DNA from: Candidatus Peregrinibacteria bacterium
GTDB lineage: Bacteria; Patescibacteriota; Gracilibacteria; Peribacterales; Peribacteraceae
Length of the DNA: 64,000 nucleotides
NCBI GenBank assembly: GCA_030649955.1
Contig: JAUSFD010000017.1
Coordinates: forward strand, 1-64,000
Direction: 5' to 3'
Position numbers and translations under genes: made by a program. The notes under the pieces were generated by a model. It was not told the DNA's origin and did no database searches. It saw only the letters and a program-made list of their open reading frames with translations. Below, piece by piece: positions 1-64,000 of the stretch (the first letter of the stretch is position 1; every line of letters starts with the position of its first letter).

Positions 1-165
1 TCGCCCCGTGCGCGGGGCTACGCCGGACGAGCGGCCTGGAGAAAGTATACCTGCTTGCGGAGTCGATGGTCTGATTCCCCGGAGCTTGCTCCGGAAAAAG
101 GAGTCCAGAGCTTGCTCTGGGGTTCATACCATTGATTGTCCATTGGAGCACCGCCCGCACATGCA

Positions 166-191
166 AACGCTTCCCACGTTGGGAAGCGTTG
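166..191 (-). terminator. Perfect hairpin after the Ser-rich gene
   Basis: An 11-bp perfect inverted repeat (AACGCTTCCCA / TTGGGAAGCGTT) lies about 25 bases past the stop of the Ser-rich gene; read on the minus strand it is followed by TTTG only, so it is a weak intrinsic terminator at best. Two further hairpins (around 78-100 and 104-122, CCGGAGCTTGCTCCGG type) lie beyond it. Bases 1-165 hold only such palindromes; I see no gene there. Confidence 0.45.
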
Positions 192-216
192 CTCAAGGCG
201 TTGGAGAAGGGAGTGA

Positions 217-1158
217 TCAGCTACTCGTCGAACTCGAGGCGGAGCTGACGCTCGAGGTACTCGAGAGCGAAGAGCTCACAGAGCTGCTCACAGAAGAACT
301 CAAGGAACTCACGCTGGAGGAGAGGGAACTCGCAGAACTACTGATTCCGCTACTCACACTGCTCGAACTGACGCTCGATGAGGAAGAACTCGAGGAGCTC
401 GAACTCGAGGAGGAAGAGCTCAGACTGCTACTCACAGAGGAACTCACGCTGCTCTGCGAAGAGCTCACACTGGAGGAATTGCTGGAGCTCACACTTGAAG
501 ACTCGCTTGAGGAGCTCTTCGAGGAACTGCTGGCACTCGCACCGCAGCGGCCGCCGCGCATGTCGATGTGGAGCGTCTTGTGATTCTGCTGCATCGAGTC
601 GTGGAAATCTTTGTGCTCATCCCACCAGTTCTGGTTGCCGCGCTTCGGCTTGTGAGAACGGTGCCACTCCATATGGAGGCGGTTCTTCTCCTTGTGGAAG
701 TCCCAGTGACTCCTGAAGCACCGGTTCTGCTGCTCGAGGACGCACAGCGCGCGCTCGAGTCCCCGTAGATCTTTGCAGGACTGCACTCCACCGGTGGAAC
801 TCTGCGAGGAGGAGGAGGTGCTCGATGCACTCAGAGAACTCTGCGAACTCGCGGAGGTACTCGAGGCACTCGATGCCGATGTGGAACTCACGGAGGTCGA
901 ACTCTGGCTGGATCCGGAGGAGCTCACGGAACTCGAGGAGCTACTGCGAGAACTCTTCGAGAAGAAATTCCCGAATTTCTCCAGGTGCTTGTTCCACTCG
1001 CAATCGACGCGTTCCCTGCCGATCAGCCCCTTACAAGAGAAGGAGGAATTCACGTACGAGTTCTCGTTCACTTTCTTCGCCATACCCACCGCGACCATGG
1101 AGAACGTCACCATGCCAACGACCGTGGCGGAGAGAATGGCTCTCGTTGTGGTGCGCAT
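217..1158 (-). CDS. Secreted serine-rich low-complexity protein
   Basis: 313 residues. Residues 1-27 form a signal peptide (hydrophobic 8-26, ending GMA). Two Ser/Thr/Ala/Val tracts (about 68-122 and 207-313) flank a central charged, His/Trp-rich segment. A short module SCKxLxGxERxxC occurs twice (Cys42/Cys53 and Cys128/Cys139), plus Cys147 and Cys205, so disulfide-linked mini-domains joined by flexible Ser linkers are likely. No LPXTG or terminal membrane anchor is seen. The Ser tracts probably serve as an extracellular stalk or glycosylated linker (inference). No family recognised. Upstream TTGCTG-18-CACAAT is a possible promoter. The repeat-rich coding sequence produces long spurious reading frames on the other strand. 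Confidence 0.8.
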   Translation of the reverse strand: MRTTTRAILSATVVGMVTFSMVAVGMAKKVNENSYVNSSFSCKGLIGRERVDCEWNKHLEKFGNFFSKSSRSSSSSSVSSSGSSQSSTSVSSTSASSASSTSASSQSSLSASSTSSSSQSSTGGVQSCKDLRGLERALCVLEQQNRCFRSHWDFHKEKNRLHMEWHRSHKPKRGNQNWWDEHKDFHDSMQQNHKTLHIDMRGGRCGASASSSSKSSSSESSSVSSSNSSSVSSSQSSVSSSVSSSLSSSSSSSSSSSSSSSSVSSSSVSSGISSSASSLSSSVSSLSSSVSSSVSSSLSSTSSVSSASSSTSS

Positions 1159-1323
1159 AGTCGAAAGGGGGGAGGGGGTACATTGTGCATCCTATGACGA
1201 ACGGCCAGCAATGAGATTACCTTGATTTTGCATTCCCTCTTTACAGATGAACGCAGCTTAAGCGGAAAGATCCCCCTCTCAGCCGTGGGACTTCCTTCAT
1301 TTCCGCATGCATTTCACCGCGTA

Positions 1324-2460
1324 TCACACTCCTCCTGCGGAAGGGTCAAGGGGTTCCATCAGGTCCTCCAGCACGTCGCCTGCTTCCGCCGCGTGACGCA
1401 CAGCCCGTGCGCGCAGCCTCCCGTCCTCCACGAGCGTATCCGCCTGCTGCACTTCGCCACGCTCCAGAGCTGCGTCGATCTGCATGATGTGCTGCTTCAC
1501 GTCATCGAGCTTCTTCTGCACGTCCGGATTTTCTATCCCACTGTAGAGCTCCTCCGCGCGCGCGAGCTCCGTATTGATCTCGTTACGCCGCTTGAGGATC
1601 AGAGCGGCACGCGTCTCATCCGGGAGGGTTTCCTCCACCTGCCGTCGCAGCGTACGTGCGGACTGCTTCGCCGTCGTGATCCGCTGGAGCACAGGCGCGA
1701 GTGCGGTGTCCTTCTCGCGGAAGTGGAGGTTGCCCAGGGCGGACTCGTGATCGCTCAGTATGAGTTCCAGATCGTCACTCTCCTCCGCAGCGATGCGTGT
1801 CTCACCGCGATCCTTTGCGAGGAGCACGTGCGAGCGAACCCGCGTGTACTCCTCCTCGAAGTACTTGAGGAGCGCCTCACTCTCTCCCAGGGACGTAGGC
1901 GAACGCTGCAGGATGAGTCGCACTTCCGCTAGTCGTCGGTCGAGCTTGCGCACGTTCCACTCTGCCTTTGCCTCGGTGGTCACGTAGAGGAGGCCGATCG
2001 CCGTCTCGTTGATTCCCGTCTTGATGGGGTAGAGGAGGTCGCCGGGTACTGCGCTCTCCGCTGCGGAGGCGATGAAACCGGTTGAGGTCATGAGGAGGAC
2101 GATGGTTGCGAGACCTAGAGAGAATGTGGGTATGTGGAACAGGGAGAGGAAGACCTCCGTGAGCTTGCTTCCGTGGTCACCCTTCACTGTGCGTTTCTTC
2201 TTTTTCACTGGATGCTTCTCTATGAACGATTGGATTTGTGCCAGCGATGCCTGCTTCTCCTCAGAATGGAGGCTGGTGCTCTTGGCCTTATCGAAGAAAT
2301 TGTTCGCGAGGGATGTCATGTGCATCATCTGACGCTCGGCCTCCTGCGGACTTACCTCTTCTCCCTGCAAAATCATGTGGCCCAGGATGGCGCTCCTCTC
2401 TGTCTCTGTCAGATGGATGTTCTGAGCCTGCGCGAAGAAATTGGCGATGGGGTCGTTCAT
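1324..2460 (-). CDS. DUF5667 membrane protein, partner of the sigma factor
   Basis: 378 residues. A cytoplasmic N-terminal helical part (1-90) ends in a basic stretch KKKKR (86-90), then one membrane segment (about 111-134), then the motif AVPGDLLYPIKTG (137-149) that I associate with DUF5667, and a long charged helical extracytoplasmic region. The start codon overlaps the stop of the sigma-factor gene by 4 bases (ATGA), so the two are translationally coupled. By position and topology it may be an anti-sigma factor or envelope sensor, but no anti-sigma domain is recognisable; that role is inference. Confidence 0.8.
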   Translation of the reverse strand: MNDPIANFFAQAQNIHLTETERSAILGHMILQGEEVSPQEAERQMMHMTSLANNFFDKAKSTSLHSEEKQASLAQIQSFIEKHPVKKKKRTVKGDHGSKLTEVFLSLFHIPTFSLGLATIVLLMTSTGFIASAAESAVPGDLLYPIKTGINETAIGLLYVTTEAKAEWNVRKLDRRLAEVRLILQRSPTSLGESEALLKYFEEEYTRVRSHVLLAKDRGETRIAAEESDDLELILSDHESALGNLHFREKDTALAPVLQRITTAKQSARTLRRQVEETLPDETRAALILKRRNEINTELARAEELYSGIENPDVQKKLDDVKQHIMQIDAALERGEVQQADTLVEDGRLRARAVRHAAEAGDVLEDLMEPLDPSAGGV

Positions 2461-2963
2461 TGCTTGAGGAGGGTACGCAGCTTCTTGAGTCCCCGGTTCA
2501 GGCGGACGGAGATGACATTAGCAGACTCCCCGGTAATCTCCGCCGGTGTTAAGCCGTCGACGAAGCGGAGGATCAGGGTATCACGGTACGGCTGGTCGAT
2601 CTTGCGGATGATCGAGAGCACGTTTCGCTCGTCGACCTTGCGCTGCATCGTCTGCTCATCTTCATCCGTCCCGATATCGAAGCCTTCCTCTTGCAATGCC
2701 TCGAGCGACTCCTCCTTACGCTTACTGCGCCGACGCGCCTCGTCGATGATGAGGTTGTTCGCCGTGCGGTAGAGGAACGCCTGCTCAGTCTCGATGTCGT
2801 GGCCCTTCTGGATGTACTCCCACACGCGCATGAATGTCTCCTGCATCAGCTCCTTGCCACGCTCGCGATTGAAGGTGCGGAAGTAGCAGTGACGGAAGAT
2901 CGGCTCCGCGTACTTGTCGTACGCAGCGGCGAAGGCCTCCTCTGGGTCGGATGCGGGGATCAT
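2457..2963 (-). CDS. RNA polymerase sigma-70 family (ECF-like) factor
   Basis: 168 residues, the size of an extracytoplasmic-function sigma factor. Region 2 is visible near residues 10-50 (YDKYAEPIF, QETFMRVWEY) and region 4 with its helix-turn-helix near 120-165 (PYRDTLILRFVDGLTPAEI, VRLNRGLKKLRTLL). First gene of a two-gene operon with the DUF5667 membrane protein. The ATG at 2963 follows a likely -10 (TATACT) by only about a dozen bases, so the mRNA has almost no leader. Which promoters it serves cannot be read from this window. Confidence 0.9.
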   Translation of the reverse strand: MIPASDPEEAFAAAYDKYAEPIFRHCYFRTFNRERGKELMQETFMRVWEYIQKGHDIETEQAFLYRTANNLIIDEARRRSKRKEESLEALQEEGFDIGTDEDEQTMQRKVDERNVLSIIRKIDQPYRDTLILRFVDGLTPAEITGESANVISVRLNRGLKKLRTLLKQ

Positions 2964-3010
2964 CAGTTGGGGGAGTATAGCGTTTATCCCTGTGCAAAGC
3001 GATGCTTGTT

Positions 3011-3099
3011 TAGCTGGTTAGCTTCTTAGCTAGTTAGCTTCTTAGGGCGCCGAACAGGAGCTTCCTAAGAAGCTAAGGAGCTAACAAGCTAAGAAGCTA
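3011..3099. repeat. Word hairpin (TTAGCTTC type)
   Basis: Arms 3011-3046 and 3064-3099 are 36-base imperfect inverted repeats (about 30 of 36 positions pair) made of repeats of a TTAGCTTC-like word. The right arm begins exactly at the stop codon TAG of the gene ending at 3097. It fills the space between that gene and the sigma-factor promoter. No T tract follows, so it is not a standard terminator. Confidence 0.8.
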
Positions 3100-4077
3100 C
3101 TGAGGTTCCTTGAACGGCGCATATTTCCGTAGCTCATTAGCCAAATCGGCGGTGAAGAGGAGCGCTCCGGAGTAGTTCACGTGCGTGGGATTCGAGAGCA
3201 AGTACGAGGAGTACGTCCGCCGACCGTCGATGAAGGTGCAGGCTGGGTGCTGTGCGGTGACGAGATTCAGCACGGTCTTCAGTGAAGTGGCGTAGGCTTG
3301 GACGTTCGAGAGCTGTGCGAAGTCCTGCGAGTATGGACCAATGATGACGAACGTGGGAATGCGGTGTTGTTGCGCAATGGAGCACAGGTAGTCGAGGAGG
3401 AGGATCTGATCGGCGTTAAAGAGGAACCCCTTGCCGTCGTACGCGTTCGTGATGAGCGACAGATCTCCCACTTGGAACACTGCTCTCATGACCTGGTCGT
3501 CGCGAATGAAGCCGTCGGTGTACGCCTCTGGTGCAACGAAGTCCTCCCTGTAGTCCTTCCACCACCGCCGCACCGCATTGCGGTACCGGTATGTCGGGAG
3601 GATGCGGGCGAGGGCGAGACTGAATACTTCCTCAGTGGTGAGCATCCCTTCCTTATAGAGGAACCGAACGATATTTGGATCGAGGTAGTCCTCTCGCATT
3701 GCTCCGTAGTTCACCTGTCGCACCCACGTATTGAGACTGCGCACCACGATGATGGCGCGGGGCGGAGGATGGTGCTCGAGGTACGTGAGGAGCATGACGG
3801 GGTCCGCGAATGCCGCGACGAGAGCGGTCGTCCCGAAGTTGTGTGCCCGCATGCCCGTCCGTTCCTGGAAGAGGGAGGGGATCACGCCGTTCCCCGCCGT
3901 GGAATCTCCCAGGATGAGCACGTCGAATTCCTCCGCACTGCGCAGCATCTTCTGCTGCTGGGTGTAGGTCCAGTCCGCCTGCGCATGTGTGGGCAGCCAG
4001 AAGACGTAGAGGAATCCCAGCTCGATCACACCGATCGTGAGGAGGCAGCAGCCGATGATCAGGAGGATGCGCCGCAA
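3097..4077 (-). CDS. Membrane-anchored SGNH-hydrolase-like protein (AlgJ/DltD-like)
   Basis: About 326 residues from a TTG at 4077, directly after the MBOAT stop (4079). An open frame continues upstream to 4203 but that part is Arg/Ser-rich antisense-like sequence inside the MBOAT gene, so I prefer the shorter form, which begins with a membrane anchor (LRRILLIIGCCLLTIGVIEL). Motifs: LILGDSTAGNG (block I Ser) and near the end NPTHVNYSGA (block V-like His). Paired with an MBOAT acyltransferase it probably helps O-acetylate a surface polymer in the cell envelope, as AlgJ/AlgX or DltD do with their MBOAT partners. The exact substrate is unknown. Confidence 0.7.
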   Translation of the reverse strand: MRRILLIIGCCLLTIGVIELGFLYVFWLPTHAQADWTYTQQQKMLRSAEEFDVLILGDSTAGNGVIPSLFQERTGMRAHNFGTTALVAAFADPVMLLTYLEHHPPPRAIIVVRSLNTWVRQVNYGAMREDYLDPNIVRFLYKEGMLTTEEVFSLALARILPTYRYRNAVRRWWKDYREDFVAPEAYTDGFIRDDQVMRAVFQVGDLSLITNAYDGKGFLFNADQILLLDYLCSIAQQHRIPTFVIIGPYSQDFAQLSNVQAYATSLKTVLNLVTAQHPACTFIDGRRTYSSYLLSNPTHVNYSGALLFTADLANELRKYAPFKEPQ

Positions 4078-4078
4078 A

Positions 4079-5470
4079 TTAAAATCGGACGTAGAGGAAC
4101 TGCTGCGTCTCCTGTGGGGAGAAGAGGATGAGTGCGTAGATGCACGCAAGGACGAAGATACACTGCACAGCAGTGGGCAGGCGCGTGATCGCGAGGAGGT
4201 CACCTTTCCATCCCTGGAGGAAGTGCATAAGGATGATGGGTGCCCAGAGGAGGAGGACCAGCGGGAGGTTCAGCTCGTGCAGAGAGAATCGCATCCCGAG
4301 GATTGCCTGCGCGAAGGCATCGAGCGATGGGCTCGCGAAGAGGATCCACCCGAATGTGACGAGCCCGAAGAAGAAGACCGTAGCGAGGATGCGGAATGGG
4401 AGAGCGTGTGCGATTCTCTCCGGGATGCGGATGATCTTCCCTCCCACGGCGTACGCGGTAGCGAGGAACCCGTGGTACATCCCCCAGAGTACGAATGTCC
4501 ACTGTGCTCCGTGCCAGAGACCCACGAGGAGCATAGTCACGAAGAGGTTTTGTATGGTGTAGAGGATATCGCCGCGGCTGCCGCCGAGGGGGATGTACAC
4601 GTAGTCGCGGAACCATTCCGAGAGGGAGATGTGCCACCGCTTCCAGAAGTCGCTGGGTGTGGATGCCACGTATGGCATGCGGAAGTTCCACACGAGATCG
4701 AAGCCGAGGAGGGCGGCGATTCCCTTCGCAACGTCGGAATACCCAGAGAAGTCTGCGTAGATCTCGAGCGAGACGGCGAGCGCTCCGCTGAGGCCATGGG
4801 GTGTCAGGAGCGAATGATCGAAGAGCGTATCCGCGATGAGCGCTGCGTTATCGGCGATGCAGAACTTCTGCACGAATCCCCACGCGATGAGGATGATTCC
4901 CTGCGACAACCGCTCCTTCGTGATCGGTCGCACTTGCGAGAATTGCGGGAGCAGGTGACCTGCGCGCTCGATGGGGCCGGCGAGCAGCTTTGGGAAGAAC
5001 GCGGCGAAGAGCGCGAGGTCGAGCAGGTTCGTATTCGCGCGGATCGTGCCACGGTACACATCCACCACGTAGCCGATGAGCTGGAATGTGTAGAAGGAGA
5101 TCCCGAGGGGGAGTGCGATCGCGATGATCGCCCAGTCCCACGGTAAGCCGAACAGAGCGAGGACATCCTGGAAGCTGCTCACGAAGAATCCCGCGTACTT
5201 GAAGAACCCGAGGATGATCAGGTGGAAGATGATGGCGCTCCACAAGATGGTCCTGCGGTAGTGGCTCTTCTCCAGCGCGCGCCCGGCGACGTAGCTCACG
5301 AGGGTCGCGAGGATGAGGAGCAGCAGGAAGCGCCCATCCCAGACGACGTAGAGGAGGTAGCTGAACGCGAGGAGGAGGATGTTGCGCAGGCGTACATGAC
5401 GGTGCACTGCTGCGTAGAGTCCTAGGAAGAGGAGGAAGCTTACCCAGAAGGTGAGGGACGCGTACTGCAC
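4079..5470 (-). CDS. MBOAT family O-acyltransferase (AlgI-like)
   Basis: 463 residues with about ten membrane segments. The MBOAT signature is clear: DFSGYSDVAKGIA, FWKRWHISLSEWFRDYVYI and the catalytic-His region GLWHGAQWTFVLWGMYHGF near residue 320. Family members move acyl groups from the cytoplasm to exported polysaccharide or teichoic acid. The downstream gene (3097-4077) supplies the likely extracytoplasmic partner, and the two are one transcription unit with 1 base between them. Length is normal for AlgI/DltB relatives. Confidence 0.92.
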   Translation of the reverse strand: MQYASLTFWVSFLLFLGLYAAVHRHVRLRNILLLAFSYLLYVVWDGRFLLLLILATLVSYVAGRALEKSHYRRTILWSAIIFHLIILGFFKYAGFFVSSFQDVLALFGLPWDWAIIAIALPLGISFYTFQLIGYVVDVYRGTIRANTNLLDLALFAAFFPKLLAGPIERAGHLLPQFSQVRPITKERLSQGIILIAWGFVQKFCIADNAALIADTLFDHSLLTPHGLSGALAVSLEIYADFSGYSDVAKGIAALLGFDLVWNFRMPYVASTPSDFWKRWHISLSEWFRDYVYIPLGGSRGDILYTIQNLFVTMLLVGLWHGAQWTFVLWGMYHGFLATAYAVGGKIIRIPERIAHALPFRILATVFFFGLVTFGWILFASPSLDAFAQAILGMRFSLHELNLPLVLLLWAPIILMHFLQGWKGDLLAITRLPTAVQCIFVLACIYALILFSPQETQQFLYVRF

Positions 5471-5532
5471 AGGGAACAGGGAACAGAATAACAGGGAACA
5501 GGGCAGAAGATCATCCTGTTATTCTGTTCCCT
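5471..5532. repeat. Word hairpin (GGGAACAG type)
   Basis: An 18-bp perfect inverted repeat (5478-5495 with 5515-5532), with a partial extra copy of the GGGAACA word outside the left arm. It starts at the TAG stop of the MFS gene (5531-5533) and ends at the MBOAT start. Confidence 0.85.
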
Positions 5533-6724
5533 ACGCTGGGATCCTGCTCCACACCGGCCGCATCATGAGGAAGAGGAGAATCAACGCGCATCCTCCCGCC
5601 ACTCCGGCACTCAGGAGCGCTGTCGAGATCGACACCGTATCGGCGATCGCGCCGAAGACGGGGGATGCCGCGACGAAGAGGAGTCTCCCGGTGAATGCGC
5701 GCAGTGACAGTGCCGTCGCCCGCATCTCCGATGGAGCGAGTCGGTTCACGATGTCGCTCGTGAGGGGAGTTAAGAACCCCCAGCTCACGCGGGCGACAAG
5801 GAAGAGGAGCAAGCCCGCGGGGTGCACGATGAACCCGAGGCTCACGTAGCACACGGTGACAACGCTCGCGATACCGATGAGGAAGAGGCGGTCATCCATG
5901 AGCTTCTCGACCCGGTGCGTGAGTTTCGAGGCGATGGCACCCATGATGACCATGATCGCGTGGACGATGCCGAAGAATTCCAGGGGCAGAGCGATGAGCG
6001 ACTGGTACGGTTGGGTGAACCAGAACAGCATGAGCGTCATGGTGGAAATCACCGCCTGCACGAGGACGATGCCGCGGATCGTCGGCTTCTTCAGCATCTG
6101 TGCGCTCCTCCTCATGAGGGATTTCAGGTGTTCCGTCTCCTGTTCCTTGTGCCGCTCCGGTTCCTCTAGTGTGAGTCCAATGAGTACGGCGATCCCGAAT
6201 GGCACCACCGTTGCCCACAGGGGAGCGCGCAGCGAGATCAAGGCGAGGAAGCCGCCCAGGACCGAGCACGCTGCTTCCGAGGAGAAGTGGAGGAAGAACT
6301 GGTGCCCCACAATCCGTCGATAGAGTCCCGTCTGCTCCGTCGTGAGTAGGGTGTCGTACGTGAGCGCTTCGAGCGTGCCGGAGAGGCAGCTCGCCCCGAA
6401 GCCCAGGAGGAGCTCTGCGAGGAGGATGCCCCAGAAGCCGCCGCTGAGTGCGTAGAAGACGAACGCGAGGAACGCGAACGCGCACCCCAGGATCACCGTC
6501 TGCCTCCTGCCCCACTGGTCCGCGAGGTGCCCTGTGGGGAGCTCGAAGAACGCCTGCGAGAGGGAGAACACTCCCTGCAGGAGGAAGATCTGCTGCATGG
6601 AGAGCCCGTTCTCCATGAAGAAGAGCGTGATCGTCGGGATCGCGATGATCGCGCCTGTGCACATTTGAATCGCGTAGATTCTCCGAATGTTCGGATGCAA
6701 GCCCGTGTGTGATGTCTCTCCCAT
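5531..6724 (-). CDS. Major facilitator superfamily transporter
   Basis: 397 residues from ATG 6724 (MGETSHTGLHPN); the same frame is open upstream to 7363 but that stretch is antisense to the methyltransferase and rejected. Twelve hydrophobic segments; the loop after TM2-3 carries GHLADQWGRRQTVI, the classical MFS motif A. N-terminal half MENGLSMQQIFLLQGVFSLSQ resembles drug/sugar efflux relatives. Substrate not predictable. Divergent from the methyltransferase gene, about 30 bases between starts. Confidence 0.9.
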   Translation of the reverse strand: MGETSHTGLHPNIRRIYAIQMCTGAIIAIPTITLFFMENGLSMQQIFLLQGVFSLSQAFFELPTGHLADQWGRRQTVILGCAFAFLAFVFYALSGGFWGILLAELLLGFGASCLSGTLEALTYDTLLTTEQTGLYRRIVGHQFFLHFSSEAACSVLGGFLALISLRAPLWATVVPFGIAVLIGLTLEEPERHKEQETEHLKSLMRRSAQMLKKPTIRGIVLVQAVISTMTLMLFWFTQPYQSLIALPLEFFGIVHAIMVIMGAIASKLTHRVEKLMDDRLFLIGIASVVTVCYVSLGFIVHPAGLLLFLVARVSWGFLTPLTSDIVNRLAPSEMRATALSLRAFTGRLLFVAASPVFGAIADTVSISTALLSAGVAGGCALILLFLMMRPVWSRIPA

Positions 6725-6754
6725 CGTCGTGAGTATGCCGCACGCGGGAGTCCA

Positions 6755-7339
6755 GTGCATAGCGAGCTTCCGCTTCCCTGGTGTGAACACTACACTGGTC
6801 CCATCCTCCTCGCGGACGTCCTCCTCGGCGCACTCCTCCTCTTCACGTTCGCGTTCGTTGTCACGGTCATCGCGCACATCTTCCTCGGTGTCCCCTACGT
6901 TCCCACTCCGTGGAGAGTCGCAGAGGCGATGGTCCAGCTCGCAGACATGCGCGGGAGTGAGACGATCTACGACTTGGGAGCGGGGGATGGCCGGCTCCTC
7001 ATCGCCGCGAAGCGGAAGCATCCAAATGTCCGCGCCATCGGCTGCGAAGTCGTGCCGACGATCTGGCTCCTCGGGAAACTCCGCATCCTCCTCTCCCGCC
7101 AGAATATCGATTTCCGGATGACGAATGCTTTCAAGGAAGATCTCCGTGATGCGAACGTCCTCTTCCTCTACCTGATGCCCGAGCTCCTCGCAAAGCTCGA
7201 GCCGAAGTTCGACGAAGAGCTCCAGCCCGGGACGAGGGTGATTTCCTGTACGTTCCGCTTTCCCGGGAAGGAACCCGTGCAGGAGGTGCTCGTCCCCTGG
7301 GGGCGGAAGGGGAAGAAGATTCTCCTGTACCAGTGGTGA
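6755..7339 (+). CDS. Class I SAM-dependent methyltransferase with N-terminal membrane segment
   Basis: 194 residues from GTG 6755. A hydrophobic segment (about 17-42) precedes the methyltransferase fold: motif I ETIYDLGAGDGRLLIAAKRK, acidic loop GCEVVPT, then VLFLYLMPELLAKLEPKF. Similar membrane-tethered small methyltransferases are common in Patescibacteria; the acceptor is unknown. The 3' 209 bases overlap the end of comEC on the other strand, an unusually long convergent overlap. Confidence 0.85.
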   Translation: MHSELPLPWCEHYTGPILLADVLLGALLLFTFAFVVTVIAHIFLGVPYVPTPWRVAEAMVQLADMRGSETIYDLGAGDGRLLIAAKRKHPNVRAIGCEVVPTIWLLGKLRILLSRQNIDFRMTNAFKEDLRDANVLFLYLMPELLAKLEPKFDEELQPGTRVISCTFRFPGKEPVQEVLVPWGRKGKKILLYQW

Positions 7340-8984
7340 GTGTTGCAGACTGCAAACGATCACGTCGGATGATCATGAAGAGGAGGAAGAGGTAGTACAC
7401 CGTGATCGCCGTGCGTCCAATGGGCATGTCCACAGAGGCGAACGGCACTTTCGCGAGCAGGGCGATTCCGGAGATGATGAGCGAGAGGCATCCCCATCCG
7501 ACGAAGGCGATCAACTGTCCCAGTGGGGGAGACAGGACACTCACAACCAGCGACAGAGATCCCACGAGCATGGAAATGGGGATGAGCGGTGCAACCAAGA
7601 TGTTCGAGAGCGGCGCGATGACGGAGAGCGAGTGGAAGAGGGCCAGCGACCACGGGACGGCGGTGATCTGCGCGCAGCACGTCATCGTGAGGGAGTCGCG
7701 AATCCCGAGTGCACGTGGGAACCGCCCGCACAATTTGGTGCAGATGCCCTGGAACTCACTGATGCCGATGACCGCGAGGAACGAGAGCGCGAACCCCGCG
7801 TCGTACCAGAGCTCCTTCGGATTCCATGCGACCATCGCGAACGCAGTCCACAGTATCCCCAGCCGCGCATGCGTCTCGCGCCCCAGAGCGAGGGCGATGC
7901 ACCCAAGGATGCCCATGATCGCTGCGCGCACTGCGGAGGCACTGGCGCCCACGAGCAGTACGAAGAGCACAATCGCGATCGCCCCGGGCACAACTCTCCA
8001 CTTGAGCGGGAGCCAGAAGAGCATCGCGAACACTGCGGTGATGACGAGGGTGATGTTGTAGCCAGAGACCGCGATGATGTGCATGACTCCTGCTCTGCGA
8101 AATGCTTCCTCCAGGTCTGTGGGGAGTCCACTACGCGCACCCGTGAGGAGTCCCGCGAGCAGTGATGCGTGCGGTTCCGGGTAGAGTTGATCGATGCGGT
8201 CTTCGATACTGGCGCGAAGCGAACTCAACGAAGAACGAACACTCCACATCGCTTTCTCCTCTCTCGTCACGGAAGCTCTCGAGATCAGCGCATAGATTCC
8301 CTGCTCACTCAAATACAGGTCGTACCGGAAGTCTTCGACGGGTTCCGGTTTCTCCAGAATGCCTGCGGCAGAGACGCGATCACCCAGTCCGTAGTCGAAG
8401 CCACCGCCCCGATCGACGACGAGCACTCGGCCCTCTGCCGGGATTGTTGCCCCTGACCGATTTTTCACGTCGCTTGCCTCGAGCGTGTACTGCGTTGCGA
8501 GCGTCCGCTGATCCGGTTCTCCTATAATTCTCCCGTTCACCGTTACGAATTCGCCGAGCGCGAAGTGCTCGACCGCATGTTCCCCTGGCGTGTGCGTCGT
8601 CCGCGCCACGTCTGCGAAGGCGAGACTGATCCCGATCACGCAGGCGAGGTAGAGGATCCAGCGTTCCGTTCTCCGCGTCAGTATTCCACCGAGTGTCAGC
8701 GCGAAGGCAGTTCCGAGGGAGATCCACACAATCAGCGGATAACTCCGCTCCTGCCACCACTGCAGGGAGAAAGTCGTGAGGAGGAACGAAACCAAGAATG
8801 CGATGCTGATACGGGAAGCGCGCACATTGAGAGCATCGAGAGCGAAAGCTCCCCCGACGAGTCTCTGTGCATCTCTCGTTTCTCGATAGGTCTGTTCTCG
8901 TTTTCCCTCAGCCGTCTTTTGCGTTCTGCCTCCCAGCAGAACTCCCTTCGCTGAATTCCTGTGCAAGGGCGATCCACTCCTCAA
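7131..8984 (-). CDS. comEC: ComEC/Rec2-type DNA uptake channel, no metallo-beta-lactamase domain
   Basis: 617 residues as an open frame. N-terminal membrane segments, then an OB-fold-like region (LGEFVTVNGRIIGEPDQRTL), then the competence domain: SLLAGLLTGARSGLPTDLEE, MHIIAVSGYNITLVI, VGASASAVRAAIMGILGCIA. ComEC carries single-stranded DNA across the inner membrane. The C-terminal metallo-beta-lactamase domain of long ComEC proteins is absent. The last 65-70 residues (Pro/Arg/Ser-rich) are antisense to the methyltransferase and may be a run-on tail. The start is uncertain: 8984 overlaps rsmA by 77 bases; GTG 8825 would avoid this. Confidence 0.85.
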   Translation of the reverse strand: MRSGSPLHRNSAKGVLLGGRTQKTAEGKREQTYRETRDAQRLVGGAFALDALNVRASRISIAFLVSFLLTTFSLQWWQERSYPLIVWISLGTAFALTLGGILTRRTERWILYLACVIGISLAFADVARTTHTPGEHAVEHFALGEFVTVNGRIIGEPDQRTLATQYTLEASDVKNRSGATIPAEGRVLVVDRGGGFDYGLGDRVSAAGILEKPEPVEDFRYDLYLSEQGIYALISRASVTREEKAMWSVRSSLSSLRASIEDRIDQLYPEPHASLLAGLLTGARSGLPTDLEEAFRRAGVMHIIAVSGYNITLVITAVFAMLFWLPLKWRVVPGAIAIVLFVLLVGASASAVRAAIMGILGCIALALGRETHARLGILWTAFAMVAWNPKELWYDAGFALSFLAVIGISEFQGICTKLCGRFPRALGIRDSLTMTCCAQITAVPWSLALFHSLSVIAPLSNILVAPLIPISMLVGSLSLVVSVLSPPLGQLIAFVGWGCLSLIISGIALLAKVPFASVDMPIGRTAITVYYLFLLFMIIRRDRLQSATLTTGTGESSSPSAPRGRAPPARVPSRESGTYRKSPSSRAGALRRTSARALRGARASGRGRGRSHHGDLP

Positions 8985-9771
8985 TACTCAGTGTTTGCGG
9001 CCGCCTGTCTGCGCGGATTCCCACGTGTTCCAGATGTGCCATCCCCTCAGGTAGTTGCCCAAGCGTATTGCGCAGCATCTTCCGCTTCTGCCCAAAGCCA
9101 ACCTTCGTGAGTGTGAAGATGCGGTCGATCGTCTCCCGGTCGGTGAGTGGTTTGGGTCTGCAGGCGATGTGGAGCACGGCGGATTCCACCTTTGGTGGCG
9201 GGAGGAATGCGCTTCCGGGAACTCTCGTGACGATGTGCGGTTTCCCGAAGAGCGCGACGAGAATTGTGAGCATTCCCGCATCCTCTGGATCGCAGATCTT
9301 CTCCGCCACCTCGCGCTGGAGGAGGAGTGTGAGTGACGTCGGCTGCACCGTGGATTCCAGGAATGCGTGCCGGAGCAGGGGGGAGGTGATGTGGTACGGG
9401 ATATTTGCGACGATCTTGTACGGTTCCTCCGGGAACGGCACAGCGAGAGCGTTCCCCTGGGTGATGTCGAGCGATTTGTTTTTCTTGTGCGTGAAATCTT
9501 TCAGGAGCGGAATCAACCGAGCATCGATTTCGATCGCCCGCACGCGAGCATCGCACGCGAGGAGTTCGCGCGTCAGCACACCGATCCCGGGACCGATCTC
9601 CACAATCAATTCATCGGGTTCGATATCCGCTGCCGCGACGATTTCCGAGAGGATGTCCTCATCGATGAGGAAGTGCTGGCCCAGGTCTGTATTCAGCTTT
9701 AGATGATGCCTCTGACAGAACTGCACGACCTCTTCCTTGAGTACGAACATGCGCGGAGCGTGACAGTTCAT
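8908..9771 (-). CDS. rsmA: 16S rRNA dimethyladenosine transferase RsmA (KsgA)
   Basis: 287 residues from ATG 9771, which has AGGAG just upstream; ATG 9750 is an alternative. The frame is open to 9891 but that part is the GGCAGGAA repeat. Motifs: LGQHFLIDEDILSEIV, VEIGPGIGVLTRELL (SAM motif I), NIPYHITSPLL (the N-L/I-P-Y catalytic motif), and a C-terminal helical domain with KVGFGQKRKMLRNTL. It dimethylates two adjacent adenines near the 3' end of 16S rRNA. Confidence 0.95.
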   Translation of the reverse strand: MNCHAPRMFVLKEEVVQFCQRHHLKLNTDLGQHFLIDEDILSEIVAAADIEPDELIVEIGPGIGVLTRELLACDARVRAIEIDARLIPLLKDFTHKKNKSLDITQGNALAVPFPEEPYKIVANIPYHITSPLLRHAFLESTVQPTSLTLLLQREVAEKICDPEDAGMLTILVALFGKPHIVTRVPGSAFLPPPKVESAVLHIACRPKPLTDRETIDRIFTLTKVGFGQKRKMLRNTLGQLPEGMAHLEHVGIRADRRPQTLSIEEWIALAQEFSEGSSAGRQNAKDG

Positions 9772-9797
9772 TTCTCCTGCGTAAAGAGACTGAAGAG

Positions 9798-9874
9798 AGG
9801 GCAGCCAAGGCAGGAAGGGCAGTGAGGGCAGCGCTGTCCATTTTGCCTTTCCTGCCCTTGCTGCCTTTCCTGCC
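9798..9874. repeat. GGCAGGAA-family hairpin
   Basis: Left arm of repeated (A/G)GGCAG(G/C)AA words, right arm its inverse (9844-9874), between rsmA and the Phe leader promoter. One of five copies in this window of a dispersed palindromic family (others at 15936, 32815, 44107, 61686). Confidence 0.8.
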
Positions 9875-9884
9875 GTGCTTTTCA

Positions 9885-9912
9885 TTGACATGACGGCACA
9901 AATCCTTACACT
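9885..9912 (+). promoter_or_regulatory. Promoter of the Phe-leader operon
   Basis: TTGACA (9885-9890), 16-base spacer, TACACT (9907-9912). The predicted start of transcription falls at about 9918-9920, directly before the leader-peptide ATG at 9921, so the leader peptide is nearly leaderless. Confidence 0.75.
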
Positions 9913-9920
9913 GCGCCCAC

Positions 9921-9998
9921 ATGTCTCGCACGACGAACTTCTATGGCGCCTTCTGGTTTACCTTTAGTCAGGGGAAGGCGTATCTGTGCGTAGACTGA
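9921..9998 (+). CDS. Phe/aromatic leader peptide (attenuator)
   Basis: A 25-codon reading frame, ATGTCTCGC to TGA, with seven aromatic residues: Phe7, Tyr8, Phe11, Trp12, Phe13, Phe15 and Tyr21. It lies directly after a good promoter and directly before a four-segment attenuator and a prephenate-dehydratase-like gene. The composition and position are those of a pheA-type leader peptide. Stalling at codons 11-15 would cover RNA segment 1 and allow antitermination (see the attenuator entry). No homology is needed for this call; it rests on the sequence itself. Confidence 0.85.
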   Translation: MSRTTNFYGAFWFTFSQGKAYLCVD

Positions 9999-10049
9999 TC
10001 TAGCTCACCAGAGCCGCACCGCCTCCCCCAAGCACCCGAGGCGGGTTTT
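9947..10049 (+). terminator. Four-segment transcription attenuator (Phe type)
   Basis: Segment 1 CGCCTTC (9947-9953) pairs with segment 2 GAAGGCG (9974-9980). Segment 2, as GGGGAAGGCG (9971-9980), can instead pair with segment 3 CGCCTCCCC (10020-10028), supported by an adjoining GTGCG/CGCAC stem (9986-9990 with 10015-10019). Segment 3, as CCGCCTC (10019-10025), pairs with segment 4 GAGGCGG (10038-10044) followed by GTTTT: an intrinsic terminator. The exclusive pairings match the classical attenuation design. Confidence 0.85.
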
Positions 10050-10086
10050 CCGTATGGCGTTTCATTTTTCCTTTCTCCCCACTCCC

Positions 10087-10398
10087 ATGACTGCAGTCCT
10101 CTCCCCTGAGCCAGCCCTCCGTGACGGGCATCGCCAACTCGATCGCGCGAATGGACACCATGATGCGATTGAACAGCTACGACGAGAACTCATCGATGCC
10201 ATCGTCGCGATCGTCGAAGGCCACTACGAAAGTCGTGCAAAGAGCATCAGCATTGCGGACGTGAAACATTTCGCAAATGCCGAGGGGTGTCGCTCGAACA
10301 TCGAAGGTCTTTCCCTCGAGCACCTCCAGTACGTCCACGGCATGGTCACAGGGAATCGCATTCCCCGGCCAAAATCCCTGGATGCAAAGAATGCGTAG
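10087..10398 (+). CDS. Small hypothetical protein in the Phe-attenuated operon
   Basis: 103 residues from ATG 10087, all-helical in appearance, no membrane segment. First gene after the attenuator and 20 bases before the prephenate-dehydratase-like gene. The segment EQLRRELIDAIVAIVEGHYE followed by a Lys (IADVKHF) is faintly like the first helix of an AroQ chorismate mutase (LRxxIDxID...R...K), and the position before a prephenate-processing gene would suit that, but the RE and Gln active-site residues are not evident. I treat chorismate mutase as a guess only. Confidence 0.65.
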   Translation: MTAVLSPEPALRDGHRQLDRANGHHDAIEQLRRELIDAIVAIVEGHYESRAKSISIADVKHFANAEGCRSNIEGLSLEHLQYVHGMVTGNRIPRPKSLDAKNA

Positions 10399-10418
10399 TT
10401 TCATTTCTCCTCCTGTTC

Positions 10419-11630
10419 ATGTCTCCCAACGCACCATCACCGCTCATCCCTCCAGGATCGACGATCGCGGCCCTGAAGAAGCTCACGTACTCTGACGAAG
10501 CTGCGCAAGCACTGCGGGAGAAATATCCTAATACTACGGTAGAGAACCTGAACACGATTGAACAGGTTGTGGCGAGCATACAGCAAGGCTGGTATGTCGT
10601 TCTCCCTATCGAAAGCTACGTCGCAGGTCCTGTGGGAAAGCACAGAGATCTCCTCTTGCAGGGGCAGGGAAAGATCATCGCGGAAGTGAACGTGGGGGTT
10701 GCGATCTACCCTGGCGGTGCGCATGCGGGTGCTCTCTCCACGGCACGAAGTGCAGCTTCGCACCCTAAAGGAATTGAGCAGTGTTCACGATTCCTCGCTG
10801 CGCATCCGCACATCGAGGGGCGGCAGTTCTGCGATAGCACAGCTGATGCTGCGGAGATCGTGGGCAATCGAGTGAAGCAATACCAGGATGAGACGGTCAT
10901 CGCGCTCGCATCGAAGCCTGCACTCCTTGCGAATGACCTCACCCTCCTCACGGATCAGTCCGTGAGCGATTTCCCCGGTGGAGGTACGCAAATGTACGTA
11001 CTCCAGAAGAACGGTTCCGAGGCGCTCCCACGATCCGGTGCTCGTTTCCACGCGCTCGATCTGCGTCCAGAGAATCAGCCGAGAGTCCTAGCACACATCC
11101 TCCACGCAATAGCCCGCAACCGGTTAGATCTGCGATCACTCCATAGCTATCCCCGCGGTAAAGATGCGGACGGAAAGGATCAACATGGGTTCTTCATGGA
11201 ACTCTTCGATGAGTCCGGTACGGCACGGCTGCATATTATGCAAAGCACACTCGAGGTTATGAGAGCCCATCCATCGGTTCAGTGGCTTGGTAGTTGGGAC
11301 GAGGCACTCGAAGTGGGTGAACTCTCTACGGAAGCAGAGCCGGATTACCCCGATCAACTCATCACCCAGGGTTCCCTGGATGTGACGAAGCCAGAAATCT
11401 CCGTCCGTTTAGTCCTCAAGAACCGTCCGGGTGTGCTCGCCGATGTCCTCCAGCTCTTCCATTACGCTGGCATGGATCTCACACTTCTGCAGAGCTACTC
11501 CCTTGGACGGAAACGTTACGGCTTCTCCGTCACTATGCGCCCTCTCAAACCCTGCACGGAGGAGACCGGTCGTGAATTGATGGCAGAGCTATCCATGCAC
11601 CGGGATCTCGCCTCGCTCGAGTGGCTGTAA
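10419..11630 (+). CDS. Prephenate dehydratase-like protein with two ACT domains
   Basis: 403 residues from ATG 10419. The N-terminal half follows the prephenate dehydratase fold: VVLPIESYVAGPVGKHRDLL matches the family's PIENSxEGxVxxTLDLL, then a QC..FL segment and ALASKPALLANDLTLL. The family's catalytic TRF motif is replaced by TQM (in GGGTQMYVL), so dehydratase activity is doubtful. Two ACT domains follow (NQPRVLAHILHAIARNRLDL near 255; NRPGVLADVLQLFHYAGMDL near 345), where most relatives have one. The Phe-rich leader and attenuator upstream tie it to phenylalanine supply. It may be an altered-specificity enzyme or a Phe-sensing regulator. Confidence 0.75.
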   Translation: MSPNAPSPLIPPGSTIAALKKLTYSDEAAQALREKYPNTTVENLNTIEQVVASIQQGWYVVLPIESYVAGPVGKHRDLLLQGQGKIIAEVNVGVAIYPGGAHAGALSTARSAASHPKGIEQCSRFLAAHPHIEGRQFCDSTADAAEIVGNRVKQYQDETVIALASKPALLANDLTLLTDQSVSDFPGGGTQMYVLQKNGSEALPRSGARFHALDLRPENQPRVLAHILHAIARNRLDLRSLHSYPRGKDADGKDQHGFFMELFDESGTARLHIMQSTLEVMRAHPSVQWLGSWDEALEVGELSTEAEPDYPDQLITQGSLDVTKPEISVRLVLKNRPGVLADVLQLFHYAGMDLTLLQSYSLGRKRYGFSVTMRPLKPCTEETGRELMAELSMHRDLASLEWL

Positions 11631-11775
11631 AAGTGCGGAGATGATTTTCTCCGGGCATCCAATGCTCACTATTTTGGGGAGCAGGTCTTCCGACCTGCGT
11701 TGGTCGATGCATTACTTTTCACCCGCGGGTCAGAAGACCCGCTCCTCAAATATCTTCTGGGTTAAGGCTATTCTG

Positions 11776-12120
11776 GCAGGAATCGATCTACCTTCACTTT
11801 CTTCGTGTGATGTTCTAGGGTCCCTTTGCTCCGCACGCGCAAGCGCTGCGGAGTCAAGGTTGCCACTGCCCCGCGTTTGCGGGGCAGTGGACTTAGGGTG
11901 TCAGCGGGTGGCTTGCGCCACAGTGGGGTTGGCCTTTTTCGTTGGGGATATCGACGTGAGGCGCCTCGATTTGAGGCTCTTCACGTGATTTTTCCACCAG
12001 CGGCGTCGGGACCAAGTTCGGAATTTCATGACCACTCCTTTCGCGAGAAGATCACTGACCTCCGTCTTCCTTCGGGCATCACGTGTACCCGAATCGTGAT
12101 GAAGACAGATCGATTCCTGC
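11776..12120. repeat. 345-bp segment bounded by a 14-bp inverted repeat
   Basis: GCAGGAATCGATCT (11776-11789) and its exact complement (12107-12120) face each other; similarity continues loosely inward (TCTTCA / TTCAC, CGTGTGATG). Inside are a 42-codon frame and two strong hairpins (11829-11853; 11863-11890, a perfect 12-bp stem). No transposase is present. It could be a small mobile-element relic, or a regulatory sequence present twice in opposite orientations. Outside it, 11670-11760 holds two more hairpins of the GCAGGTC-GACCTGC kind. Confidence 0.5.
11901..12029 (-). CDS. Possible 42-residue Arg/Lys/Trp-rich peptide
   Basis: Starts MKFRTWSRRRWWKNHV with an unusually good ribosome binding site (AAAGGAG, 5 bases before ATG 12029). 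Strongly basic, Trp at 6, 11 and 12. It ends just before a perfect 12-bp hairpin (11863-11890). It is the first frame downstream of the orphan attenuator at 12278-12397, about 240 bases beyond its terminator. It might be a tiny nucleic-acid-binding protein, a second leader peptide, or noise. No relative recognised. Confidence 0.35.
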   Translation of the reverse strand: MKFRTWSRRRWWKNHVKSLKSRRLTSISPTKKANPTVAQATR

Positions 12121-12277
12121 GATGCTACGGCTCCGCGATACAAACTATTGGTTTGTTCGATGGAAGCATTCGCAATAGCGGCGTAGCGCTACGCCGCTAT
12201 CTATGGGGGCGCAGGCTCTGAGATGGCTAATGTTTCGAATGCGAAGCCGTATGATTTCAAGGAACAGATACGAAAAA

Positions 12278-12397
12278 CCCCTCTTCTGGAGGGGCGAGTG
12301 AGTTGCGAATAGCTTCAGTTCATTGACTACAACTCAGGCCCCTCTGCATCTTGCAGAAGTAACGGATAACCGTGAGGACCTGGTGGGAGCGAGACAT
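12278..12397 (-). terminator. Second complete transcription attenuator (orphan)
   Basis: Read on the minus strand. Segment 1/2 hairpin CTTCTGCA-AGA-TGCAGAGG lies inside the leader peptide. Segment 2 (GAGGGGC and TGAGTTG) can instead pair with CAACTCA and GCCCCTC further on: 14 pairs around a small internal loop. Segment 3/4 is an intrinsic terminator CCCCTC-cagaa-GAGGGG followed by TTTTT (12273-12294). The design is the same as at 9947-10049, but no biosynthetic gene follows on this strand. Confidence 0.75.
12320..12397 (-). CDS. Leader peptide of the orphan attenuator
   Basis: A 25-codon frame from ATG 12397 to TGA 12320, beginning with the same ATGTCTCGC as the Phe leader. The middle reads HQVLTVIRYFCKMQRGL. 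The codons that would have to stall a ribosome to mask segment 1 are GTT ATC CGT TAC TTC TGC, so the sensed amino acid could be Val/Ile, Tyr/Phe, Arg or Cys; it cannot be fixed from sequence. Upstream promoter at 12407-12435 puts the transcript start within a few bases of the ATG. Confidence 0.6.
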   Translation of the reverse strand: MSRSHQVLTVIRYFCKMQRGLSCSQ

Positions 12398-12406
12398 GTG
12401 CGCCCA

Positions 12407-12435
12407 TTTTTATATGGTCAACGTGCTGGAGTCAA
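12407..12435 (-). promoter_or_regulatory. Promoter of the orphan attenuator
   Basis: On the minus strand TTGACT (12435-12430) followed by TATAAA at 15 bases or TAAAAA at 17 bases. It lies in the short gap after the pcrA stop (12455), so the attenuator RNA has its own start. Confidence 0.55.
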
Positions 12436-12454
12436 TGTCATTTTTCTCTCGACC

Positions 12455-14755
12455 TCACAGGAGCTTTAGAGGGGCAATGCTGAGCGCAAAGCTCTTCTTC
12501 GAGCCGTTGTCGAAGCGGATATCGACCACGTCTCCGCGCCGGGAGACGACGGTTCCCGTGCCGAAGCTCGGGTGCATGATGCGCACACCTTCCTGGAAGG
12601 CACCTTCGTCGGTTGGCTTCTCCTCGAAGACGATATCCTGGTTGAATTCGATGTCCCCGATGGAGGCGTGCGCACGCTCCTCTGTATGGACGATGGGTTC
12701 ATCGAGGGCCGCACCCAAGTTCTTCTGTGCGCGCGTTGTTGCCCACGCGAAGGCGCTCAGCACGTCATCGCTCCTCCGCTCCGTCACCGCATCGGGGAGA
12801 TCGTCGAGGAAGCGACTGGGAGCGTTCGCCTGCACAGAACCCCAGAGCATCCGGCTCTGTGCGAAGAAAATCCTGAGTTGCGTCTTCGCGCGCGTCATCC
12901 CCACGTACATCAGCCGACGTTCTTCCTCCAGCTGCTCTTTGTCGAACATACTGCTCGAGTGGGGGAAGATGCCCTCCTCGCAGCCCGCGACCATCACGTG
13001 CTCGAACTCAAGCCCCTTGCAGAGGTGAAGAGTCATGAGCGTGAGTGCGTCATCTTTGTTTCCAGTGAGACTATCGACTTCGGAAATGAGGGCGACTTCC
13101 TCGAGGAAGGAGGTGAGGGATGTCTGTGCATCCAGCGCATCGTACTTGTGCATCACGGAGAGGAGCTCCTGCACGTTCTCCCAGCGCGTCTCGCCCTCCT
13201 CCGTATCATCGCGCAGCCACTTCTCCATGCCGATGTCCTCGAGGAGGGAGACGGTGAGTGCGGAGACCGGTTGCTGGTGACTGAGTGCGCGGTACTTCTC
13301 CAGGAGCGAGACGAAAGTGAGGATCCTCGCACGCACAGATTCCTGCAATCCCGGCACGTCGTCGGCATTCTGGAGCGTCTCCCACAGCGGGAGCTTCTCC
13401 CGGACGGAGAACACTTGCAGGTGCTCGAGCGTCGTCGTTCCGATCTTCCGCGCGGGGACATTGAGAATTCTGAGGAGTGAGAGCGTGTCGTGCGGATTGA
13501 GGATGGCGTAGAGGTACGCGAGCACATCCTTCACTTCCTTGCGCGCGTAGAACTTCACCCCGCCGACGATGCGGTAGGGGATGCCGGCGCGCAGGCAGGC
13601 TTCCTCAAAGAGACGCGACTGTGCATTCGTGCGGTAGAGAATCGCCTGGTCTTTGAGTGGTGTACCGCTCGCCCGCATCAGGTCCGCCTGCTTCACCACC
13701 TCCTCCGCTTCACGCCGTTCATCACGCACTTCGTGGACAACAACCTGTGGTCCATCCTTCCGCTCTGTCCACATCTCCTTCTCCGGTCGGTTCGGATTCG
13801 CAGCGATGATGGCATTCGCCGCCGTGAGTATTGGCTGCGTCGAGCGGTAGTTCTGCTCCAGCTTGATGCGCAGCGCATTCGGATACTCGTGTGTGAATTC
13901 CAAGATGTTGCGGATGTCCGCCCCGCGGAACGCGTAGATGGATTGGTCCGGGTCGCCGATGACGCAGAGGTTGCGATGCTTCTCCGCCAGGAGCGAGATG
14001 AAGAGGTACTGCGCGTGGTTCGTGTCCTGGTACTCGTCGACGTGCAGGTACTTCCATGTGTTCTGGTAGCGCGCGAGGACATCTGGCACCTCGTGGAAGA
14101 GGCGCACCGTCTCCAAGATCAGGTCATCGAAATCCAGCGCGTTTGCCTCTCGCAGTGCCGCCTGGTAGCGCTCGTACGCTCTGATCACGTGCTGCATCCG
14201 CGCAGTCGTCGCCTGCACAGCCGCTTCCTTCGGGCTCATCGCCTCGGATTTAAACCGTCCGATGTACCCGAGCGCCGCGCGTGGCTTTAGTTCCTTCTCG
14301 TCGATGTTCATCGCCTTGAGCACTTTCTTCATCAGTGTCTCCTGATCGGAGCTGTCATAGATCACGAACCGCCGGTCGCGTCCCAGGTGCTCGATGTCCC
14401 GGCGGAGAATGCGTGCGCAGATGGAGTGGAACGTCCCCATTGTTGGCATGCGACCACTCCCCATTCCCACTTCCACCAGGTCGATGCCCTCCGTGATGTG
14501 GAGGAGGGAGCGGATGCGCTCCTTCATCTCCGTCGCCGCGCGATTCGTGAACGTGACGGCGAGGATCTGCCACGGTGCCACACCTTGACCCATTAAATGC
14601 GCAATGCGGTGCGTGAGCGCGCGCGTCTTTCCACTCCCTGCGCCTGCGAGGATGAGCACGGGACCCTCCACCGTTTCCACCGCTTGCTGCTGCGGTGCGT
14701 TCAACCCTTTGAGGATCGGGTGCGCGACGGTCTTCACAGGGACATCATACTGCAT
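12455..14755 (-). CDS. pcrA: UvrD/PcrA family ATP-dependent DNA helicase
   Basis: 766 residues from the ATG at about 14755 (MQYDVPVK); the frame continues upstream into rmuC but that part is an overlap artefact. Superfamily 1A motifs are complete: QQQAVETVEGPVLILAGAGS then GKT (Walker A), TFTNRAATEMKERI, DEYQDTNHAQY (motif II), GDPDQSIYAFRGAD, LEQNYRST, LMTLHLCKGLEFEHV, VGMTRAK. A basic C-terminal Tudor-like tail (VRIMHPSFGTGTVVSRRGD) is typical of PcrA. It acts in repair and recombination and is translationally coupled to rmuC (11-base overlap), so it likely shares the LexA box at 15917. Confidence 0.95.
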   Translation of the reverse strand: MQYDVPVKTVAHPILKGLNAPQQQAVETVEGPVLILAGAGSGKTRALTHRIAHLMGQGVAPWQILAVTFTNRAATEMKERIRSLLHITEGIDLVEVGMGSGRMPTMGTFHSICARILRRDIEHLGRDRRFVIYDSSDQETLMKKVLKAMNIDEKELKPRAALGYIGRFKSEAMSPKEAAVQATTARMQHVIRAYERYQAALREANALDFDDLILETVRLFHEVPDVLARYQNTWKYLHVDEYQDTNHAQYLFISLLAEKHRNLCVIGDPDQSIYAFRGADIRNILEFTHEYPNALRIKLEQNYRSTQPILTAANAIIAANPNRPEKEMWTERKDGPQVVVHEVRDERREAEEVVKQADLMRASGTPLKDQAILYRTNAQSRLFEEACLRAGIPYRIVGGVKFYARKEVKDVLAYLYAILNPHDTLSLLRILNVPARKIGTTTLEHLQVFSVREKLPLWETLQNADDVPGLQESVRARILTFVSLLEKYRALSHQQPVSALTVSLLEDIGMEKWLRDDTEEGETRWENVQELLSVMHKYDALDAQTSLTSFLEEVALISEVDSLTGNKDDALTLMTLHLCKGLEFEHVMVAGCEEGIFPHSSSMFDKEQLEEERRLMYVGMTRAKTQLRIFFAQSRMLWGSVQANAPSRFLDDLPDAVTERRSDDVLSAFAWATTRAQKNLGAALDEPIVHTEERAHASIGDIEFNQDIVFEEKPTDEGAFQEGVRIMHPSFGTGTVVSRRGDVVDIRFDNGSKKSFALSIAPLKLL

Positions 14756-15896
14756 CAGCCGCTGCCGCGAACTGCTTTGTGCTCCTCTTTGTGAGACTGG
14801 CAGAGACAGCTTCCTCGATGTGTGCGGAGGGTTTCTCCACCAACAGGGGATCGATGGATCCACCGGAAGCTCCATCGGTGATCTTGTAGATATCCTTATC
14901 AATTTTCTTGAATTCCCTGTACGCGTTATCGTACATGTTCACTGTCGTGGATAAATTGGAACCGACTTTGCGCATGAATTCATCGTAACTGTTCAGGTGC
15001 TTGCCGAGCAGTTCCACTCTCTGGAGCACTTCGCGGACAGACTCCTGCATCCGGAACGCTCGCAGGCCTTCGATGACCGTCTGGAGGAAGGCGAAGAACG
15101 TGTTCGGCGAGACGATGAGCACGCGCTTATCGTGCGCATAGCGAATGAGATTCATGCGGTTGATGTCCAGCGTGCCCACTTTCTGCACGAGCAAGTCGTA
15201 GTAGATGCCCTCCGCAGGGATGAACATGAATGCGTAGTCCGTCGTCGACTCCTCCGGGCGAATGTACTTCGCCGTTTCGTCGATTCTCTGCTTGATTGTT
15301 TTCTTGAACTCCTCTTCCAGTTTTTCACGCTTCTTCTCATCTCCTTCCTTCGTCATCTGGCTGTACCCCTGCGACGAGAACTTCGCATCAATGGGGATGA
15401 TTTTCTCCTGGAAGTAGACGACAGCATCCACGATTTCCCCATTCTGGAACTTGTACTGCATTTTGTACTGGTCCGGTTGGAGCACGTGACTCAGGAGGGC
15501 TCCCAGCCAGTACTCCCCCAGTGCCCCCTTCCCCTTCGGCTGCTTCAGAATGCTCTCGAACTCCCGGAGTTGCTCGGAGAAATTGAGCACTTGCTTGTTC
15601 GTCTCGTCGAGCTTCGTCAGCTTCTCCGTCACTTCCTTGATGATTGCCGCGCTCTGACTGAACTGCCCCTGCATCGTCTTTGAATTATCGGTGATGGAGC
15701 GGTGGAGGATCTCGCCCACCCGATCCATCCGTTCCTGGATGTACTCCTTGTGTTTCTCCCTCGAATCTTGGATATCCCTACGCAGGCTCTCCAGCATGTC
15801 GTGCACGGGATGATGGTCTTCAGACTGTGAGAAGAGTTTCCAGGCGATGAGACCCAGCAGAGCAATGGTGACCGACAGCAGGATGTAGAGGAGCAT
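14745..15896 (-). CDS. rmuC: RmuC family DNA recombination protein
   Basis: 383 residues: N-terminal membrane anchor (3-22), a coiled-coil segment (about 35-110), then the RmuC domain with KGALGEYWLGALLSHVL, IDAKFSSQGYSQM and YAFMFIPAEGIYYDLL. RmuC proteins limit DNA rearrangement, with a predicted nuclease-like core. It is the promoter-proximal gene of an operon with pcrA. A LexA-type palindrome sits 20 bases upstream of its start, so SOS induction of both genes is likely. Confidence 0.92.
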   Translation of the reverse strand: MLLYILLSVTIALLGLIAWKLFSQSEDHHPVHDMLESLRRDIQDSREKHKEYIQERMDRVGEILHRSITDNSKTMQGQFSQSAAIIKEVTEKLTKLDETNKQVLNFSEQLREFESILKQPKGKGALGEYWLGALLSHVLQPDQYKMQYKFQNGEIVDAVVYFQEKIIPIDAKFSSQGYSQMTKEGDEKKREKLEEEFKKTIKQRIDETAKYIRPEESTTDYAFMFIPAEGIYYDLLVQKVGTLDINRMNLIRYAHDKRVLIVSPNTFFAFLQTVIEGLRAFRMQESVREVLQRVELLGKHLNSYDEFMRKVGSNLSTTVNMYDNAYREFKKIDKDIYKITDGASGGSIDPLLVEKPSAHIEEAVSASLTKRSTKQFAAAADAV

Positions 15897-15916
15897 GGGC
15901 GCATCCTAAGAGCATG

Positions 15917-15932
15917 GTGGACGTCTGTCCAC
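15917..15932. promoter_or_regulatory. LexA (SOS) box upstream of rmuC-pcrA
   Basis: GTGGAC-GTCT-GTCCAC, a perfect 6+6 palindrome, 20 bases before the rmuC start. The same half sites occur in front of lexA (38973-38988). Read toward rmuC, TTCCAA lies on one side and ATGCTC on the other with exactly 17 bases between, the same placement as at lexA, though these hexamers are poor matches to consensus. Confidence 0.8.
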
Positions 15933-15935
15933 TTG

Positions 15936-16024
15936 GAAGGGCAGTAAAGGCAGCAACGGCAGGAAAGGCAGTATGTGAAATACCTTCCTGCCATTCCTGC
16001 CCTCTCTGCCCTTCTTGCCCTTGC
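15936..16024. repeat. GGCAGGAA-family hairpin
   Basis: Repeated GGCAG(C/G)AA words and their inverse around a loop containing TATGTGAAATACC. The loop and right arm are nearly identical to the copy at 61686-61803, showing that these are one repeat family and not independent palindromes. Confidence 0.8.
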
Positions 16025-16042
16025 ATGGAATGTCGTTTCAGC

Positions 16043-16070
16043 TTGCTTTTTGCCATGAGATCCGTACAAT
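16043..16070 (+). promoter_or_regulatory. rpsO promoter
   Basis: TTGCTT (16043-16048), 16-base spacer, TACAAT (16065-16070). Transcript start near 16077 leaves an untranslated leader of about 75 bases before rpsO, room for S15 autoregulation. Confidence 0.7.
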
Positions 16071-16153
16071 CCCTTCCTGTCCGCGCTCCCGGAGTCGCTC
16101 ACCCGCTCTGGAGGCCCGGCAGCAATCTTTTTGCTGCCGTCCCACCCCCTGCT

Positions 16154-16423
16154 ATGTCGCTCAAGCGCACGCAGAAGAAGACCCTCATTAGCAAGAACCG
16201 CACCCACGCGAAGGACACAGGCTCCCCCCAGGTGCAGATCGCCATCCTCACGAAGGAGATTGGCATGTTGACCAAACACCTCCAGGAGCACAAGAAGGAC
16301 CACTCCGCCCGCCGCGGGCTCCTCGGCAAGGTCGCGCACCGCAGGAAGCTCCTCAACTACCTGAGGATGAACAAGCCGAACGAATACCAGGAGGTGCTGG
16401 AGAAGCACAATTTGAAGAAATAG
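16154..16423 (+). CDS. rpsO: 30S ribosomal protein S15
   Basis: 89 residues, the standard S15 length, from ATG 16154 (MSLKRTQKKTLISKN); the frame is open upstream but that part is repeat DNA. Conserved core: DTGSPQVQIAILTKEI, LQEHKKDHSARRGLL and RRKLLNYLR. S15 binds 16S rRNA early in 30S assembly. Its TAG stop runs directly into an ATTAGG word repeat with further in-frame TAG codons. It is not next to pnp here; pnp lies 14 kb away. Confidence 0.97.
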   Translation: MSLKRTQKKTLISKNRTHAKDTGSPQVQIAILTKEIGMLTKHLQEHKKDHSARRGLLGKVAHRRKLLNYLRMNKPNEYQEVLEKHNLKK

Positions 16424-16557
16424 GGTTAGGATTAGGATTTGGATTAGGGACGATTTCGTTCCCCTGCCGATATGCAGTAGAAAAAATCGGATTTCCGTCA
16501 CTGGTTGCTCATCCATTCGGTGCTTGAAACCAAATCCTAATCCCAATCCTAATCCTC
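16424..16557. repeat. Word hairpin (ATTAGG type) after rpsO
   Basis: Left arm 16424-16449 (GGTTAGGATTAGGATT...) begins at the rpsO stop; right arm 16531-16557 is its imperfect inverse. Loop of about 80 bases. One of four ATTAGG copies here (others at 41703, 47973, 52632). Telomere-like in look only. Confidence 0.8.
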
Positions 16558-16609
16558 GTTATATGCCCTTCTCTACATCTTCTACGTCTGAGGGTAGAAT
16601 GCCTTCTCG

Positions 16610-16894
16610 ATGCCACTCCCTTCCAAAGATTTCCGCGACCTCTGCAGCCTCATCGCTTCGATCAAGTCGGAGAAGGAGGCGGCGTTACTTTTGAAAGATC
16701 TTCTCACTCCTCAGGAGCTCGACTCCCTCACGGAGCGCTGGCAATTGATTCAGGAACTCGCGAAGGGGACACCGCAGCGAGAAATCGCCCAGAAGCTCCA
16801 CATCAGCATCAGCAAGATCACCCGCGGGTCGCATGCACTCAAGTACGGAGCGGGGGGCTTTCGCCGGTTCCTCAAGAGAGCAAGGGCGCACTAG
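16610..16894 (+). CDS. trpR: TrpR/YerC family trp operon repressor
   Basis: 94 residues, all helical. LLTPQELDSLTERWQLIQEL aligns with the TrpR helices before the reader head, GTPQREIAQKLHISISKITR is the helix-turn-helix, and ITRGSHALK matches ITRGSNSLK of Escherichia coli TrpR, including the Thr-Arg-Gly-Ser residues near the tryptophan site. Convergent to trpA with a 23-base 3' overlap, i.e. at the far end of the operon it probably controls. It is GC-rich like the rest of the window, unlike the aro-trp genes. Confidence 0.88.
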   Translation: MPLPSKDFRDLCSLIASIKSEKEAALLLKDLLTPQELDSLTERWQLIQELAKGTPQREIAQKLHISISKITRGSHALKYGAGGFRRFLKRARAH

Positions 16895-17684
16895 AACTCT
16901 CCATATTTTTTTTCGATCCCGGTTGTAGCTCTCTGCATACGTTTGCGATCATTTGCATGCTGGGGAACTCCTGCACAATTCTACTTCCCACAATTACTCC
17001 GTCTGCACCAGCATCCACCGCAGCTTGAACCTGTTCAACAGTATTGATGCCAAATCCCACAAAGAGTGGCAATGATGTATGTGGCCGTATGCGTTGAATG
17101 ACTGTGTGAATATTCTCACCAAGAATTGCATTCGTGACGCCAGTGACTCCAAGGTAAGAGACAACGTAAAGGTATCCATCAGCGAGTTTTCCAATCTGTT
17201 GCAGTCGTTCCTTCGTAGTGAGCTCACTCACCAGGAAAACGGGTGCGATGCCATGCTTGCGAGCAAGTGGCACTACTTCCTGAGCATGTTCTAGCGGGAG
17301 ATCGGCAATGAGCACGGAATTCACACCGACCCTCGCACAGTCTTCATAAAACTTCTCGGTTCCGCGTTGCAGAACAAGGTTGTAATACACAAGCAGGCCA
17401 ATGGGGATATCGGTATCGCTCCTCACTTCTTCAAGAATATCAAAACAGTCGTCGATCTTGATTCCGCTATGGAGTGCACGTACATCTGCCGCCTGAATGA
17501 TAGGACCATCTGCAGGGGGATCAGAGAAAGGAAAGCCTAACTCCAGGGCATCTGCACCGTTCTCAATGAGCGTTCGAATGATCTGAAGAGATTCGTCCTT
17601 ATTTGGATCTCCGAGAACAGCAAAGGGAATAAAGAGTGCGTTCCCCTTCTTTTTCAAAGCCTCTGCGTACGGATTAGACAGCAT
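16872..17684 (-). CDS. trpA: Tryptophan synthase alpha chain
   Basis: 270 residues from ATG 17684 ([10 protein letters not shown]), overlapping the trpB stop by 11 bases. Catalytic Glu and Asp lie in [17 protein letters not shown]; also [28 protein letters not shown] and [12 protein letters not shown]. It cleaves indole-glycerol phosphate and passes indole to TrpB. Last gene of the supraoperon. Confidence 0.96.
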
Positions 17685-18876
17685 GGTTTTGTAGGTAACG
17701 AAGAACATGATCAATATCCTTATCTCCTCTGCCAGAAAGATTGATGAGGAGGATATCTTCTTTTTTCAGTGAAGAGGCAATTTTCTGTGCAGCGGCAATC
17801 GCGTGTGACGGTTCGAGGGCCGGAATGATTCCTTCCTTTCTGGTGAGCAAGAGGAACGCAGCAACAGCTTCCTGGTCAGTGATCGAGACGTACTGTGCTC
17901 GTTGTCTATCCTTCAAAAAACTATGTTCCGGTCCAACGCCTGGATAATCCAAACCAGCGGAGATGCTGTGTGCCTCCTGAATCTGGCCGTCTTCGTCTTG
18001 CAGGCAGTAGCTATAGGACCCATGCAGCGATCCTGGCCGTCCCATACCGAGGGCAGCACCATGCTTTCCTGTTTCAATGCCTTCTCCTGCGGGCTCCACA
18101 CCGACGAGTTGTACCTCAGCATCGTCTAGGAAAGCCTTGAAGATCCCGATGGCATTGCTTCCTCCTCCTACGCATGCACAAACGGTGTGCGGTAGCCTTC
18201 CGTATCGCTCCAAACATTGCACCCTTGCCTCGTCACCTATGACTCGCTGGAAGTAGGCGACGAGAGACGGGAAAGGATGAGGCCCTGCCACAGTCCCGAA
18301 GACGTAGTACGTGTCCTTACTGTGCGCAGTCCAGTACCGTAATGCATCGTTGATCGCGTCCTTGAGGCTTTGTGAGCCGGAATTGACGGAGATAACCTCC
18401 GCTCCGAAGAGCTTCATACGCTGCACGTTGGGGTGCTGTCTCTCGATATCCTTCGCACCCATGAAAATCTTCACGGGCAGATTGAAGAGCGCACCAGCCA
18501 TTGCCGTCGCAACTCCATGTTGACCCGCTCCTGTCTCAGCAATGAGTTCTGCTTTGCCCATGCGCTTTGCAAGGAGTGCTTGTCCGATGACGTTATTCGT
18601 CTTGTGCGCACCTCCATGCAAAAGATCTTCACGTTTCAAAACAACCCTGCAGCCAAACTCTTTACTGAGCGTGGGAAGCTCCGTGATCGGGGTCGGTCGC
18701 CCTGCGAAATCGCGGAGGAGATCATGCAGCTCCTTCTGGAATACAGGATCATCCTTGTATTGCAGGAATGCTGCTTCGACTTCGCTCAGAACGGGGATAA
18801 GAAGTTCCGAGACGTAGCAGCCACCGAAGGCCTGCCCTGAGCTTGTCGGAGGGCCGAATTGTCCGAGGGTTTTCAT
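17674..18876 (-). CDS. trpB: Tryptophan synthase beta chain, with an in-frame repeat insertion
   Basis: 400 residues from ATG 18876, which overlaps the trpF stop (ATGA). Pyridoxal phosphate Lys in [14 protein letters not shown], catalytic Glu in [13 protein letters not shown], phosphate loop [12 protein letters not shown] and the C-terminal LSGRGDKD. Near the N terminus the usual FGGxYVxExL reads [20 protein letters not shown]: about 10 extra residues encoded by a copy of a dispersed palindromic repeat (18831-18853). Confidence 0.95.
18831..18853 (-). repeat. Dispersed palindromic repeat inside trpB
   Basis: CCTGCCCTGAGCTTGTCGGA then GGG on the plus strand; 21 of 23 bases match the complement of 60494-60516. 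In trpB it encodes PPTSSGQA. From experience, DKLRAG / STSSGQA / PELVEG peptides from this repeat type recur in annotated proteins of many environmental bacteria. Confidence 0.75.
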
Positions 18877-19469
18877 GAGGAGAGGGCGTGAAGGAATGCA
18901 GACATGCGATGGTGATTTTTCTCTCCCGGAGAACTTTCGATTCCACGCGCACAATCAACGGCAAAGGGTTGGATACGATCTGCAGCGACCCTGACATTTC
19001 CTGGGGTAAGGCCACCTGCAAAGAAGAGCTTTGAGCGAATGTGCAGCGGCAATTGCGCAGCTGCATCGAAGTCTACCTCATTCTCACCCTCAGCTTTATC
19101 TATGAGTACATAAGCGCAATGATGAAGAGCACTCTCCAAGTTTTTGATATCGGGTATGCCTCGGAAAGCTTGGATCACTGGCACAGAGATATTCTTGAGA
19201 AATCCATCATCCTGCCTCCCGTAAAGTTGCACGTAATCGAGATGAAGCATGTGAATATGTTTCTCCATTTCCGTCTGAGACTGTTCTTCAAACACACCGA
19301 CGAGTTGAGCTTTCTGTATGTGCTTCTTCAACGTTTCAGCGTGTTCAAGAGTGACATACCTCGGAGAAGATGGCACGAAGATGAAACCGAGGAAGTCGAC
19401 TGCAAGAGCCTCAGCAGCTTCGATATCTGCTTCCCGTGTCATGCCGCAAAATTTCACTTTCGGTTTCAT
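18873..19469 (-). CDS. trpF: Phosphoribosylanthranilate isomerase
   Basis: 198 residues, normal length. [17 protein letters not shown] carries the catalytic Cys, then [34 protein letters not shown] and [16 protein letters not shown] (catalytic Asp and phosphate site). It converts phosphoribosylanthranilate to the carboxyphenylamino-deoxyribulose phosphate used by TrpC. Overlaps both neighbours by 4 bases. Confidence 0.95.
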
Positions 19470-20254
19470 GATGCGAAGAGAGAATGGAGATGAGAAACAG
19501 GATCGTTGGCTTTCAAGATGGATGTACCTATCAGGAATCCTTGAACGAAAGGTGCAAGGCGCTTGATATCTTCTCTCGTATGAATGCCGCTTTCGGTGAT
19601 AAGACCGCGAATACCAGGCAACAGCTTCCTCACAAATGGCGCAAGCTTCTCTGTTGTTTGCAAATCGGTCTTCAGCGTGTGGAGATCTCTGTTGTTGATG
19701 CCGATCAGTACGTGCTTTCTTTTATCTGCTGAAAGCAAATCAAACACTTCCGCAGATTTTTCTATTTCTTCTTTGGAATGCACTTCGAGAAGGACATCGA
19801 GATTGAGGTCAACTGCATGAGAAGCAAGTTCCACAAATGCAAGTCTTTCTAGAATCGCCGCAATCAAAAGAATGGCATTTGCTCCATTGTTCACAGCATG
19901 ATCGATTTGGCGAGTGCTGATGATGACGTCCTTCGCGAGGAGCGGCTTCTCCGTCATCATGCGTACTTCGTTCAACAAATCGAATCCTCCTCCGAAGTAC
20001 TGTTCATCGCAGAGGACAGAAATTGCCTGTGCGTGCTGGTTGTACAGTTTTACCATATTTGGAATGCCTTCTCTGTTCAACAGAAGGCCTCCCGATGGAG
20101 ACTTCGGTTTGATTTCAGCAATGAGCGCGGGATGCCTTTGCAGAATTGCATCAATGAACGAAGGCCCGGAGGCCCGTTTGGGCATCATGTTCGGCAGTGA
20201 GGCGATTTCCTGCTTCTTCGTTGCAACGATGGTATCGAGGATGGATGCGGTCAT
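19466..20254 (-). CDS. trpC: Indole-3-glycerol phosphate synthase
   Basis: 262 residues, monofunctional. Catalytic Lys in LIAEIKPKSPSGG, then LCDEQYFGGGFDLL, PLLAKDVIIS (second Lys), LEVHSKEEIEK, IGINNRDLHTLKTD and ITESGIHTREDI. Order trpD-trpC-trpF with 4-base overlaps suggests strict translational coupling. Confidence 0.96.
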   Translation of the reverse strand: MTASILDTIVATKKQEIASLPNMMPKRASGPSFIDAILQRHPALIAEIKPKSPSGGLLLNREGIPNMVKLYNQHAQAISVLCDEQYFGGGFDLLNEVRMMTEKPLLAKDVIISTRQIDHAVNNGANAILLIAAILERLAFVELASHAVDLNLDVLLEVHSKEEIEKSAEVFDLLSADKRKHVLIGINNRDLHTLKTDLQTTEKLAPFVRKLLPGIRGLITESGIHTREDIKRLAPFVQGFLIGTSILKANDPVSHLHSLFAS

Positions 20255-21234
20255 AGTTGTTTGGTGAAATCCCGATACGAAAGGAAGAGATCATGTGCTG
20301 CACCGGACTCCAGAGTTTTTTGAGCAAGTGAGAAGGCATCTTCGATTCTCGTTACCAAAGGCGTGAGGAGCAGTGCATGTGCCGCATTGAGCAGAATGAG
20401 ATTCTTCATTGCAGCCGTGCCTCTCCCTTGGGCAAGCTCCAAGAAAAGTGCTGAGTTTTCCTTTGCAGTTCCACCTTCGATTTCAGAAGCAAACGCGAGT
20501 GGTACAGATAGAGATGCTGGTGAGAATTCTTCGATCTTTACGTCCTTTTCTGTGACACGCCGCACCCTCGTTCCTGTGGTAACTGTCACTTCATCGAGGC
20601 CGTCATGCCCTGTGACAATCATTGATCCTATGGAGCCAAGTTTTTGCAGTGTTTCTGCGATGACCTTGGCGTCTGTGTCGCTCCCGGTACCGATCATCTG
20701 TCGATGGACACCTGCCGGGTTACAGAGAGGTCCGATCAGATTGAAGAGAGTCTTCTTGCCGTATTTCTTCCGTAGAGGCGCAACGAATCGAAGAGCAGGG
20801 TGATGGAGTCGGGCATAGAGGAAGGCAATCCCCATTTCTTCAAATACACGGCGTTCCTGATCAGGATTCAGATCGATGTTCACTCCCAACTCTTCCAAGA
20901 GGTCAAAGCAACCACAATTGCCACCCGCCGAGCGGTTGCCGTGCTTGGCAACTTTTCCGCCTACTGCAGCCACAATAAATGCCGTCAGAGACGAAGTATT
21001 GATCGTCTTGAGACCACTACCGCCCGTACCACAGGTATCTATCGCATCAGAAGAGAGTGATGTGGGAATCATGCTTTCTCGCAATGCTCGTACTCCATTC
21101 GTGAGCAAATCCGCTGAGATGGGTCGCTGCACAAGATCGTTGAATATGGCTTGTCGTTCTGCATCCTCACATTTTTCTGAGAGCAGGGTCTTGGTCAGTT
21201 CGAATGCCGATTGGTTATGAAGAGTCGCAGACAT
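20251..21234 (-). CDS. trpD: Anthranilate phosphoribosyltransferase
   Basis: 327 residues from ATG 21234, two bases after the aroC stop. DTCGTGGSGLKTINTSS binds PRPP; KHGNRSAGGNCGCFDLLEEL replaces the more usual GNRxxSSxxGSADVLE, a local deviation at the anthranilate/PRPP site; also FLYARLHHPALRFV and TLFNLIGPLCNPAG. Not fused to TrpG, because TrpG is fused to DAHP synthase in this operon. Confidence 0.95.
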   Translation of the reverse strand: MSATLHNQSAFELTKTLLSEKCEDAERQAIFNDLVQRPISADLLTNGVRALRESMIPTSLSSDAIDTCGTGGSGLKTINTSSLTAFIVAAVGGKVAKHGNRSAGGNCGCFDLLEELGVNIDLNPDQERRVFEEMGIAFLYARLHHPALRFVAPLRKKYGKKTLFNLIGPLCNPAGVHRQMIGTGSDTDAKVIAETLQKLGSIGSMIVTGHDGLDEVTVTTGTRVRRVTEKDVKIEEFSPASLSVPLAFASEIEGGTAKENSALFLELAQGRGTAAMKNLILLNAAHALLLTPLVTRIEDAFSLAQKTLESGAAHDLFLSYRDFTKQL

Positions 21235-21236
21235 GA

Positions 21237-22250
21237 TCAGGAAGAAGGATGATTCGTAAAATTGGCGTAGGTGCGTTGCAGCAGATAACAATCTGCAAGC
21301 ACGATGGCTACCATCGCTTCGGCTACAGGAATAACGCGAGGGACGATGCAGGAGTCGTGACGGCCTCTCTTGGCTACCTCTCCAAGAGAACTAGGAGGCT
21401 TCACGCTGATATGGAGAACCATATCTTCTCCCGTGGAGATTCCACCAAGAATGCCGCCGAAGTGTTTGCGATCTGAGATGTAATCGACGCCTTTCATTGC
21501 GGCAACATCGAATCCTGATCCATAGCTAAAGCCGGTGACGGCTCCGATGCTCATGAGCGCATCTGCGAGTCGTGCTTTCAATTTGCCGAAGACCGGATCT
21601 CCTAAATTCGGAGGAGTGCCAGTCACACGGACTTCTATCAATCCACCGGTGGAGTTGAACTTTTCTTTGAGTTCTAAGACGTATTCCTCCATTTGCTTGG
21701 CTGCAGATGGATCGGCACATCTAACAGGATTCTGCTCAATTGATTCAAGATTGAATGTCTTGGCTTCATGCGGCCCGATCTTGATGGTGTGCCCAATAAC
21801 CTTTGTATCTATAGGCAGAATCTTCCGTGCGATTGTTCCAGCAATGACTCTTGCCACGGTTTCTCTGCCAGAAGATCTTCCTCCCCCTCGGTGATCCCGA
21901 TGCTCGTACTTCGCCGCGTACGTCGCATCAGCATGCCCAGGCCGGAAGGCTTTTCGCAGCAGATCGTAGTCCTGGGGGCGTTGATCCTTATTCTCCACGA
22001 TCACCGTAATCGGCATACCGGTAGTCTTCCCTTCAAATACACCGGAGAGAATGATCGGCTTATCTTCCTCCTTGCGTGCACTCGCCATAGCACTCTGGCC
22101 AGGACGACGCCTGCGAAGATCTGGCAGCAGATCATCTTCCGACAATGAGATGCCGCTTGGACATCCATCGATGACGACACCGAGAGCGGGTCCGTGTGAT
22201 TCGCCGAAGGTGGTGATGCGAAACAGATCGCCAAAACTATTGCTTGCCAT
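21237..22250 (-). CDS. aroC: Chorismate synthase
   Basis: 337 residues from ATG 22250 (MASNSFGDLF), inside the last codons of aroD-aroE. The two catalytic His lie in FRITTFGESHGPALGV and EHRDHRGGGRSSGRET; RRRPGQSAMASARKE is the RRPGQ signature, and GSGFDVAAMKG and KHFGGILGGISTGEDM line the flavin site. It makes chorismate from EPSP using reduced FMN. Confidence 0.96.
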   Translation of the reverse strand: MASNSFGDLFRITTFGESHGPALGVVIDGCPSGISLSEDDLLPDLRRRRPGQSAMASARKEEDKPIILSGVFEGKTTGMPITVIVENKDQRPQDYDLLRKAFRPGHADATYAAKYEHRDHRGGGRSSGRETVARVIAGTIARKILPIDTKVIGHTIKIGPHEAKTFNLESIEQNPVRCADPSAAKQMEEYVLELKEKFNSTGGLIEVRVTGTPPNLGDPVFGKLKARLADALMSIGAVTGFSYGSGFDVAAMKGVDYISDRKHFGGILGGISTGEDMVLHISVKPPSSLGEVAKRGRHDSCIVPRVIPVAEAMVAIVLADCYLLQRTYANFTNHPSS

Positions 22251-23601
22251 AGGACATTGGGAAAAGAGACTGAAGAAATTGGCTATCATCACTCGATGGT
22301 GTGATACCAGTGAAACATTGGAATTGGCCGAGAGCTTGCTGAAGAAGCATCGGAATCCCGTCATGAGTCTGATACCCCTTTTGTTCTGCTTCTTTCAAAA
22401 AGAGGGTGGCTTTGCCATATCGAAGATCAAGCGCGTGAGCACCTGGCTTTGCAGAGGGAATTGGCAGAGGTACATCGGCATTCACGGCACATATAAGTAC
22501 ATCCGGTTTTGCCTTCAAGACTGCGGAGAGGTCAAAACTTGGAATAGAGAACTTCTTTTCAATTTCTAATCGTGCTTCCGTGCTTCGTGCGAACACCTGT
22601 ATCTCTTGGATTCCCTTTTCCTTGCAGGCATGAATCACAGCAGGCACTACGCCTCCTGATCCGAGAATTGCGACGGCAGATCCTTCTTTAATAAAGTCGT
22701 AGCCTTCTCGAATGCCGTATTCATCTTTGTTGTAACCCTTATACTCGCCGTCTTCGCGCACGACTGTATTTACGCTCTGCAGCTCTCTAGCCAGAGGGTC
22801 GAGATCATCAAGGGTTGAAAGTATGTCTTTCTTGAAAGGTGTTGTTACCGAAAGCCCCTGCACCTTTGTCTGCTTTATAAAGCTCATCGCATCGTCGAGA
22901 TTATCCGAAAGAAATGCCGTAAAAACAGCATCTACATCATGGGCTGCGAATAATGCGTTCTGTATGAGTGGACTTCCACTCTTCACATTTAGGCTTCCGA
23001 GAATGCCGAAGACAAGTGGCTGCTTGCAGTGCGCTGTTTTCTTGTAGAGCGAGAGGGCTACCTGTCCGGAAGCAGCAGCTTCGCCTTCATCCACATACGT
23101 GTATGTCAGTTCATTTCGGAACGGCGAGAGGATGCGATTATAATTTGCGCGAATACCCATGCCGAGAATAATGCGCTTCTGCTCTTTGGGCAGGGCAGCA
23201 TGCAGTCTTTCGAGCGTTGCAAGATCATCGTATGCATTGATCGTCGTAACGATCTTGATGATATCTGCTCCTTCACTGCGACATTGCTCCGTCAGTTCCA
23301 GCAACGCTTGTAAAGAAGGTGTCTTTTCATAATCGTGGAAGCTGCGTATGAGAGTCGCAGATGATGGAATAGGAGTTGTCTCTCCAAGCTCTAGATCGAT
23401 ATATGATGGCTGGAGATTCGTGATCAGGCTCGCGCTGGTGTTCCGTGGAGAGACGATGAGAGGCAATGGTGTGTTGAATGCGGGCACATTTGGAGTTAGA
23501 TCTCCGCGAATCTCCAGGAGATCTGCTCCTGCTTCACTCACTCGCTTGGCGAACGTCAGGGGGTCATGTGCGGCCGATGATGGCAGGGTTACAACGAACA
23601 T
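22237..23601 (-). CDS. aroD-aroE: Fused 3-dehydroquinate dehydratase (type I) - shikimate dehydrogenase
   Basis: 454 residues. Residues 1-215 are a type I dehydratase: EIRGDLTPN, catalytic His in SFHDYEKTP, Schiff-base Lys in DIIKIVTTIN and a degenerate C-terminal ASGQVAL. Residues 220-454 are AroE: GSLNVKSGSPLIQNALF, SVTTPFKK (catalytic Lys), SVNTVV, GYNKDEYG (NTD reads NKD), AVAILGSGGVVPAVIHA (NADP loop). The same fusion order is known from plants and some bacteria. It covers pathway steps 3 and 4. Confidence 0.93.
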   Translation of the reverse strand: MFVVTLPSSAAHDPLTFAKRVSEAGADLLEIRGDLTPNVPAFNTPLPLIVSPRNTSASLITNLQPSYIDLELGETTPIPSSATLIRSFHDYEKTPSLQALLELTEQCRSEGADIIKIVTTINAYDDLATLERLHAALPKEQKRIILGMGIRANYNRILSPFRNELTYTYVDEGEAAASGQVALSLYKKTAHCKQPLVFGILGSLNVKSGSPLIQNALFAAHDVDAVFTAFLSDNLDDAMSFIKQTKVQGLSVTTPFKKDILSTLDDLDPLARELQSVNTVVREDGEYKGYNKDEYGIREGYDFIKEGSAVAILGSGGVVPAVIHACKEKGIQEIQVFARSTEARLEIEKKFSIPSFDLSAVLKAKPDVLICAVNADVPLPIPSAKPGAHALDLRYGKATLFLKEAEQKGYQTHDGIPMLLQQALGQFQCFTGITPSSDDSQFLQSLFPMSYGKQ

Positions 23602-25322
23602 AGAGCGCGAAGAGAACGAACGGCATCATTAATGCTGCCGGAGTTAGGAAGCGAAAAGTGAGCGACCTCTTGGTAGAGCGGAGTCCGTTTTTTGAGGATC
23701 ATCGGAACCTCCTGCTCCAGAGGAAGAGCGGTCAAAGACGGTCTTTTAGCCTTTTTCAATCGTTCTATGAGCTCGCCTGATCGCGCCTTCAGGTGAATAA
23801 CGATTGCCTGCTCTCGTAGCCGTCTTCGTGTAGCCTTGGACTCGATTGCTCCGCCACCAAGAGAGACAACATGACCAGGTTGTAGGCACGCTTGTACGAT
23901 GCGCTCTTCCTCTTTCCGAAATTTCATCCAGTCATGCTTCTCAATGAACCTTCGTATGTTTCCATGTTTCCGTTCGAAGACACGATCTGTATCAAACGAT
24001 TTGAGCGACAAAGCATGCGCAAGTGACTTCCCCAGCGTGCTCTTGCCGCAGCCACGCATACCGACAATCGCAATGGGACGGGATGAAGAGTGAAGACTCT
24101 GTAGATCGTCAAAGAAATGCGGATAGCTCTTCGAGACGCAGCCGGGATTCTCGATACGGATTCCAGGGTGGAGGGAACCTAGAATCGCAAAGCAGAATGC
24201 CATTCGATGGTCGTCATGAGGATCGAGAAGAGCACCTCTAATTGTTGATTTTCGGACTGTGACCCCATCGTGATTTTTCTCGATTCGAATACCTGCCTTT
24301 TGCAATTCATTGGTGAGAACTGAAAGTCGATCAGACTCCTTGTATCGTAGATTCTCGGCTCCACTCATCTTGGTCACTTCGTCTCTGCATGCAGCAAGGA
24401 CAGCCAGATTCATCACTTGATCGGGTATGTCTGAGCAGTGAATCGTTATCTGTCCTTTCTTCCGCATTTGAGCAATTACCTTCGGAAGCGTCGCATCTCC
24501 TTGCAGCGAACGTGGGTCGAGATTCGAAAAGGATACCGTGCTGTGTGTGAGTTCAGCGAGAACAAGGAAAGCTCCCGCCGCACTGTGATCTCCTTCGACG
24601 TGATAGCTGCGAGGCGTTCTATATCTCGCTGTGTCCAAAACATGTATCACTCCATTTCGCATCTGAACAGGAACACCAAAATCTCTCATGACTTGTCGTG
24701 TGAGAGCGACATAAGACTGCGAGGGGACAGACCCTACCAGCTTCAGCGTCATGCCTTGTGGAAGAACAGGAGCAATGAGCAGCAATGATGTCAGGAACTG
24801 GCTACTCTTTTGTGTTCTGAGGTTTGCGACTCCACCCAACAATGATCCGCCTCGTATATGGATTGGCGGATACCCATTTGTATCTTCAATGTCTGCTCCC
24901 AATGCTTTCAGTGCTGCAACAAGATCGCCGATAGGACGCTTGTGCATAGCATCATTTCCCGTGAGAACGAATTCGCCGGGAACAATACAGGCGAGAGATG
25001 TAAGGAAGCGTAGCGTCGTACCGGCATTTCCACAGAAGAGTTCCTTTGGCCTTCTGTACCTCTGTTTCTTCGGAATGCCCCCGCTGATAATCAGAATGCC
25101 TTTTTTACGATTGGTGTAGTGAATATCGAAGCCAATCGAGGCTAGGTTTTTTACGAGGAGAGCAACATCGTCGCATGGTGTTGCGCCATAGATCGTCGTC
25201 TGACCTTCAGAAAGGCATGCGGCGATGATCGCGCGGTTCGCGTGAGACTTTGATCCCGGCATGGTCAATGTCGCTGTAAATGGGAGCGAAAGAGGAGCCA
25301 GTGAGAGCACGTCAGTATTCAT
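23589..25322 (-). CDS. aroA-aroK: Fused EPSP synthase - shikimate kinase
   Basis: 577 residues. Residues 1-425 are AroA: PGSKSHANRAIIAACL, ELFCGNAGTTLRFLTSL, SSQFLTSLLLIAPVLP, NLRYKESDRLSVL and DPHDDHRMAFCFAILG. Residues 428-577 are shikimate kinase: VGMRGCGKSTLGKSLAHAL (Walker A), SFDTDRVFE, FRKEEERIV and VVSLGGGAI. In the pathway the kinase acts just before EPSP synthase, so one polypeptide holds two consecutive steps in reverse order. The overlap with aroB is 4 bases and with aroD-aroE 13 bases. Confidence 0.94.
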   Translation of the reverse strand: MNTDVLSLAPLSLPFTATLTMPGSKSHANRAIIAACLSEGQTTIYGATPCDDVALLVKNLASIGFDIHYTNRKKGILIISGGIPKKQRYRRPKELFCGNAGTTLRFLTSLACIVPGEFVLTGNDAMHKRPIGDLVAALKALGADIEDTNGYPPIHIRGGSLLGGVANLRTQKSSQFLTSLLLIAPVLPQGMTLKLVGSVPSQSYVALTRQVMRDFGVPVQMRNGVIHVLDTARYRTPRSYHVEGDHSAAGAFLVLAELTHSTVSFSNLDPRSLQGDATLPKVIAQMRKKGQITIHCSDIPDQVMNLAVLAACRDEVTKMSGAENLRYKESDRLSVLTNELQKAGIRIEKNHDGVTVRKSTIRGALLDPHDDHRMAFCFAILGSLHPGIRIENPGCVSKSYPHFFDDLQSLHSSSRPIAIVGMRGCGKSTLGKSLAHALSLKSFDTDRVFERKHGNIRRFIEKHDWMKFRKEEERIVQACLQPGHVVSLGGGAIESKATRRRLREQAIVIHLKARSGELIERLKKAKRPSLTALPLEQEVPMILKKRTPLYQEVAHFSLPNSGSINDAVRSLRALCSL

Positions 25323-26365
25323 GAGTACGTACGAAGAAAGCGTTCTTCATCCAAAGTGATGATTTCTCCTTTCCCAAACTCTCTCGGCACCGCGATCCTG
25401 AGGTCTCGGCTGATAACCTTTTTATCGCTCTGCATGGCTCTTAGTAGAGTCTGTGGTTTGCACGTATCGGGAATCACTGTAGGCATGTTGATCTCCTCCA
25501 ATAGATGTTTCATGCGATCAACACCTTTCAAGTCTGCAAGTTGCATTTCCGCAATCATTCCGATACTCACAGCCTTCCCGTGAGAGATGGTGAAATCCGA
25601 TACGGCTTCGACAGCGTGACCGATAGTGTGACCAAAGTTCAAAAAGAGCCGCTTTGTTTGATCTCGTTCATCTTCCTCAACAATTTGTACTTTCAGGCTC
25701 ACTGCTTTCTCAATGCAACTCAGGAGCACTGAGGACTCTTTCGCCAGAATCTTCTTCATATTCTTCTCGATGTACTCAAGGAAATTCGCATCAAGCATCG
25801 CGGCAATCTTGATAACTTCGACAAGCCCCTCACAGAACTGCGTATCAGGAAGTGTCGATAACAGACGGATATCTGCGATGACTGCCCTTGGATGATGAAA
25901 TGCACCCAAGAGATTTTTTACTGTGCCAAGATCCACTCCAGTTTTTCCTCCGATGGAGGCATCAACCATACCGAGCAGTGTTGTTGGAATGTGTACGCAG
26001 CCGATGCCACGCATGTACATGCTCGCAACAAAGCCACCAAGGTCTGTGAGCATCCCTCCGCCAACATTGAGGAGAAGTGACTGACGTGTGGCTCCAAGTG
26101 CCAGTAGACTCGACGCAATGCGCTCGACCTCATGCAAGGATTTTGATGCTTCGCCGCTTGGAACTGAGATCAGGTGTGCTTTCTGAAGATGCGAAGCGAT
26201 ATCCTTCGCAACTGTCTTGACCGCTGCATCATGCAGGATAAAGAAGCCATCAAAATTTCCAAGCTTTTCTATGAACTGATGCAGTTCGATCAGCATTCCT
26301 TCTCCGATATGAACGGGAGTGGAAGTGGCTTGAGCCTGTGGATGGTGGAGAATAATTGTTTTCAT
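25319..26365 (-). CDS. aroB: 3-dehydroquinate synthase
   Basis: 348 residues. NAD- and metal-site motifs are intact: NVGGGMLTDLGGFVASMYMR, IPTTLLGMVDASIGGKTGVD, KNLLGAFHHP, EGLVEVIKIAAMLD and FGHTIGHAVE. It cyclises DAHP. Start lies 2 bases after the trpG-DAHP synthase stop. Confidence 0.96.
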   Translation of the reverse strand: MKTIILHHPQAQATSTPVHIGEGMLIELHQFIEKLGNFDGFFILHDAAVKTVAKDIASHLQKAHLISVPSGEASKSLHEVERIASSLLALGATRQSLLLNVGGGMLTDLGGFVASMYMRGIGCVHIPTTLLGMVDASIGGKTGVDLGTVKNLLGAFHHPRAVIADIRLLSTLPDTQFCEGLVEVIKIAAMLDANFLEYIEKNMKKILAKESSVLLSCIEKAVSLKVQIVEEDERDQTKRLFLNFGHTIGHAVEAVSDFTISHGKAVSIGMIAEMQLADLKGVDRMKHLLEEINMPTVIPDTCKPQTLLRAMQSDKKVISRDLRIAVPREFGKGEIITLDEERFLRTYS

Positions 26366-26367
26366 GG

Positions 26368-27825
26368 TTATGCGATGGTTTTACCAACAGCAAAAGCAAC
26401 TTTGCGAATGCCTTCCATGCATTCTTGAAGCTGTTCAGGAGAGAGGGACTGTCGACCATCGGAAAGCGCATCTTCGGGATGTGGATGCACTTCCATGATC
26501 AAACCATCGCATCCCATTGCAACGGCTGCACGCGCGTAATCGGGTACATACTCAGCGACACCTGCAGCATGGCTTGGGTCAACAATGATCGGAAGGTGTG
26601 TGAGTTTTCGGAGAGGAGGAATGGAGCCGAGACAGAGTGTGAAACGCACTTCGTTCTCGAAGGTTCTGATGCCTCGCTCACAGAGAATGACGTTCTCATT
26701 GCCGTTTGCGAGGATATGTTCAGCAGCCAGCAGAAGTTCTTCCAACGTTGCTGCAAGTCCACGTTTCAACAGCACCGGTTTCCTGGCTTTTCCCACTCGA
26801 CGGAGCAGATCGTAATTCTGCATGTTTCGTGCGCCGATCTGAATGATGTCACAGTATTCCTCCATGAGATCGACCTGCTCAGGACTCATCGCTTCAGAGA
26901 CAGTGGCAAGGTCGTACTTCTCCGCAGCTTTTTTGAGCAACTTCAGTCCCTGCTCACCCAAACCTTGGAAACAATACGGCCCGGTGCGCGGCTTGAATGC
27001 ACCACCACGGATGATCTTCACTCCCTGCTCTTTTACCATCGCTACGGCCTCATCCACCTGCGCTTCGGATTCAATCGAGCAAGGCCCGGCAATAACGACT
27101 ACCTGGTTTGGAGAGCCGATAACACAGTTCGGTCGTATCGTAATCTCCGTGCGGTCTCGCACTTCTTTGGAAGCAAGCAAATACGGCTTCTTCTGTGTCT
27201 TTCCAAGAACGAGAGTGTGCACGTTGATGGATGGCAATTTCTTGGCAACCGAGAGGAAGTTTCGCAGGATTTCTTTCCCTACAGGTGTTCCAATGGACTC
27301 CGGATGGAATTGAACGCCGAAGAGTGGGAATTCTGTATGTTCAACCGCCATCACGACGCCATCCTCGCTTGAGGCCGTGATACGAAGTGAATGAGAAACT
27401 GTTTCTTTCTCTGCACAGAGCGAGTGATACCGCATCACATCGAATTCCTTGCCGATACCTTTGAAAAGTGAACTATCGCCCTCCAGCCGGACTCTTGAGG
27501 ATTTACCGTGAAAAAGCTTCGGAGCTCTAGAGACTGTCGCTCCAAAGTGTTTTGCAAGGACTTGATGTCCAAGACATACCCCAAGAAGTGGAATGTGCTG
27601 CTTGGCGGCATAGTCGATCAGCTTTTCCGAGATACCAATATCCCGTTCCGTATACGGGTTGCCTGGACCAGGGCTGATCACGATATGGCTTATTCCCAGC
27701 CTTTCGACCTCATCCAAGTCTATTTTGTCATTGCGATGCACGACGGGATTCCCACCGAGCTCCCCTATGTATTGATAGAGGTTGAAGGTGAACGAATCGT
27801 AGTTATCGAGGATGAGTGTTTTCAT
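26368..27825 (-). CDS. trpG-aroF: Fused anthranilate synthase glutaminase (TrpG) - DAHP synthase
   Basis: 485 residues. Residues 1-195 are a complete TrpG: DNYDSFTFNLYQYIGELG, ISPGPGNP, nucleophile Cys84 in GVCLGHQ and His174/Glu176 in FHPES. Residues 215-485 are a DAHP synthase of the KDO8P-synthase-like (Bacillus/Thermotoga) type: PYLLASKEVRDR, VVIAGPCSIESEAQ, RGGAFKPRTGPY, ILCERGIRTFE and PIIVDPSHAAG. The ferredoxin-like/ACT regulatory domain that precedes this DAHP synthase in Thermotoga is absent, its place taken by TrpG. This joins the first step of the shikimate pathway to the ammonia-supplying half of the first Trp step. Confidence 0.93.
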   Translation of the reverse strand: MKTLILDNYDSFTFNLYQYIGELGGNPVVHRNDKIDLDEVERLGISHIVISPGPGNPYTERDIGISEKLIDYAAKQHIPLLGVCLGHQVLAKHFGATVSRAPKLFHGKSSRVRLEGDSSLFKGIGKEFDVMRYHSLCAEKETVSHSLRITASSEDGVVMAVEHTEFPLFGVQFHPESIGTPVGKEILRNFLSVAKKLPSINVHTLVLGKTQKKPYLLASKEVRDRTEITIRPNCVIGSPNQVVVIAGPCSIESEAQVDEAVAMVKEQGVKIIRGGAFKPRTGPYCFQGLGEQGLKLLKKAAEKYDLATVSEAMSPEQVDLMEEYCDIIQIGARNMQNYDLLRRVGKARKPVLLKRGLAATLEELLLAAEHILANGNENVILCERGIRTFENEVRFTLCLGSIPPLRKLTHLPIIVDPSHAAGVAEYVPDYARAAVAMGCDGLIMEVHPHPEDALSDGRQSLSPEQLQECMEGIRKVAFAVGKTIA

Positions 27826-29246
27826 GATTGTTGAGGGGAAGCCCTTCGATGGGACTCAGGGTGGGCTTTTGCAAGTTTCACAGCAGCCAGACAACTCCTC
27901 ACTTTGTGAAGGCATTCGTTATCTTCGTGTTCGGGGATGCTGTCTTTCACGATTCCCGCTCCCACACGAAGACTGATCTTGCCATCCTGGAAGAGCATCG
28001 TTCGGATGGTGATGGCGAAATCGACATTGCCCGCAAGATCGATATACCCGAATGCTCCGCCGTAGATTCCGCGAGGCGAACGCTCCAAATCACGGATGAT
28101 CTCCATTGCTCGGACTTTGGGAGCCCCTGTGAGCGTTCCTGCAGGGAACACCGAACGAATGGCATCAAGCGGAGTAAGCCCCTCCCTGATGCGTCCCGTT
28201 ACCTCGGAGACGATATGGAAGACATGGGCGTACTGCTCAATATGAAAAGGGTTACGCACCTGCACAGAGCCAATTTCCGCAACACGCCCGACATCATTGC
28301 GCCCAAGATCCACGAGCATTTGATGCTCGCACCGTTCCTTTTCGTCATGGAGCAGCTCTTCCTGCATGCGTTTGTCCTCTTGTTCATTTCCGGTTCTCTT
28401 TCGTGTTCCAGCTATAGGGCGATAGAGAATATTCCTTCCATCGATGCGAATCAGAGTTTCAGGAGATGCTCCTACAATTTTCCGCTCAGGTGTCTGGTAG
28501 TAATACATGTATGGCGAAGGGTTGAGCGATCGGAGTTCTTCGTACACCCGATCAGCAGAAACGTTATTCTCCATAACGAGCTCTTGGCTTAGCACTACTT
28601 GGAATACTTCTCCTGCCAGGATTTGTTCCTTGATTTTCTCGACTGCAGCGCAGTAATCCTTGCGTGACATTTGACGCAGTGGCTCGATCTCATCGAGAGT
28701 GGGTAATGGCAATTCTGTTGAACTGGTTCCCCCTTTTGTATCATCAAAAAATGGAGAGGAATGGATCACTTCTTCAATACGAGAGAGGTCTTCCTGGGAA
28801 TCTTTGTGAGAAATAATGGTGATCTCATGTTTCACGTGATTAATTTTGAGAAGCACTTCGGGCAGCACAAAGACTGCATCAGGCACACGCGGATGAGTCG
28901 GAAGGTCGATGTCTTCGAATTGCCGCGCAGCCTCGTAACTGAGGAATCCTATGTAGCCCATGCGCAGACGTTCACCTTCATCACCAGAATTGATCGTTTC
29001 ACGGAAAACAGAGAGAGCATCTGGCACTTTCCCATCAGGGACGTACTGAGATCCTCGGACAGCTCCTTGCTCTACCGTAATCACGTCCCTGGCACCGAGG
29101 GCGAGGAATGAGTAATCATTCGTGCCCTGGCGGTCTACGGACTCCAGGAGAGCGCAGTAGCTACGGCTGAGCCCCAGCTTTCGAAGCAGGAAGAGTGGAT
29201 CGCAGTGCTTGGGTTGAACGGCGGTAGACGTGAGAGAGAAACGCAT
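27822..29246 (-). CDS. trpE: Anthranilate synthase component I
   Basis: 474 residues. The Trp feedback-site motif LLES is present near residue 38 (YCALLESVDRQG). Chorismate-site motifs: VVLSQELVMEN, GASPETLIRIDG, RPIAGTRKRTG, LVDLGRNDVGRV, FPAGTLTGAPKVRAMEII, IRTMLFQDG and RVGAGIVKDS. First gene of the operon, coupled to trpG-DAHP synthase by a 4-base overlap. It is preceded by the Trp attenuator. The retained LLES suggests enzyme-level inhibition in addition. Confidence 0.96.
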   Translation of the reverse strand: MRFSLTSTAVQPKHCDPLFLLRKLGLSRSYCALLESVDRQGTNDYSFLALGARDVITVEQGAVRGSQYVPDGKVPDALSVFRETINSGDEGERLRMGYIGFLSYEAARQFEDIDLPTHPRVPDAVFVLPEVLLKINHVKHEITIISHKDSQEDLSRIEEVIHSSPFFDDTKGGTSSTELPLPTLDEIEPLRQMSRKDYCAAVEKIKEQILAGEVFQVVLSQELVMENNVSADRVYEELRSLNPSPYMYYYQTPERKIVGASPETLIRIDGRNILYRPIAGTRKRTGNEQEDKRMQEELLHDEKERCEHQMLVDLGRNDVGRVAEIGSVQVRNPFHIEQYAHVFHIVSEVTGRIREGLTPLDAIRSVFPAGTLTGAPKVRAMEIIRDLERSPRGIYGGAFGYIDLAGNVDFAITIRTMLFQDGKISLRVGAGIVKDSIPEHEDNECLHKVRSCLAAVKLAKAHPESHRRASPQQS

Positions 29247-29264
29247 GGGAGAAAGGAAATTGCT

Positions 29265-29334
29265 GAAAAAAAGCCCCTCCGCTCAGGGAAGGGCTTTAGA
29301 TTCAAGTTATAGAGCACCCTTACCGCCGAACGGA
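29265..29334 (-). terminator. Trp attenuator: terminator and alternative stems
   Basis: Minus strand. Terminator AGCCCTTCC-ctgagc-GGAGGGGCT followed by seven T (stem 29295-29272). The 5' arm can instead pair with GGTAAGGGTGCT, which contains the leader-peptide stop, and that segment can pair with GC-ACCCT just after the tandem Trp codons. These are the 3:4, 2:3 and 1:2 pairings of a classical trp attenuator. Confidence 0.85.
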
Positions 29335-29388
29335 ATGTGTGAGGGTCTGCCACCAACCGAGCCGATGGGGAGCGATGTACTTATGCAC
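29320..29388 (-). CDS. trpL: Trp leader peptide
   Basis: 22 codons from GTG 29388 to TAA 29320, with adjacent Trp codons at 12-13 (HRLGWWQTLTHS). An in-frame TTG further upstream is a less likely start. It stands between the probable promoter and the terminator in front of trpE, as in Escherichia coli trpL. A ribosome stalled on the Trp codons would cover segment 1 and permit read-through into the 12.4-kb operon. Confidence 0.85.
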   Translation of the reverse strand: MHKYIAPHRLGWWQTLTHSVRR

Positions 29389-29395
29389 CGGTACA
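29384..29395. promoter_or_regulatory. Palindromic operator candidate at the trp leader start
   Basis: TGCACCGGTACA, one base off the perfect palindrome at 29575-29586, with further GTAC elements at 29373 and 29400. On the minus strand TTGCAA about 17 bases before TACCTT would place the transcript start inside this site, so a bound repressor would block it. GTAC flanks are also typical of the known TrpR operator, but its central CTAG is absent here. Confidence 0.45.
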
Positions 29396-29574
29396 AAGGT
29401 ACAAGAACAATTCAATGTTTGCAAGACATATTTTTCTATCCTGTGAATTCTCTTGAGAGGTCCGTGAGCCTATGACTGCGTTGGATGCTTCCTAAAGATC
29501 AGAAGCGGAAAGTGCCAAAAACAGCTCTCCGCTGAGGAAAAAACCCTTGCATTCCAGTGCGGGGCATGTAATGG

Positions 29575-29586
29575 TGTACCGGTACA
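29575..29586. promoter_or_regulatory. Perfect palindrome TGTACCGGTACA
   Basis: Sits 2 bases before the ATG of the divergent gene at 29589, overlapping its probable transcript start (TTGCAT-16-TAATGG at 29547-29574). Together with the near-identical site at 29384 it suggests one regulator for both the trp operon and this gene. Confidence 0.45.
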
Positions 29587-29588
29587 TA

Positions 29589-30002
29589 ATGACACTTCCC
29601 TTCTCAATCGCAGGCACGTCAGAACACTACGATATGCCTCTCTCTGTATTCGCTTCACGCGGACCTACGCAGTATCAGAAGTACAAGTCCTACCGCTCGC
29701 AGGTTGCAGGGGATGTTTCGCGCATTCTCGCTGCCCTCGGTGTCTCCGTGGCCACAGTGAGTGATGCGGTTAGGGAGGCGCATGCATTCCGTAGCTTCGA
29801 TAGCGGATTCCGCTTCGAGAGAGCGGATGAAGAAGGAGAGGCAGTCGTCCTCTACATCACGATGTTCCACGAACAACTCGAGAAGTACATTGCAGCCGGA
29901 CTCGAGAGCGAGCTCCCGCAAGAGTTGCCGCCTGCTGACGATGATGAGATCCCTGGAGCAGCCGTTGGACCTCTAGACAACGCATTGCGCGCATCTGCAT
30001 AA
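29589..30002 (+). CDS. Hypothetical protein divergent from the trp operon
   Basis: 137 residues from ATG 29589 (MTLPFSIAG). Soluble, mixed charge; a central segment YQKYKSYRSQVAGDVSRIL and an acidic C-terminal tail (LPPADDDEIPGAA). No family recognised. It shares an operator-like palindrome with the trp leader, so its expression may follow tryptophan status; this is inference. Confidence 0.65.
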   Translation: MTLPFSIAGTSEHYDMPLSVFASRGPTQYQKYKSYRSQVAGDVSRILAALGVSVATVSDAVREAHAFRSFDSGFRFERADEEGEAVVLYITMFHEQLEKYIAAGLESELPQELPPADDDEIPGAAVGPLDNALRASA

Positions 30003-30237
30003 TACTGAACTGGAAGCGGTTATAGGTCCGAATCTCGCTCGAAGATGCCCTTCCCTTGATGTGTCAAACCGAGTACACTCCCCGCAGTTCTTTCCTCCAC
30101 TGTCCGCCTCGTACTTGCGGGTTTACGTTTGAGCTCTCCACGGGAGGTCTCGCATGTGAATCCACACCGTACGTGAGGCTCTGGAGGGAAGGATTTACCA
30201 CGCTCCGCGTGGTTTCTCATCCTTTCCTTTTCGTCCT

Positions 30238-32454
30238 ATGTCCTCCACCAATAAGGAGTACACACTCGAGCTCGGGAACGAGAACTTCGTCGTTCGCACG
30301 GGACTCCTCGGGAACCAAGCCAATGCCACCGTCATCACCCAGATGGGCGAGACCGTGTGTATGAGCAACGTCACCGTGAGCAAGCCGCGCGAGAACGTGG
30401 ACTTCCTCCCTCTTCAAGTTGTCTACCAGGAGAAGTTCTACGCCGGCGGCAAGATCGCCGGTAGTCGCTTCCGCAAGCGCGAAGGTCGCCCTGCTGACGA
30501 GTACATCCTCCTCGGCCGCGTCATCGACCGCGGGCTCCGTCCGATGTTCCCCAAGTACCTACGAAACGATATTCAAGTGTTCTGCACAGTCCTCAGCTTC
30601 GACTTCGAGCACGAGCACGACTTCCTCTGCGCGAACGCGGCGAACTTGGCCGTCGCTCTCTCCGATTGCCCAGCAGATGGACCGGTCGCCTCTGTGCGCG
30701 TTGGTCTCATTGGCGGCGAGCTCGTCCTCAATCCTAGTCGCGAGGCGCTCACCCGCAGTGATCTCGACATGTTCCTCACCGCGACCCTCGAGCGCGTTGT
30801 CATGATCGAAGCCGGAGCCAATCAGGTACCAGAGGCTGATGTGCTGCGCGCCATCGAATTCGGGAAGAAGTGGGCGCAGAAGATCGCGCGGTTCTTCGCG
30901 GACATTCAGAAGGAGATCGGCAAGACCAAGTTCGTTGCTGCCCCTCCCTACGAGCACGCGGAGGGATATGAGTTTGTGAAGCAGTGGGTGCTCCCCACTG
31001 TCCGCGATGCCATCAAGAAGCCCATGCCCAAGCTCGAACGCCGCAAGATCTTCACGGATCTCATGAGTCAGGCGGGAGAGAAGCTCAAGGAGAAGTTCGG
31101 CAGTGGCAGCACCGATGAAGAGAAGGAAGCGATGAAGAAGCTGCAGATGAACGGCTCGCCCTTCGCGGATACGATCATCAAGGCCGAGATGCGACGCCTC
31201 ATCCTCGAGGAGGGAACGCGCATGAGTAGCCGGAAGGTCGACGAGATCCGCGAACTGAGCGCGATGGTCGACATTCTCCCCAAGCGCGTCCACGGCTCTG
31301 CGCTCTTCCAGCGCGGCGAGACGCAGGGGCTCACGACAGCAACACTCGGTGCCCCGGGCGATCGCCAGATCGTCGAGGGGATGGAGGGAGAGTTCAAGAT
31401 GCGGTACATGCACCACTACAACTTTCCACCGTTCTCCGTCGGGGAGACGAGTAACCGCCTGATGGTGGGCAATCGCGAGGTCGGACACGGCAACCTTGCG
31501 CAGCGAGCGCTCATCCCCGTACTGCCCAAGGAGGAGGACTTTCCCTACACCATTCGCATCGTCACGGAGATCCTGGAGAGCAATGGCTCCTCCTCCATGG
31601 CAGCGACGTGTGGCTCTACTCTTGCCCTCATGGCGGCGGGTGTGCCGATTTCCGCTCCTGTCTCTGGTATCGCCCTCGGCCTCGTCTCCGACGAAGCGAA
31701 GGACCAGTACGTGATTCTGAGTGACCTCCAGGACGAGGAGGACTTCGGCGGCGACATGGACTTCAAGATGACGGGGACGGAGAAGGGAGTCACCGCCATC
31801 CAGATGGACATCAAGATCAAGGGTCTCCCCGATCACGTCTTCCAGGAGGCACTCGAGCGCGCACGCACCGGACGTGGACAGATCCTCGCGGCCATGCTCC
31901 AGACGATCCCGGAGCCCCGCAAGGAGCTGAGTCCGTACGCCCCGCGTATCGAAACGATGCAGATCGAACCGGAGGACATCCGCCTCGTCATCGGCAAGGG
32001 CGGCGAGACAATCCAGAAGATCACGGGTGAGCTCAATGTGGAGATCGACATCGAGGACAGCGGCCTCCTCTTCATCACCTCGACGAATGGGGAAGCCATG
32101 GAGAAGGCCAAGGAGTGGATCAAGGGCATCGTCTCGAAGCCAGAGGTGGGCAAGGTCTACTCAGCGAAGGTGATACGCATCATCCCGGGTGTCGGCGCCA
32201 TCGTGGAGTTCCTCCCCGGCAAAGATGGCATGGTCCACATCTCCGAGCTCCAGTGGACGCGCACGGAGAACGTCGAAGATGTCGTGAACATGGGCCAGGA
32301 ACTCCAGGTGAAGGTGATCGAGTACGATGCCATGGAAGGGAAGACGCGCCTCTCTCTACGACAAATGACAGATCCGCCCGAGGGTTTCCAGATGCGCCCG
32401 AGCGGACCTCCGCGCGGCAGGCCAAGTGGTGGGCGCCCGCCGTTCCGTCGGTGA
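30238..32454 (+). CDS. pnp: Polyribonucleotide nucleotidyltransferase
   Basis: 738 residues, full length. Two RNase PH domains (first with AGGKIAGSRFRKREGRPADE, second with FQRGETQGLTTATLGAP and DLQDEEDFGGDMDFKM), a KH domain (IRLVIGKGGETIQKITGE) and an S1 domain (GKVYSAKVIRIIPGVGAIVE). It degrades RNA 3' to 5' using phosphate. A hairpin CCACG-ctc-CGTGG lies about 30 bases before the start, comparable in place to the RNase III site that controls pnp elsewhere. Bases 30003-30237 hold no gene. Confidence 0.97.
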   Translation: MSSTNKEYTLELGNENFVVRTGLLGNQANATVITQMGETVCMSNVTVSKPRENVDFLPLQVVYQEKFYAGGKIAGSRFRKREGRPADEYILLGRVIDRGLRPMFPKYLRNDIQVFCTVLSFDFEHEHDFLCANAANLAVALSDCPADGPVASVRVGLIGGELVLNPSREALTRSDLDMFLTATLERVVMIEAGANQVPEADVLRAIEFGKKWAQKIARFFADIQKEIGKTKFVAAPPYEHAEGYEFVKQWVLPTVRDAIKKPMPKLERRKIFTDLMSQAGEKLKEKFGSGSTDEEKEAMKKLQMNGSPFADTIIKAEMRRLILEEGTRMSSRKVDEIRELSAMVDILPKRVHGSALFQRGETQGLTTATLGAPGDRQIVEGMEGEFKMRYMHHYNFPPFSVGETSNRLMVGNREVGHGNLAQRALIPVLPKEEDFPYTIRIVTEILESNGSSSMAATCGSTLALMAAGVPISAPVSGIALGLVSDEAKDQYVILSDLQDEEDFGGDMDFKMTGTEKGVTAIQMDIKIKGLPDHVFQEALERARTGRGQILAAMLQTIPEPRKELSPYAPRIETMQIEPEDIRLVIGKGGETIQKITGELNVEIDIEDSGLLFITSTNGEAMEKAKEWIKGIVSKPEVGKVYSAKVIRIIPGVGAIVEFLPGKDGMVHISELQWTRTENVEDVVNMGQELQVKVIEYDAMEGKTRLSLRQMTDPPEGFQMRPSGPPRGRPSGGRPPFRR

Positions 32455-32469
32455 GCGAGCATTGAGAAC

Positions 32470-32754
32470 TCAATCAGCCTTCTTCTCCGGTGGCGGAGGA
32501 GGAGGCTGTTTCGTTTCCTCCTTCGGTTTCGCTTTTTCCTTCGGTGCTTCCTTCTTTGGCGGAGTGGACGATGCTGTTGCGCTGTCCGTCCTGTAGAACC
32601 CCTGCCCGCGGAAGTGAATCGCCGGTGGGGCGATCAGCTTCTCTGTCCGCTTACTCTTGCACTTGGGACACGCTGGCTTCGTCTTACTCCCGAACGGTCG
32701 GCTGAAGGGGAAGACGTTCTTGCACTTCCCGCACTGGAAATCGAAGGTGGGCAT
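32470..32754 (-). CDS. FmdB-type zinc-ribbon protein
   Basis: 94 residues. MPTFDFQCGKC and ACPKCKSK form a four-Cys zinc ribbon (FmdB/YwhB family) in residues 1-45; the rest is a Lys/Pro/Glu-rich tail (KKEAPKEKAKPKEE, then PPPPPP). Family members are small regulatory-type proteins of unknown role. Convergent to pnp, 15 bases apart. Confidence 0.85.
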   Translation of the reverse strand: MPTFDFQCGKCKNVFPFSRPFGSKTKPACPKCKSKRTEKLIAPPAIHFRGQGFYRTDSATASSTPPKKEAPKEKAKPKEETKQPPPPPPEKKAD

Positions 32755-32814
32755 GGTATTCAGTGTAGCGCGTTTCTGATGTTCTGTTGCGCAGGCTCAT
32801 GGATAGGGCAGGAA

Positions 32815-32900
32815 GGGCAGGAACGGCACAGAAGGCAGGAATGTGTAGACGAAAAATATTGGACCTTCCTGCCATTTCTGCCCTCACTGCCTTTCCTGCC
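32815..32900. repeat. GGCAGGAA-family hairpin
   Basis: Left arm of GGCAGGAA words, loop with AATGTGTAGACG, right arm CTTCCTGCCATTTCTGCC matching the copies at 15936 and 61686. It lies between the FmdB-type gene and the 83-residue membrane protein gene. Confidence 0.8.
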
Positions 32901-32945
32901 ATTTGTCCGCTCCATCTACGAACATCATCTCGGTGTGTCCGTTTC

Positions 32946-33197
32946 CTACCCTTTCCCCGGTCGCCATCCCATGATCATCCGAACCCCGATGAGTGTCGTG
33001 AATAGAGTGAGGCCTATTGGGATGAGGCCACCAGCCATCTTGAGCATATTCGTCGCTGTTCCCAGTACGGGATTTTGCTGCATTGCCCCGGTAAGGTGGT
33101 TCACTCGGCTCGCCGCGAAACTCTCCGGCGTCAGTGTCGGTCCAATTTCAGCACTCGAAGAGAGGAGAGGCGCGGGATTTGGTGCGTTGGAGAGCAT
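32946..33197 (-). CDS. Small membrane protein, third of a three-gene cassette
   Basis: 83 residues. Polar N-terminal part, then one or two hydrophobic stretches (MLKMAGGLIPIGLTLFTTLI) and a short basic tail (GWRPGKG). No family recognised. 54 bases downstream of the 45-residue gene. Confidence 0.6.
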   Translation of the reverse strand: MLSNAPNPAPLLSSSAEIGPTLTPESFAASRVNHLTGAMQQNPVLGTATNMLKMAGGLIPIGLTLFTTLIGVRMIMGWRPGKG

Positions 33198-33251
33198 GTG
33201 TGTTTGTCATCAATAGTATAGCAAACTTTTTCGCTTTCTGCAGCCATCTAT

Positions 33252-33389
33252 TCACCCAGAAATCTTCTTTCCCAGTGCTTTCGCTACGTGCCAGCCTGCC
33301 CAGATAGTAACAGCGCCGATGCCTACAGCAGCCGCTATTTCTGGGGTACTCCATACTCCATCCGGGCCAGCGAGAGATTCGAGTGCCAT
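33252..33389 (-). CDS. 45-residue single-span membrane peptide
   Basis: ATG 33389 to TGA. Acidic/polar start (MALESLAGPDGVWSTPE), one hydrophobic span (IAAAVGIGAVTIWAGW) and basic end (KALGKKISG). This order resembles filamentous-phage coat proteins and also holins or class II bacteriocins; sequence alone does not decide. Three bases separate it from the upstream 148-residue gene. Confidence 0.6.
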   Translation of the reverse strand: MALESLAGPDGVWSTPEIAAAVGIGAVTIWAGWHVAKALGKKISG

Positions 33390-33392
33390 GGT

Positions 33393-33839
33393 TCAGTTCT
33401 TGGAAGGTTTTGCGCTGAGCAGGCGCTTGATGTGGTTCCGTTGGAGGTTGGCTGTGCCCGCTGGGACAATCAGGGAGTTCGCAGCACCGGTGAGTGCATG
33501 CACGCCATCATCCACGAAGCCATCTGTTCCCTCGATGAGGACAGCGCTTGCAGCCTCAAAGGGATGCCCCTGCTTCACAGCTGTTACTACTTTCGTCACG
33601 GCGTTCGCCGTTCCATGGTACTTGGTCTTTCGTGCCACGACGTCGTACTCCTGGCCATCCACCAAATTGACAATGCTAGGGACGATATTCCCGCCGATCC
33701 GAAGCAAACCATAGACAGCGTTACGGAAAGCGAGCGGCGCTTCTCCGAGGAGATCCTTTCCCTCGATGCCGTCCGTGAAGTCGTTTCCTGCCTGGACCAA
33801 CGCAGCTCTTGCCCGTGATACACCGTACGCAGTTTTCAT
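33393..33839 (-). CDS. Hypothetical protein, first of a three-gene cassette
   Basis: 148 residues, Ala/Val/Gly-rich, mostly helical with amphipathic segments: GEAPLAFRNAVYGLLRIGGN, then ANAVTKVVTAVKQGHPFEAA. No signal peptide, no family recognised. Codon use is like real genes, and it is followed at 3 bases by the 45-residue membrane peptide. Upstream TTGAGA-18-TATTGT is a possible promoter. Confidence 0.7.
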   Translation of the reverse strand: MKTAYGVSRARAALVQAGNDFTDGIEGKDLLGEAPLAFRNAVYGLLRIGGNIVPSIVNLVDGQEYDVVARKTKYHGTANAVTKVVTAVKQGHPFEAASAVLIEGTDGFVDDGVHALTGAANSLIVPAGTANLQRNHIKRLLSAKPSKN

Positions 33840-33885
33840 AGTGCTTTTGACAATACCTCTATTTGACGCAACTTCTCAAGAAAAC

Positions 33886-33914
33886 TTGCATTTTTTTTGA
33901 CCTTTCTGTATAAC
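33886..33914 (+). promoter_or_regulatory. Promoter of a short RNA upstream of valS
   Basis: TTGCAT (33886-33891), 17-base spacer, TATAAC (33909-33914); start near 33921. Confidence 0.65.
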
Positions 33915-33920
33915 CTTCCC

Positions 33921-33993
33921 GCTCTGCATCCAAAAGATGCAAGTCTCGATCTTTCTTTTCATGGAACGGCGCCCCGCAAGGGGGGCCGTTTTA
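33921..33993 (+). ncRNA. Candidate small RNA or valS leader ending in a terminator
   Basis: About 72 bases: a perfect TGCATC-CAAAA-GATGCA hairpin, a pyrimidine-rich linker, then an intrinsic terminator AACGGC-G-CCCC-GCAA-GGGG-G-GCCGTT with T tract (33965-33992). It has its own promoter and stops about 200 bases before valS. No T-box motif is present. It could be an independent sRNA or an attenuated leader of valS. Confidence 0.5.
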
Positions 33994-34036
33994 TATTGCG
34001 TAGGGTGGGCTGGGGTAGTTCCTTGTAGTCCTGACA

Positions 34037-34146
34037 AGGATTCCGAAGAGTCCGACGAGACCAACGAACGAGACATACACTACTTTCTTGGGTTTGCTTG
34101 ATAGTTCCTCGGACTCTTCGGACTCCTCGGTCTCTTCGGTCTCCTT
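34037..34146. repeat. Word hairpin (GAGTCCGA/GAGACCGA type) before valS
   Basis: Left arm of GAAGAGTCCGACGAGACC words, right arm the inverse (GGACTCTTCGGACTCCTCGG). The same word occurs alone at 60514-60538. Confidence 0.75.
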
Positions 34147-34194
34147 CCACAAATCGCCCTTCAGCATGCCTCAAAGTCCCGATACACTCCCTTC

Positions 34195-36894
34195 GTGCTC
34201 GAAAAAGCTTACGACCCCGCCGGCACGGAGGACCGCATCTACGCGATGTGGGAGAGTTCTGGGGCGTTCAGGGCGGATGCGAAGAGCGAGAAAGAGAGCT
34301 TCACGGTGAGCATGCCACCGCCGAATGCGACGGGGCAGCTCCACCTGGGACATGCGGTGATGCTCGCACTCGAGGACATCTTCATACGGTTCAATAGGAT
34401 GCGGGGGAAGGAAGTGCTGTGGGTACCGGGGACGGATCACGCGGCGATCGCTACGGAGAACGTTGTCATCAAGCAGATTCAGAAGGAGGAGAAGATTCCG
34501 AATCCCCGGGCGAAGCTGGGTCGAGAGGAGCTCATTCGACGCATTGCGGAGTTCGTGGAGAGGAGTCGCGATACAATCCGCTCCCAAGTGCGCAAGATGG
34601 GATCCTCCTGCGATTGGTCGCGGGAGCGCTACACGTTGGAGCCGGCGCTCAATCGTCTCGTGAACGAGGTATTCGTCTCCATGTACCGCGATGGCCTCAT
34701 CTACCGAGGGCATCGCATCGTGAACTGGGATCCTAAGCTCCAGACAACCGTTTCCGACGACGAGATCGTCTACGAGGAGCGGAAGGATCCGTTCTATACA
34801 TTCCAGTACGGGCCGTTCCAGATTGGGACATCGCGTCCAGAGACGAAGTTCGGGGACAAATACGTGGTGATGCACCCGGAGGATGAGCGCTACGCCAAGT
34901 ACAAGCACGGCGACACGTTCACTGCGGAGTGGATTAACGGTCCTATCAAAGCGACGATCATCAAGGACAAGGCTGTCGATCCCACATTCGGTACCGGTGT
35001 CATGACAATCACGCCCTGGCACGACACTGTCGACTTCGAGCTCGCGGAGCGCCAGGATCTCGATAAGGAGCAGATCATCGGGTTCGACGGAAAATTACTC
35101 CCCATTGCCGGTGAATTCGAAGGTATGCGCATCGAGGAAGCCCGCCCGAAGATTGTTTCGAAGTTGGAGAAGAAGGGTCTCCTCGTGAAGATCGATGAGG
35201 GTTACATCCACAATGTCGCCCTGAGTCAGCGCGGCAAAGGGCTCATCGAACCGCAGATTAAGGAGCAGTGGTTCATCGACGTCAATAAACGTGTGGTGCA
35301 GTGGAAGCGCCGCGAGCTCTCGCTCAAGGAGGTGATGCAGGAGGTGGTGAAGACCGGATTGATTAAAATTATTCCCGAGCGCTTCGAGAAGGAGTACTTC
35401 CACTGGATCGATAACCTGCGTGATTGGTGCATCAGCCGCCAGATCTGGTGGGGACACCGCGTTCCTGTCTGGTACAAGAAGTCGGAGAGCGCAGTGGATA
35501 CACACGTCGGCGTTACGCCGCCCGAAGGGAACGGATGGGAGCAGGATCCTGATACGCTCGACACGTGGTTCAGCTCTGCACTCTGGACGTGGTCGACACT
35601 CGTCGATACCAAGCTCACGGAGGACACGAGTTTGTCCTTGCAGGACCTGCTCCTCCAGAGCCCGGACTTCATGAAGTTCCACCCAACGGATGTCCTGGAG
35701 ACTGGGTACGACATCATCTTCTTCTGGGTTGCCCGCATGGTTCTCATGACGACGTACGTCACGGGATCCATCGCAGAACTCGAGTACGGGCAGGTGCCCT
35801 TCGAGACCGTCTACCTCCACGGCCTCATCCGCACGCGCGACGGGCGCAAAATGAGCAAGTCCGATCCGGACACGATGATCGACCCGCTCGATATGATCGG
35901 GAAGTACGGTGCTGATGCGCTGAGGCTCTCCATGATCGTCGGGCAGAGTCCAGGCAATGACTCGCGGCTCTACGAAGAGAAGATTGCTGGGTACCGGAAC
36001 TTCGTGAACAAGCTCTGGAATGCCTCGCGCTTCGTCCTCATGCAGTGTGACCAAGCAAAAGTGGATCCGCATACAATTGCGCCGAGTGATATGAAGCCGA
36101 AGTCGCTTGCAGATCATGCCTTGTTATATGAACTTCTGTCGGTGCGTTCCGATGTCACGGATGCAATTGCTACCTACCGACTCAGTGAAGCAGGGGAGCG
36201 TCTCTATTCGTTTGTCTGGGATTTCTTCTGCGATTGGTATTTGGAGCTTAGTAAAGGTGAGGTGAACATTCCTTTCCTCGTGAATGCTCTACGAGAAATT
36301 CTGCAGCTCATCCATTCCTACTGTCCATTTGTTACAGAAGAACTTTGGTCCCATGTGAAATACAATGAATTTGGAATGCTCATACAACATCCTTGGCCGT
36401 TACCAATAAGTAAGGGACATGGTGAAGAAAGAGAAGCTTTCCAAGTTCTCATCGATGTCGTCACCACCGTACGCCGGATGCGCAGTGACTACGGTGTCGA
36501 GCAGGCGAAGACGATTGCACTCATCCTCCACTCTCAGAAGTACGAGGACGTTCTCGCCTCGCAGAAGGAGCACATCCTCCGTCTCACGAAGGCCGATCAG
36601 TGGACGCTCACTGCTAAGCCCGAGAAGCATCAGAATGCCGCCAGTACGTTCCTCCCCGGTGTCGAAGTACACATTCCGTTGGAGGGATTGCTCGATCTCG
36701 CAAAGGAGAAGGCAAGTGCAGAGGAGGAGCGTGATCGGTTGAAGACCTATAAGAAGGGGATTGAGGGGAAGCTGAAGAACAAAGCCTTCGTCGAGAATGC
36801 GCCTACGGCCGTTGTCGATCAGGAACGCGAGAAACTCGCGAGTACGGAGGAGAAGCTCAAGAAGATCGAGGAGAGGTTGAAGATGCTGAAGTGA
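34195..36894 (+). CDS. valS: Valyl-tRNA synthetase
   Basis: 899 residues from GTG 34195; the preceding ATG is out of frame. HIGH signature PPPNATGQLHLGHAVM, KMSKS signature GRKMSKSDPDTM, editing domain in between (TSRPETKFGDKYVV), DNLRDWCISRQIWWGHRVPVW and the C-terminal coiled coil that contacts tRNA (about 840-899). The TGA stop is followed after one base by an inverted repeat shared with the dinB end. Confidence 0.97.
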   Translation: MLEKAYDPAGTEDRIYAMWESSGAFRADAKSEKESFTVSMPPPNATGQLHLGHAVMLALEDIFIRFNRMRGKEVLWVPGTDHAAIATENVVIKQIQKEEKIPNPRAKLGREELIRRIAEFVERSRDTIRSQVRKMGSSCDWSRERYTLEPALNRLVNEVFVSMYRDGLIYRGHRIVNWDPKLQTTVSDDEIVYEERKDPFYTFQYGPFQIGTSRPETKFGDKYVVMHPEDERYAKYKHGDTFTAEWINGPIKATIIKDKAVDPTFGTGVMTITPWHDTVDFELAERQDLDKEQIIGFDGKLLPIAGEFEGMRIEEARPKIVSKLEKKGLLVKIDEGYIHNVALSQRGKGLIEPQIKEQWFIDVNKRVVQWKRRELSLKEVMQEVVKTGLIKIIPERFEKEYFHWIDNLRDWCISRQIWWGHRVPVWYKKSESAVDTHVGVTPPEGNGWEQDPDTLDTWFSSALWTWSTLVDTKLTEDTSLSLQDLLLQSPDFMKFHPTDVLETGYDIIFFWVARMVLMTTYVTGSIAELEYGQVPFETVYLHGLIRTRDGRKMSKSDPDTMIDPLDMIGKYGADALRLSMIVGQSPGNDSRLYEEKIAGYRNFVNKLWNASRFVLMQCDQAKVDPHTIAPSDMKPKSLADHALLYELLSVRSDVTDAIATYRLSEAGERLYSFVWDFFCDWYLELSKGEVNIPFLVNALREILQLIHSYCPFVTEELWSHVKYNEFGMLIQHPWPLPISKGHGEEREAFQVLIDVVTTVRRMRSDYGVEQAKTIALILHSQKYEDVLASQKEHILRLTKADQWTLTAKPEKHQNAASTFLPGVEVHIPLEGLLDLAKEKASAEEERDRLKTYKKGIEGKLKNKAFVENAPTAVVDQEREKLASTEEKLKKIEERLKMLK

Positions 36895-36895
36895 G

Positions 36896-37050
36896 GCTGC
36901 TGCCCTCATCCCCGACCCTTCTCCCGGACTCGGGAGAAGGGGGCGATTCAACAGAACAACAAACAGTTCCCTCTCCCGCGTCCGGGAGAGGGCGAGGGCT
37001 TGCCCGTCCGTAGTCCGCCTAGGCGGACGGAGGCGGGTGAGGGCAGCAGC
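36896..37050. repeat. Compound inverted repeat between valS and dinB stops
   Basis: GCTGCTGCCCTCA (36896-36908) pairs perfectly with 37038-37050. Inside are CTTCTCCCGGACTCGGGAGAAG, CCCTCTCCCGCGTCCGGGAG and TCCGCCTAGGCGGA palindromes. It exactly fills the space between the two convergent stop codons. Confidence 0.8.
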
Positions 37051-37057
37051 TCAGTTC

Positions 37058-38317
37058 TCACGTATCCCCATATATCCCAAAATCAAAATCTCTTCTCGTC
37101 CCACTCTTCACCTCCAGTGCTGATCCTCGGGCGATGGCATCGCGGCCGAAGCGTTCGTGGAGGGTATCGAGGGATTGCTGCACCTTCTCCTCCTTCTCCA
37201 TCTCTCGCGGCTCGCGGAAGAGCGTGAACTGCATTGCGCTTGTGGGGCAGAGATTCCAGAGGGCGAGTCCCGTCTGGGTGTACGCCCTCCTGCGGTCGTA
37301 CACCTCCTCGAAGCACCGCAGGAGGTGTGGATGGAGCGCTTCCTCTGTCGCAAGTGGCTGAGAGAAGGAGAGAGAACTCCCTTCGTGCTCGTACTCGCCG
37401 TCACGCAGCCAGAGGGACATCCCTCTGCACGCAAGCGCTTGCCTGCGCATTTTCAGTACCGTGTAGGAGAGATGGTGGAGCATGTGCGCCCACAGCGTGC
37501 CGCGGTCTCTCGATGCGCGGAAACTCCGGCAGCGCGAGATGGATTGCGGTGGACGCGTGTCCTCCATGACAGGGGACACTCGTTCACCGAGGAGCTCCCT
37601 CTGCATCTCCTCTCCCACCTTGCCGAAGAGCTTCTTCACGAGCGCCCGATCCGCGGTTGCGAAGTCCCACGCGGTGTCCCACCTGAGCGTACGCGTGTAC
37701 ACCTGGCGTCGATGTCCGATCCCGGGGATCGCCGCCACAGGGCGATCGCGCAGGAAGGTTTCGATATCGTATATCTGTGATGGGGGATCCTTGTACAGAC
37801 GCGCGAATCGCGCGTCTTTACGCGGATCTCCACAGATAATCGATATCCCTGCAGGCTTGTGATACTCCCCGGCCATCTTCGCGAGGAGCTTGCTCGGCGC
37901 GACCCCGATCGAGACAGACAACGCTGTGCGTCCCAGGATTGTCTTCTGCACATCCTGAGCCCAGGCGTAGAGGTCTTTCGGCAAGCCACCCACCACCGTG
38001 GCGAGATCCAGGTACCACTCATCTACCGACATCTGTTCGATGATCGGGCACGCGTTCTGCAGGATCGCTTCAATATCATGCGAGGCGATACCTGTCTCGC
38101 GGAAATCCGCCGGCATGCACTCCGCACTGGGGACGAGCTTCAGAGCTTCCGTAAGCCGCATTCCCGTCCGCACTCCTTTGGCTTTCGCCTCGTAACTCGC
38201 TGCGATGACGCACCCTCCTCCCATACCAAGCGCAAGGAGAGGTTTCCCTTTTAAGTGGGGGAGTTTGCGCTGGAGAACGGACGCGAAGAAAGAGTCAGCA
38301 TCGACATGGGCAAACAT
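37058..38317 (-). CDS. dinB: Y-family DNA polymerase (DinB/UmuC-like)
   Basis: 419 residues. Catalytic acids in FAHVDADSFFASVLQ and MSVDEWYLDLA; helix-hairpin-helix AAIPGIGHRRQVYTRTL; little-finger domain to the end. It is a translesion polymerase. Second gene of an operon with lexA (16 bases apart), hence SOS-controlled. Confidence 0.92.
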   Translation of the reverse strand: MFAHVDADSFFASVLQRKLPHLKGKPLLALGMGGGCVIAASYEAKAKGVRTGMRLTEALKLVPSAECMPADFRETGIASHDIEAILQNACPIIEQMSVDEWYLDLATVVGGLPKDLYAWAQDVQKTILGRTALSVSIGVAPSKLLAKMAGEYHKPAGISIICGDPRKDARFARLYKDPPSQIYDIETFLRDRPVAAIPGIGHRRQVYTRTLRWDTAWDFATADRALVKKLFGKVGEEMQRELLGERVSPVMEDTRPPQSISRCRSFRASRDRGTLWAHMLHHLSYTVLKMRRQALACRGMSLWLRDGEYEHEGSSLSFSQPLATEEALHPHLLRCFEEVYDRRRAYTQTGLALWNLCPTSAMQFTLFREPREMEKEEKVQQSLDTLHERFGRDAIARGSALEVKSGTRRDFDFGIYGDT

Positions 38318-38333
38318 AATGGTGGAAAGAGGT

Positions 38334-38939
38334 TCAGTACTTTCTCACGACGCCTCTAACAACTCCTGCTATTTGCAAATCTTCCATCGCATACAAATCC
38401 GGATATGCGGGATTCTCCGCATGGAGGAAATACTTCCCTCCTTTCTCTCGCTTGAGACGTTTCAATGTGAATTCCCCATCGAGGATTCCCACGACGATGT
38501 TGCTCACCTTCGGCTCCGCGCCGCGCTCTACAATCACGAGGTCCCCCTCGTGGATACCGGCGTTCACCATGCTGTCGCCCTTCACGCGCAGGAGGAAGGT
38601 GGAGGCCTTGTCGCGCACGAGGTAGTCCTCCAGCGTCACTGTCTCCTCCGCTTGCTCCTCCACTGGCGCGGCAAATCCCGCAGGGATCGGCCCGAACAGG
38701 GGGAGCGTGAGCGGAGAGACGCGTTCCTCTTCTAGTCGTTCGAGAATCTTGATGCGCCCCTTCGGGTCCTTCTGGAGGTGCCGCTCGCGCTCGAGGGCGT
38801 TCACCACCTTCGCCACAGCATTCTTGCTGCGCACACCGAAGGCGATCGCGAGGTCCGCGAGCGAGGGTGAGTAGCCGCGCTTGTGCTGGAACTCCCCGAT
38901 GTAGCTGAGGACCGTGCGCTGGTGAGAGGTGAGGGTCAT
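38334..38939 (-). CDS. lexA: LexA repressor
   Basis: 201 residues. Winged helix-turn-helix (TVLSYIGEFQHKRGYSPSLA; AVAKVVNALERE), cleavage site Ala-Gly in GPIPAGFAA, catalytic Ser in VKGDSMVNAGI and Lys in EFTLKRLKRE. It represses SOS genes and self-cleaves with RecA. Its promoter contains its own operator. Confidence 0.96.
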   Translation of the reverse strand: MTLTSHQRTVLSYIGEFQHKRGYSPSLADLAIAFGVRSKNAVAKVVNALERERHLQKDPKGRIKILERLEEERVSPLTLPLFGPIPAGFAAPVEEQAEETVTLEDYLVRDKASTFLLRVKGDSMVNAGIHEGDLVIVERGAEPKVSNIVVGILDGEFTLKRLKREKGGKYFLHAENPAYPDLYAMEDLQIAGVVRGVVRKY

Positions 38940-38949
38940 AAGTGGGGAA

Positions 38950-38994
38950 AGGACGAACGTCCACCATAGTAGGTGGACGATTGTCCACTGTCAA
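38950..38994 (-). promoter_or_regulatory. lexA promoter with two LexA boxes
   Basis: Minus strand TTGACA (38994-38989), 17-base spacer, TACTAT (38971-38966). The spacer is the palindrome GTGGAC-AATC-GTCCAC (38973-38988). A second, shorter palindrome GGAC-GAAC-GTCC (38951-38962) covers the transcript start. Autorepression is therefore written directly into the promoter. Confidence 0.88.
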
Positions 38995-39079
38995 ACCAAT
39001 CGCAGATGACGCCTCCCGAGAATGTGTCTCTGTTGCTGAATGGTCCCTCGGACTTGCAGGAGACCGAGGAATGGGAAAA

Positions 39080-39151
39080 CGTTTACTCGTTTATTCGTTT
39101 ACTCGCTGTGCAGCGATTCAAATAAACGAGTCAACGAATAAACGAATCAAC
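39080..39151. repeat. Word hairpin (GTTTACTC/GTTTATTC type)
   Basis: Left arm 39081-39105 (GTTTACTCGTTTATTCGTTT), right arm 39121-39151 is the inverse. The same word overlaps the stop of the next gene (GAGTAAACG at 39191). Confidence 0.8.
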
Positions 39152-39190
39152 GGAATCCGTGGCCGTCTCGTTCGTCGGTCTCCACTCCGT

Positions 39191-40096
39191 TTACTCTTCA
39201 ATAATATCCAGATCCTTCAATTTACTGAGTTCCATGTACGTGAGCGTCCACACCGTCTGCTTGAAGATGTGCAGGTACGCGAGGAAGTAACTCAGAATGA
39301 CGAGGAGGGTCAGGCCCACGATGGTGGCGATGATGACGCTCAGGCTCGTGGGGAGGAAGAGTGCCAGGAAGAGCCCGAAGCCGATGGCGATGCCTGGGAT
39401 GAGGAAGATCATCGAGGCGTTGAGGAGGATCCTGAGCGAGATCACGACCATGAGGATGAAGAGGAACATCACGTGGCCCAGGTGACTCAGAATGAGCTTG
39501 AAGCTGCGGCCAACGCTGGTGAAGACACCGAGCTTGCGGATCACCACTCCCTCCTCTGCGAAGCTCGAGAAGAGGTGGAAGAGCGTCGAGATGGTCCAGA
39601 CGATGATGAGGATGGCCATCGCACCGTACTTGAGCTCACCGCCGCCGTAGCGGAGGATGAAGGACCAGACGGTGAAGACCGTCGTGAAGCTGCTCAGGAG
39701 GAAGAGCCCGTGGATCTCCAGCATCGGGAAGAAGTTGTAGAGCGCGAGCACGAGTCCGCCCTTCACCTCCTCCTTGCGGTACGACTTCGCCGCGAGGCCG
39801 ATGATGGCTCCCGTTGCGAGGGTCGGCACGAAGAGCTCGAGGATGAGGAGGATGACGAGGAGGACCGTCACGGTGATGAAGAGCCAGAGGGGGAGCGACT
39901 CGAAGAAGAGGACCTCGACGGAGAGCCACCCCACGGTGACGCCCTTGAAGTACCAGTAGAGGAAGTACCCCTGGTAGAGGATGAGCTCGACGTTCCGGAG
40001 GGTCTCGAAGAGCGCAGCAGCAAACCCCCAGCGTCGCAGGAGGACCTCCTTCTTCGTGATGGTCCAGGCTTCGGCGACGATCTCGCGCGGTGTCAT
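39191..40096 (-). CDS. Polytopic membrane protein of unknown function
   Basis: 301 residues from ATG 40096, which overlaps the stop of the LCP gene (ATGA). About six membrane segments, many Leu/Ile/Val (LWLFITVTVLLVILLILELF, VMFLFILMVVISLRILLN); a short cytoplasmic N-terminal helix (TPREIVAEAWTITKKEVLLR). No transporter motif recognised. Coupling to an LCP protein suggests an envelope role. Confidence 0.8.
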   Translation of the reverse strand: MTPREIVAEAWTITKKEVLLRRWGFAAALFETLRNVELILYQGYFLYWYFKGVTVGWLSVEVLFFESLPLWLFITVTVLLVILLILELFVPTLATGAIIGLAAKSYRKEEVKGGLVLALYNFFPMLEIHGLFLLSSFTTVFTVWSFILRYGGGELKYGAMAILIIVWTISTLFHLFSSFAEEGVVIRKLGVFTSVGRSFKLILSHLGHVMFLFILMVVISLRILLNASMIFLIPGIAIGFGLFLALFLPTSLSVIIATIVGLTLLVILSYFLAYLHIFKQTVWTLTYMELSKLKDLDIIEE

Positions 40097-41628
40097 GGCA
40101 ACGAGGGGATGAGGTCCTGGAGGGGAGTGTACTGGAAGTCCTTCCCGAGGATGATCGTAACGGGCGCGCGCTCCTCCGCTGGGAGATCTGCGGGTAGGGG
40201 AGAGGACGGAAGATTCAAGAGGGTAGCGAGGAAGGCCCCCAAAGGTTCCTGCTGCTCCCCTGTGTGACCGATGAGCGACTGATCGAGCTTCTCGGGGAGA
40301 GTGGCGTTGGTGATCTCGGAGACGGTGAATCCGTAGCGTGTGAGCTCTGCACCGAGCAAGCGCCCCAGGCCGCTCTTCGCTCCGGCGTTGAGGAGGTGGA
40401 TGCGCGGCTGGTTCATGTACAGCGAGCGTCGGCGGAAGAGGAGATCCGTGAGAGCGTGGATCTGCTTCCACGTTACGGGGAACTCGGGAATGGAGACAGG
40501 GAGGAGGACGAAGGCGCCCTCGAACTGGTCGCGCGGTGGGGTGTAGAGGAAGCCGCCAGGATTCGTGAGCGTCCCGTAGAGGCCGTTGTGGTCATTGAGT
40601 TGCATCGTGATGATGCGGTCACGCTCGATGTCCATCCCCAGCGATGCCCCCCCAATGAGTTCGCGAGCACTCATGGTCGTCTCCATGTTCTCCTGGAGGA
40701 TGCGCGCGATCTCCGTGATCTTCCCCGGGTCAGAGAGAATTCCGAGCTGCTTCGCCTGGTCCCCCAGCGCAGAGAGGAGCTGCTGCTGACGTGCAGAGCG
40801 CCCAAAGTCCGAGCTCGTGTGACGGCTGCGGACGTACTTGAGAGCGGTCTCTCCATCGAGGTGTTGCGGACCTGCTGCGATCTGGAATGTCTGGTAGCTG
40901 TAGTTCGGCCCCGGGTACTCCGTATCCACGATGTCATAAGGCACGGTGATATCCACGCCTCCCAGTGCGTCCACAGCTTTCACGAACCCGATGAAGTCCA
41001 CCTTCACAACGTGGTGGATCGGCAAGTTCATCTTCTCTCCTACCTCCTTCGCGAGCTCCTTCATCGCCTCCAGACTCGCCTCTTTCTCCTCCAGCCCCTG
41101 CTTACGCAGGTAGGCTTTGTAGTCGCGGTAGAGGCTGTTGATTCGCCCTCTGCCCATCTTCTCCGTAGAGAGCATGTACAGATCGCGTGGCAGAGAGAGG
41201 AGCACGACGCTCTTCGTCTCCGTGGGGTCGATGCTCGCCACCATCAGGGTATCGGTGAGGTCCTGGCCATCGTGGGAGTCGTCGCCCTGTCCCAGGAGGA
41301 GCACGTTGGTGAAGCCGTTCGCATCGTGCGGAAGGTCTGTGCCTGCGACATCGAGGATGCCGCGGAAGCTCACCACTTCCAGGGAGATCAACGCCTTGGC
41401 AATGCCGACGAAGAGGACCACTGCGCAGAGGAGTGCGAGGGCGATGAGCAGGATCCTCTTCAGGATATCCACACGGTGCATGCGTTTCTCCTCCTCCTGA
41501 CGGCGTTCCCGCCAGTGCTGGTACCACCGGAGGAGGGGCCGAGCGAGCTCCGCGACGAGGAGGACTCTCCTCCACGGAAACTTCCGGAGAGGGCGCTCTC
41601 CGCTGATGCGGCGTGTCTGGAAGGACAT
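40093..41628 (-). CDS. LytR-CpsA-Psr (LCP) family protein
   Basis: 511 residues. Basic cytoplasmic N terminus, one membrane span (57-82), then the LCP domain: NVLLLGQGDDSHDGQDLTDT, SLPRDLYMLSTEKMGRGRIN, VDFIGFVKAVDALGGVDI and YVRSRHTSSDFGRSARQQQ. A LytR_C-like domain follows from about residue 405 (PRIHLLNAGAKSGLGRLLG). LCP enzymes attach glycopolymers to the cell wall. Confidence 0.92.
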   Translation of the reverse strand: MSFQTRRISGERPLRKFPWRRVLLVAELARPLLRWYQHWRERRQEEEKRMHRVDILKRILLIALALLCAVVLFVGIAKALISLEVVSFRGILDVAGTDLPHDANGFTNVLLLGQGDDSHDGQDLTDTLMVASIDPTETKSVVLLSLPRDLYMLSTEKMGRGRINSLYRDYKAYLRKQGLEEKEASLEAMKELAKEVGEKMNLPIHHVVKVDFIGFVKAVDALGGVDITVPYDIVDTEYPGPNYSYQTFQIAAGPQHLDGETALKYVRSRHTSSDFGRSARQQQLLSALGDQAKQLGILSDPGKITEIARILQENMETTMSARELIGGASLGMDIERDRIITMQLNDHNGLYGTLTNPGGFLYTPPRDQFEGAFVLLPVSIPEFPVTWKQIHALTDLLFRRRSLYMNQPRIHLLNAGAKSGLGRLLGAELTRYGFTVSEITNATLPEKLDQSLIGHTGEQQEPLGAFLATLLNLPSSPLPADLPAEERAPVTIILGKDFQYTPLQDLIPSLP

Positions 41629-41702
41629 GGTCGGACGGTAGTGTAGAGGAGCACCTGTGGTCCTACTAGGCTAGATATGCCCTTTCCTGAGCCCTTCCCG
41701 CT

Positions 41703-41813
41703 GTTAGGATTAGGATTTGGATTAGGGATTTCACGCAGGGTTGTGCCAAATTGAACCTCTTTCGAAGGCGAAGAAGAACTTCCACTCCTAACCCTAATCC
41801 AAATCCTAATCCT
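41703..41813. repeat. Word hairpin (ATTAGG type)
   Basis: Left arm 41703-41729 and right arm 41786-41813, same words as at 16424. It lies between the DUF1624 gene end and the LCP gene start. Confidence 0.8.
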
Positions 41814-41829
41814 TCGTCTGTTCCCTGCA

Positions 41830-42534
41830 TCAGAAAATGATAGCCAAGATACTGAACAACACCGGCTGGTGCAGCAGGTAGAGGAGGAGCGCATACCGGC
41901 CCGGTGTGCTGATACTCCAGAGCAGGGGAGTTCCTTCCCATGAGGAATGCCGGAGTCCCATCCGGACGTACACCGCGTACCCGATGCCCACGCCCATGAG
42001 AATCACTCCCGCCCACGGGAAGAGAGGAAAGTAATCCACGCTCTGGAACCAGGGGGGTGTGATTCCCAGTGGGATCAGGAGAGCAGTATTGGCTGTGCGT
42101 TTGAGGAGGGGGGAGAGGACAATGATCGCGCTCCCTATAAGGATGTTCCCCTCCCGTAGCGGAGCGAGAATCGGGAGCACGAACGTCACCGTGCCGATGA
42201 GATGGAGGATCCCGAAGCGCACGTACGTCTCCGGATCAACGACAAAGGTCGCAAGGGAAACCACGTACGCCGCGCCGAGGATGATGAGCGCGCGCTTCGC
42301 GTACTTCCGATACGGCGGAGGATGATCCGCGCGCTGGTACGAGAGCACGAAGCTCACACCAACGAGGAGGAGGAAGAGTGTTGCGGTTGCTCGCGCGAAG
42401 AGCCGCCACCCACCGGTGAACACGTCGATCTCCCATCCGTGGAATGTCACGAGATCGAATGCCAGATGGTAGACCACCATCATCGCGATCGCGAGGGTGC
42501 GAAGGAGGTCGATCTCGAGGCGGCGCAGGGGCAT
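41830..42534 (-). CDS. DUF1624/HGSNAT-like membrane acyltransferase
   Basis: 234 residues, seven or eight membrane segments. RRLEIDLLRTLAIAMMVVYH with its conserved Arg/Asp start and H, then SYQRADHPPPYRKYAKRALI and GRYALLLYLLHQPVLF are typical of DUF1624 proteins, which resemble heparan-alpha-glucosaminide N-acetyltransferase. Substrate unknown; probably envelope glycan modification. Confidence 0.85.
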   Translation of the reverse strand: MPLRRLEIDLLRTLAIAMMVVYHLAFDLVTFHGWEIDVFTGGWRLFARATATLFLLLVGVSFVLSYQRADHPPPYRKYAKRALIILGAAYVVSLATFVVDPETYVRFGILHLIGTVTFVLPILAPLREGNILIGSAIIVLSPLLKRTANTALLIPLGITPPWFQSVDYFPLFPWAGVILMGVGIGYAVYVRMGLRHSSWEGTPLLWSISTPGRYALLLYLLHQPVLFSILAIIF

Positions 42535-42621
42535 AGAGGGAGTGTACCCGTCCCCCGCCCCGCTAACGCCGTTCGCATCCCTTCCCCAGGGCGATTAACT
42601 GTTCTCGCGCGTGCATCTTCT

Positions 42622-43497
42622 CTAAGGCCAAGGACAGAACTCGAACCGAGGTGTATTCGGATACCTCGTGAGTTCCGCACTCGGGCTCTTCGGGCAGGGA
42701 GACAAGAGGTCTGCAATGAAATACCCGCTGTAATTTGCCATCACAAGCAGCCAGAGTACGGGGTACTCGTAGGCGAGACCTTGGGGGCCTACAGCGTCAA
42801 TCAATTTTCGGCCCCCCCTGTGATCAACAGGGATTTCGCACTGCCTGCACACAGTGCCAACGCCAATCATGACTATATTGGCCAGGAGGTAGAGCGCCAG
42901 GAATCCTCTCGTGACGTATTTGAACCACGGGTGCTTTATGCTTGCCATGAGACGGTATGCCCCATATCCCACCGTGAAGATGATGAGGACCCACACGAGA
43001 GGTTGTGGGAACCAGAAAATCATCTGCACCCAAGCGGGTAGGAGGAGGAAGAGCAACCCGATGAGCGCGAGAACCTTGAGGACTGTTGACCGCTTGGATG
43101 CCGGGGCGACGCCCTGTGACTTCTCCCCGGTTTCCCGCTTTCCCTTCGGAGTACGAGCCTTCCGCAGGAAATAGGCAATCCACAAGCAACTGTAGAACCA
43201 TAGAGGGGCGAGTAACGCACTGGAGATGGCTGCATCCACGCAGGTTGCTGATGTCTCCCCTAAGAAGAACCATTGCTGCGGCTGGTCACTCAAATAACTG
43301 GTACAGGACAATCCTCCCCAAAACGGCAGAAACAGGAAGGGCAAAAGAGAATCAAACTGTTGCGTTGGTATCCGGGAGGCAAGGTTTGCCAGATGCGCCA
43401 CGTTGAAAAGGATGAGTGTGACGGACAACCCAAACAGGAGCGAAGCGTCACCTATGTCGCGTCTGGAAAAAGGTATGAGGGACGAACGACCGTTCAT
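42622..43497 (-). CDS. Hypothetical polytopic membrane protein
   Basis: 291 residues, about seven membrane segments (LFGLSVTLILFNVAHLANLA, AISSALLAPLWFYSCLWIAY, VLKVLALIGLLFLLLPAWV). A Cys pair (TVCRQCEIP) lies in a loop near residue 220 and another pair near 60-85. No family recognised. The coding sequence lacks the strong G/C third-position bias of its neighbours. Confidence 0.75.
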   Translation of the reverse strand: MNGRSSLIPFSRRDIGDASLLFGLSVTLILFNVAHLANLASRIPTQQFDSLLPFLFLPFWGGLSCTSYLSDQPQQWFFLGETSATCVDAAISSALLAPLWFYSCLWIAYFLRKARTPKGKRETGEKSQGVAPASKRSTVLKVLALIGLLFLLLPAWVQMIFWFPQPLVWVLIIFTVGYGAYRLMASIKHPWFKYVTRGFLALYLLANIVMIGVGTVCRQCEIPVDHRGGRKLIDAVGPQGLAYEYPVLWLLVMANYSGYFIADLLSPCPKSPSAELTRYPNTPRFEFCPWP

Positions 43498-43636
43498 GCT
43501 TGAGTAGATTACCTTGCTTTTCGTCGGCTCGGAAGTCTTGACTGCCGTTCTGCAAAAGCGCCGACTGATGCTGCCAGCTACCGCACGATAGTGGTCGGGT
43601 TGCGTACTATACGTTGGGGATAGTCACCGATACAAA

Positions 43637-43658
43637 AACACCTCCTTGCGGAGGTGTT
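43637..43658 (-). terminator. Terminator of the zinc-ribbon gene
   Basis: AACACCTCC-gcaa-GGAGGTGTT with five T following on the minus strand, 20 bases past the gene end. Confidence 0.85.
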
Positions 43659-43678
43659 CTCGTTGTAGGTGCTTCGTA

Positions 43679-43963
43679 TTACGCAGCGTTACGCTGTGCT
43701 GCGAAGCAATCCTTGCAGAGGACCGGCTTCCCACCTTCCTCGACGGGGCGAGGCTTGAAGGGAACTTGGCACTGGGCGCCGCACTTCGCGCAGACGGCAT
43801 CGTGCATTTGACGATCGCCGAAGCGCTCAGTTTTGCGGGCCGCGCGGCAGTCCTTGCAGCGCTGCGGTGCGCTCAGGTTCTTGGAGTTGTAAAACTCCTG
43901 TTCACCCTCGGTGAACGTGAACGTGGCGCCGCAATCGCGGCAGGTGAGCTGTTGGTCAGCCAT
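43679..43963 (-). CDS. Small double zinc-ribbon protein
   Basis: 94 residues. LTCRDCGATFTFTEGEQEFY then RCKDCRAARK (first ribbon), CAKCGAQCQVPFKPRP then LCKDCFAAQRN (second ribbon): eight or more Cys in CxxC pairs. Such two-ribbon (CxxC-x17-CxxC) proteins are common in Patescibacteria and some other phyla; function unknown, nucleic-acid binding likely. Own promoter and terminator. Confidence 0.88.
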   Translation of the reverse strand: MADQQLTCRDCGATFTFTEGEQEFYNSKNLSAPQRCKDCRAARKTERFGDRQMHDAVCAKCGAQCQVPFKPRPVEEGGKPVLCKDCFAAQRNAA

Positions 43964-44058
43964 AGAACAGAAAGAAAGGAAGTAAAGAGGTGCAATGCTT
44001 CCTTCTCTCTAAGTTTCTCGGAGACCGATAGGACCCGTTTGAAGGAATTGCTAGCCCT

Positions 44059-44087
44059 ATTGTGAGGGCAGGGGCTCGTATTGTCAA
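44059..44087 (-). promoter_or_regulatory. Promoter of the zinc-ribbon gene
   Basis: Minus strand TTGACA (44087-44082), 17-base spacer, CACAAT (44064-44059); about 95-base leader before the ATG. Confidence 0.7.
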
Positions 44088-44106
44088 TGCGAAGACAGGG
44101 TGAGGA

Positions 44107-44175
44107 AAGGGCAGGAACGGCAGAAGAGGCAGGAACGGCAAGATGTTCTGCCCTTTCTGCCTTCCCTGCCTTTTC
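44107..44175. repeat. GGCAGGAA-family hairpin after rplL
   Basis: After the rplL stop the minus strand reads TCTGAGAAAAGGCAGGG; after the purP stop at 61685 the plus strand reads TCTGAGAAAGGGCAGG. The shared flank marks an element boundary. Confidence 0.8.
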
Positions 44176-44180
44176 TCAGA

Positions 44181-44591
44181 TTACTTCAATGTGACCTTCG
44201 CTCCTGCAGTCTCGAGCTTCTTCTTCATCTCCTCGGCCTCCGCCTTTGCGACGTCCTCCTTCACCATTTTCGGAGCGCTGTCGACCAAGGCCTTGGCATC
44301 GCCGAGCGGGAGGCCCGTGATCTCGCGGATCACCTTGATCACGGCGATCTTCTGCGCGCCGGAATCCGTGAGCTCCACGTTGAAGGCGGCTTTCTCCTCT
44401 GCTTCAGCACCACCGGCTGCACCAGCGGGTGCTGCGGCTGCAGCGGCGACGGGAGCGGCAGCGGAGATGCCGTACTCCTGCTCCATGAATTTCACGACGG
44501 TATTGAGCTGAATAACATTGAGCTTCTCGAGAGCGGTGATCACTGCCTTCTCTTCAGCGGAGAGGGAGATCGTAGCGGTAGCGTCTGCCAT
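44181..44591 (-). CDS. rplL: 50S ribosomal protein L7/L12
   Basis: 136 residues from ATG 44591 ([11 protein letters not shown]). N-terminal dimerisation helices, Ala/Pro/Gly hinge (around 48-66), C-terminal factor-binding domain with [38 protein letters not shown] and [15 protein letters not shown]. It is preceded by rplJ as in most bacteria; rpoB is not adjacent. Confidence 0.97.
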
Positions 44592-44605
44592 GGGTAAGGG
44601 GGAAA

Positions 44606-44643
44606 AGTGGGTAGTGGATAGTGGACAATGGACAGTGGACAAT
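44606..44643. repeat. Single-arm word repeat (GTGGACAAT type)
   Basis: Tandem words AGTGGATAGTGGACAATGG between rplJ stop and rplL start. It begins at the rplJ stop but lacks the second arm of the other word hairpins. Confidence 0.65.
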
Positions 44644-45170
44644 TACGTTCCCTTCTTCTTCGCCAATTCCCCTGTTGCTCTCGCGAAGCTGATGAGGGGG
44701 GAGTTGCACATGCTCGCGAATTTCGTGAGGGGCGAGCGGATCATGCCCGCGAAGGTCGCCAGGAGGACCAAGCGCGATGGGATCTGAGCGAACGTACGTG
44801 CGTCCTCTTTTGAGAGGAGTTTCCCATCGAAGCAGCCGCCCATGAGGACGACCTGCGGATGATCCTTCCCGAACGTGAAGGCGATGCTCGCCCCCGCCGC
44901 AGGATCCTGGAAGCTGAAGATGCAGGCGATGGGGCCGGGGATGGACTCCTCACTGAACTCCGGGAGACCCACATCCTTCGCTGCAATCTGGAGGAGAGTC
45001 TTCTTCGTCACCTTCATCTCTGCGCCACCCACTTTCAACTTGCGTCGGAGTTCGCTCACTTCAGACACTTTGAGCCCGATGTAGTGGGCGAAGAGTACGG
45101 AGCTTGCGTCCTTGAGCTTCGTCTTCAGCTCGCTGAGGAGCTGCGCTTTCTGAGTGCGGCTGACGGCCAT
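44643..45170 (-). CDS. rplJ: 50S ribosomal protein L10
   Basis: 175 residues from ATG 45170 (MAVSRTQKAQ). SVLFAHYIGLKVSEVSELRR and KVTKKTLLQIAAKDVGL are the L10 core; C-terminal helix binds L12 dimers. The upstream frame to 45269 is leader RNA. The bases before the start are pyrimidine-rich (CCCCTCCTCTCTC), not a Shine-Dalgarno site, so translation is probably set by leader structure. Confidence 0.96.
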   Translation of the reverse strand: MAVSRTQKAQLLSELKTKLKDASSVLFAHYIGLKVSEVSELRRKLKVGGAEMKVTKKTLLQIAAKDVGLPEFSEESIPGPIACIFSFQDPAAGASIAFTFGKDHPQVVLMGGCFDGKLLSKEDARTFAQIPSRLVLLATFAGMIRSPLTKFASMCNSPLISFARATGELAKKKGT

Positions 45171-45365
45171 GAGAGAGGAGGGGGAGGGGATCCTCCCAGA
45201 CATCCCAAGGGACACGTACACGCAAAGTCTCCCTTCAGATGTCCGGGAGACCAGCGAGGAACACGGCACGAATCACCAAGTCGGAACCGAGTGGCCGATG
45301 CTGTATTCCTCGGAGGGGCTTATTTCGGCCTGCGGCCTTGTGCCCTCGGTCTTCGGACGTAGGTG
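45171..45365 (-). promoter_or_regulatory. Long rplJ leader (candidate L10 autoregulatory leader)
   Basis: About 190 untranslated bases between the rplJ promoter and start, rich in self-complementary segments (GGGAGGATCCCCTCCCC; AAGGCCGCAGGCC). By position this is where the L10/L12-binding leader lies in other bacteria; I did not fit the known consensus. Confidence 0.5.
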
Positions 45366-45366
45366 G

Positions 45367-45394
45367 ATTTTACTCAGATGTAGGCAGATGTCAA
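45367..45394 (-). promoter_or_regulatory. rplJ promoter
   Basis: Minus strand TTGACA (45394-45389), 16-base spacer, TAAAAT (45372-45367). Confidence 0.78.
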
Positions 45395-45422
45395 GAATTT
45401 CCCGGTTTCTCCTTATTAGATG

Positions 45423-45450
45423 TTGACAAATAAAATATTATATATATAAT
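45423..45450 (+). promoter_or_regulatory. Full-consensus promoter upstream of dtd
   Basis: TTGACA (45423-45428), 16-base AT-only spacer, TATAAT (45445-45450): the only promoter in the window matching both hexamers exactly. Divergent from the rplJ promoter, 28 bases apart. Confidence 0.85.
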
Positions 45451-45456
45451 ATAAGT

Positions 45457-45543
45457 TCTTTGGAAGAACTCCTCGATAGGAGGAAAACGAGACTCCGGAC
45501 GGGTGAAAGTCGCCACCATTCGTCTGCGCGCGTACGCTCTTCG
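45457..45543 (+). ncRNA. Structured leader or small RNA before dtd
   Basis: Starts with two tight hairpins, AGTTCTT-tgg-AAGAACT and CTCCT-cgat-AGGAG, then ACTCCGGACGGGTGAAAGTC. No known riboswitch consensus recognised. The strength of the promoter is out of proportion to a housekeeping dtd gene. Confidence 0.45.
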
Positions 45544-45545
45544 CC

Positions 45546-45986
45546 ATGCGACTCCTCCTCCAGCGTGTTTCCCGAGCGGAAGTGACCGTCGACGGGGCCG
45601 TCATTGGTTCTATCGGGAAGGGATACCTCCTCTTCCTCTGTGTGATGGCGGGCGATACATCGGCGCACGCCCAGCTCCTCGCGGAGAAAGTGACGAAACT
45701 CCGGCTCTTCCCAGGAGAGGTCGGCAAGGTGAATGACCGATCGATTGCGGATGTCGGCGGATCGATCCTCGTCGTATCGCAGTTCACACTCGCGGGAGAT
45801 GTGTCGAAGGGGAGCAGGCCGGACTACACCAAAGCGGCTCCTCCTGCGGATGCAGAGACGCTCTACGAGTTCTTCATCGAGAAGGTCCGGGCATCAGGCA
45901 TTCCCGTTGAGGCAGGGCAGTTCGGCGCAGCGATGGAAGTCACCCTCGTGAACGATGGGCCGGTCACTCTCTGGCTAGAGAACTAG
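45546..45986 (+). CDS. dtd: D-aminoacyl-tRNA deacylase
   Basis: 146 residues, standard length. MRLLLQRVSRAEVTVDG start, VVSQFTLAGDVSKGSRPDY (SQxT site) and VNDGPVTLWLEN (the Gly-Pro motif that excludes L-amino acids). It removes D-amino acids, and also glycine from tRNA-Ala, from mischarged tRNAs. Confidence 0.97.
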   Translation: MRLLLQRVSRAEVTVDGAVIGSIGKGYLLFLCVMAGDTSAHAQLLAEKVTKLRLFPGEVGKVNDRSIADVGGSILVVSQFTLAGDVSKGSRPDYTKAAPPADAETLYEFFIEKVRASGIPVEAGQFGAAMEVTLVNDGPVTLWLEN

Positions 45987-46067
45987 CCAACGAGAATGCG
46001 AAAAAACGATTTCCCTGTGAATTAGAGAGGTCTCACGTCAAAACCGCCAAACAGCATCGAGTAGTGC

Positions 46068-46073
46068 TATACT
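46068..46073 (+). promoter_or_regulatory. -10 element of relA
   Basis: TATACT, 11 bases before the relA ATG; -35 poor (CGCCAA at 17). The transcript would be almost leaderless. Confidence 0.5.
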
Positions 46074-46084
46074 GCCTCTCTCCT

Positions 46085-47968
46085 ATGTCTGCGCAGAAGC
46101 ACATTGCGACTGAGGACGCTCTGGCGATCGAACCCATCAAGCACCTTTTCCAAGGTGGTCGCATGGGGGAGGCATACGCACTCGCAGAGGAACTCTACCG
46201 CGGACGACTTCACTGGACGGGTGTCTCGCTCCTCGAACATGTGTCCGGGGTGCTCAAGGTGCTCCTCCCGTTTGAGCCCGATGAGGACACGCTCATCACG
46301 TGCCTGCTCCACCACGCGCTCGAGACGCGGCAGGTGACACTCATGGAGCTCGAGGAGCAGTTCGGCACGAAGGTGCGCTCATTCATCAGCGGGGTGCACT
46401 TGCTCTCGCACGTGACGATGGCCAATAGCCGCAACAGCATTGAAGATTTACGGCTCATGCTCCTGAGCGTCAGCGACGATGTGCGTGTGATCTTCATCAT
46501 CCTCTGCGACCGGTGCTACGTGCTCACGCAGCTCGCGCACGTTCCCCATGAGGAGCAGCGGCGCTTGTGCCAGGACGTGCTTAATCTCTTCGCACCCGTG
46601 GCCGCGCGACTGGGTATCCACACGCTCAAGCAGCGACTCGAACTCCTCGCGTTCCCCATCGTGTACCCCGCGGATGCGGAGCGTATCGGGGAGCAGATGG
46701 AGGGAGTGGCGCGGCGCTACGGGAAGTTCCTGCCGAAGGCGGCCGCTGAACTGAGCGCCGCACTCAAGCAGCAGGGGATTGCGTCCCTCGTCGATGGTCG
46801 GGAGAAGCAGTCCTACAGCGTCTTCATGAAGATGAAGGCGAAGAGCCTCAGCAGTGTCCTCAGCATGAGCGACCTCTTCGCGCTCCGGGTGGTCGTCGCG
46901 ACGGAGGAGGAATGCTACCGCGTGCTTGGTATGCTCCATCGACTAGGGCGGCCCGTGCAGAACCGGTTCAAGGACTACATCGCCTTTCCCAAGCCCAACG
47001 GCTACCAGAGCCTGCACACTACCATTGCCCAGCTCCCCGGTGTGCCGGAGAACATGTTCATCGAGGTGCAGGTGCGCACCCACGAGATGCACCGCGAGGC
47101 GGAGTACGGCATCGCCGCGCACTGGAGCTACAAGGAGGGTGGCATGGCCGACCGCGCGCTCCAGCGCCTGCAGCTCCACACAGTGCTCGCATCGCAGCAC
47201 TCCACTGTGGAGAGTGAGCGGGAGGAGAGCTCGCTCGTCGATCACATCTTCGTCCTCACACCGAAGGGGGACATCGTCGAGCTCCCGGAAGGAGCGACTC
47301 CACTCGACTTTGCTTTCCAGATCCACACGGATGTCGGGCTCGCGTTCCGTGCCGCGCACGTGAACGGGAGTATCGTGCCGCTCGACTACGCACTCGAGAA
47401 TGGTGATGTCGTCGAGATCGTGAAGCACCGTGTCCCTCGACCATCCCCTGAGTGGCTGCAGCTCCTGAAGATGGCGTCGTCGCGCTCGCGTCTGAAGCGT
47501 CACCTCTACGCGCTCAATCGCGATGCCTACGTTGCCCACGGGCGCGACTTGCTCAATGAGGAGCTCGTGAGGATGCGTCTGCCTCCGCTCGATCCGGACC
47601 TCACTCTCCTCCGCCTATCCGAGGGCAAGATGCTCTCCGTCCACGAGCGTGAGGATCTCCTCCTCAAGCTCGGTCAAGGAGGGGAGCCCTTGAGCGCGAT
47701 CCTCGCGCGCATCGATGCCCTCAAATCCACTCTGCAGGCACCCCAGCGGAAGGTGCGTCTGCAACGCAAGGATGTTCTTATCGAGATCGAGGGAAACCTC
47801 CCTATGCCGATGCGCTTCGCCAAGTGCTGCAAGCCCAATGAGAACCATCCGCTCGAACTCATCGGGTCGATCACGCGCAGCGCAGATGTCGTCGTGCACG
47901 CACGGGGATGCAAAATGTTACGAGCCGGGAACCCGGAGCGCAGGATTAAGGTGAAGTGGAGGAAGTAG
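46085..47968 (+). CDS. relA: RelA/SpoT family (p)ppGpp synthetase, hydrolase site degenerate
   Basis: 627 residues from ATG 46085. Synthetase domain intact: SYSVFMKMKAKSLSSVLSM, KDYIAFPKPNGYQSLHTT and EVQVRTHEMHREAEYGIAAH. TGS domain HIFVLTPKGDIVELPEGATP. The N-terminal HD hydrolase domain is recognisable but key residues are lost: HD reads HH in CLLHHALETR, and the ADRLHNM-like segment reads CDRCYVL. The C-terminal ACT domain is missing; it ends after a Cys-containing module (FAKCCKPN, HARGCKML). Probably a synthetase-only enzyme; a separate hydrolase is expected elsewhere. Confidence 0.93.
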   Translation: MSAQKHIATEDALAIEPIKHLFQGGRMGEAYALAEELYRGRLHWTGVSLLEHVSGVLKVLLPFEPDEDTLITCLLHHALETRQVTLMELEEQFGTKVRSFISGVHLLSHVTMANSRNSIEDLRLMLLSVSDDVRVIFIILCDRCYVLTQLAHVPHEEQRRLCQDVLNLFAPVAARLGIHTLKQRLELLAFPIVYPADAERIGEQMEGVARRYGKFLPKAAAELSAALKQQGIASLVDGREKQSYSVFMKMKAKSLSSVLSMSDLFALRVVVATEEECYRVLGMLHRLGRPVQNRFKDYIAFPKPNGYQSLHTTIAQLPGVPENMFIEVQVRTHEMHREAEYGIAAHWSYKEGGMADRALQRLQLHTVLASQHSTVESEREESSLVDHIFVLTPKGDIVELPEGATPLDFAFQIHTDVGLAFRAAHVNGSIVPLDYALENGDVVEIVKHRVPRPSPEWLQLLKMASSRSRLKRHLYALNRDAYVAHGRDLLNEELVRMRLPPLDPDLTLLRLSEGKMLSVHEREDLLLKLGQGGEPLSAILARIDALKSTLQAPQRKVRLQRKDVLIEIEGNLPMPMRFAKCCKPNENHPLELIGSITRSADVVVHARGCKMLRAGNPERRIKVKWRK

Positions 47969-47972
47969 GCTT

Positions 47973-48092
47973 GAGGATTGGGATTAGGATTAGGATTTGG
48001 ATTTGGGGTGAGGCAAAACTTCATCGACGAATGAGAGATGCATGGGGCTTGTCATTCCTTTTCTCCTAATCCTAATCCAAATCCCAATCCTA
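47973..48092. repeat. Word hairpin (ATTAGG type) between relA and tig stops
   Basis: Left arm starts 4 bases after the relA TAG; right arm starts at the tig TAG (48090-48092). The hairpin fills the gap between two convergent genes. Confidence 0.85.
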
Positions 48093-49370
48093 CACTTCGA
48101 GCATTTGCCCTATGAGTTTCTCCACCGTCCTCTGCCACCGTAACCGCTCGAAGGTGTCTTCGCCCGGTTGCAGGCGCTGACGGATGGATTGCTGCTGCTC
48201 GGGGGGAACGGAGGTGAGTGATGATTCCAGTGCGGAGCGCACCTCGTCGTCGGAGACCGTGATGCCCTTCTGCTTGATGAGCTCCTCCAGCCCAAAGCGA
48301 ACGGTCAGGCGCTTCTCTGCCTGCTCGCGCAGTTCCTTGTGCACCGTCTCCGCATCTTTCTTCGAGCGCTTCATCCAGTCATTGAGCGTCGTGTTCTGCT
48401 TCTCGAGCTCTGTGACGAACTCCTCGAACATGCTGCGCTCCTCCTCATCGATGAGTTCTGGAGCGAGCTCGACCGTCGTCGCCTTCTCGATTGCCTGCAG
48501 GAGCTGCTGCTCGCGCCGACGCTGCTCGACGTTCTCCTCCTCTGTACGGAGGGAGGCTTCCACTTGGGACCGGAACTCCGCAGCGGACCCGGCCCCGTAC
48601 TGCTGCTTCACGAACTCGTCGGTGAGCGTTGGGCGCGAGATGACTTCCACCTTCTTCACCTTCACCGCGAACGTTGCCGGCTTTCCCTGCAGTTGCTCGG
48701 CGTGGTACTTCGCGGGGAAGGTGAGCGTGAAGGATTTCTCCTCACCTTTCTTCAGCCCCTTCAGCGCGTCCTCGAACCCCGGGAGGAGGGTCTTCGATCC
48801 CAAGATGACGGCGTAGTCCACGCTGCGTATGCCCTCGATCTCCTTCCCCCCTTCATCGGTAGCCGTGAAATCCATTGTCATGCGGTGCCCCTCCTCTGCG
48901 GGTGCATCGATCTCTGCCCCAGTCTCAAATTGCTTCAAGAGGTAGTCGATCATGCGATCGATGTCCTTCGCATCGACCTTCGTCTCCTTTTTCTCAATCT
49001 TGATGGCATCCGGCTTCTTCACCGTCACCGTCGGGCGCTCGACGAAGGTCACCTTGATGGTGAGTGGGTCTCGGCTCTCTGCCTCCACGCGTGGCTGGAG
49101 GATCGGCTGGAGGGAATGCTCCTTCACGATACTCGGGAAGAGAGGACCTAGGAGGACGCGAATCACCTCTTCGAAGAGTGCCTGCTCATCGATCTTCTCG
49201 CGCATCTTCTCCGGCGGAGCTTTCCCTGCGCGGAAGCCGGGGATAGTGATGCTCTCGCCAAGCCTCGCGAGCGCCTGCTCCTCCCCGCGCTTCGTCTCCT
49301 CCGGCGTAAAGGTCACGGTGCACTCTATTCGGTTCTTCGGGAGCCGTTTCACAACAGGGGCAGTAGCCAT
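48090..49370 (-). CDS. tig: Trigger factor
   Basis: 426 residues from ATG 49370 (MATAPVVKRL). Ribosome-binding signature ITIPGFRAGKAPPEKMRE, FKBP-type peptidyl-prolyl isomerase domain (about 165-250: MTMDFTATDEGGKEIEG, LLPGFEDALKGLKKGEEK), then the helical C-terminal chaperone arms. It binds nascent chains at the ribosome exit. Confidence 0.96.
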   Translation of the reverse strand: MATAPVVKRLPKNRIECTVTFTPEETKRGEEQALARLGESITIPGFRAGKAPPEKMREKIDEQALFEEVIRVLLGPLFPSIVKEHSLQPILQPRVEAESRDPLTIKVTFVERPTVTVKKPDAIKIEKKETKVDAKDIDRMIDYLLKQFETGAEIDAPAEEGHRMTMDFTATDEGGKEIEGIRSVDYAVILGSKTLLPGFEDALKGLKKGEEKSFTLTFPAKYHAEQLQGKPATFAVKVKKVEVISRPTLTDEFVKQQYGAGSAAEFRSQVEASLRTEEENVEQRRREQQLLQAIEKATTVELAPELIDEEERSMFEEFVTELEKQNTTLNDWMKRSKKDAETVHKELREQAEKRLTVRFGLEELIKQKGITVSDDEVRSALESSLTSVPPEQQQSIRQRLQPGEDTFERLRWQRTVEKLIGQMLEV

Positions 49371-49428
49371 TCGCAGAGGGGTACGGGACAAGTGAGTGCG
49401 TGCTCGAATACGTCACGCACCAACGGGA

Positions 49429-50319
49429 TCAGGATTTCTTCTTCCAGAAGATGAGCAGGGGAGTGGCGACGAAGAACGAGGAGTAGGTCCCGATGATCGT
49501 CCCGATGATGAGGGTCAGGATGAACCAGCGGATGCTCTCCGATCCCAGGAAGAAGAGTGCGAAGAGCATGATGAGCGCACCGAAGCCGGTGTTGATGGTG
49601 CGCGTGAGGGTCTGCTGGAGGCTGCGCGTGGCGAGGGTCGCGAAGTCCTCGTGGCTTCCCTGGAGGGAGAGGTTGTCGCGGATGCGGTCGAAGATGACGA
49701 TCGTGTCGTTCACGGAGTACCCCATGATGCTGAGCAATGCGGAGATGAAGAGGGTATCCACCTGGAACGTCGTTGTGTGGCTGAGGATGACGAAGATCCC
49801 CATGGTGATGATAATGTCGTGGAGCAGCGCGACGACCGCGATGATGCCGAAGCGCAGGGGGCTCATCTTCCGCGGGATCTTGCGGAAGGCGAAGGCGATG
49901 TACACGACGATCGCGATGGTTGCGATGAGGAGGGCCATGACCGCTCTGCGCTTGAGAGTCGCACCCACCGTGGGTCCGATCGTCGTGAACTGCAGCTCGG
50001 TGATCTCTGGCATCTCCTTCTCCGCAGTTGCAAGAAACTGGAGGTGCTCTTCATTCGTGAGCGTCGTGGACCGTACGTAGTACGACTCCGTCTTCGTCTC
50101 CGTCATGCTGGCGGCTGCGAGCGGCGGGATGCCGGACTTCTCCAGGAGTGCGACCAAATCCTCCTTCGTCTTTCCCTGTGGCAGCTTGAGTTCCATGAGC
50201 GTCCCTCCCGTAAACTCAATGCTGAGCTTGGGACCGGGAACGAAGAGCAGTCCTATGCCGATGACGACGAGCAGCACGGAGAGGCCGAGGAAGAGCTTCG
50301 CTGCTTTGAGAAATGTCAT
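49429..50319 (-). CDS. secF: Protein translocase subunit SecF
   Basis: 296 residues from ATG 50319. Six membrane segments; LSIEFTGGTLMELKLP (start of the periplasmic loop), GYSVNDTIVIFDRIRDN in TM4-5 and TRTINTGFGALIML. It uses the proton gradient to aid protein export with SecD, which is not adjacent here. Confidence 0.95.
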   Translation of the reverse strand: MTFLKAAKLFLGLSVLLVVIGIGLLFVPGPKLSIEFTGGTLMELKLPQGKTKEDLVALLEKSGIPPLAAASMTETKTESYYVRSTTLTNEEHLQFLATAEKEMPEITELQFTTIGPTVGATLKRRAVMALLIATIAIVVYIAFAFRKIPRKMSPLRFGIIAVVALLHDIIITMGIFVILSHTTTFQVDTLFISALLSIMGYSVNDTIVIFDRIRDNLSLQGSHEDFATLATRSLQQTLTRTINTGFGALIMLFALFFLGSESIRWFILTLIIGTIIGTYSSFFVATPLLIFWKKKS

Positions 50320-50399
50320 GGTGGTCTTCAGGTGGGATTGTCCGCGAGAGCGTAGCGTGTTTCCCCCGTGATTTCCAGGGCGTGTATTCTGGGGGCTGG

Positions 50400-51833
50400 T
50401 CAAGGCTCCTGCTCCCTCTGGACGCTGATTTCCGCATCCTGCTGCCATGTCAGCGTTGTGACCGCGCCCGTCCTTTCTGCGCCGATAGCGAGACTGCCGG
50501 TAGCAGCAGGAGGGAGGAGGAGCGAGAGGAGCGTATCATCGTACGATGGGGAAAGTGCGGACTGCCGCATGGCGGGACTCAGGAACACTCCACCAAGGAA
50601 CAGTCGTTTCCCACCCAGGTGGGGGAGGGTGATGCGCATACCCGCTCTGTCGTCGATAATTCCCGAGAGGAGTGCAGGATCCGTACTGAGGGCAAACTCT
50701 CCTCTCCGTTGCGCGGTGATGAACGCTCCACTCTCCGTTGTGGAGGTCCTACGGATATCCCAACCATTGAGCTCCGTACGCTCAGCAGAACCACCACCAC
50801 TGCGCACGGTGCGAGAGCGGAAGCCATCCTCCAATTCTCGAACCTCAAAGGCGATTGTGGACGTTGCGGCAGCACTGCGGTGGAGCTTTTCGAGGATTAC
50901 GGAGAGGAGCTCCTGGTCGCTCATCTGTCCGCGGATGAGCAGTACACGACGCTCGCTTGGATTCTCCATAATGAGCACCTGTGTTGGTTCTTCAAGGAGT
51001 GGGAGGATATCGTGCGCGAAGCTCACCTCATCCCCGATCACCTCCGCAGCGGCGGTCTTCGTGAGTGTTGCGAGGATCAGCCGATCCTCACTCGAAGCGG
51101 AATCGATGGTGGTGTCGTAAGTGGCTCGCAGATTCCCGAATGTCATCGCACTACGCAGTTCGCCGTACGCCGGTACGGCAATAGTATTCGATGCTTGTGC
51201 GCTTCGGTTTGCGGGTGCGCCGGTGTACGCACCGATCGAGCCCTGATTTCCATCGTTCGCAATCATCACATGCGTTGCACGAGAGAGGAGGGACCGGATG
51301 CCTCGCACGGTGGGATCACTCGGGGCATTGGCGAGCATTGGTTCCAGAGTGTTCAGCGAGAGGAAGGTGCGACTGCTCCCTGTGGGTACTGCAGAAGAGA
51401 GCGCTCGGAACTCCGCCGTTCTGCCCAGGCGAGTTCCTGCGGAGAGGACCATGGCCATGGTCCTCTCCGACGATGTCTCGACGGCGAACGGTCCGATCGT
51501 TTGCTCCGTAATACTCTCCACAGTTGCGGAGTGAGAGAACACGGCGAACCCCACATCCCCATTCCCCTCATCGAGGAGCGCGATGGCGATTGGTACTTCC
51601 GTCCGTGTCCGTAGGGCGCGCAGGGAAGGAGTGAAAGGGGAGAACTGTTCCAGTGTTTCTGCTGTTGGGTGCTCGAAGAGGGCGATCGTCCCCTCCGCGG
51701 GGAGGATCTGCGCGACCGAAATCGCCCCCGTTGCCACGGGTCCGAAGAGGAGGAAACCGATGAGGAGGGTGGCCACGCTCGCTATTCCAGCGAGGAGAAT
51801 GACCACCGTGCGATACGGGAGAGGAATGGGCAT
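50400..51833 (-). CDS. Membrane-anchored extracytoplasmic protein (DUF3352-like)
   Basis: 477 residues. N-terminal anchor (7-30: TVVILLAGIASVATLLIGFL), then a large soluble part starting AQILPAEGTIALFEHPTAET, which resembles DUF3352 proteins. Low-complexity Ser/Thr stretches. Function unknown. Confidence 0.75.
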   Translation of the reverse strand: MPIPLPYRTVVILLAGIASVATLLIGFLLFGPVATGAISVAQILPAEGTIALFEHPTAETLEQFSPFTPSLRALRTRTEVPIAIALLDEGNGDVGFAVFSHSATVESITEQTIGPFAVETSSERTMAMVLSAGTRLGRTAEFRALSSAVPTGSSRTFLSLNTLEPMLANAPSDPTVRGIRSLLSRATHVMIANDGNQGSIGAYTGAPANRSAQASNTIAVPAYGELRSAMTFGNLRATYDTTIDSASSEDRLILATLTKTAAAEVIGDEVSFAHDILPLLEEPTQVLIMENPSERRVLLIRGQMSDQELLSVILEKLHRSAAATSTIAFEVRELEDGFRSRTVRSGGGSAERTELNGWDIRRTSTTESGAFITAQRRGEFALSTDPALLSGIIDDRAGMRITLPHLGGKRLFLGGVFLSPAMRQSALSPSYDDTLLSLLLPPAATGSLAIGAERTGAVTTLTWQQDAEISVQREQEP

Positions 51834-52074
51834 GTTGCGGCACTATACCCGACGTTTTTCGTGCTTCTACCTCTTCCTCCTGTCCTCCTTCTCCCCCTTC
51901 TTGGGGGAGAAGGAGGGACATTGCCCCAGGAATATTCGGGTGCTGGATTGCCTTTGGGGTAGCGCAGAACGACGGCTTTCCCCTGAACACTAAATGTATT
52001 CATAAAACATTCCTCCCCTTCCGCCATGTCATTGGGTTGCGCCGGAAGCGAGCCTGAGGGTACGATGCCCGGAT

Positions 52075-52197
52075 TTGCTCAGAAACACGGAGCAGCAAAT
52101 CCGACACAAACAGGACACACACATACACACGCCCCGGGGCAAGAAAACAAAAGAACAGCTGACCGAGAAGATCCTTCACATCAACGACGAAGAATAG
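52075..52197 (+). CDS. Possible 40-residue charged peptide
   Basis: From TTG 52075 to TAG 52197. C-terminal part KKTKEQLTEKILHINDEE looks like genuine soluble protein; the N-terminal part is His/Arg-rich. No good start codon or ribosome site. The stop is followed at once by a word hairpin, as at several real genes here. It may be a remnant of a longer gene. Confidence 0.3.
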   Translation: MLRNTEQQIRHKQDTHIHTPRGKKTKEQLTEKILHINDEE

Positions 52198-52256
52198 AGA
52201 ATGTTGAATATAGAATATTGAATATTCAACATTCCACATTCCATATTCAATATTCT
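52198..52256. repeat. AT-rich word hairpin (GAATATT type)
   Basis: Repeats of GAATGTT/GAATATT forming a self-complementary run of nearly 60 bases directly after a TAG codon. Confidence 0.75.
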
Positions 52257-52581
52257 TCCTCCGCAGAGAGGAGAATGGGCGTCGAATCGGAAGTAGGCTT
52301 TCCCTTCCGCCCATCCTTCTCTCTGCTCTGCAACGTCGCGCCGGAGATGTGAGGAAGCGCTCCAGGCGTGCACCCCCCTCCACTCTCCAGTGTTCCCCCG
52401 GAGCATTTTGCACCGCGCGGTGAACCGGTCCGGAGACCTCGCCAGGTTACGAGGATAAACGAGAAACCACAGCACGGCAGAGAACCGAGGGCTCCTCCCC
52501 TCCGTCATCCTCCATTCTGAACGGCTCAGCGGTTGACTCATGTGATTCGCCGTTGATAGCTGCGGAGGCAGACACAAACAC

Positions 52582-52607
52582 AAAAAGGTCAGGCAACTGG
52601 CCTTTTT
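52582..52607. terminator. Bidirectional intrinsic terminator
   Basis: AAAAAGG-tcaggcaactgg-CCTTTTT with T-rich continuation (GTTTTAT) on the plus strand. On the plus strand it would end a transcript from the 52.2-52.5 kb stretch. Confidence 0.7.
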
Positions 52608-52631
52608 GTTTTATCTGGTCAACGGCAAAAG

Positions 52632-52713
52632 AGGATTGGGATGAGGATTTGGATTAGGGCATGTGAAAGAGAAGGTGCCAATCTCCCCAAATCCTAATCC
52701 CAATCCTAATCCT
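52632..52713. repeat. Word hairpin (ATTAGG type) after the TPR gene
   Basis: Left arm 52632-52659, right arm 52686-52713; the right arm ends at the TAG stop (52714-52716) of the TPR gene. Confidence 0.82.
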
Positions 52714-54015
52714 CTACAGATCCTCCAACTGCTCCCGCGCACTCTCGAGCTTGGGATCCAGGCTCAGTGCCTTCTCGAAGGCTTCTTTCGCTTCGTCCTT
52801 CCGGTCTGTTGCCGCTGCAGCCTTCCCCAGCATCTCGAATGCTCGGGCCTCGTCCTTCCAGCGTTCCGTCGCCTCGCGCGCGAATGTGTATCCCTGCTCC
52901 GCTTCCCCGAGGGCTATCGCCGTCTCGACGAACTGGACTGCTGTGCCGATATTCGCATCATGTTCGTTCGCGAGTTCCTTCAGTTCCGTGAGCGCGAGAG
53001 TGCCGTCGCCCGCCTGGAGCGCTTCCTCCACGATACGGCTGCGGATCTCACTCGCTGGCTGGAAGCCGTTTGTCAGGGCATAGCGGTAGAAGGTGATGGC
53101 GTTCCCGTGGTCATCGAGTGCTGCGTGCGTGCGGCCCAAGAAGTACTGGATCTCTGGCTTCTCCGGATCGAGGGAGTACGCGCGTTCGAGGGAGGTGAGT
53201 GCGGCGTCCGGCCGTTCCGTTGTGAGCTCGCAATACCCCTGCACGATCCATGCGTCGCGGTAGTCGTCCTGCTGTGCCAGCACTTGCACGAGGAGCGGGA
53301 TCGCGAGCTCGCACTCCTGCACCTGCGCGAGTGCGCGGGAGAGGAGAGTCGTCAGGTGGATGTCTGAGGATTCTGGGAAGAGCGCGAACTCCTCGTAGGC
53401 GGATTCCAGTGTGCGCGCGTAGGAGCGCAGGATGGGATCCCAACCGCTGAGGACTGTCTGCAGTTCCGCGCGTGCGACCTCATGCTCGCCCTGGATGATG
53501 GCGAGGAGGGCGAGTCCATAGTGCTTCTGTGGTGAGTCTTCCGCAGACGTGAGCAACTGCTGTGCAGCGACAAGTTCTCCGGAGCGCAGGTCGACAATGC
53601 TCTCGAGCAGCAGCAAGTCCTCACTGCGCGCACCCTCCCGCTTGAGGCGCCGGATAGTCTCTGTCACCCCCTCCGTATCCCGTCGTTGGAGTTGGGCCTG
53701 CGCTAACTTGCGCAGCGACGGTAATCCGCCGCCGGCGTCCACGGACAGCTGGTACTCCTGCTGTGCCTCTGCCCACTCGCCCTGCAGTGCAGCTAAATCT
53801 CCCTGACGTAGGTGGATGAGCGAGCGGTCGGTGGTGTCCACGGGCACGTCGGCGATGAGGATCGCGGGATTCTCCTCCGCACTGATCACACGCTTGAACT
53901 CCGCCTTCAGCCGCTCAGAGGACTCCGTGAGCTGCCACCACAGGAGGCCGATAAGCACGGCTGTCACGCTCAGCGCTGCGAGGATGGGGGCGAGGATGCG
54001 GGCGGGGATTTTCAT
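52714..54015 (-). CDS. Membrane-anchored TPR-repeat protein
   Basis: 433 residues from ATG 54015. N-terminal anchor (LAALSVTAVLIGLLWWQ), then tetratricopeptide repeats through most of the length (QGDLAALQGEWAEAQQEYQL; PDAALTSLERAYSLDPEKPE; RKDEAKEAFEKALSLDPKLE). TPRs hold protein partners together; the partner is not known. Confidence 0.88.
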   Translation of the reverse strand: MKIPARILAPILAALSVTAVLIGLLWWQLTESSERLKAEFKRVISAEENPAILIADVPVDTTDRSLIHLRQGDLAALQGEWAEAQQEYQLSVDAGGGLPSLRKLAQAQLQRRDTEGVTETIRRLKREGARSEDLLLLESIVDLRSGELVAAQQLLTSAEDSPQKHYGLALLAIIQGEHEVARAELQTVLSGWDPILRSYARTLESAYEEFALFPESSDIHLTTLLSRALAQVQECELAIPLLVQVLAQQDDYRDAWIVQGYCELTTERPDAALTSLERAYSLDPEKPEIQYFLGRTHAALDDHGNAITFYRYALTNGFQPASEIRSRIVEEALQAGDGTLALTELKELANEHDANIGTAVQFVETAIALGEAEQGYTFAREATERWKDEARAFEMLGKAAAATDRKDEAKEAFEKALSLDPKLESAREQLEDL

Positions 54016-54060
54016 CGCGGGTAGAGGGTAGCAGGTCTCTGGGTGAGGGAGAACTTTAGA

Positions 54061-54188
54061 CAGCAAAAAACCCAAAGCCCAAAACCCAAACAAGTTCCAA
54101 GTTCCAATTCCCAAATCCAAAGAGCGCCACTGTTCTTCTCTTGGGGTTTTCGTTTTTTGGTTTTGGGTTTGGGGTTTTGGGATTTCCC
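54061..54188. repeat. Word hairpin (CCCAAA type)
   Basis: Left arm AACCCAAAGCCCAAAACCC, right arm TTTTGGGTTTGGGGTTTTGG, between the 203-residue protein gene and the TPR gene. Confidence 0.75.
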
Positions 54189-54207
54189 ACCAGAGTCTCC
54201 TTTACTG

Positions 54208-54819
54208 TCACATGGTAGGACTGAGCTCCCCATCTGCCCCGGAGCTCTTGCCCGATTTCCCGACGCTCGCAACGGCCGCGGCTTCTGCAATGTGCTTGGG
54301 GATCACTGCTTCGATGGCGCCCCACTTCGCTTCGCTGTCCTGGGGGAGGAGGATCGTCACCTGGTCACCCACCTCTGCGCGGTAGAACGTGACGGAGGCG
54401 AGGAGCACGCGGAAAGCCTTCCCCTCCGCGAGTACCTTATACTGGCCGTCCTCCGAGATGAGGACCCCCAGCACCGTGCGGCGGGGGACGGGGGCGATCT
54501 GCTTGTAGATGAACTTCCCCTCGTCGGTGATGGTCAGCTTCATGCCGTCGCTCTCCACGAGCTTGCTCTTGCTCGCGTAGTTCGCGGGCACGGGGTAGGT
54601 CTGGTTGTTCGAGTCCACCATGTTCTGCCCGTCAAAGATTCCCTCGACGACCTTGCCGCTCACAGGTCCGGAACTCATCCCCCCTGCGCGGAGCACGTGG
54701 CGTTCCCGTCCCGTATCACTCACACCTGTCATCTCCCGAAGGAGCGCGTGCGCTGTCTTTAAACTCGACATCGCACCATCGATCAATTCCTGGATCTGTA
54801 CGAGTGTATCGTCGGACAT
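54208..54819 (-). CDS. Conserved Patescibacteria-type protein of unknown function
   Basis: 203 residues. N-terminal helix (LVQIQELIDGAMSSLKTAHA), Gly-rich linker, a beta-rich core containing GIFDGQNMVDSNNQTYPVP and NYASKSKLVESDGMKLTITD, and a C-terminal Ala/Ser-rich tail. I recall closely similar NYASKSKLV-type proteins from other CPR genomes, sometimes mislabelled as L7/L12. No function assigned. Confidence 0.8.
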   Translation of the reverse strand: MSDDTLVQIQELIDGAMSSLKTAHALLREMTGVSDTGRERHVLRAGGMSSGPVSGKVVEGIFDGQNMVDSNNQTYPVPANYASKSKLVESDGMKLTITDEGKFIYKQIAPVPRRTVLGVLISEDGQYKVLAEGKAFRVLLASVTFYRAEVGDQVTILLPQDSEAKWGAIEAVIPKHIAEAAAVASVGKSGKSSGADGELSPTM

Positions 54820-54849
54820 AGTCTGGGTGTGAAACGGATGAGGGAAACT

Positions 54850-55893
54850 TCAGCGGGGGAGCGGCAGCGTCTTCACATCCAGTGGAGTGCTCGACAGTCG
54901 GTGACGCATCTCGATGTCTGTGAGGAGACCGGCCTGTGCGCCCCATGCGCCGATGACACTGGTCGCATTCATAGTACCCGCACGGAGCGCTCCTGGCAAG
55001 TCTATGCCAGAAAGGAGAGCCCACGTTGCACCGGTTCCAAAGGCATCGCCCGCCCCGGTGGTGTCGACGATTGTCGCACCCGCCACGGGGGGGCAGTGAT
55101 AGAGGTGCTCGCCGTCCGTTGCGAGCACGCCGCGGCCGCCGTCCGTGATGCAGATGCGCTTGGCGCCTGCAGCGAGCAATTGCCGGAATGCCGTATCCGT
55201 ATCCTTCGTCTTTGTGAACGTGAGTGCCTCCTCCTTATTGAGGAGTAGGAGGTGGCAGTGGGAGACGAGGGCGGTGAGCTGCGCCCCTCCCATCCCTGTC
55301 TCGATGTGGCATCCACCGGGGTTCCAGGTGAGGTGAGGGCTCTTCTCTGCGACGAACATCGCGAGGAGATCATCCTCGATCACGCAGCTCTGCTCCTGGA
55401 TTCTATTGAGGTACACCCAGTCCGCCCGCGCGACAGCCTCGCGATCGAACGTCACGTCGTGCAGGTGAGCATTCGTACCCGAATCATAGAGAATGACGCG
55501 CTCGCCGTTCTCCACCGTGAGGATGATCGAGAAACTGGAGGTCTCTCCCTCAATGACGGTGATGCACGATGTATCAACTCCTTCTTTGCGTAAATTCTCG
55601 AGGAGAGATGTTCCCCACTGGTCCGAGGCGACGACGCCGCAGAATCCAGCGTTGCACCCCAGGCGCTTGAGCCCCACGGAGGTATTGGACGCTCCACCAC
55701 CGCACGTGCCGATCACCTCCTCTACGCGGATCTTTCCTCCCAGCGGGAGCTCCGGCACGGTGACTCCATCCTTCAACGGGACGGAGGCGATGCCCGTGCG
55801 CACGAAGAGATCGAACGTCGCGCCCCCGATCGACATGGTGCGCGCGCCGGCGGAAGGCGATTGGGAGGGCATGGTCGCTCTAGATTCTCCCAT
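54850..55893 (-). CDS. PfkB-family carbohydrate/nucleoside kinase
   Basis: 347 residues; the first 18 may be a start overcall. GGGASNTSVGLKRLG (substrate site), GFCGVVASDQWG and DTTGAGDAFGTGATWALL (PfkB signature 2 with the catalytic Asp). Ribokinase/adenosine-kinase group; substrate not decided. Overlaps the upstream FN3-protein gene by 14 bases. Confidence 0.9.
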   Translation of the reverse strand: MGESRATMPSQSPSAGARTMSIGGATFDLFVRTGIASVPLKDGVTVPELPLGGKIRVEEVIGTCGGGASNTSVGLKRLGCNAGFCGVVASDQWGTSLLENLRKEGVDTSCITVIEGETSSFSIILTVENGERVILYDSGTNAHLHDVTFDREAVARADWVYLNRIQEQSCVIEDDLLAMFVAEKSPHLTWNPGGCHIETGMGGAQLTALVSHCHLLLLNKEEALTFTKTKDTDTAFRQLLAAGAKRICITDGGRGVLATDGEHLYHCPPVAGATIVDTTGAGDAFGTGATWALLSGIDLPGALRAGTMNATSVIGAWGAQAGLLTDIEMRHRLSSTPLDVKTLPLPR

Positions 55894-58264
55894 GGTACCG
55901 CTCCTCCATCACGTTGAGGAACTCTGCGGTGAGTCGCATGCTGCGCTTGCGCTGCCAGTACCAGTGGAAGAGTATGATCGATGCTGCGAGGAGCATCCAG
56001 AGCGCAGCGGGCGGGATTCCCACACTTGTCGTTCGCGGCGCACCGTCGTGGAGCGGGGGAGGGGGTTTCGTGTTGTCGCTGATGGTTCCCGGGAGATGCG
56101 GAATGGGATCAGGGGCGGAGGCGTGGAATCCTCTGCCGCTCGGCATGCCGTCGCCCTCCGCAGCCAGGTCACTCAGGATGTCGCCCGTCGTCGCCACGGG
56201 GATGAGCTTCACGTAGTAGTGCACTCCATCGAGGAGATCGCGGAGCGTGAACACCGTCATCTCGCCGGGAAGGATGCGCTTCTCTGTGTACTTTCCTGGC
56301 TCTACCCCGTAATGGAGCACGAAGGACGAGAGCTGCTTCCCGCCCGCCTGATTGAGTGTCCACTGGATCTGCAGGGCTCCGCTCTGTGGGGTGACCGTGA
56401 GTTGCAGGCCGACGGCGCGTGCGGAGACGACGACGCTCTTCTCTGCGCTCTCCTGCTCACCCTGGAATGCAGTGATCGCGAAGTAGTAGAGCGTGCCCGG
56501 CTGCAGTCCTGTCACGAGTCCAGCCGTCGCATCACGTGCAGCTTCCACGGTGTAGAGGAAGTCACCAGGGCGCTCGCCCACGTAGATGCGGTACCCCGTC
56601 ACGGGGACTTCTGTCACGGGATCCCACTGGAGTTCAATCGCGCGTGCTTTCCCCTCTGCGACAACGTTCTGCACCGTGGGGAGTCCCTTGGGCGTCACGA
56701 GGAGGATGCCCTGGATCTTCGCCTCGTTCCCGGCGGTGTCGAGCACGGTGATTGTCGGCTGGTACGTGCCCGCTTCTGGAGCATCGAGGAGGTACTGGTA
56801 TGAGCCTGGCGAGATCTCCTTCATGGGGAATTCCTCCCCCTTGAGTGTCATGGTGACCGCTTCGAGCTTGGGTTCGGACAGTGCGACAACGACGATTTTG
56901 TCCCCCTCCTTCGGCTGGTCTGGGCTGAAGGTGACGGAAGTGATCTCCGGAACATCCTTATCGAGAACCAGGTGGAGCGTATCGGATTCGTGTTGTCCCG
57001 ATTCATCGCGGACGTGGAGGGTGAAGTCGCGCTGTGCGGGATTCAGGTCTACGGTGATGGAGTACGCACCCTTCGCATCTGTGTCGCCGGCCGTATCCTC
57101 AAGCCCTCCTTTCACGATGAGGTTCGTGAGCGGTGGTCCCACTCCCACGAGCGTCACGCGTGGCTCGTTGATGACCGTGTCGGGCTTGGGGTCGGTGATC
57201 TCGATTGCTTCCACGGAGGGATCTGTCAGTACTCCACCGACGAGCACTTCTGTCTCGCCGCGGATGATCAGGTCCGGGTTCGCCCGGTCCTCCACTCGGA
57301 GGATCTGCTTGCCGGGTTTCGTGAAGCTGAGCACGAGCGGGAGCAGCTTCTCCCCCAGGTTCTTCGGTGTGAACGTCACCTCGCCGCACTCGTCGCCGAA
57401 GCCGGGGAGGCTCGCATCGGGATCCGTGGGTGCGCAGATGCGCACCGTGCCCAGGTAGTCCTCGACAGTCTCACCGGCGCGGTCTGTAGCGCGGATGGTG
57501 ATGCTCGCGATCTCATTCACCTCGAGTTCCGGTGGGTCGATGGTCACTTCAAAGCTGCTCAGGACGTCGAACTTTTCCTGTGCTTTTACGCGGGGGATCA
57601 GACTGCCTGCGTACTGGTGGCCGCCCACGGCGTTCCCCAGTCCGACCCCGATGTGTGCGCGCTCGTCGAGGATCGTGCTACTGAGGATGTCGATGGCACT
57701 CAGCACCGCTTCCCCTTCCTGCGTGGAGGTGACTACGAACTGCTGTTCACCAAGGGCATCTGTTTCCGTTCGCAGCGCGAGCACGCGGTCTGCGCTCCTG
57801 CTCGCGATGAGCTCCACGGGTCTGCCTGGGAGGAGATTGCGGTAGCGGTCGCGCAGGGTCACCGTGATCTCCGTTTCATCCTCTCCATCTGCCTCGATCG
57901 TCGGGTACTCCACATCGATCGTCGACATCCGTGGATCCACCGTGTCCGGCAGGATGTGGAATGCCACTTCCGTTTCCGAGGATGCGAGTGTGTACACGCC
58001 AGCGTGTTCGAGGAACGTTCCCTCGATTTCCACTTCCGCAGTGCCGTTGGCATCAGCCTTTGCAGAGAAGACCGTTGCCTCTCCCTCTGGAGGAGCGAGG
58101 GTGAGGGAGGCGACCGCGCTGGGCTTCCCCCCATGGACGGTGGCGACGGCAGTCATACCAGCGATGCCGTCATGCACCTCGATGGTGCCCGCCGCTTGCG
58201 CGGTGAGAGGAGCGAGGAGCAGAGCGCTTCCGGTGATCAGGGCGATGAGTGAGTTTTTGTTCAT
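55880..58264 (-). CDS. Surface protein with Ig-like and fibronectin type III domains
   Basis: 794 residues. Signal peptide (1-24, ending AQA). An invasin-like Ig (Big_1) domain near 115-205 (YPTIEADGEDETEITVTLRD), further Ig-like modules to about 510, two FN3 domains (about 525-700; IELQWDPVTEVPVTGYRIY, LQIQWTLNQAGGKQLSSF) and a C-terminal membrane span (AALWMLLAASIILFHWYW) with a basic tail. It is probably anchored in the membrane and displayed outside, for adhesion or structure. Confidence 0.88.
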   Translation of the reverse strand: MNKNSLIALITGSALLLAPLTAQAAGTIEVHDGIAGMTAVATVHGGKPSAVASLTLAPPEGEATVFSAKADANGTAEVEIEGTFLEHAGVYTLASSETEVAFHILPDTVDPRMSTIDVEYPTIEADGEDETEITVTLRDRYRNLLPGRPVELIASRSADRVLALRTETDALGEQQFVVTSTQEGEAVLSAIDILSSTILDERAHIGVGLGNAVGGHQYAGSLIPRVKAQEKFDVLSSFEVTIDPPELEVNEIASITIRATDRAGETVEDYLGTVRICAPTDPDASLPGFGDECGEVTFTPKNLGEKLLPLVLSFTKPGKQILRVEDRANPDLIIRGETEVLVGGVLTDPSVEAIEITDPKPDTVINEPRVTLVGVGPPLTNLIVKGGLEDTAGDTDAKGAYSITVDLNPAQRDFTLHVRDESGQHESDTLHLVLDKDVPEITSVTFSPDQPKEGDKIVVVALSEPKLEAVTMTLKGEEFPMKEISPGSYQYLLDAPEAGTYQPTITVLDTAGNEAKIQGILLVTPKGLPTVQNVVAEGKARAIELQWDPVTEVPVTGYRIYVGERPGDFLYTVEAARDATAGLVTGLQPGTLYYFAITAFQGEQESAEKSVVVSARAVGLQLTVTPQSGALQIQWTLNQAGGKQLSSFVLHYGVEPGKYTEKRILPGEMTVFTLRDLLDGVHYYVKLIPVATTGDILSDLAAEGDGMPSGRGFHASAPDPIPHLPGTISDNTKPPPPLHDGAPRTTSVGIPPAALWMLLAASIILFHWYWQRKRSMRLTAEFLNVMEERYHGRI

Positions 58265-58553
58265 AAATCCTTCTATTCTAGCATTTTCGGCGTTCTCTCT
58301 CCAGCCTTTGCTCGCGGAGGCTGTCCACAGTAGCTTTGCCCTTATGGGAGCGTATTTTCCGCAAGAGCTAGGCTACGGCCGGCGAGCCCGCAGAGCGTAG
58401 GCGGGCTGCCATTCGTGGTTTTAACGGTTTCCATGCCAGTTCCATCCAAACAGGATATTCCATACTCATTACAAGAAATGTCTATGTCTTTTCCTGTGCA
58501 TTCAGGAGGTTTCGCTTACAGTGGCCGTCCGCATTTCTTTATGCTCTCATCCT

Positions 58554-59126
58554 ATGAAGCACACTCTTCCTATCATCCTCGGAACAACCCTCCTCCTCGC
58601 AGCCTGTGGCGGATCTTCCGCAGAAGTTGCCTGCGATCAGCAGTACTGGGACGGCACGGTCGGGACCTGCCTCCCCCAGGGCTGGAGCGTCATCGATAGA
58701 GCGACCCTCGTCGAGCGCGGCCTCCCCCAGGAGGTGACCGTTGGTTTCCAGGCAGCAACCGCAGTGAGTGGACAATTCCCAACAGTCGCCGTCACGACGG
58801 AAACCCTCGCCGATCCCATTGATGCCGCTGCTTACAGCGAGGCGAGCATCCGTTCCGTCACGGTCCTCCCCAAGTACACCCTCGTCGACACGCGCCCCGT
58901 GACCGTTGAGGGTCAGGAAGTCCAGATCCACATCTTCACTGCCCAGCCTGTTGCAGAGGAGCCAGAGCGCCGCTTCCACCAGGTTTCCACGGTGCACGGG
59001 AATAACGGATACACCTTCACGGCCCTCACCCCGGTGAGCGTCGATAGTGATCTGGAGGAGCAGGTCCTCCTCATCCTCGAGCACATGACTTTCACGGAGC
59101 CTGTTGCAGAGGAGGCAGCGGAGTAA
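58554..59126 (+). CDS. Secreted lipoprotein
   Basis: 190 residues from ATG 58554. Lipobox LLAACGG with Cys near 19; then a compact domain with a Cys pair (EVACDQQYWDGTVGTCLPQG) resembling PsbP/DUF1795-like folds (GFQAATAVSGQFPTVAVTTE). Function unknown. Bases 58265-58553 contain a GCCGGCGAGCCCGCAGAGC palindrome and no gene. Confidence 0.82.
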   Translation: MKHTLPIILGTTLLLAACGGSSAEVACDQQYWDGTVGTCLPQGWSVIDRATLVERGLPQEVTVGFQAATAVSGQFPTVAVTTETLADPIDAAAYSEASIRSVTVLPKYTLVDTRPVTVEGQEVQIHIFTAQPVAEEPERRFHQVSTVHGNNGYTFTALTPVSVDSDLEEQVLLILEHMTFTEPVAEEAAE

Positions 59127-59147
59127 TCGTTCCCAGCAATTTCGAGG

Positions 59148-59174
59148 AAGGGCAGAGGAGACTCTGCCCTTTTC
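59148..59174 (+). terminator. Terminator of the lipoprotein gene
   Basis: AAGGGCAGAG-gaga-CTCTGCCCTT, a perfect 10-bp stem followed by TTC. Between it and the tRNA at 59451 I see no gene; a 12-base copy of the tRNA-Cys 5' end occurs at 59237-59248. Confidence 0.88.
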
Positions 59175-59450
59175 TGTACCTGCGCTTTCCATTGCCGGCA
59201 ATCTTTCGTATCCTTCAGCGCGATTCAAGCCTCTCTGGTGCCGTAGCCCCGCCTGCGCTCTCCGTTCGCTCTCTCCATCCACTGTTCTCTCGCATACTGA
59301 ATTCCTGAGGAGCTTCGGCGGGCAGGCAAGTAGTCCATGCTTCGCCCTTCATCAACCGTGTACCAGCGCGCGAAGCATATATTCTTTCCGCCAAGGGAAG
59401 GCTACGCAGGACTATCGCCGATAACACGCGCTTCGATCGTTTCCCTCACC

Positions 59451-59525
59451 GGTGCCGTAGCCAAGTAGTAAGGCAGGGGTCTGCAAAACCCCCATACGTG
59501 GGTGCAATTCCCACCGGCACCTCCA
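59451..59525 (+). tRNA. tRNA-Cys (GCA)
   Basis: Acceptor GGTGCCG/CGGCACC, discriminator T, encoded CCA. Anticodon stem GGGGT/ACCCC with loop CTGCAAA gives anticodon GCA; T arm GTGGG-TGCAATT-CCCAC. U73 is a Cys identity base. A hairpin CGTAAAATCGCT/AGCGATTTTACG follows immediately. Confidence 0.95.
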
Positions 59526-59580
59526 CGTAAAATCGCTCGCAGCGAAGCGAGAAGCGATTTTACGTGGGACGTGGCGACGC

Positions 59581-59696
59581 AGTCGCTTTACGTCCCTGCG
59601 AGCGATCACGTGGCGCCGCCATCTCTCTCCCATCCTCCGACATTTGGTGAAGTCGCTTTATGTGGCTTCTTAGGCGCGCTCACGTGGCGCCGCCAT
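59581..59696. repeat. Degenerate tandem repeat downstream of tRNA-Cys
   Basis: AGTCGCTTTA ... TCACGTGGCGCCGCCAT occurs at 59581-59622 and again at 59651-59696. The second motif is identical over 17 bases, 74 bases apart. Confidence 0.8.
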
Positions 59697-59774
59697 TGAT
59701 TTACAATTTCTCGAATTTTGGCTTTCTTTAGCCAATAAATTCCGTTTCTCTGGGGGGTTTTCTTTGGGGGGATA

Positions 59775-59803
59775 TTGCAAAATAACAAATTATATGTCAT
59801 AAT
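59775..59803 (+). promoter_or_regulatory. Promoter of the 196-residue secreted protein
   Basis: TTGCAA (59775-59780), 17 bases, CATAAT (59798-59803) in a very AT-rich stretch; about 35-base leader. Confidence 0.65.
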
Positions 59804-59842
59804 ATCCACAACAAACATTTACATCCTTTCCCCCTTTGCCCT

Positions 59843-60433
59843 ATGGCAAATAGAGATGTGAGTATCAGCATCTGCGGCGTCGTCGTCGGCGTCATGCTCG
59901 GTGCTGGTTCCGTAATGTACGCTCAGGAGACGACCCTGGGCACCGAGGGTGACCCTGTTGTCTACAGGGATGCTCCGGATGCCGACCAGTACACGGCGCG
60001 CAAGTTGCGCGATCGTGAGAACCAGGCACCCACGCTCCGCGATGTCGCGGGAACCGCTTCCCGCGTGAAGGCCCCGAAGAAGGGTTCCACGACGGGGACA
60101 GAATCTGCCACTCCGATGACGGAGTGCGACTTAGTCTCCGCGGTCGTGAATGAGCTCGCGGATGCGTCTCTCGCAGGGATTCCGCTGCAGGAGAAGAACT
60201 ACGGTGAGATCCGCACCGCCATCAAAACGGCGCGCGATGCGATCATCGACCGTCACTGTATGGAGTCCGCGGACACGGACAGCGCCCCCATTGAGGCGTC
60301 TGACGAGACCACGAAGAGGGCGGCTCCCGCCATCAACGACTGCGACGCCTACGCCCCCGGCAGCGTCCGCAGAGCGAAGTGCGAGGGCAACTCGGAGGAT
60401 GGGAACAGGTACTACTACAAGTACATGTACTAG
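59843..60433 (+). CDS. Secreted protein of unknown function
   Basis: 196 residues. Signal peptide 1-27 (ISICGVVVGVMLGAGSVMYA). Polar middle (RDAPDADQYTARKLRDRENQ, Lys/Thr/Ser linker), then a Cys-containing helical module (TECDLVSAVVNELADASLAG, DRHCMES) and a C-terminal module with two Cys (NDCDAYAPGSVRRAKCEG) ending in a Tyr-rich tail (NRYYYKYMY). The short Cys modules recall those of the Ser-rich protein at 217-1158. Own promoter and terminator. Confidence 0.8.
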   Translation: MANRDVSISICGVVVGVMLGAGSVMYAQETTLGTEGDPVVYRDAPDADQYTARKLRDRENQAPTLRDVAGTASRVKAPKKGSTTGTESATPMTECDLVSAVVNELADASLAGIPLQEKNYGEIRTAIKTARDAIIDRHCMESADTDSAPIEASDETTKRAAPAINDCDAYAPGSVRRAKCEGNSEDGNRYYYKYMY

Positions 60434-60457
60434 TTCTCTGGAACTGTTCCAGGAAGT

Positions 60458-60479
60458 GGGGCGCGCGAGCGCCCCTTTT
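60458..60479 (+). terminator. Terminator of the secreted-protein gene
   Basis: GGGGCGC-gcga-GCGCCCC followed by TTTT. A CTGGAAC/GTTCCAG hairpin precedes it. Confidence 0.85.
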
Positions 60480-60493
60480 CTTGGAGATTCCGA

Positions 60494-60516
60494 CCCTTCG
60501 ACGAGCTCAGGGCAGG
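60494..60516 (+). repeat. Dispersed palindromic repeat, intergenic copy
   Basis: CCCTTCGACGAGCTCAGGGC then AGG: the relative (21 of 23 bases, reverse orientation) of the copy inside trpB. Confidence 0.75.
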
Positions 60517-60632
60517 AGAGACCGACGAGTCCGAGGAACTTGCGTGAGAACGCACAATCGAAGCTTTCTGAAGAATTCAGAGTGACTCGATTGAACTCCC
60601 TGCCTCTCCTTTGCTACAGTGCCTGAAATACC

Positions 60633-61685
60633 ATGGCGAAGAGCTACCCCATTCCACAGGCATCGAACAACCCCAAGGACTTCGTCATCGCGACGATGGG
60701 CAGCCACTCTGCGCTGCAGATCCTCAAGGGCGCGCGCGACGAAGGCATGCGCAACCTCGTCATCTGCAAGAAGGGGAAGGAGCGGCCGTATAAGAGCTAC
60801 GGGGTCGCTGATGAGATCATCCTCGTCGACGAGTGGACGGACTGGAACGAAGCGTTGGAGGAGGAGCTCATGAAGCGCAACGCGATCATCATCCCGCATG
60901 GGTCCTTCATCGCATACCTGGGGCATGAACGGGTGCAGAAGATGCGCACGATGTACTACGGCACGAAGGAGATTCTCGAGTGGGAATCTGACCGACGGTT
61001 GGAGCGCGAATGGCTGGAGAAATCCCAACTCATGCTCCCGCGCGTGTTCGAGAAGCCGGAAGATATCGATAAGCCGGTGATCGTGAAGTTCCACGGCGCA
61101 GGCGGCGGGTTCGGGTACTTCGTGGTGAAGTCCCCGGAGCAGTTCTACGAGGTGAAGCGCAAGAAGTACCCAGAGGAGGAGGACTTCGTCATCCAGGAGT
61201 ACATCCTGGGGGTACCGCTCTACATTCATTACTTCTACTCGCCGATCACGAAGGAGCTGGAGATCATGAGCCTGGATAAGCGCTACGAATCCAACGCCGA
61301 TTCCATCGGCCGTATCCGTGCAGAGGACCAGCTGGCCGCGAACATCTACACGAGTTACACCATCGTCGGGAACATCCCCATCGTGGTGCGCGAGTCCCTG
61401 CTCCCGGAGCTCTTTGAAATGGGTGATCGTGTCGTGGAGGTGAGCAAGACCCTCTGTGGCAAGGGGCTATTCGGCCCATTCTGCCTCGAGACAATTGTCA
61501 CCCGGAAGCTGCAAATCGTCGTCTTCGAAATCAGCGCTCGCATCGTTGCGGGCACGAACCCCTTCATCGAAGGATCTCCCTACACGCAGCTCAAGTACGA
61601 TGTGCCGATGAGTACTGGGAGGAGGATTGCGCGGGAGATTAAGCAGGCGATTGCGGCGGGGAGGCTCGATGAAGTACTGGGATGA
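60633..61685 (+). CDS. purP: PurP-type FAICAR synthetase (ATP-grasp)
   Basis: 350 residues. N-terminal DUF1246-like domain (VIATMGSHSALQILKGARDE), ATP-grasp region (IVKFHGAGGGFGYFVVKSPE, IQEYILGVPLYIHYFYSPI) and a C-terminal DUF1297-like part (GKGLFGPFCLETIV, VFEISARIVAGTNPFIEGSP). PurP makes FAICAR from AICAR, formate and ATP in place of PurH transformylase, typically in archaea. First of a pair with the next gene. Confidence 0.9.
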   Translation: MAKSYPIPQASNNPKDFVIATMGSHSALQILKGARDEGMRNLVICKKGKERPYKSYGVADEIILVDEWTDWNEALEEELMKRNAIIIPHGSFIAYLGHERVQKMRTMYYGTKEILEWESDRRLEREWLEKSQLMLPRVFEKPEDIDKPVIVKFHGAGGGFGYFVVKSPEQFYEVKRKKYPEEEDFVIQEYILGVPLYIHYFYSPITKELEIMSLDKRYESNADSIGRIRAEDQLAANIYTSYTIVGNIPIVVRESLLPELFEMGDRVVEVSKTLCGKGLFGPFCLETIVTRKLQIVVFEISARIVAGTNPFIEGSPYTQLKYDVPMSTGRRIAREIKQAIAAGRLDEVLG

Positions 61686-61803
61686 TCTGAGAAAGGGCAG
61701 GAACGGCAGGAAAGGCAGGAAAGGGCAATATGTGAAATACCTTCCTGCCATTCCTGCCCTCACTGCCCTTCCTGTCTTTGTTCCTACCCTTACTGCCTTT
61801 CTG
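61686..61803. repeat. GGCAGGAA-family hairpin between the two purP genes
   Basis: Left arm 61693-61725, loop with TATGTGAAATACC, right arm 61741-61800. It separates two genes that otherwise look co-transcribed. Confidence 0.8.
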
Positions 61804-61819
61804 TAGTACACTTCCGCAA

Positions 61820-62956
61820 ATGGACCCCGCTTCCCTCATCAATGGCTACGACCTCTCCTCCCTCTCAGTTGGAGCGCTCGGTGGGCACAGTGCACTGGAT
61901 ACAGCATTTGGTGCGAAGAAGAGCGGCTTCCGTTCCGTTGTCGTTGCGCAGAAGGGGAGAGATGCGACGTACGCGAAGCACTACCGTACGCGCGAGGGCG
62001 ACCGTGGTTGCGTCGATGAAGTGATCACCGTGAAGAAATTCAGCGACGTCCTCGAGGATAGTGTGCAGAAGCAGCTGCGCACCCTGAATACGATCTTCCT
62101 CCACAGTCGCTACTTCTGGGTCTACTTCGATGACTTCGCGAAGGTCGAGAACGATTTCCAGATCCCCATCTTCGGCTCCCGGCACCTGCTGCGTCTTGAG
62201 GAGCGAAGTGAGAAGTTCAACCAGTACCATCTCCTGGAGAAAGCAGGGATTCGCACCCCGAAGATCTTCGCGAAGCCCACGGACATCGACCGTCTCTGCA
62301 TTGTGAAGGCGAGTGAGGCGAAGCGGGGCTATGAGCGAGCGTTCTTCCTCGCAGGGAATGAGCCTAGTTGGGAGGCTGAAGGATCACGCCTCGAGAAGGA
62401 GGGGATTGTCGACAAGAGCTGGCGCAAAGCGATCATTGAGGAGTTCATCGTCGGCGCCCAGGTGAACTTCAACTTCTTCTACTCACCCCTCACGAGAGAA
62501 GTAGAACTCCTCGGCACCGATATGCGTCGCCAGACGAACCTCGATGGCTTCCTGCGAATGACTTCGGTCGATCAAGCGAAAGCTCTCAAACACGTTGAAC
62601 TCAAGATGGTCGAGACTGGCCACGTCGCAGTGACGGTGAAGGAATCCCTCCTCGAGAGAGCCTTCGACTTGGGTGAGAAGTTCGTGAAGGCGACGCAGGC
62701 TCTGCCGAAGGACATCGACCCCACTGGGAAGGGGATCATCGGGCCCTTCGCCCTCCAGGGAGCTGTCGTCGCGGAAGACGGGAAGGAGGATATCGTTATC
62801 TTCGACGTCTCCCTCCGTACTCCAGGCTCCCCGGGCATCGCCGCAACTCCCTACTCGAGTTACCTCTACGGACACCCCATGACGATGGGGGAGAGAATCG
62901 GGCGGGAGATTCGTCAGGCAATTTCTGAAGACGCGCTCGAGAAAGTACTCACCTGA
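61820..62956 (+). CDS. PurP paralog (ATP-grasp)
   Basis: 378 residues from ATG 61820. Same plan as its neighbour: VGALGGHSALDTAFGAKKSG, LCIVKASEAKRGYERAFFLA, IIEEFIVGAQVNFNFFYSPL and GIIGPFALQGAVV. The Gly-rich loop of the ATP site (GAGGGFGYF in the first copy) reads SEAKRGYERAF, so nucleotide handling differs. Some archaea also carry two PurP forms; whether this is a second subunit, a specialised enzyme or a substitute for a missing purine step is not known. Confidence 0.88.
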   Translation: MDPASLINGYDLSSLSVGALGGHSALDTAFGAKKSGFRSVVVAQKGRDATYAKHYRTREGDRGCVDEVITVKKFSDVLEDSVQKQLRTLNTIFLHSRYFWVYFDDFAKVENDFQIPIFGSRHLLRLEERSEKFNQYHLLEKAGIRTPKIFAKPTDIDRLCIVKASEAKRGYERAFFLAGNEPSWEAEGSRLEKEGIVDKSWRKAIIEEFIVGAQVNFNFFYSPLTREVELLGTDMRRQTNLDGFLRMTSVDQAKALKHVELKMVETGHVAVTVKESLLERAFDLGEKFVKATQALPKDIDPTGKGIIGPFALQGAVVAEDGKEDIVIFDVSLRTPGSPGIAATPYSSYLYGHPMTMGERIGREIRQAISEDALEKVLT

Positions 62957-62961
62957 GCACC

Positions 62962-63231
62962 ATGAAGAATGCACCCGCTTCGCAGTCCGCTCTCCTCATG
63001 CAGCCGATCATCGACTGCATGCGGGGATTACCAAAGGAGCGGAGGAGCGAGAGCATCGCCGCGGAATTCAGACGGCAGAATAGTGCGTGGGTCGCAGCAG
63101 TCTTGCAATCGCGCGGGCTCGTTGCCGCAGCGGAACGTGCTGAGGATGTTCCACTCGAAGAGGCGATCAAGCGCTACCTCGCACTGTTCCATGCTGAAGG
63201 GTACGCATGGGTGATTGAGACGCGTTCCTAG
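62962..63231 (+). CDS. Small hypothetical protein after the purP pair
   Basis: 89 residues from ATG 62962, 5 bases after the purP paralog. Helical, Ala/Arg-rich (PKERRSESIAAEFRRQNSAW, LEEAIKRYLALFHAEGYAWV). No family recognised; probably co-transcribed with purP. Confidence 0.7.
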   Translation: MKNAPASQSALLMQPIIDCMRGLPKERRSESIAAEFRRQNSAWVAAVLQSRGLVAAAERAEDVPLEEAIKRYLALFHAEGYAWVIETRS

Positions 63232-63297
63232 GCAATTCCTTGGCGTATAGAAGCGGCTTGAGCAGATGTGGCAGTCAGGTAGACTTCCGGTACGTGT

Positions 63298-63372
63298 GGG
63301 GCTGTAGCTCAGTGGTAGAGCACCTGCTTTGCAAGCAGGGGGCCAGGGGTTCGAGTCCCCTCAGCTCCACCA
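63298..63372 (+). tRNA. tRNA-Ala (TGC)
   Basis: GGGGCTG/CAGCTCC acceptor with the G3-U70 pair that identifies alanine tRNAs; anticodon stem CCTGC/GCAGG around TTTGCAA gives TGC; T arm AGGGG-TTCGAGT-CCCCT; discriminator A and encoded CCA. Confidence 0.97.
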
Positions 63373-63564
63373 TTCGGGAATTGAAACTTCGGAAATGGCG
63401 TTTCAATAGAGATTTTTGAATATATAGGCGATTCTGAGCGAGTTCCCGAATAAGATTTCTGACTTTGGAGAATTTTCAACGTCGAATGCAGAAAGTGGCT
63501 TTGAGTGGCGGTATTTGTCGAGTTCCCAATGCTAAATGCGGATGCCTTCATCCGACCTTGATGA
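63373..63564. other. Repeat-bearing spacer after tRNA-Ala
   Basis: No gene. TTGAAAC/GTTTCAA hairpin (about 63379-63405) and three TTCCCGAA/TTCGGGAA-like pieces (63374, 63440, 63520). AT-richer than the window average. Confidence 0.5.
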
Positions 63565-63592
63565 TAGACAAAATTATATAAAGGAGTATAAT
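63565..63592 (+). promoter_or_regulatory. Promoter of the right-edge gene
   Basis: TAGACA (63565-63570), 16 bases, TATAAT (63587-63592). Confidence 0.65.
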
Positions 63593-63619
63593 GACCAATA
63601 ACAGATTCTCATTATATGC

Positions 63620-64000
63620 ATGAGTAAAATCCGCCTGGATCACGGGCACAAGACAGAAGGAGGAAGCGATATTCCACCTGGTGATTATTCTGCGCTCGAT
63701 GTGAATGGCAAAATCGGCCTTCAGGCGCTGGATAGCAAGACCGTCTATCTCGCCAGTGAGAACACTGCAAGGCAAATACGCAATGTTCTTAATAAGACAA
63801 GCGGGGTAAATCAGAATACCGATGAGCAGCGCTATCTCAATCATGAATATGCGCTGGCGCTTGTAGATTACTATATTGAGAAGGTCCCTCGTGAAAAAAA
63901 GAATCCCAGTTACGTCGTAGGGAAATTGCTGAATATTGCATTTATGAATTCCAAAGGGTGGCCTGCGAAAGACGTGAGTGGCGATCCGACGCCCACGAAA
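63620..64000 (+). CDS. Partial CDS, hypothetical protein running off the window
   Basis: 127 codons from ATG 63620 with no stop before the right edge. Begins MSKIRLDHGHKTEGGSDIPP; later LASENTARQIRNVLNKTSG and YALALVDYYIEKV. Soluble so far; no family recognised. Base composition is lower in GC than most neighbours, and it is the first gene after tRNA-Ala, so it might belong to a transferred segment. The frame on the opposite strand (63548-63844) is a shadow. Confidence 0.7.
   Translation, partial: MSKIRLDHGHKTEGGSDIPPGDYSALDVNGKIGLQALDSKTVYLASENTARQIRNVLNKTSGVNQNTDEQRYLNHEYALALVDYYIEKVPREKKNPSYVVGKLLNIAFMNSKGWPAKDVSGDPTPTK

What the first reader, a model, noticed from the sequence alone, without database searches (positions are those of the whole stretch)
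9885..10049. Complete Phe-type ribosome-mediated attenuator in a probable CPR genome
Seen: promoter TTGACA-16-TACACT, a 25-codon leader with seven aromatic residues, three mutually exclusive pairings (9947-9953/9974-9980; 9971-9980/10020-10028; 10019-10025/10038-10044) and a T-tailed terminator, followed by a prephenate-dehydratase-like gene. Known: this is the design of pheA attenuation in enteric bacteria. Inference: Patescibacteria with reduced genomes can still control aromatic synthesis by translation-coupled attenuation.
Basis: partly seen in the sequence, partly recalled or inferred. Interest (0 to 1): 0.9.

Follow-up and report, generated by a model that had tools for sequence, protein, structure and literature searches.

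The report
Amino-acid starvation switches in CPR bacteria
An RNA switch in front of a phenylalanine-synthesis gene reads how fast the ribosome translates a tiny aromatic-rich peptide; it proves to be one of about 120 relatives, found in a single family of ultra-small bacteria, that use the same RNA scaffold to sense aromatic amino acids, leucine, proline and probably serine.

Summary
Folding the single sequence is not significant (z -1.1); comparison is. Covariance models find about 120 homologous leaders in 54 of 74 genomes of the window's family, one elsewhere in its class, and none in 364 other genomes of its phylum sample. All three helices covary and control pairings do not. The scaffold is constant while the codons change: aromatic before pheA/DAHP synthase, Leu before leuA, Pro before proB, Ser before serA (35 of 37 concordant; permuted maximum 26). 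Proteins encoded directly behind avoid the sensed amino acid (Leu 5.8 vs 9.7%, Pro 1.8 vs 6.0%). Start codons lie 7-12 nt behind the -10 box without Shine-Dalgarno: near-leaderless leader peptides. The window holds a second attenuator, with Trp-Trp codons, before a complete shikimate-tryptophan operon. Rfam has nothing like it, and I found no paper on attenuation in CPR bacteria. The mechanism is known; the RNA family, its lineage, leaderless layout and Pro/Ser versions appear new. Unexplained: most relatives lack the rest of the pathway (43 genomes with aromatic leaders, 6 with chorismate synthase).

The parts
9885..9912 (+). promoter TTGACA-16-TACACT; predicted start 0-3 nt before the leader ATG
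   Evidence: the 16-nt spacing is shared by 97 of 119 family leaders
9921..9998 (+). leader peptide MSRTTNFYGAFWFTFSQGKAYLCVD*, regulatory codons F7 Y8 F11 W12 F13 (F15)
   Evidence: homologous leaders
9923..9997 (+). outer stem closing the 1:2 hairpin (9923-9932 with 9985-9997), formed when no ribosome is present
   Evidence: changes on both sides in outer-stem pairs of relatives
9947..9953 (+). segment 1 (pairs with 9974-9980)
9971..9980 (+). segment 2 GGGGAAGGCG (pairs with segment 1 or 3)
10019..10028 (+). segment 3 CCGCCTCCCC (antiterminator with 2, terminator with 4)
10038..10048 (+). segment 4 GAGGCGG and the U run of the terminator
10087..10398 (+). small protein P0002 (103 aa), no known family; homologs in G072 and G030, also behind aromatic-type leaders; predicted helical, no PDB fold match
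10419..11630 (+). prephenate dehydratase pheA (PDT + ACT)
29396..29424 (-). probable promoter of the second attenuator, TTGCAA-17-TACCTT, 7 nt before the start codon
   Evidence: read; layout as
29320..29388 (-). second attenuator in the window: Trp leader M(GTG)HKYIAPHRLGWWQTLTHSVRR*
   Evidence: similar leader before trpE of G035
29270..29297 (-). terminator of the trp attenuator (11-bp stem, 6-nt loop, T run)
16872..29246 (-). shikimate-tryptophan operon: trpE, trpG-DAHP synthase fusion, aroB, aroA-aroK, aroD-aroE, aroC, trpD, trpC, (19469-18873, not searched), trpB, trpA

Best explanation
A ribosome-mediated transcription attenuator. RNA polymerase starts at about 9918-9920, and a ribosome starts almost at the 5' end on the 25-codon leader. 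If charged aromatic tRNAs are scarce, the ribosome stalls on codons F7-F13 and covers segment 1. Segment 2 then pairs with segment 3, the terminator cannot form, and P0002 and pheA are transcribed. If aromatic amino acids are plentiful the ribosome moves past codon 15 and covers segment 2; if it does not load, segments 1 and 2 pair. Either way the 3:4 terminator ends transcription near 10048. The same scaffold with other codons serves leucine, proline and probably serine in relatives, and a parallel Trp-codon attenuator serves the shikimate-trp operon of this genome. Shown: anatomy, conservation, covariation, amino-acid/gene concordance, cognate depletion, simulated switch. Inferred: transcription start, stalling, termination in vivo.
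For: Homologous leaders in 54 of 74 family genomes, absent from 278 of 279 other genomes of the class at E<=1e-4 and from 364 others of the phylum sample. Cognate duplexes beat swapped partners for 1:2, 2:3 and 3:4 (z -10.5, -10.5, -5.6 aromatic; -4.2, -8.8, -5.8 Leu); control pairings mostly within |z| 2. Double-change cells 24 vs 11.4 shuffled on a MAFFT alignment made without structure, 400 vs 199 on 120 leaders. Masking a ribosome on F7-F13 takes P(terminator) from 1.00 to 0-0.10; at F15 and Y21 it returns to 1.00, with the same profile family-wide. Leader amino acid and first pathway gene agree in 35 of 37; permuted mean 15.2, maximum 26 in 20,000. A promoter, outside the model, sits at fixed distance before 101 of 119 leaders vs 11% of shuffles. 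First encoded proteins avoid the sensed amino acid.
Against: No RNA or expression data. The window's terminator is weak (4 U, 12-nt loop). Its single-sequence folding z is only -1.1. With a ribosome at the stop codon the window's terminator probability falls to 0.70. R2 was trained on its own family's sequences and E-values are roughly calibrated. Aromatic depletion in first proteins is weak after collapsing homologs (p 0.06), and P0002 itself still has one Phe and two Tyr.
Confidence: 0.93

Rival explanations
1. Translational rather than transcriptional control: the same leader and hairpins hide or free the ribosome site of the next gene, with no premature transcript end.
For: The window's U run is short; in many relatives the next start codon lies only 10-30 nt behind the hairpin.
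Against: The great majority of relatives show a GC hairpin followed directly by 5-8 U; the 3:4 helix covaries.
Confidence: 0.05
2. A ligand-binding riboswitch, T-box or protein-bound leader; the small ORF is incidental.
For: The RNA is structured and lies before amino-acid genes.
Against: No Rfam match even at E<=10 except chance miRNA/IRES/snoRNA hits, no T-box at gathering. Start, frame and stop are kept in nearly all members while the encoded amino acid tracks the gene.
Confidence: 0.01
3. The 25-aa peptide is a functional small protein and the RNA pairing a by-product of codon choice.
For: Short motifs such as AGKEP are conserved in many leaders.
Against: In L002 the frame stops before the GGGGAAGG motif yet the RNA motif stays; the peptide turns into poly-Leu or Pro-rich forms on the same scaffold.
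Confidence: 0.01

Closest known systems
pheA / trp operon attenuators of enteric bacteria (ribosome-mediated attenuation)
   Same: Leader peptide rich in the product amino acid, three exclusive helices, U-tailed terminator, cognate biosynthetic gene, and the same switch logic.
   Different: No sequence or Rfam similarity. The leader starts almost at the 5' end without Shine-Dalgarno; segment 2 lies inside the leader frame; an outer stem folds in the leader start; one scaffold serves several amino acids.
Leaderless cysteine-rich upstream ORFs of mycobacteria (PMC4633059)
   Same: A leader peptide proposed to attenuate a biosynthetic operon in a lineage rich in leaderless transcripts.
   Different: Those sense cysteine; PMC1262725 reports no obvious terminators there and suggests Rho, whereas here an intrinsic terminator is present and covaries.
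Actinobacterial trp, leuS and ilv attenuators and the LEU element (PMC1262725)
   Same: Comparative prediction of trp attenuators with Trp codons, and leader peptides before leuA.
   Different: Other phylum, other RNA structures (LEU is a pseudoknot); no common scaffold across amino acids; that paper does not mention proline or serine leaders.
Salmonella mgtCBR leader (PMC3641672)
   Same: Leader ORF with Pro codons acting on transcription.
   Different: Controls Mg2+/virulence genes, not proline biosynthesis; here Pro leaders stand before proB (glutamate 5-kinase).

Membership tests
ribosome-mediated transcription attenuators (mechanistic class) | short leader ORF with a run of codons for the product of the downstream pathway | tested here: met
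ribosome-mediated transcription attenuators (mechanistic class) | mutually exclusive 1:2, 2:3 and 3:4 helices, conserved by covariation | tested here: met
ribosome-mediated transcription attenuators (mechanistic class) | intrinsic terminator (GC stem plus U run) before the first gene | tested here: met
   weak in the window itself (UUUU, 12-nt loop)
ribosome-mediated transcription attenuators (mechanistic class) | stall on the regulatory codons prevents the terminator; progress past them allows it | tested here: met
   only in simulation
ribosome-mediated transcription attenuators (mechanistic class) | premature transcript and response to tRNA charging in vivo | not testable with these tools
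   no RNA data
Rfam leader families (Phe, Trp, Leu, His, Thr leaders) | match to the covariance model | tested here: not met
   no match at gathering; none of these families at E<=10 for the window element
leaderless leader peptides | start codon at or within a few nt of the transcription start, no Shine-Dalgarno | tested here: inconclusive
   -10 box to start codon 7-12 nt in most; SD-like 4-mers in only 6 of 119; start sites not measured

The most novel reading that the evidence does not exclude
In most of this family the attenuators no longer control biosynthesis of the sensed amino acid. They act as a set of amino-acid-specific starvation sensors, switching on small unknown proteins and lone first-step enzymes (DAHP synthase, PDT, proB, leuA, serA) in cells that lack the rest of the pathway, and the encoded proteins have been purged of the missing amino acid.
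Probability: 0.4. Interest if true: 0.88.

Novelty: new variant of a known kind. Interest (0 to 1): 0.76.

Why it matters
How Patescibacteria/CPR cells regulate gene expression is described as virtually unknown, and they are said to lack most amino-acid synthesis (PMC11665869). A ready-to-search RNA family with a clear mechanism, present in about three quarters of the sampled Peribacteria-like genomes, gives a specific handle on nutrient sensing there. It also shows one attenuator scaffold re-coded for different amino acids, a natural experiment in RNA-regulator evolution, and, to my knowledge, the first attenuators predicted for serine and proline biosynthetic genes. The cognate depletion in the first proteins is a genomic signature of expression under starvation that needs no culture.

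Tried and rejected
Single-sequence folding as evidence: not significant. The search for related loci in named genomes gave only distant Bacteroidota PDT genes. RNAalifold on the first alignment recovered only the 2:3 helix, as expected when three structures compete. The own-genome hit before folE (C28:164384) has no promoter at the family position and is treated as false. A His-codon candidate before hisI-hisG in G011 has three His codons at the right place but no convincing start or promoter; only suggestive. The one class hit outside the family (G137) has its promoter at the wrong distance (26 nt). P0002: no family in Pfam or NCBIfam, no fold match. Naming the family Peribacteria rests on genome size and GC only; no named database hit was obtained. 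Literature search covered open PMC papers only.

Full report
What is there. The window is contig 11 of a 1.67-Mb, 98.6%-complete genome. Only one of 219 ORFs of that size in the window has six aromatics within nine residues. Taken alone, however, the folding energy is ordinary (z -1.1) and the promoter is not rare for the region. The case stands on comparison.

Orthologous loci. Searching the window's family (74 genomes) for the prephenate dehydratase gave relatives at 31-37% identity among the best hits. Several of them share the divergent rsmA-like neighbour, and nearly all of the closest ones whose upstream region could be read have an aromatic leader in front of the gene: MSARTFAFGFTSFSFSAGKEPMCLS, MIQQTFSYGFYFSPFSAGKEPMRLM, MSVQTFTFGFFSFPFSAGQEPMCLN and others. 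Each has GGGGAAGG (or a close variant), a spacer, CCTTCCCC and a T run. Several loci carry a second leader before DAHP synthase or another gene.

A lineage-wide RNA family. A covariance model from 14 leaders (13 aromatic-type, one Pro) was searched against the family and found leaders in 47 of 74 genomes, among them many Leu leaders that were not in the training set. A second model from 86 matches raised this to 54 of 74 genomes at E<=1e-3, about 120 leaders. In the rest of the class there is one match in 279 genomes at E<=1e-4, and in a phylum-wide sample none in 364 genomes outside the family. Rfam has no match.

Covariation. Within the aromatic and the Leu class, each strand segment was paired with its own partner or with that of another member. 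Cognate duplexes are far better for 1:2, 2:3 and 3:4 (z -10.5/-10.5/-5.6 and -4.2/-8.8/-5.8; at most 1 of 5000 permutations reaches the observed value), while pairings that should not form (1:3, 2:4, 1:4, spacer) show no comparable excess. The effect persists among the 16 most divergent aromatic leaders (z -5.8/-7.7/-4.1). Pair counts agree: 24 double-change cells vs 11.4 by shuffling on a MAFFT alignment made without structure, and 400 vs 199 on 120 leaders (that alignment was fitted to the model, so this second count leans towards the structure). The covarying helices include both the terminator and its competitor, which is the signature of a switch.

The switch. With 28 nt masked as a ribosome footprint, the window's terminator has probability 1.00 without a ribosome, 0-0.10 with the A site at F7, Y8, F11, W12 or F13, and 1.00 again at F15 and Y21. 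At the stop codon it is 0.70. Across the family the mean terminator probability is about 0.2 in the regulatory run and 0.8 beyond codon 15 for aromatic leaders, with the same shape for Leu and Pro leaders. This is thermodynamics, not kinetics.

Specificity. Among 37 leaders with a recognised pathway gene within 750 nt, 35 are concordant (20 aromatic, 10 Leu, 4 Pro, 1 Ser); permutation gives 15.2 on average and at most 26 in 20,000 (gene identities). Weaker model hits that also have the promoter add a Ser/Cys leader before serA in a second genus, a Trp-Trp leader before trpE and further Pro leaders before proB; two further Leu leaders stand before leuA, with the promoter found in one. A His-codon candidate before hisI-hisG lacks a clear start and is only suggestive. 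The leaders directly before pheA in relatives are mostly Phe-rich, those before DAHP synthase mix Phe with Tyr and often Trp; the window's leader is of the mixed type, so I call it aromatic rather than Phe-specific.

Two checks outside the model. First, the model begins about 2 nt before the start codon, yet 101 of 119 hits have TTGAC(A/T)-16-TANNNT with the start codon mostly 7-12 nt behind the -10 box (11% of shuffles reach the same score), and only 6 have a Shine-Dalgarno-like 4-mer. The leader peptides are thus probably translated from near-leaderless transcripts. Second, the proteins encoded directly behind the attenuators avoid the amino acid the leader reads: Leu 5.8% after Leu leaders vs 9.7% after others (23 vs 28 homology-collapsed groups, p 5e-6), Pro 1.8% vs 6.0% (5 vs 46 groups, p 0.001), aromatic 4.7% vs 5.6% (p 0.06). 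Genes further than 1.5 kb downstream show no such depletion. Low cognate bias in biosynthetic enzymes is a known idea (PMC4209129); here it also extends to small unknown proteins.

A second attenuator in the window. The chorismate and DAHP synthase searches pointed to an operon on the minus strand, 29246 to 16872: trpE, trpG-DAHP synthase, aroB, aroA-aroK, aroD-aroE, aroC, trpD, trpC, trpB, trpA. Directly before trpE lies a leader with GTG at 29388, MHKYIAPHRLGWWQTLTHSVRR, and a strong terminator with a T run. Masking at W12/W13 gives a terminator probability of 0.05-0.11, and 1.00 beyond codon 16. Without a ribosome, however, the minimum-energy fold favours the antiterminator (0.20), so this one may depend more on translation than the pheA element. 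The similar leader of G035, in another genus, supports it. This organism can therefore make chorismate and Trp, and pheA regulation makes physiological sense here.

What remains odd. Only 18 of 74 family genomes have chorismate synthase and 15 have P5C reductase, while 43 carry aromatic and 16 carry Pro leaders; the overlap is 6 and 0. About 84 of 121 leaders are followed directly by a small ORF, mostly of no known family. In most relatives the attenuators thus seem to serve isolated first-step enzymes and small proteins, not complete pathways. Draft completeness cannot explain this: most of the genomes are over 90% complete. Ca. Peribacter riflensis is described as having few amino-acid synthesis genes (PMC4736985), consistent with this.

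Status. The mechanism (ribosome-mediated transcription attenuation) is known. The RNA family, its occurrence in a CPR lineage, the leaderless layout, the shared scaffold across amino acids and the Ser and Pro versions before serA and proB were not found in Rfam or in the searched papers; the search covers open-access PMC only. I file it as a new variant of a known kind.

Noticed in passing
window 29270-29424 (-): A second attenuator with Trp-Trp codons stands before the shikimate-trp operon; the first-stage finding did not mention it.
   Followed up: yes
window 16872-29246 (-): A complete shikimate-to-Trp operon with the fusions trpG-DAHP synthase, aroA-aroK and aroD-aroE in a probable CPR genome.
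   Followed up: partly
window 12267-12435 (-): Another leader-like unit behind pheA on the other strand: TTGACT-15-TATAAA, 25-codon ORF MSRSHQVLTVIRYFCKMQRGLSCSQ, U-tailed hairpin 12295-12277; no clear gene behind it.
   Followed up: no
G000:C29:57374-57503 (L051, L080) and G000:C4:78991-79115 (L081): Leu-codon leaders elsewhere in the same genome, each before small or unknown ORFs (the first also before a DUF4116-like protein).
   Followed up: partly
L166 (G050) and L074 (G014): Ser/Cys-codon leaders directly before serA in two genera: a candidate serine attenuator.
   Followed up: partly
L163:457-640 (G011:C2): A hairpin with three consecutive His codons before hisI-hisG, but without a clear start codon or promoter.
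   Followed up: partly
L010, L045, L054, L056, L087 and others: Pro-codon leaders before proB or small ORFs followed by an S-layer-homology protein, only in genomes without P5C reductase.
   Followed up: partly
terminator loops and leader frames in G050, G052, G053, G009, G069, G070, G020, G071: Palindromic repeats appear inserted into the terminator loop (GCCACGCCTTTCGCGAAAGGCGTGGC) or in frame inside the Leu leader (adding about 8 residues, for example ...PALSLVEG...), without destroying the element.
   Followed up: no
84 of 121 family leaders: A small ORF, mostly of no known family and poor in the sensed amino acid, starts 10-30 nt behind most terminators; many unrelated groups.
   Followed up: partly
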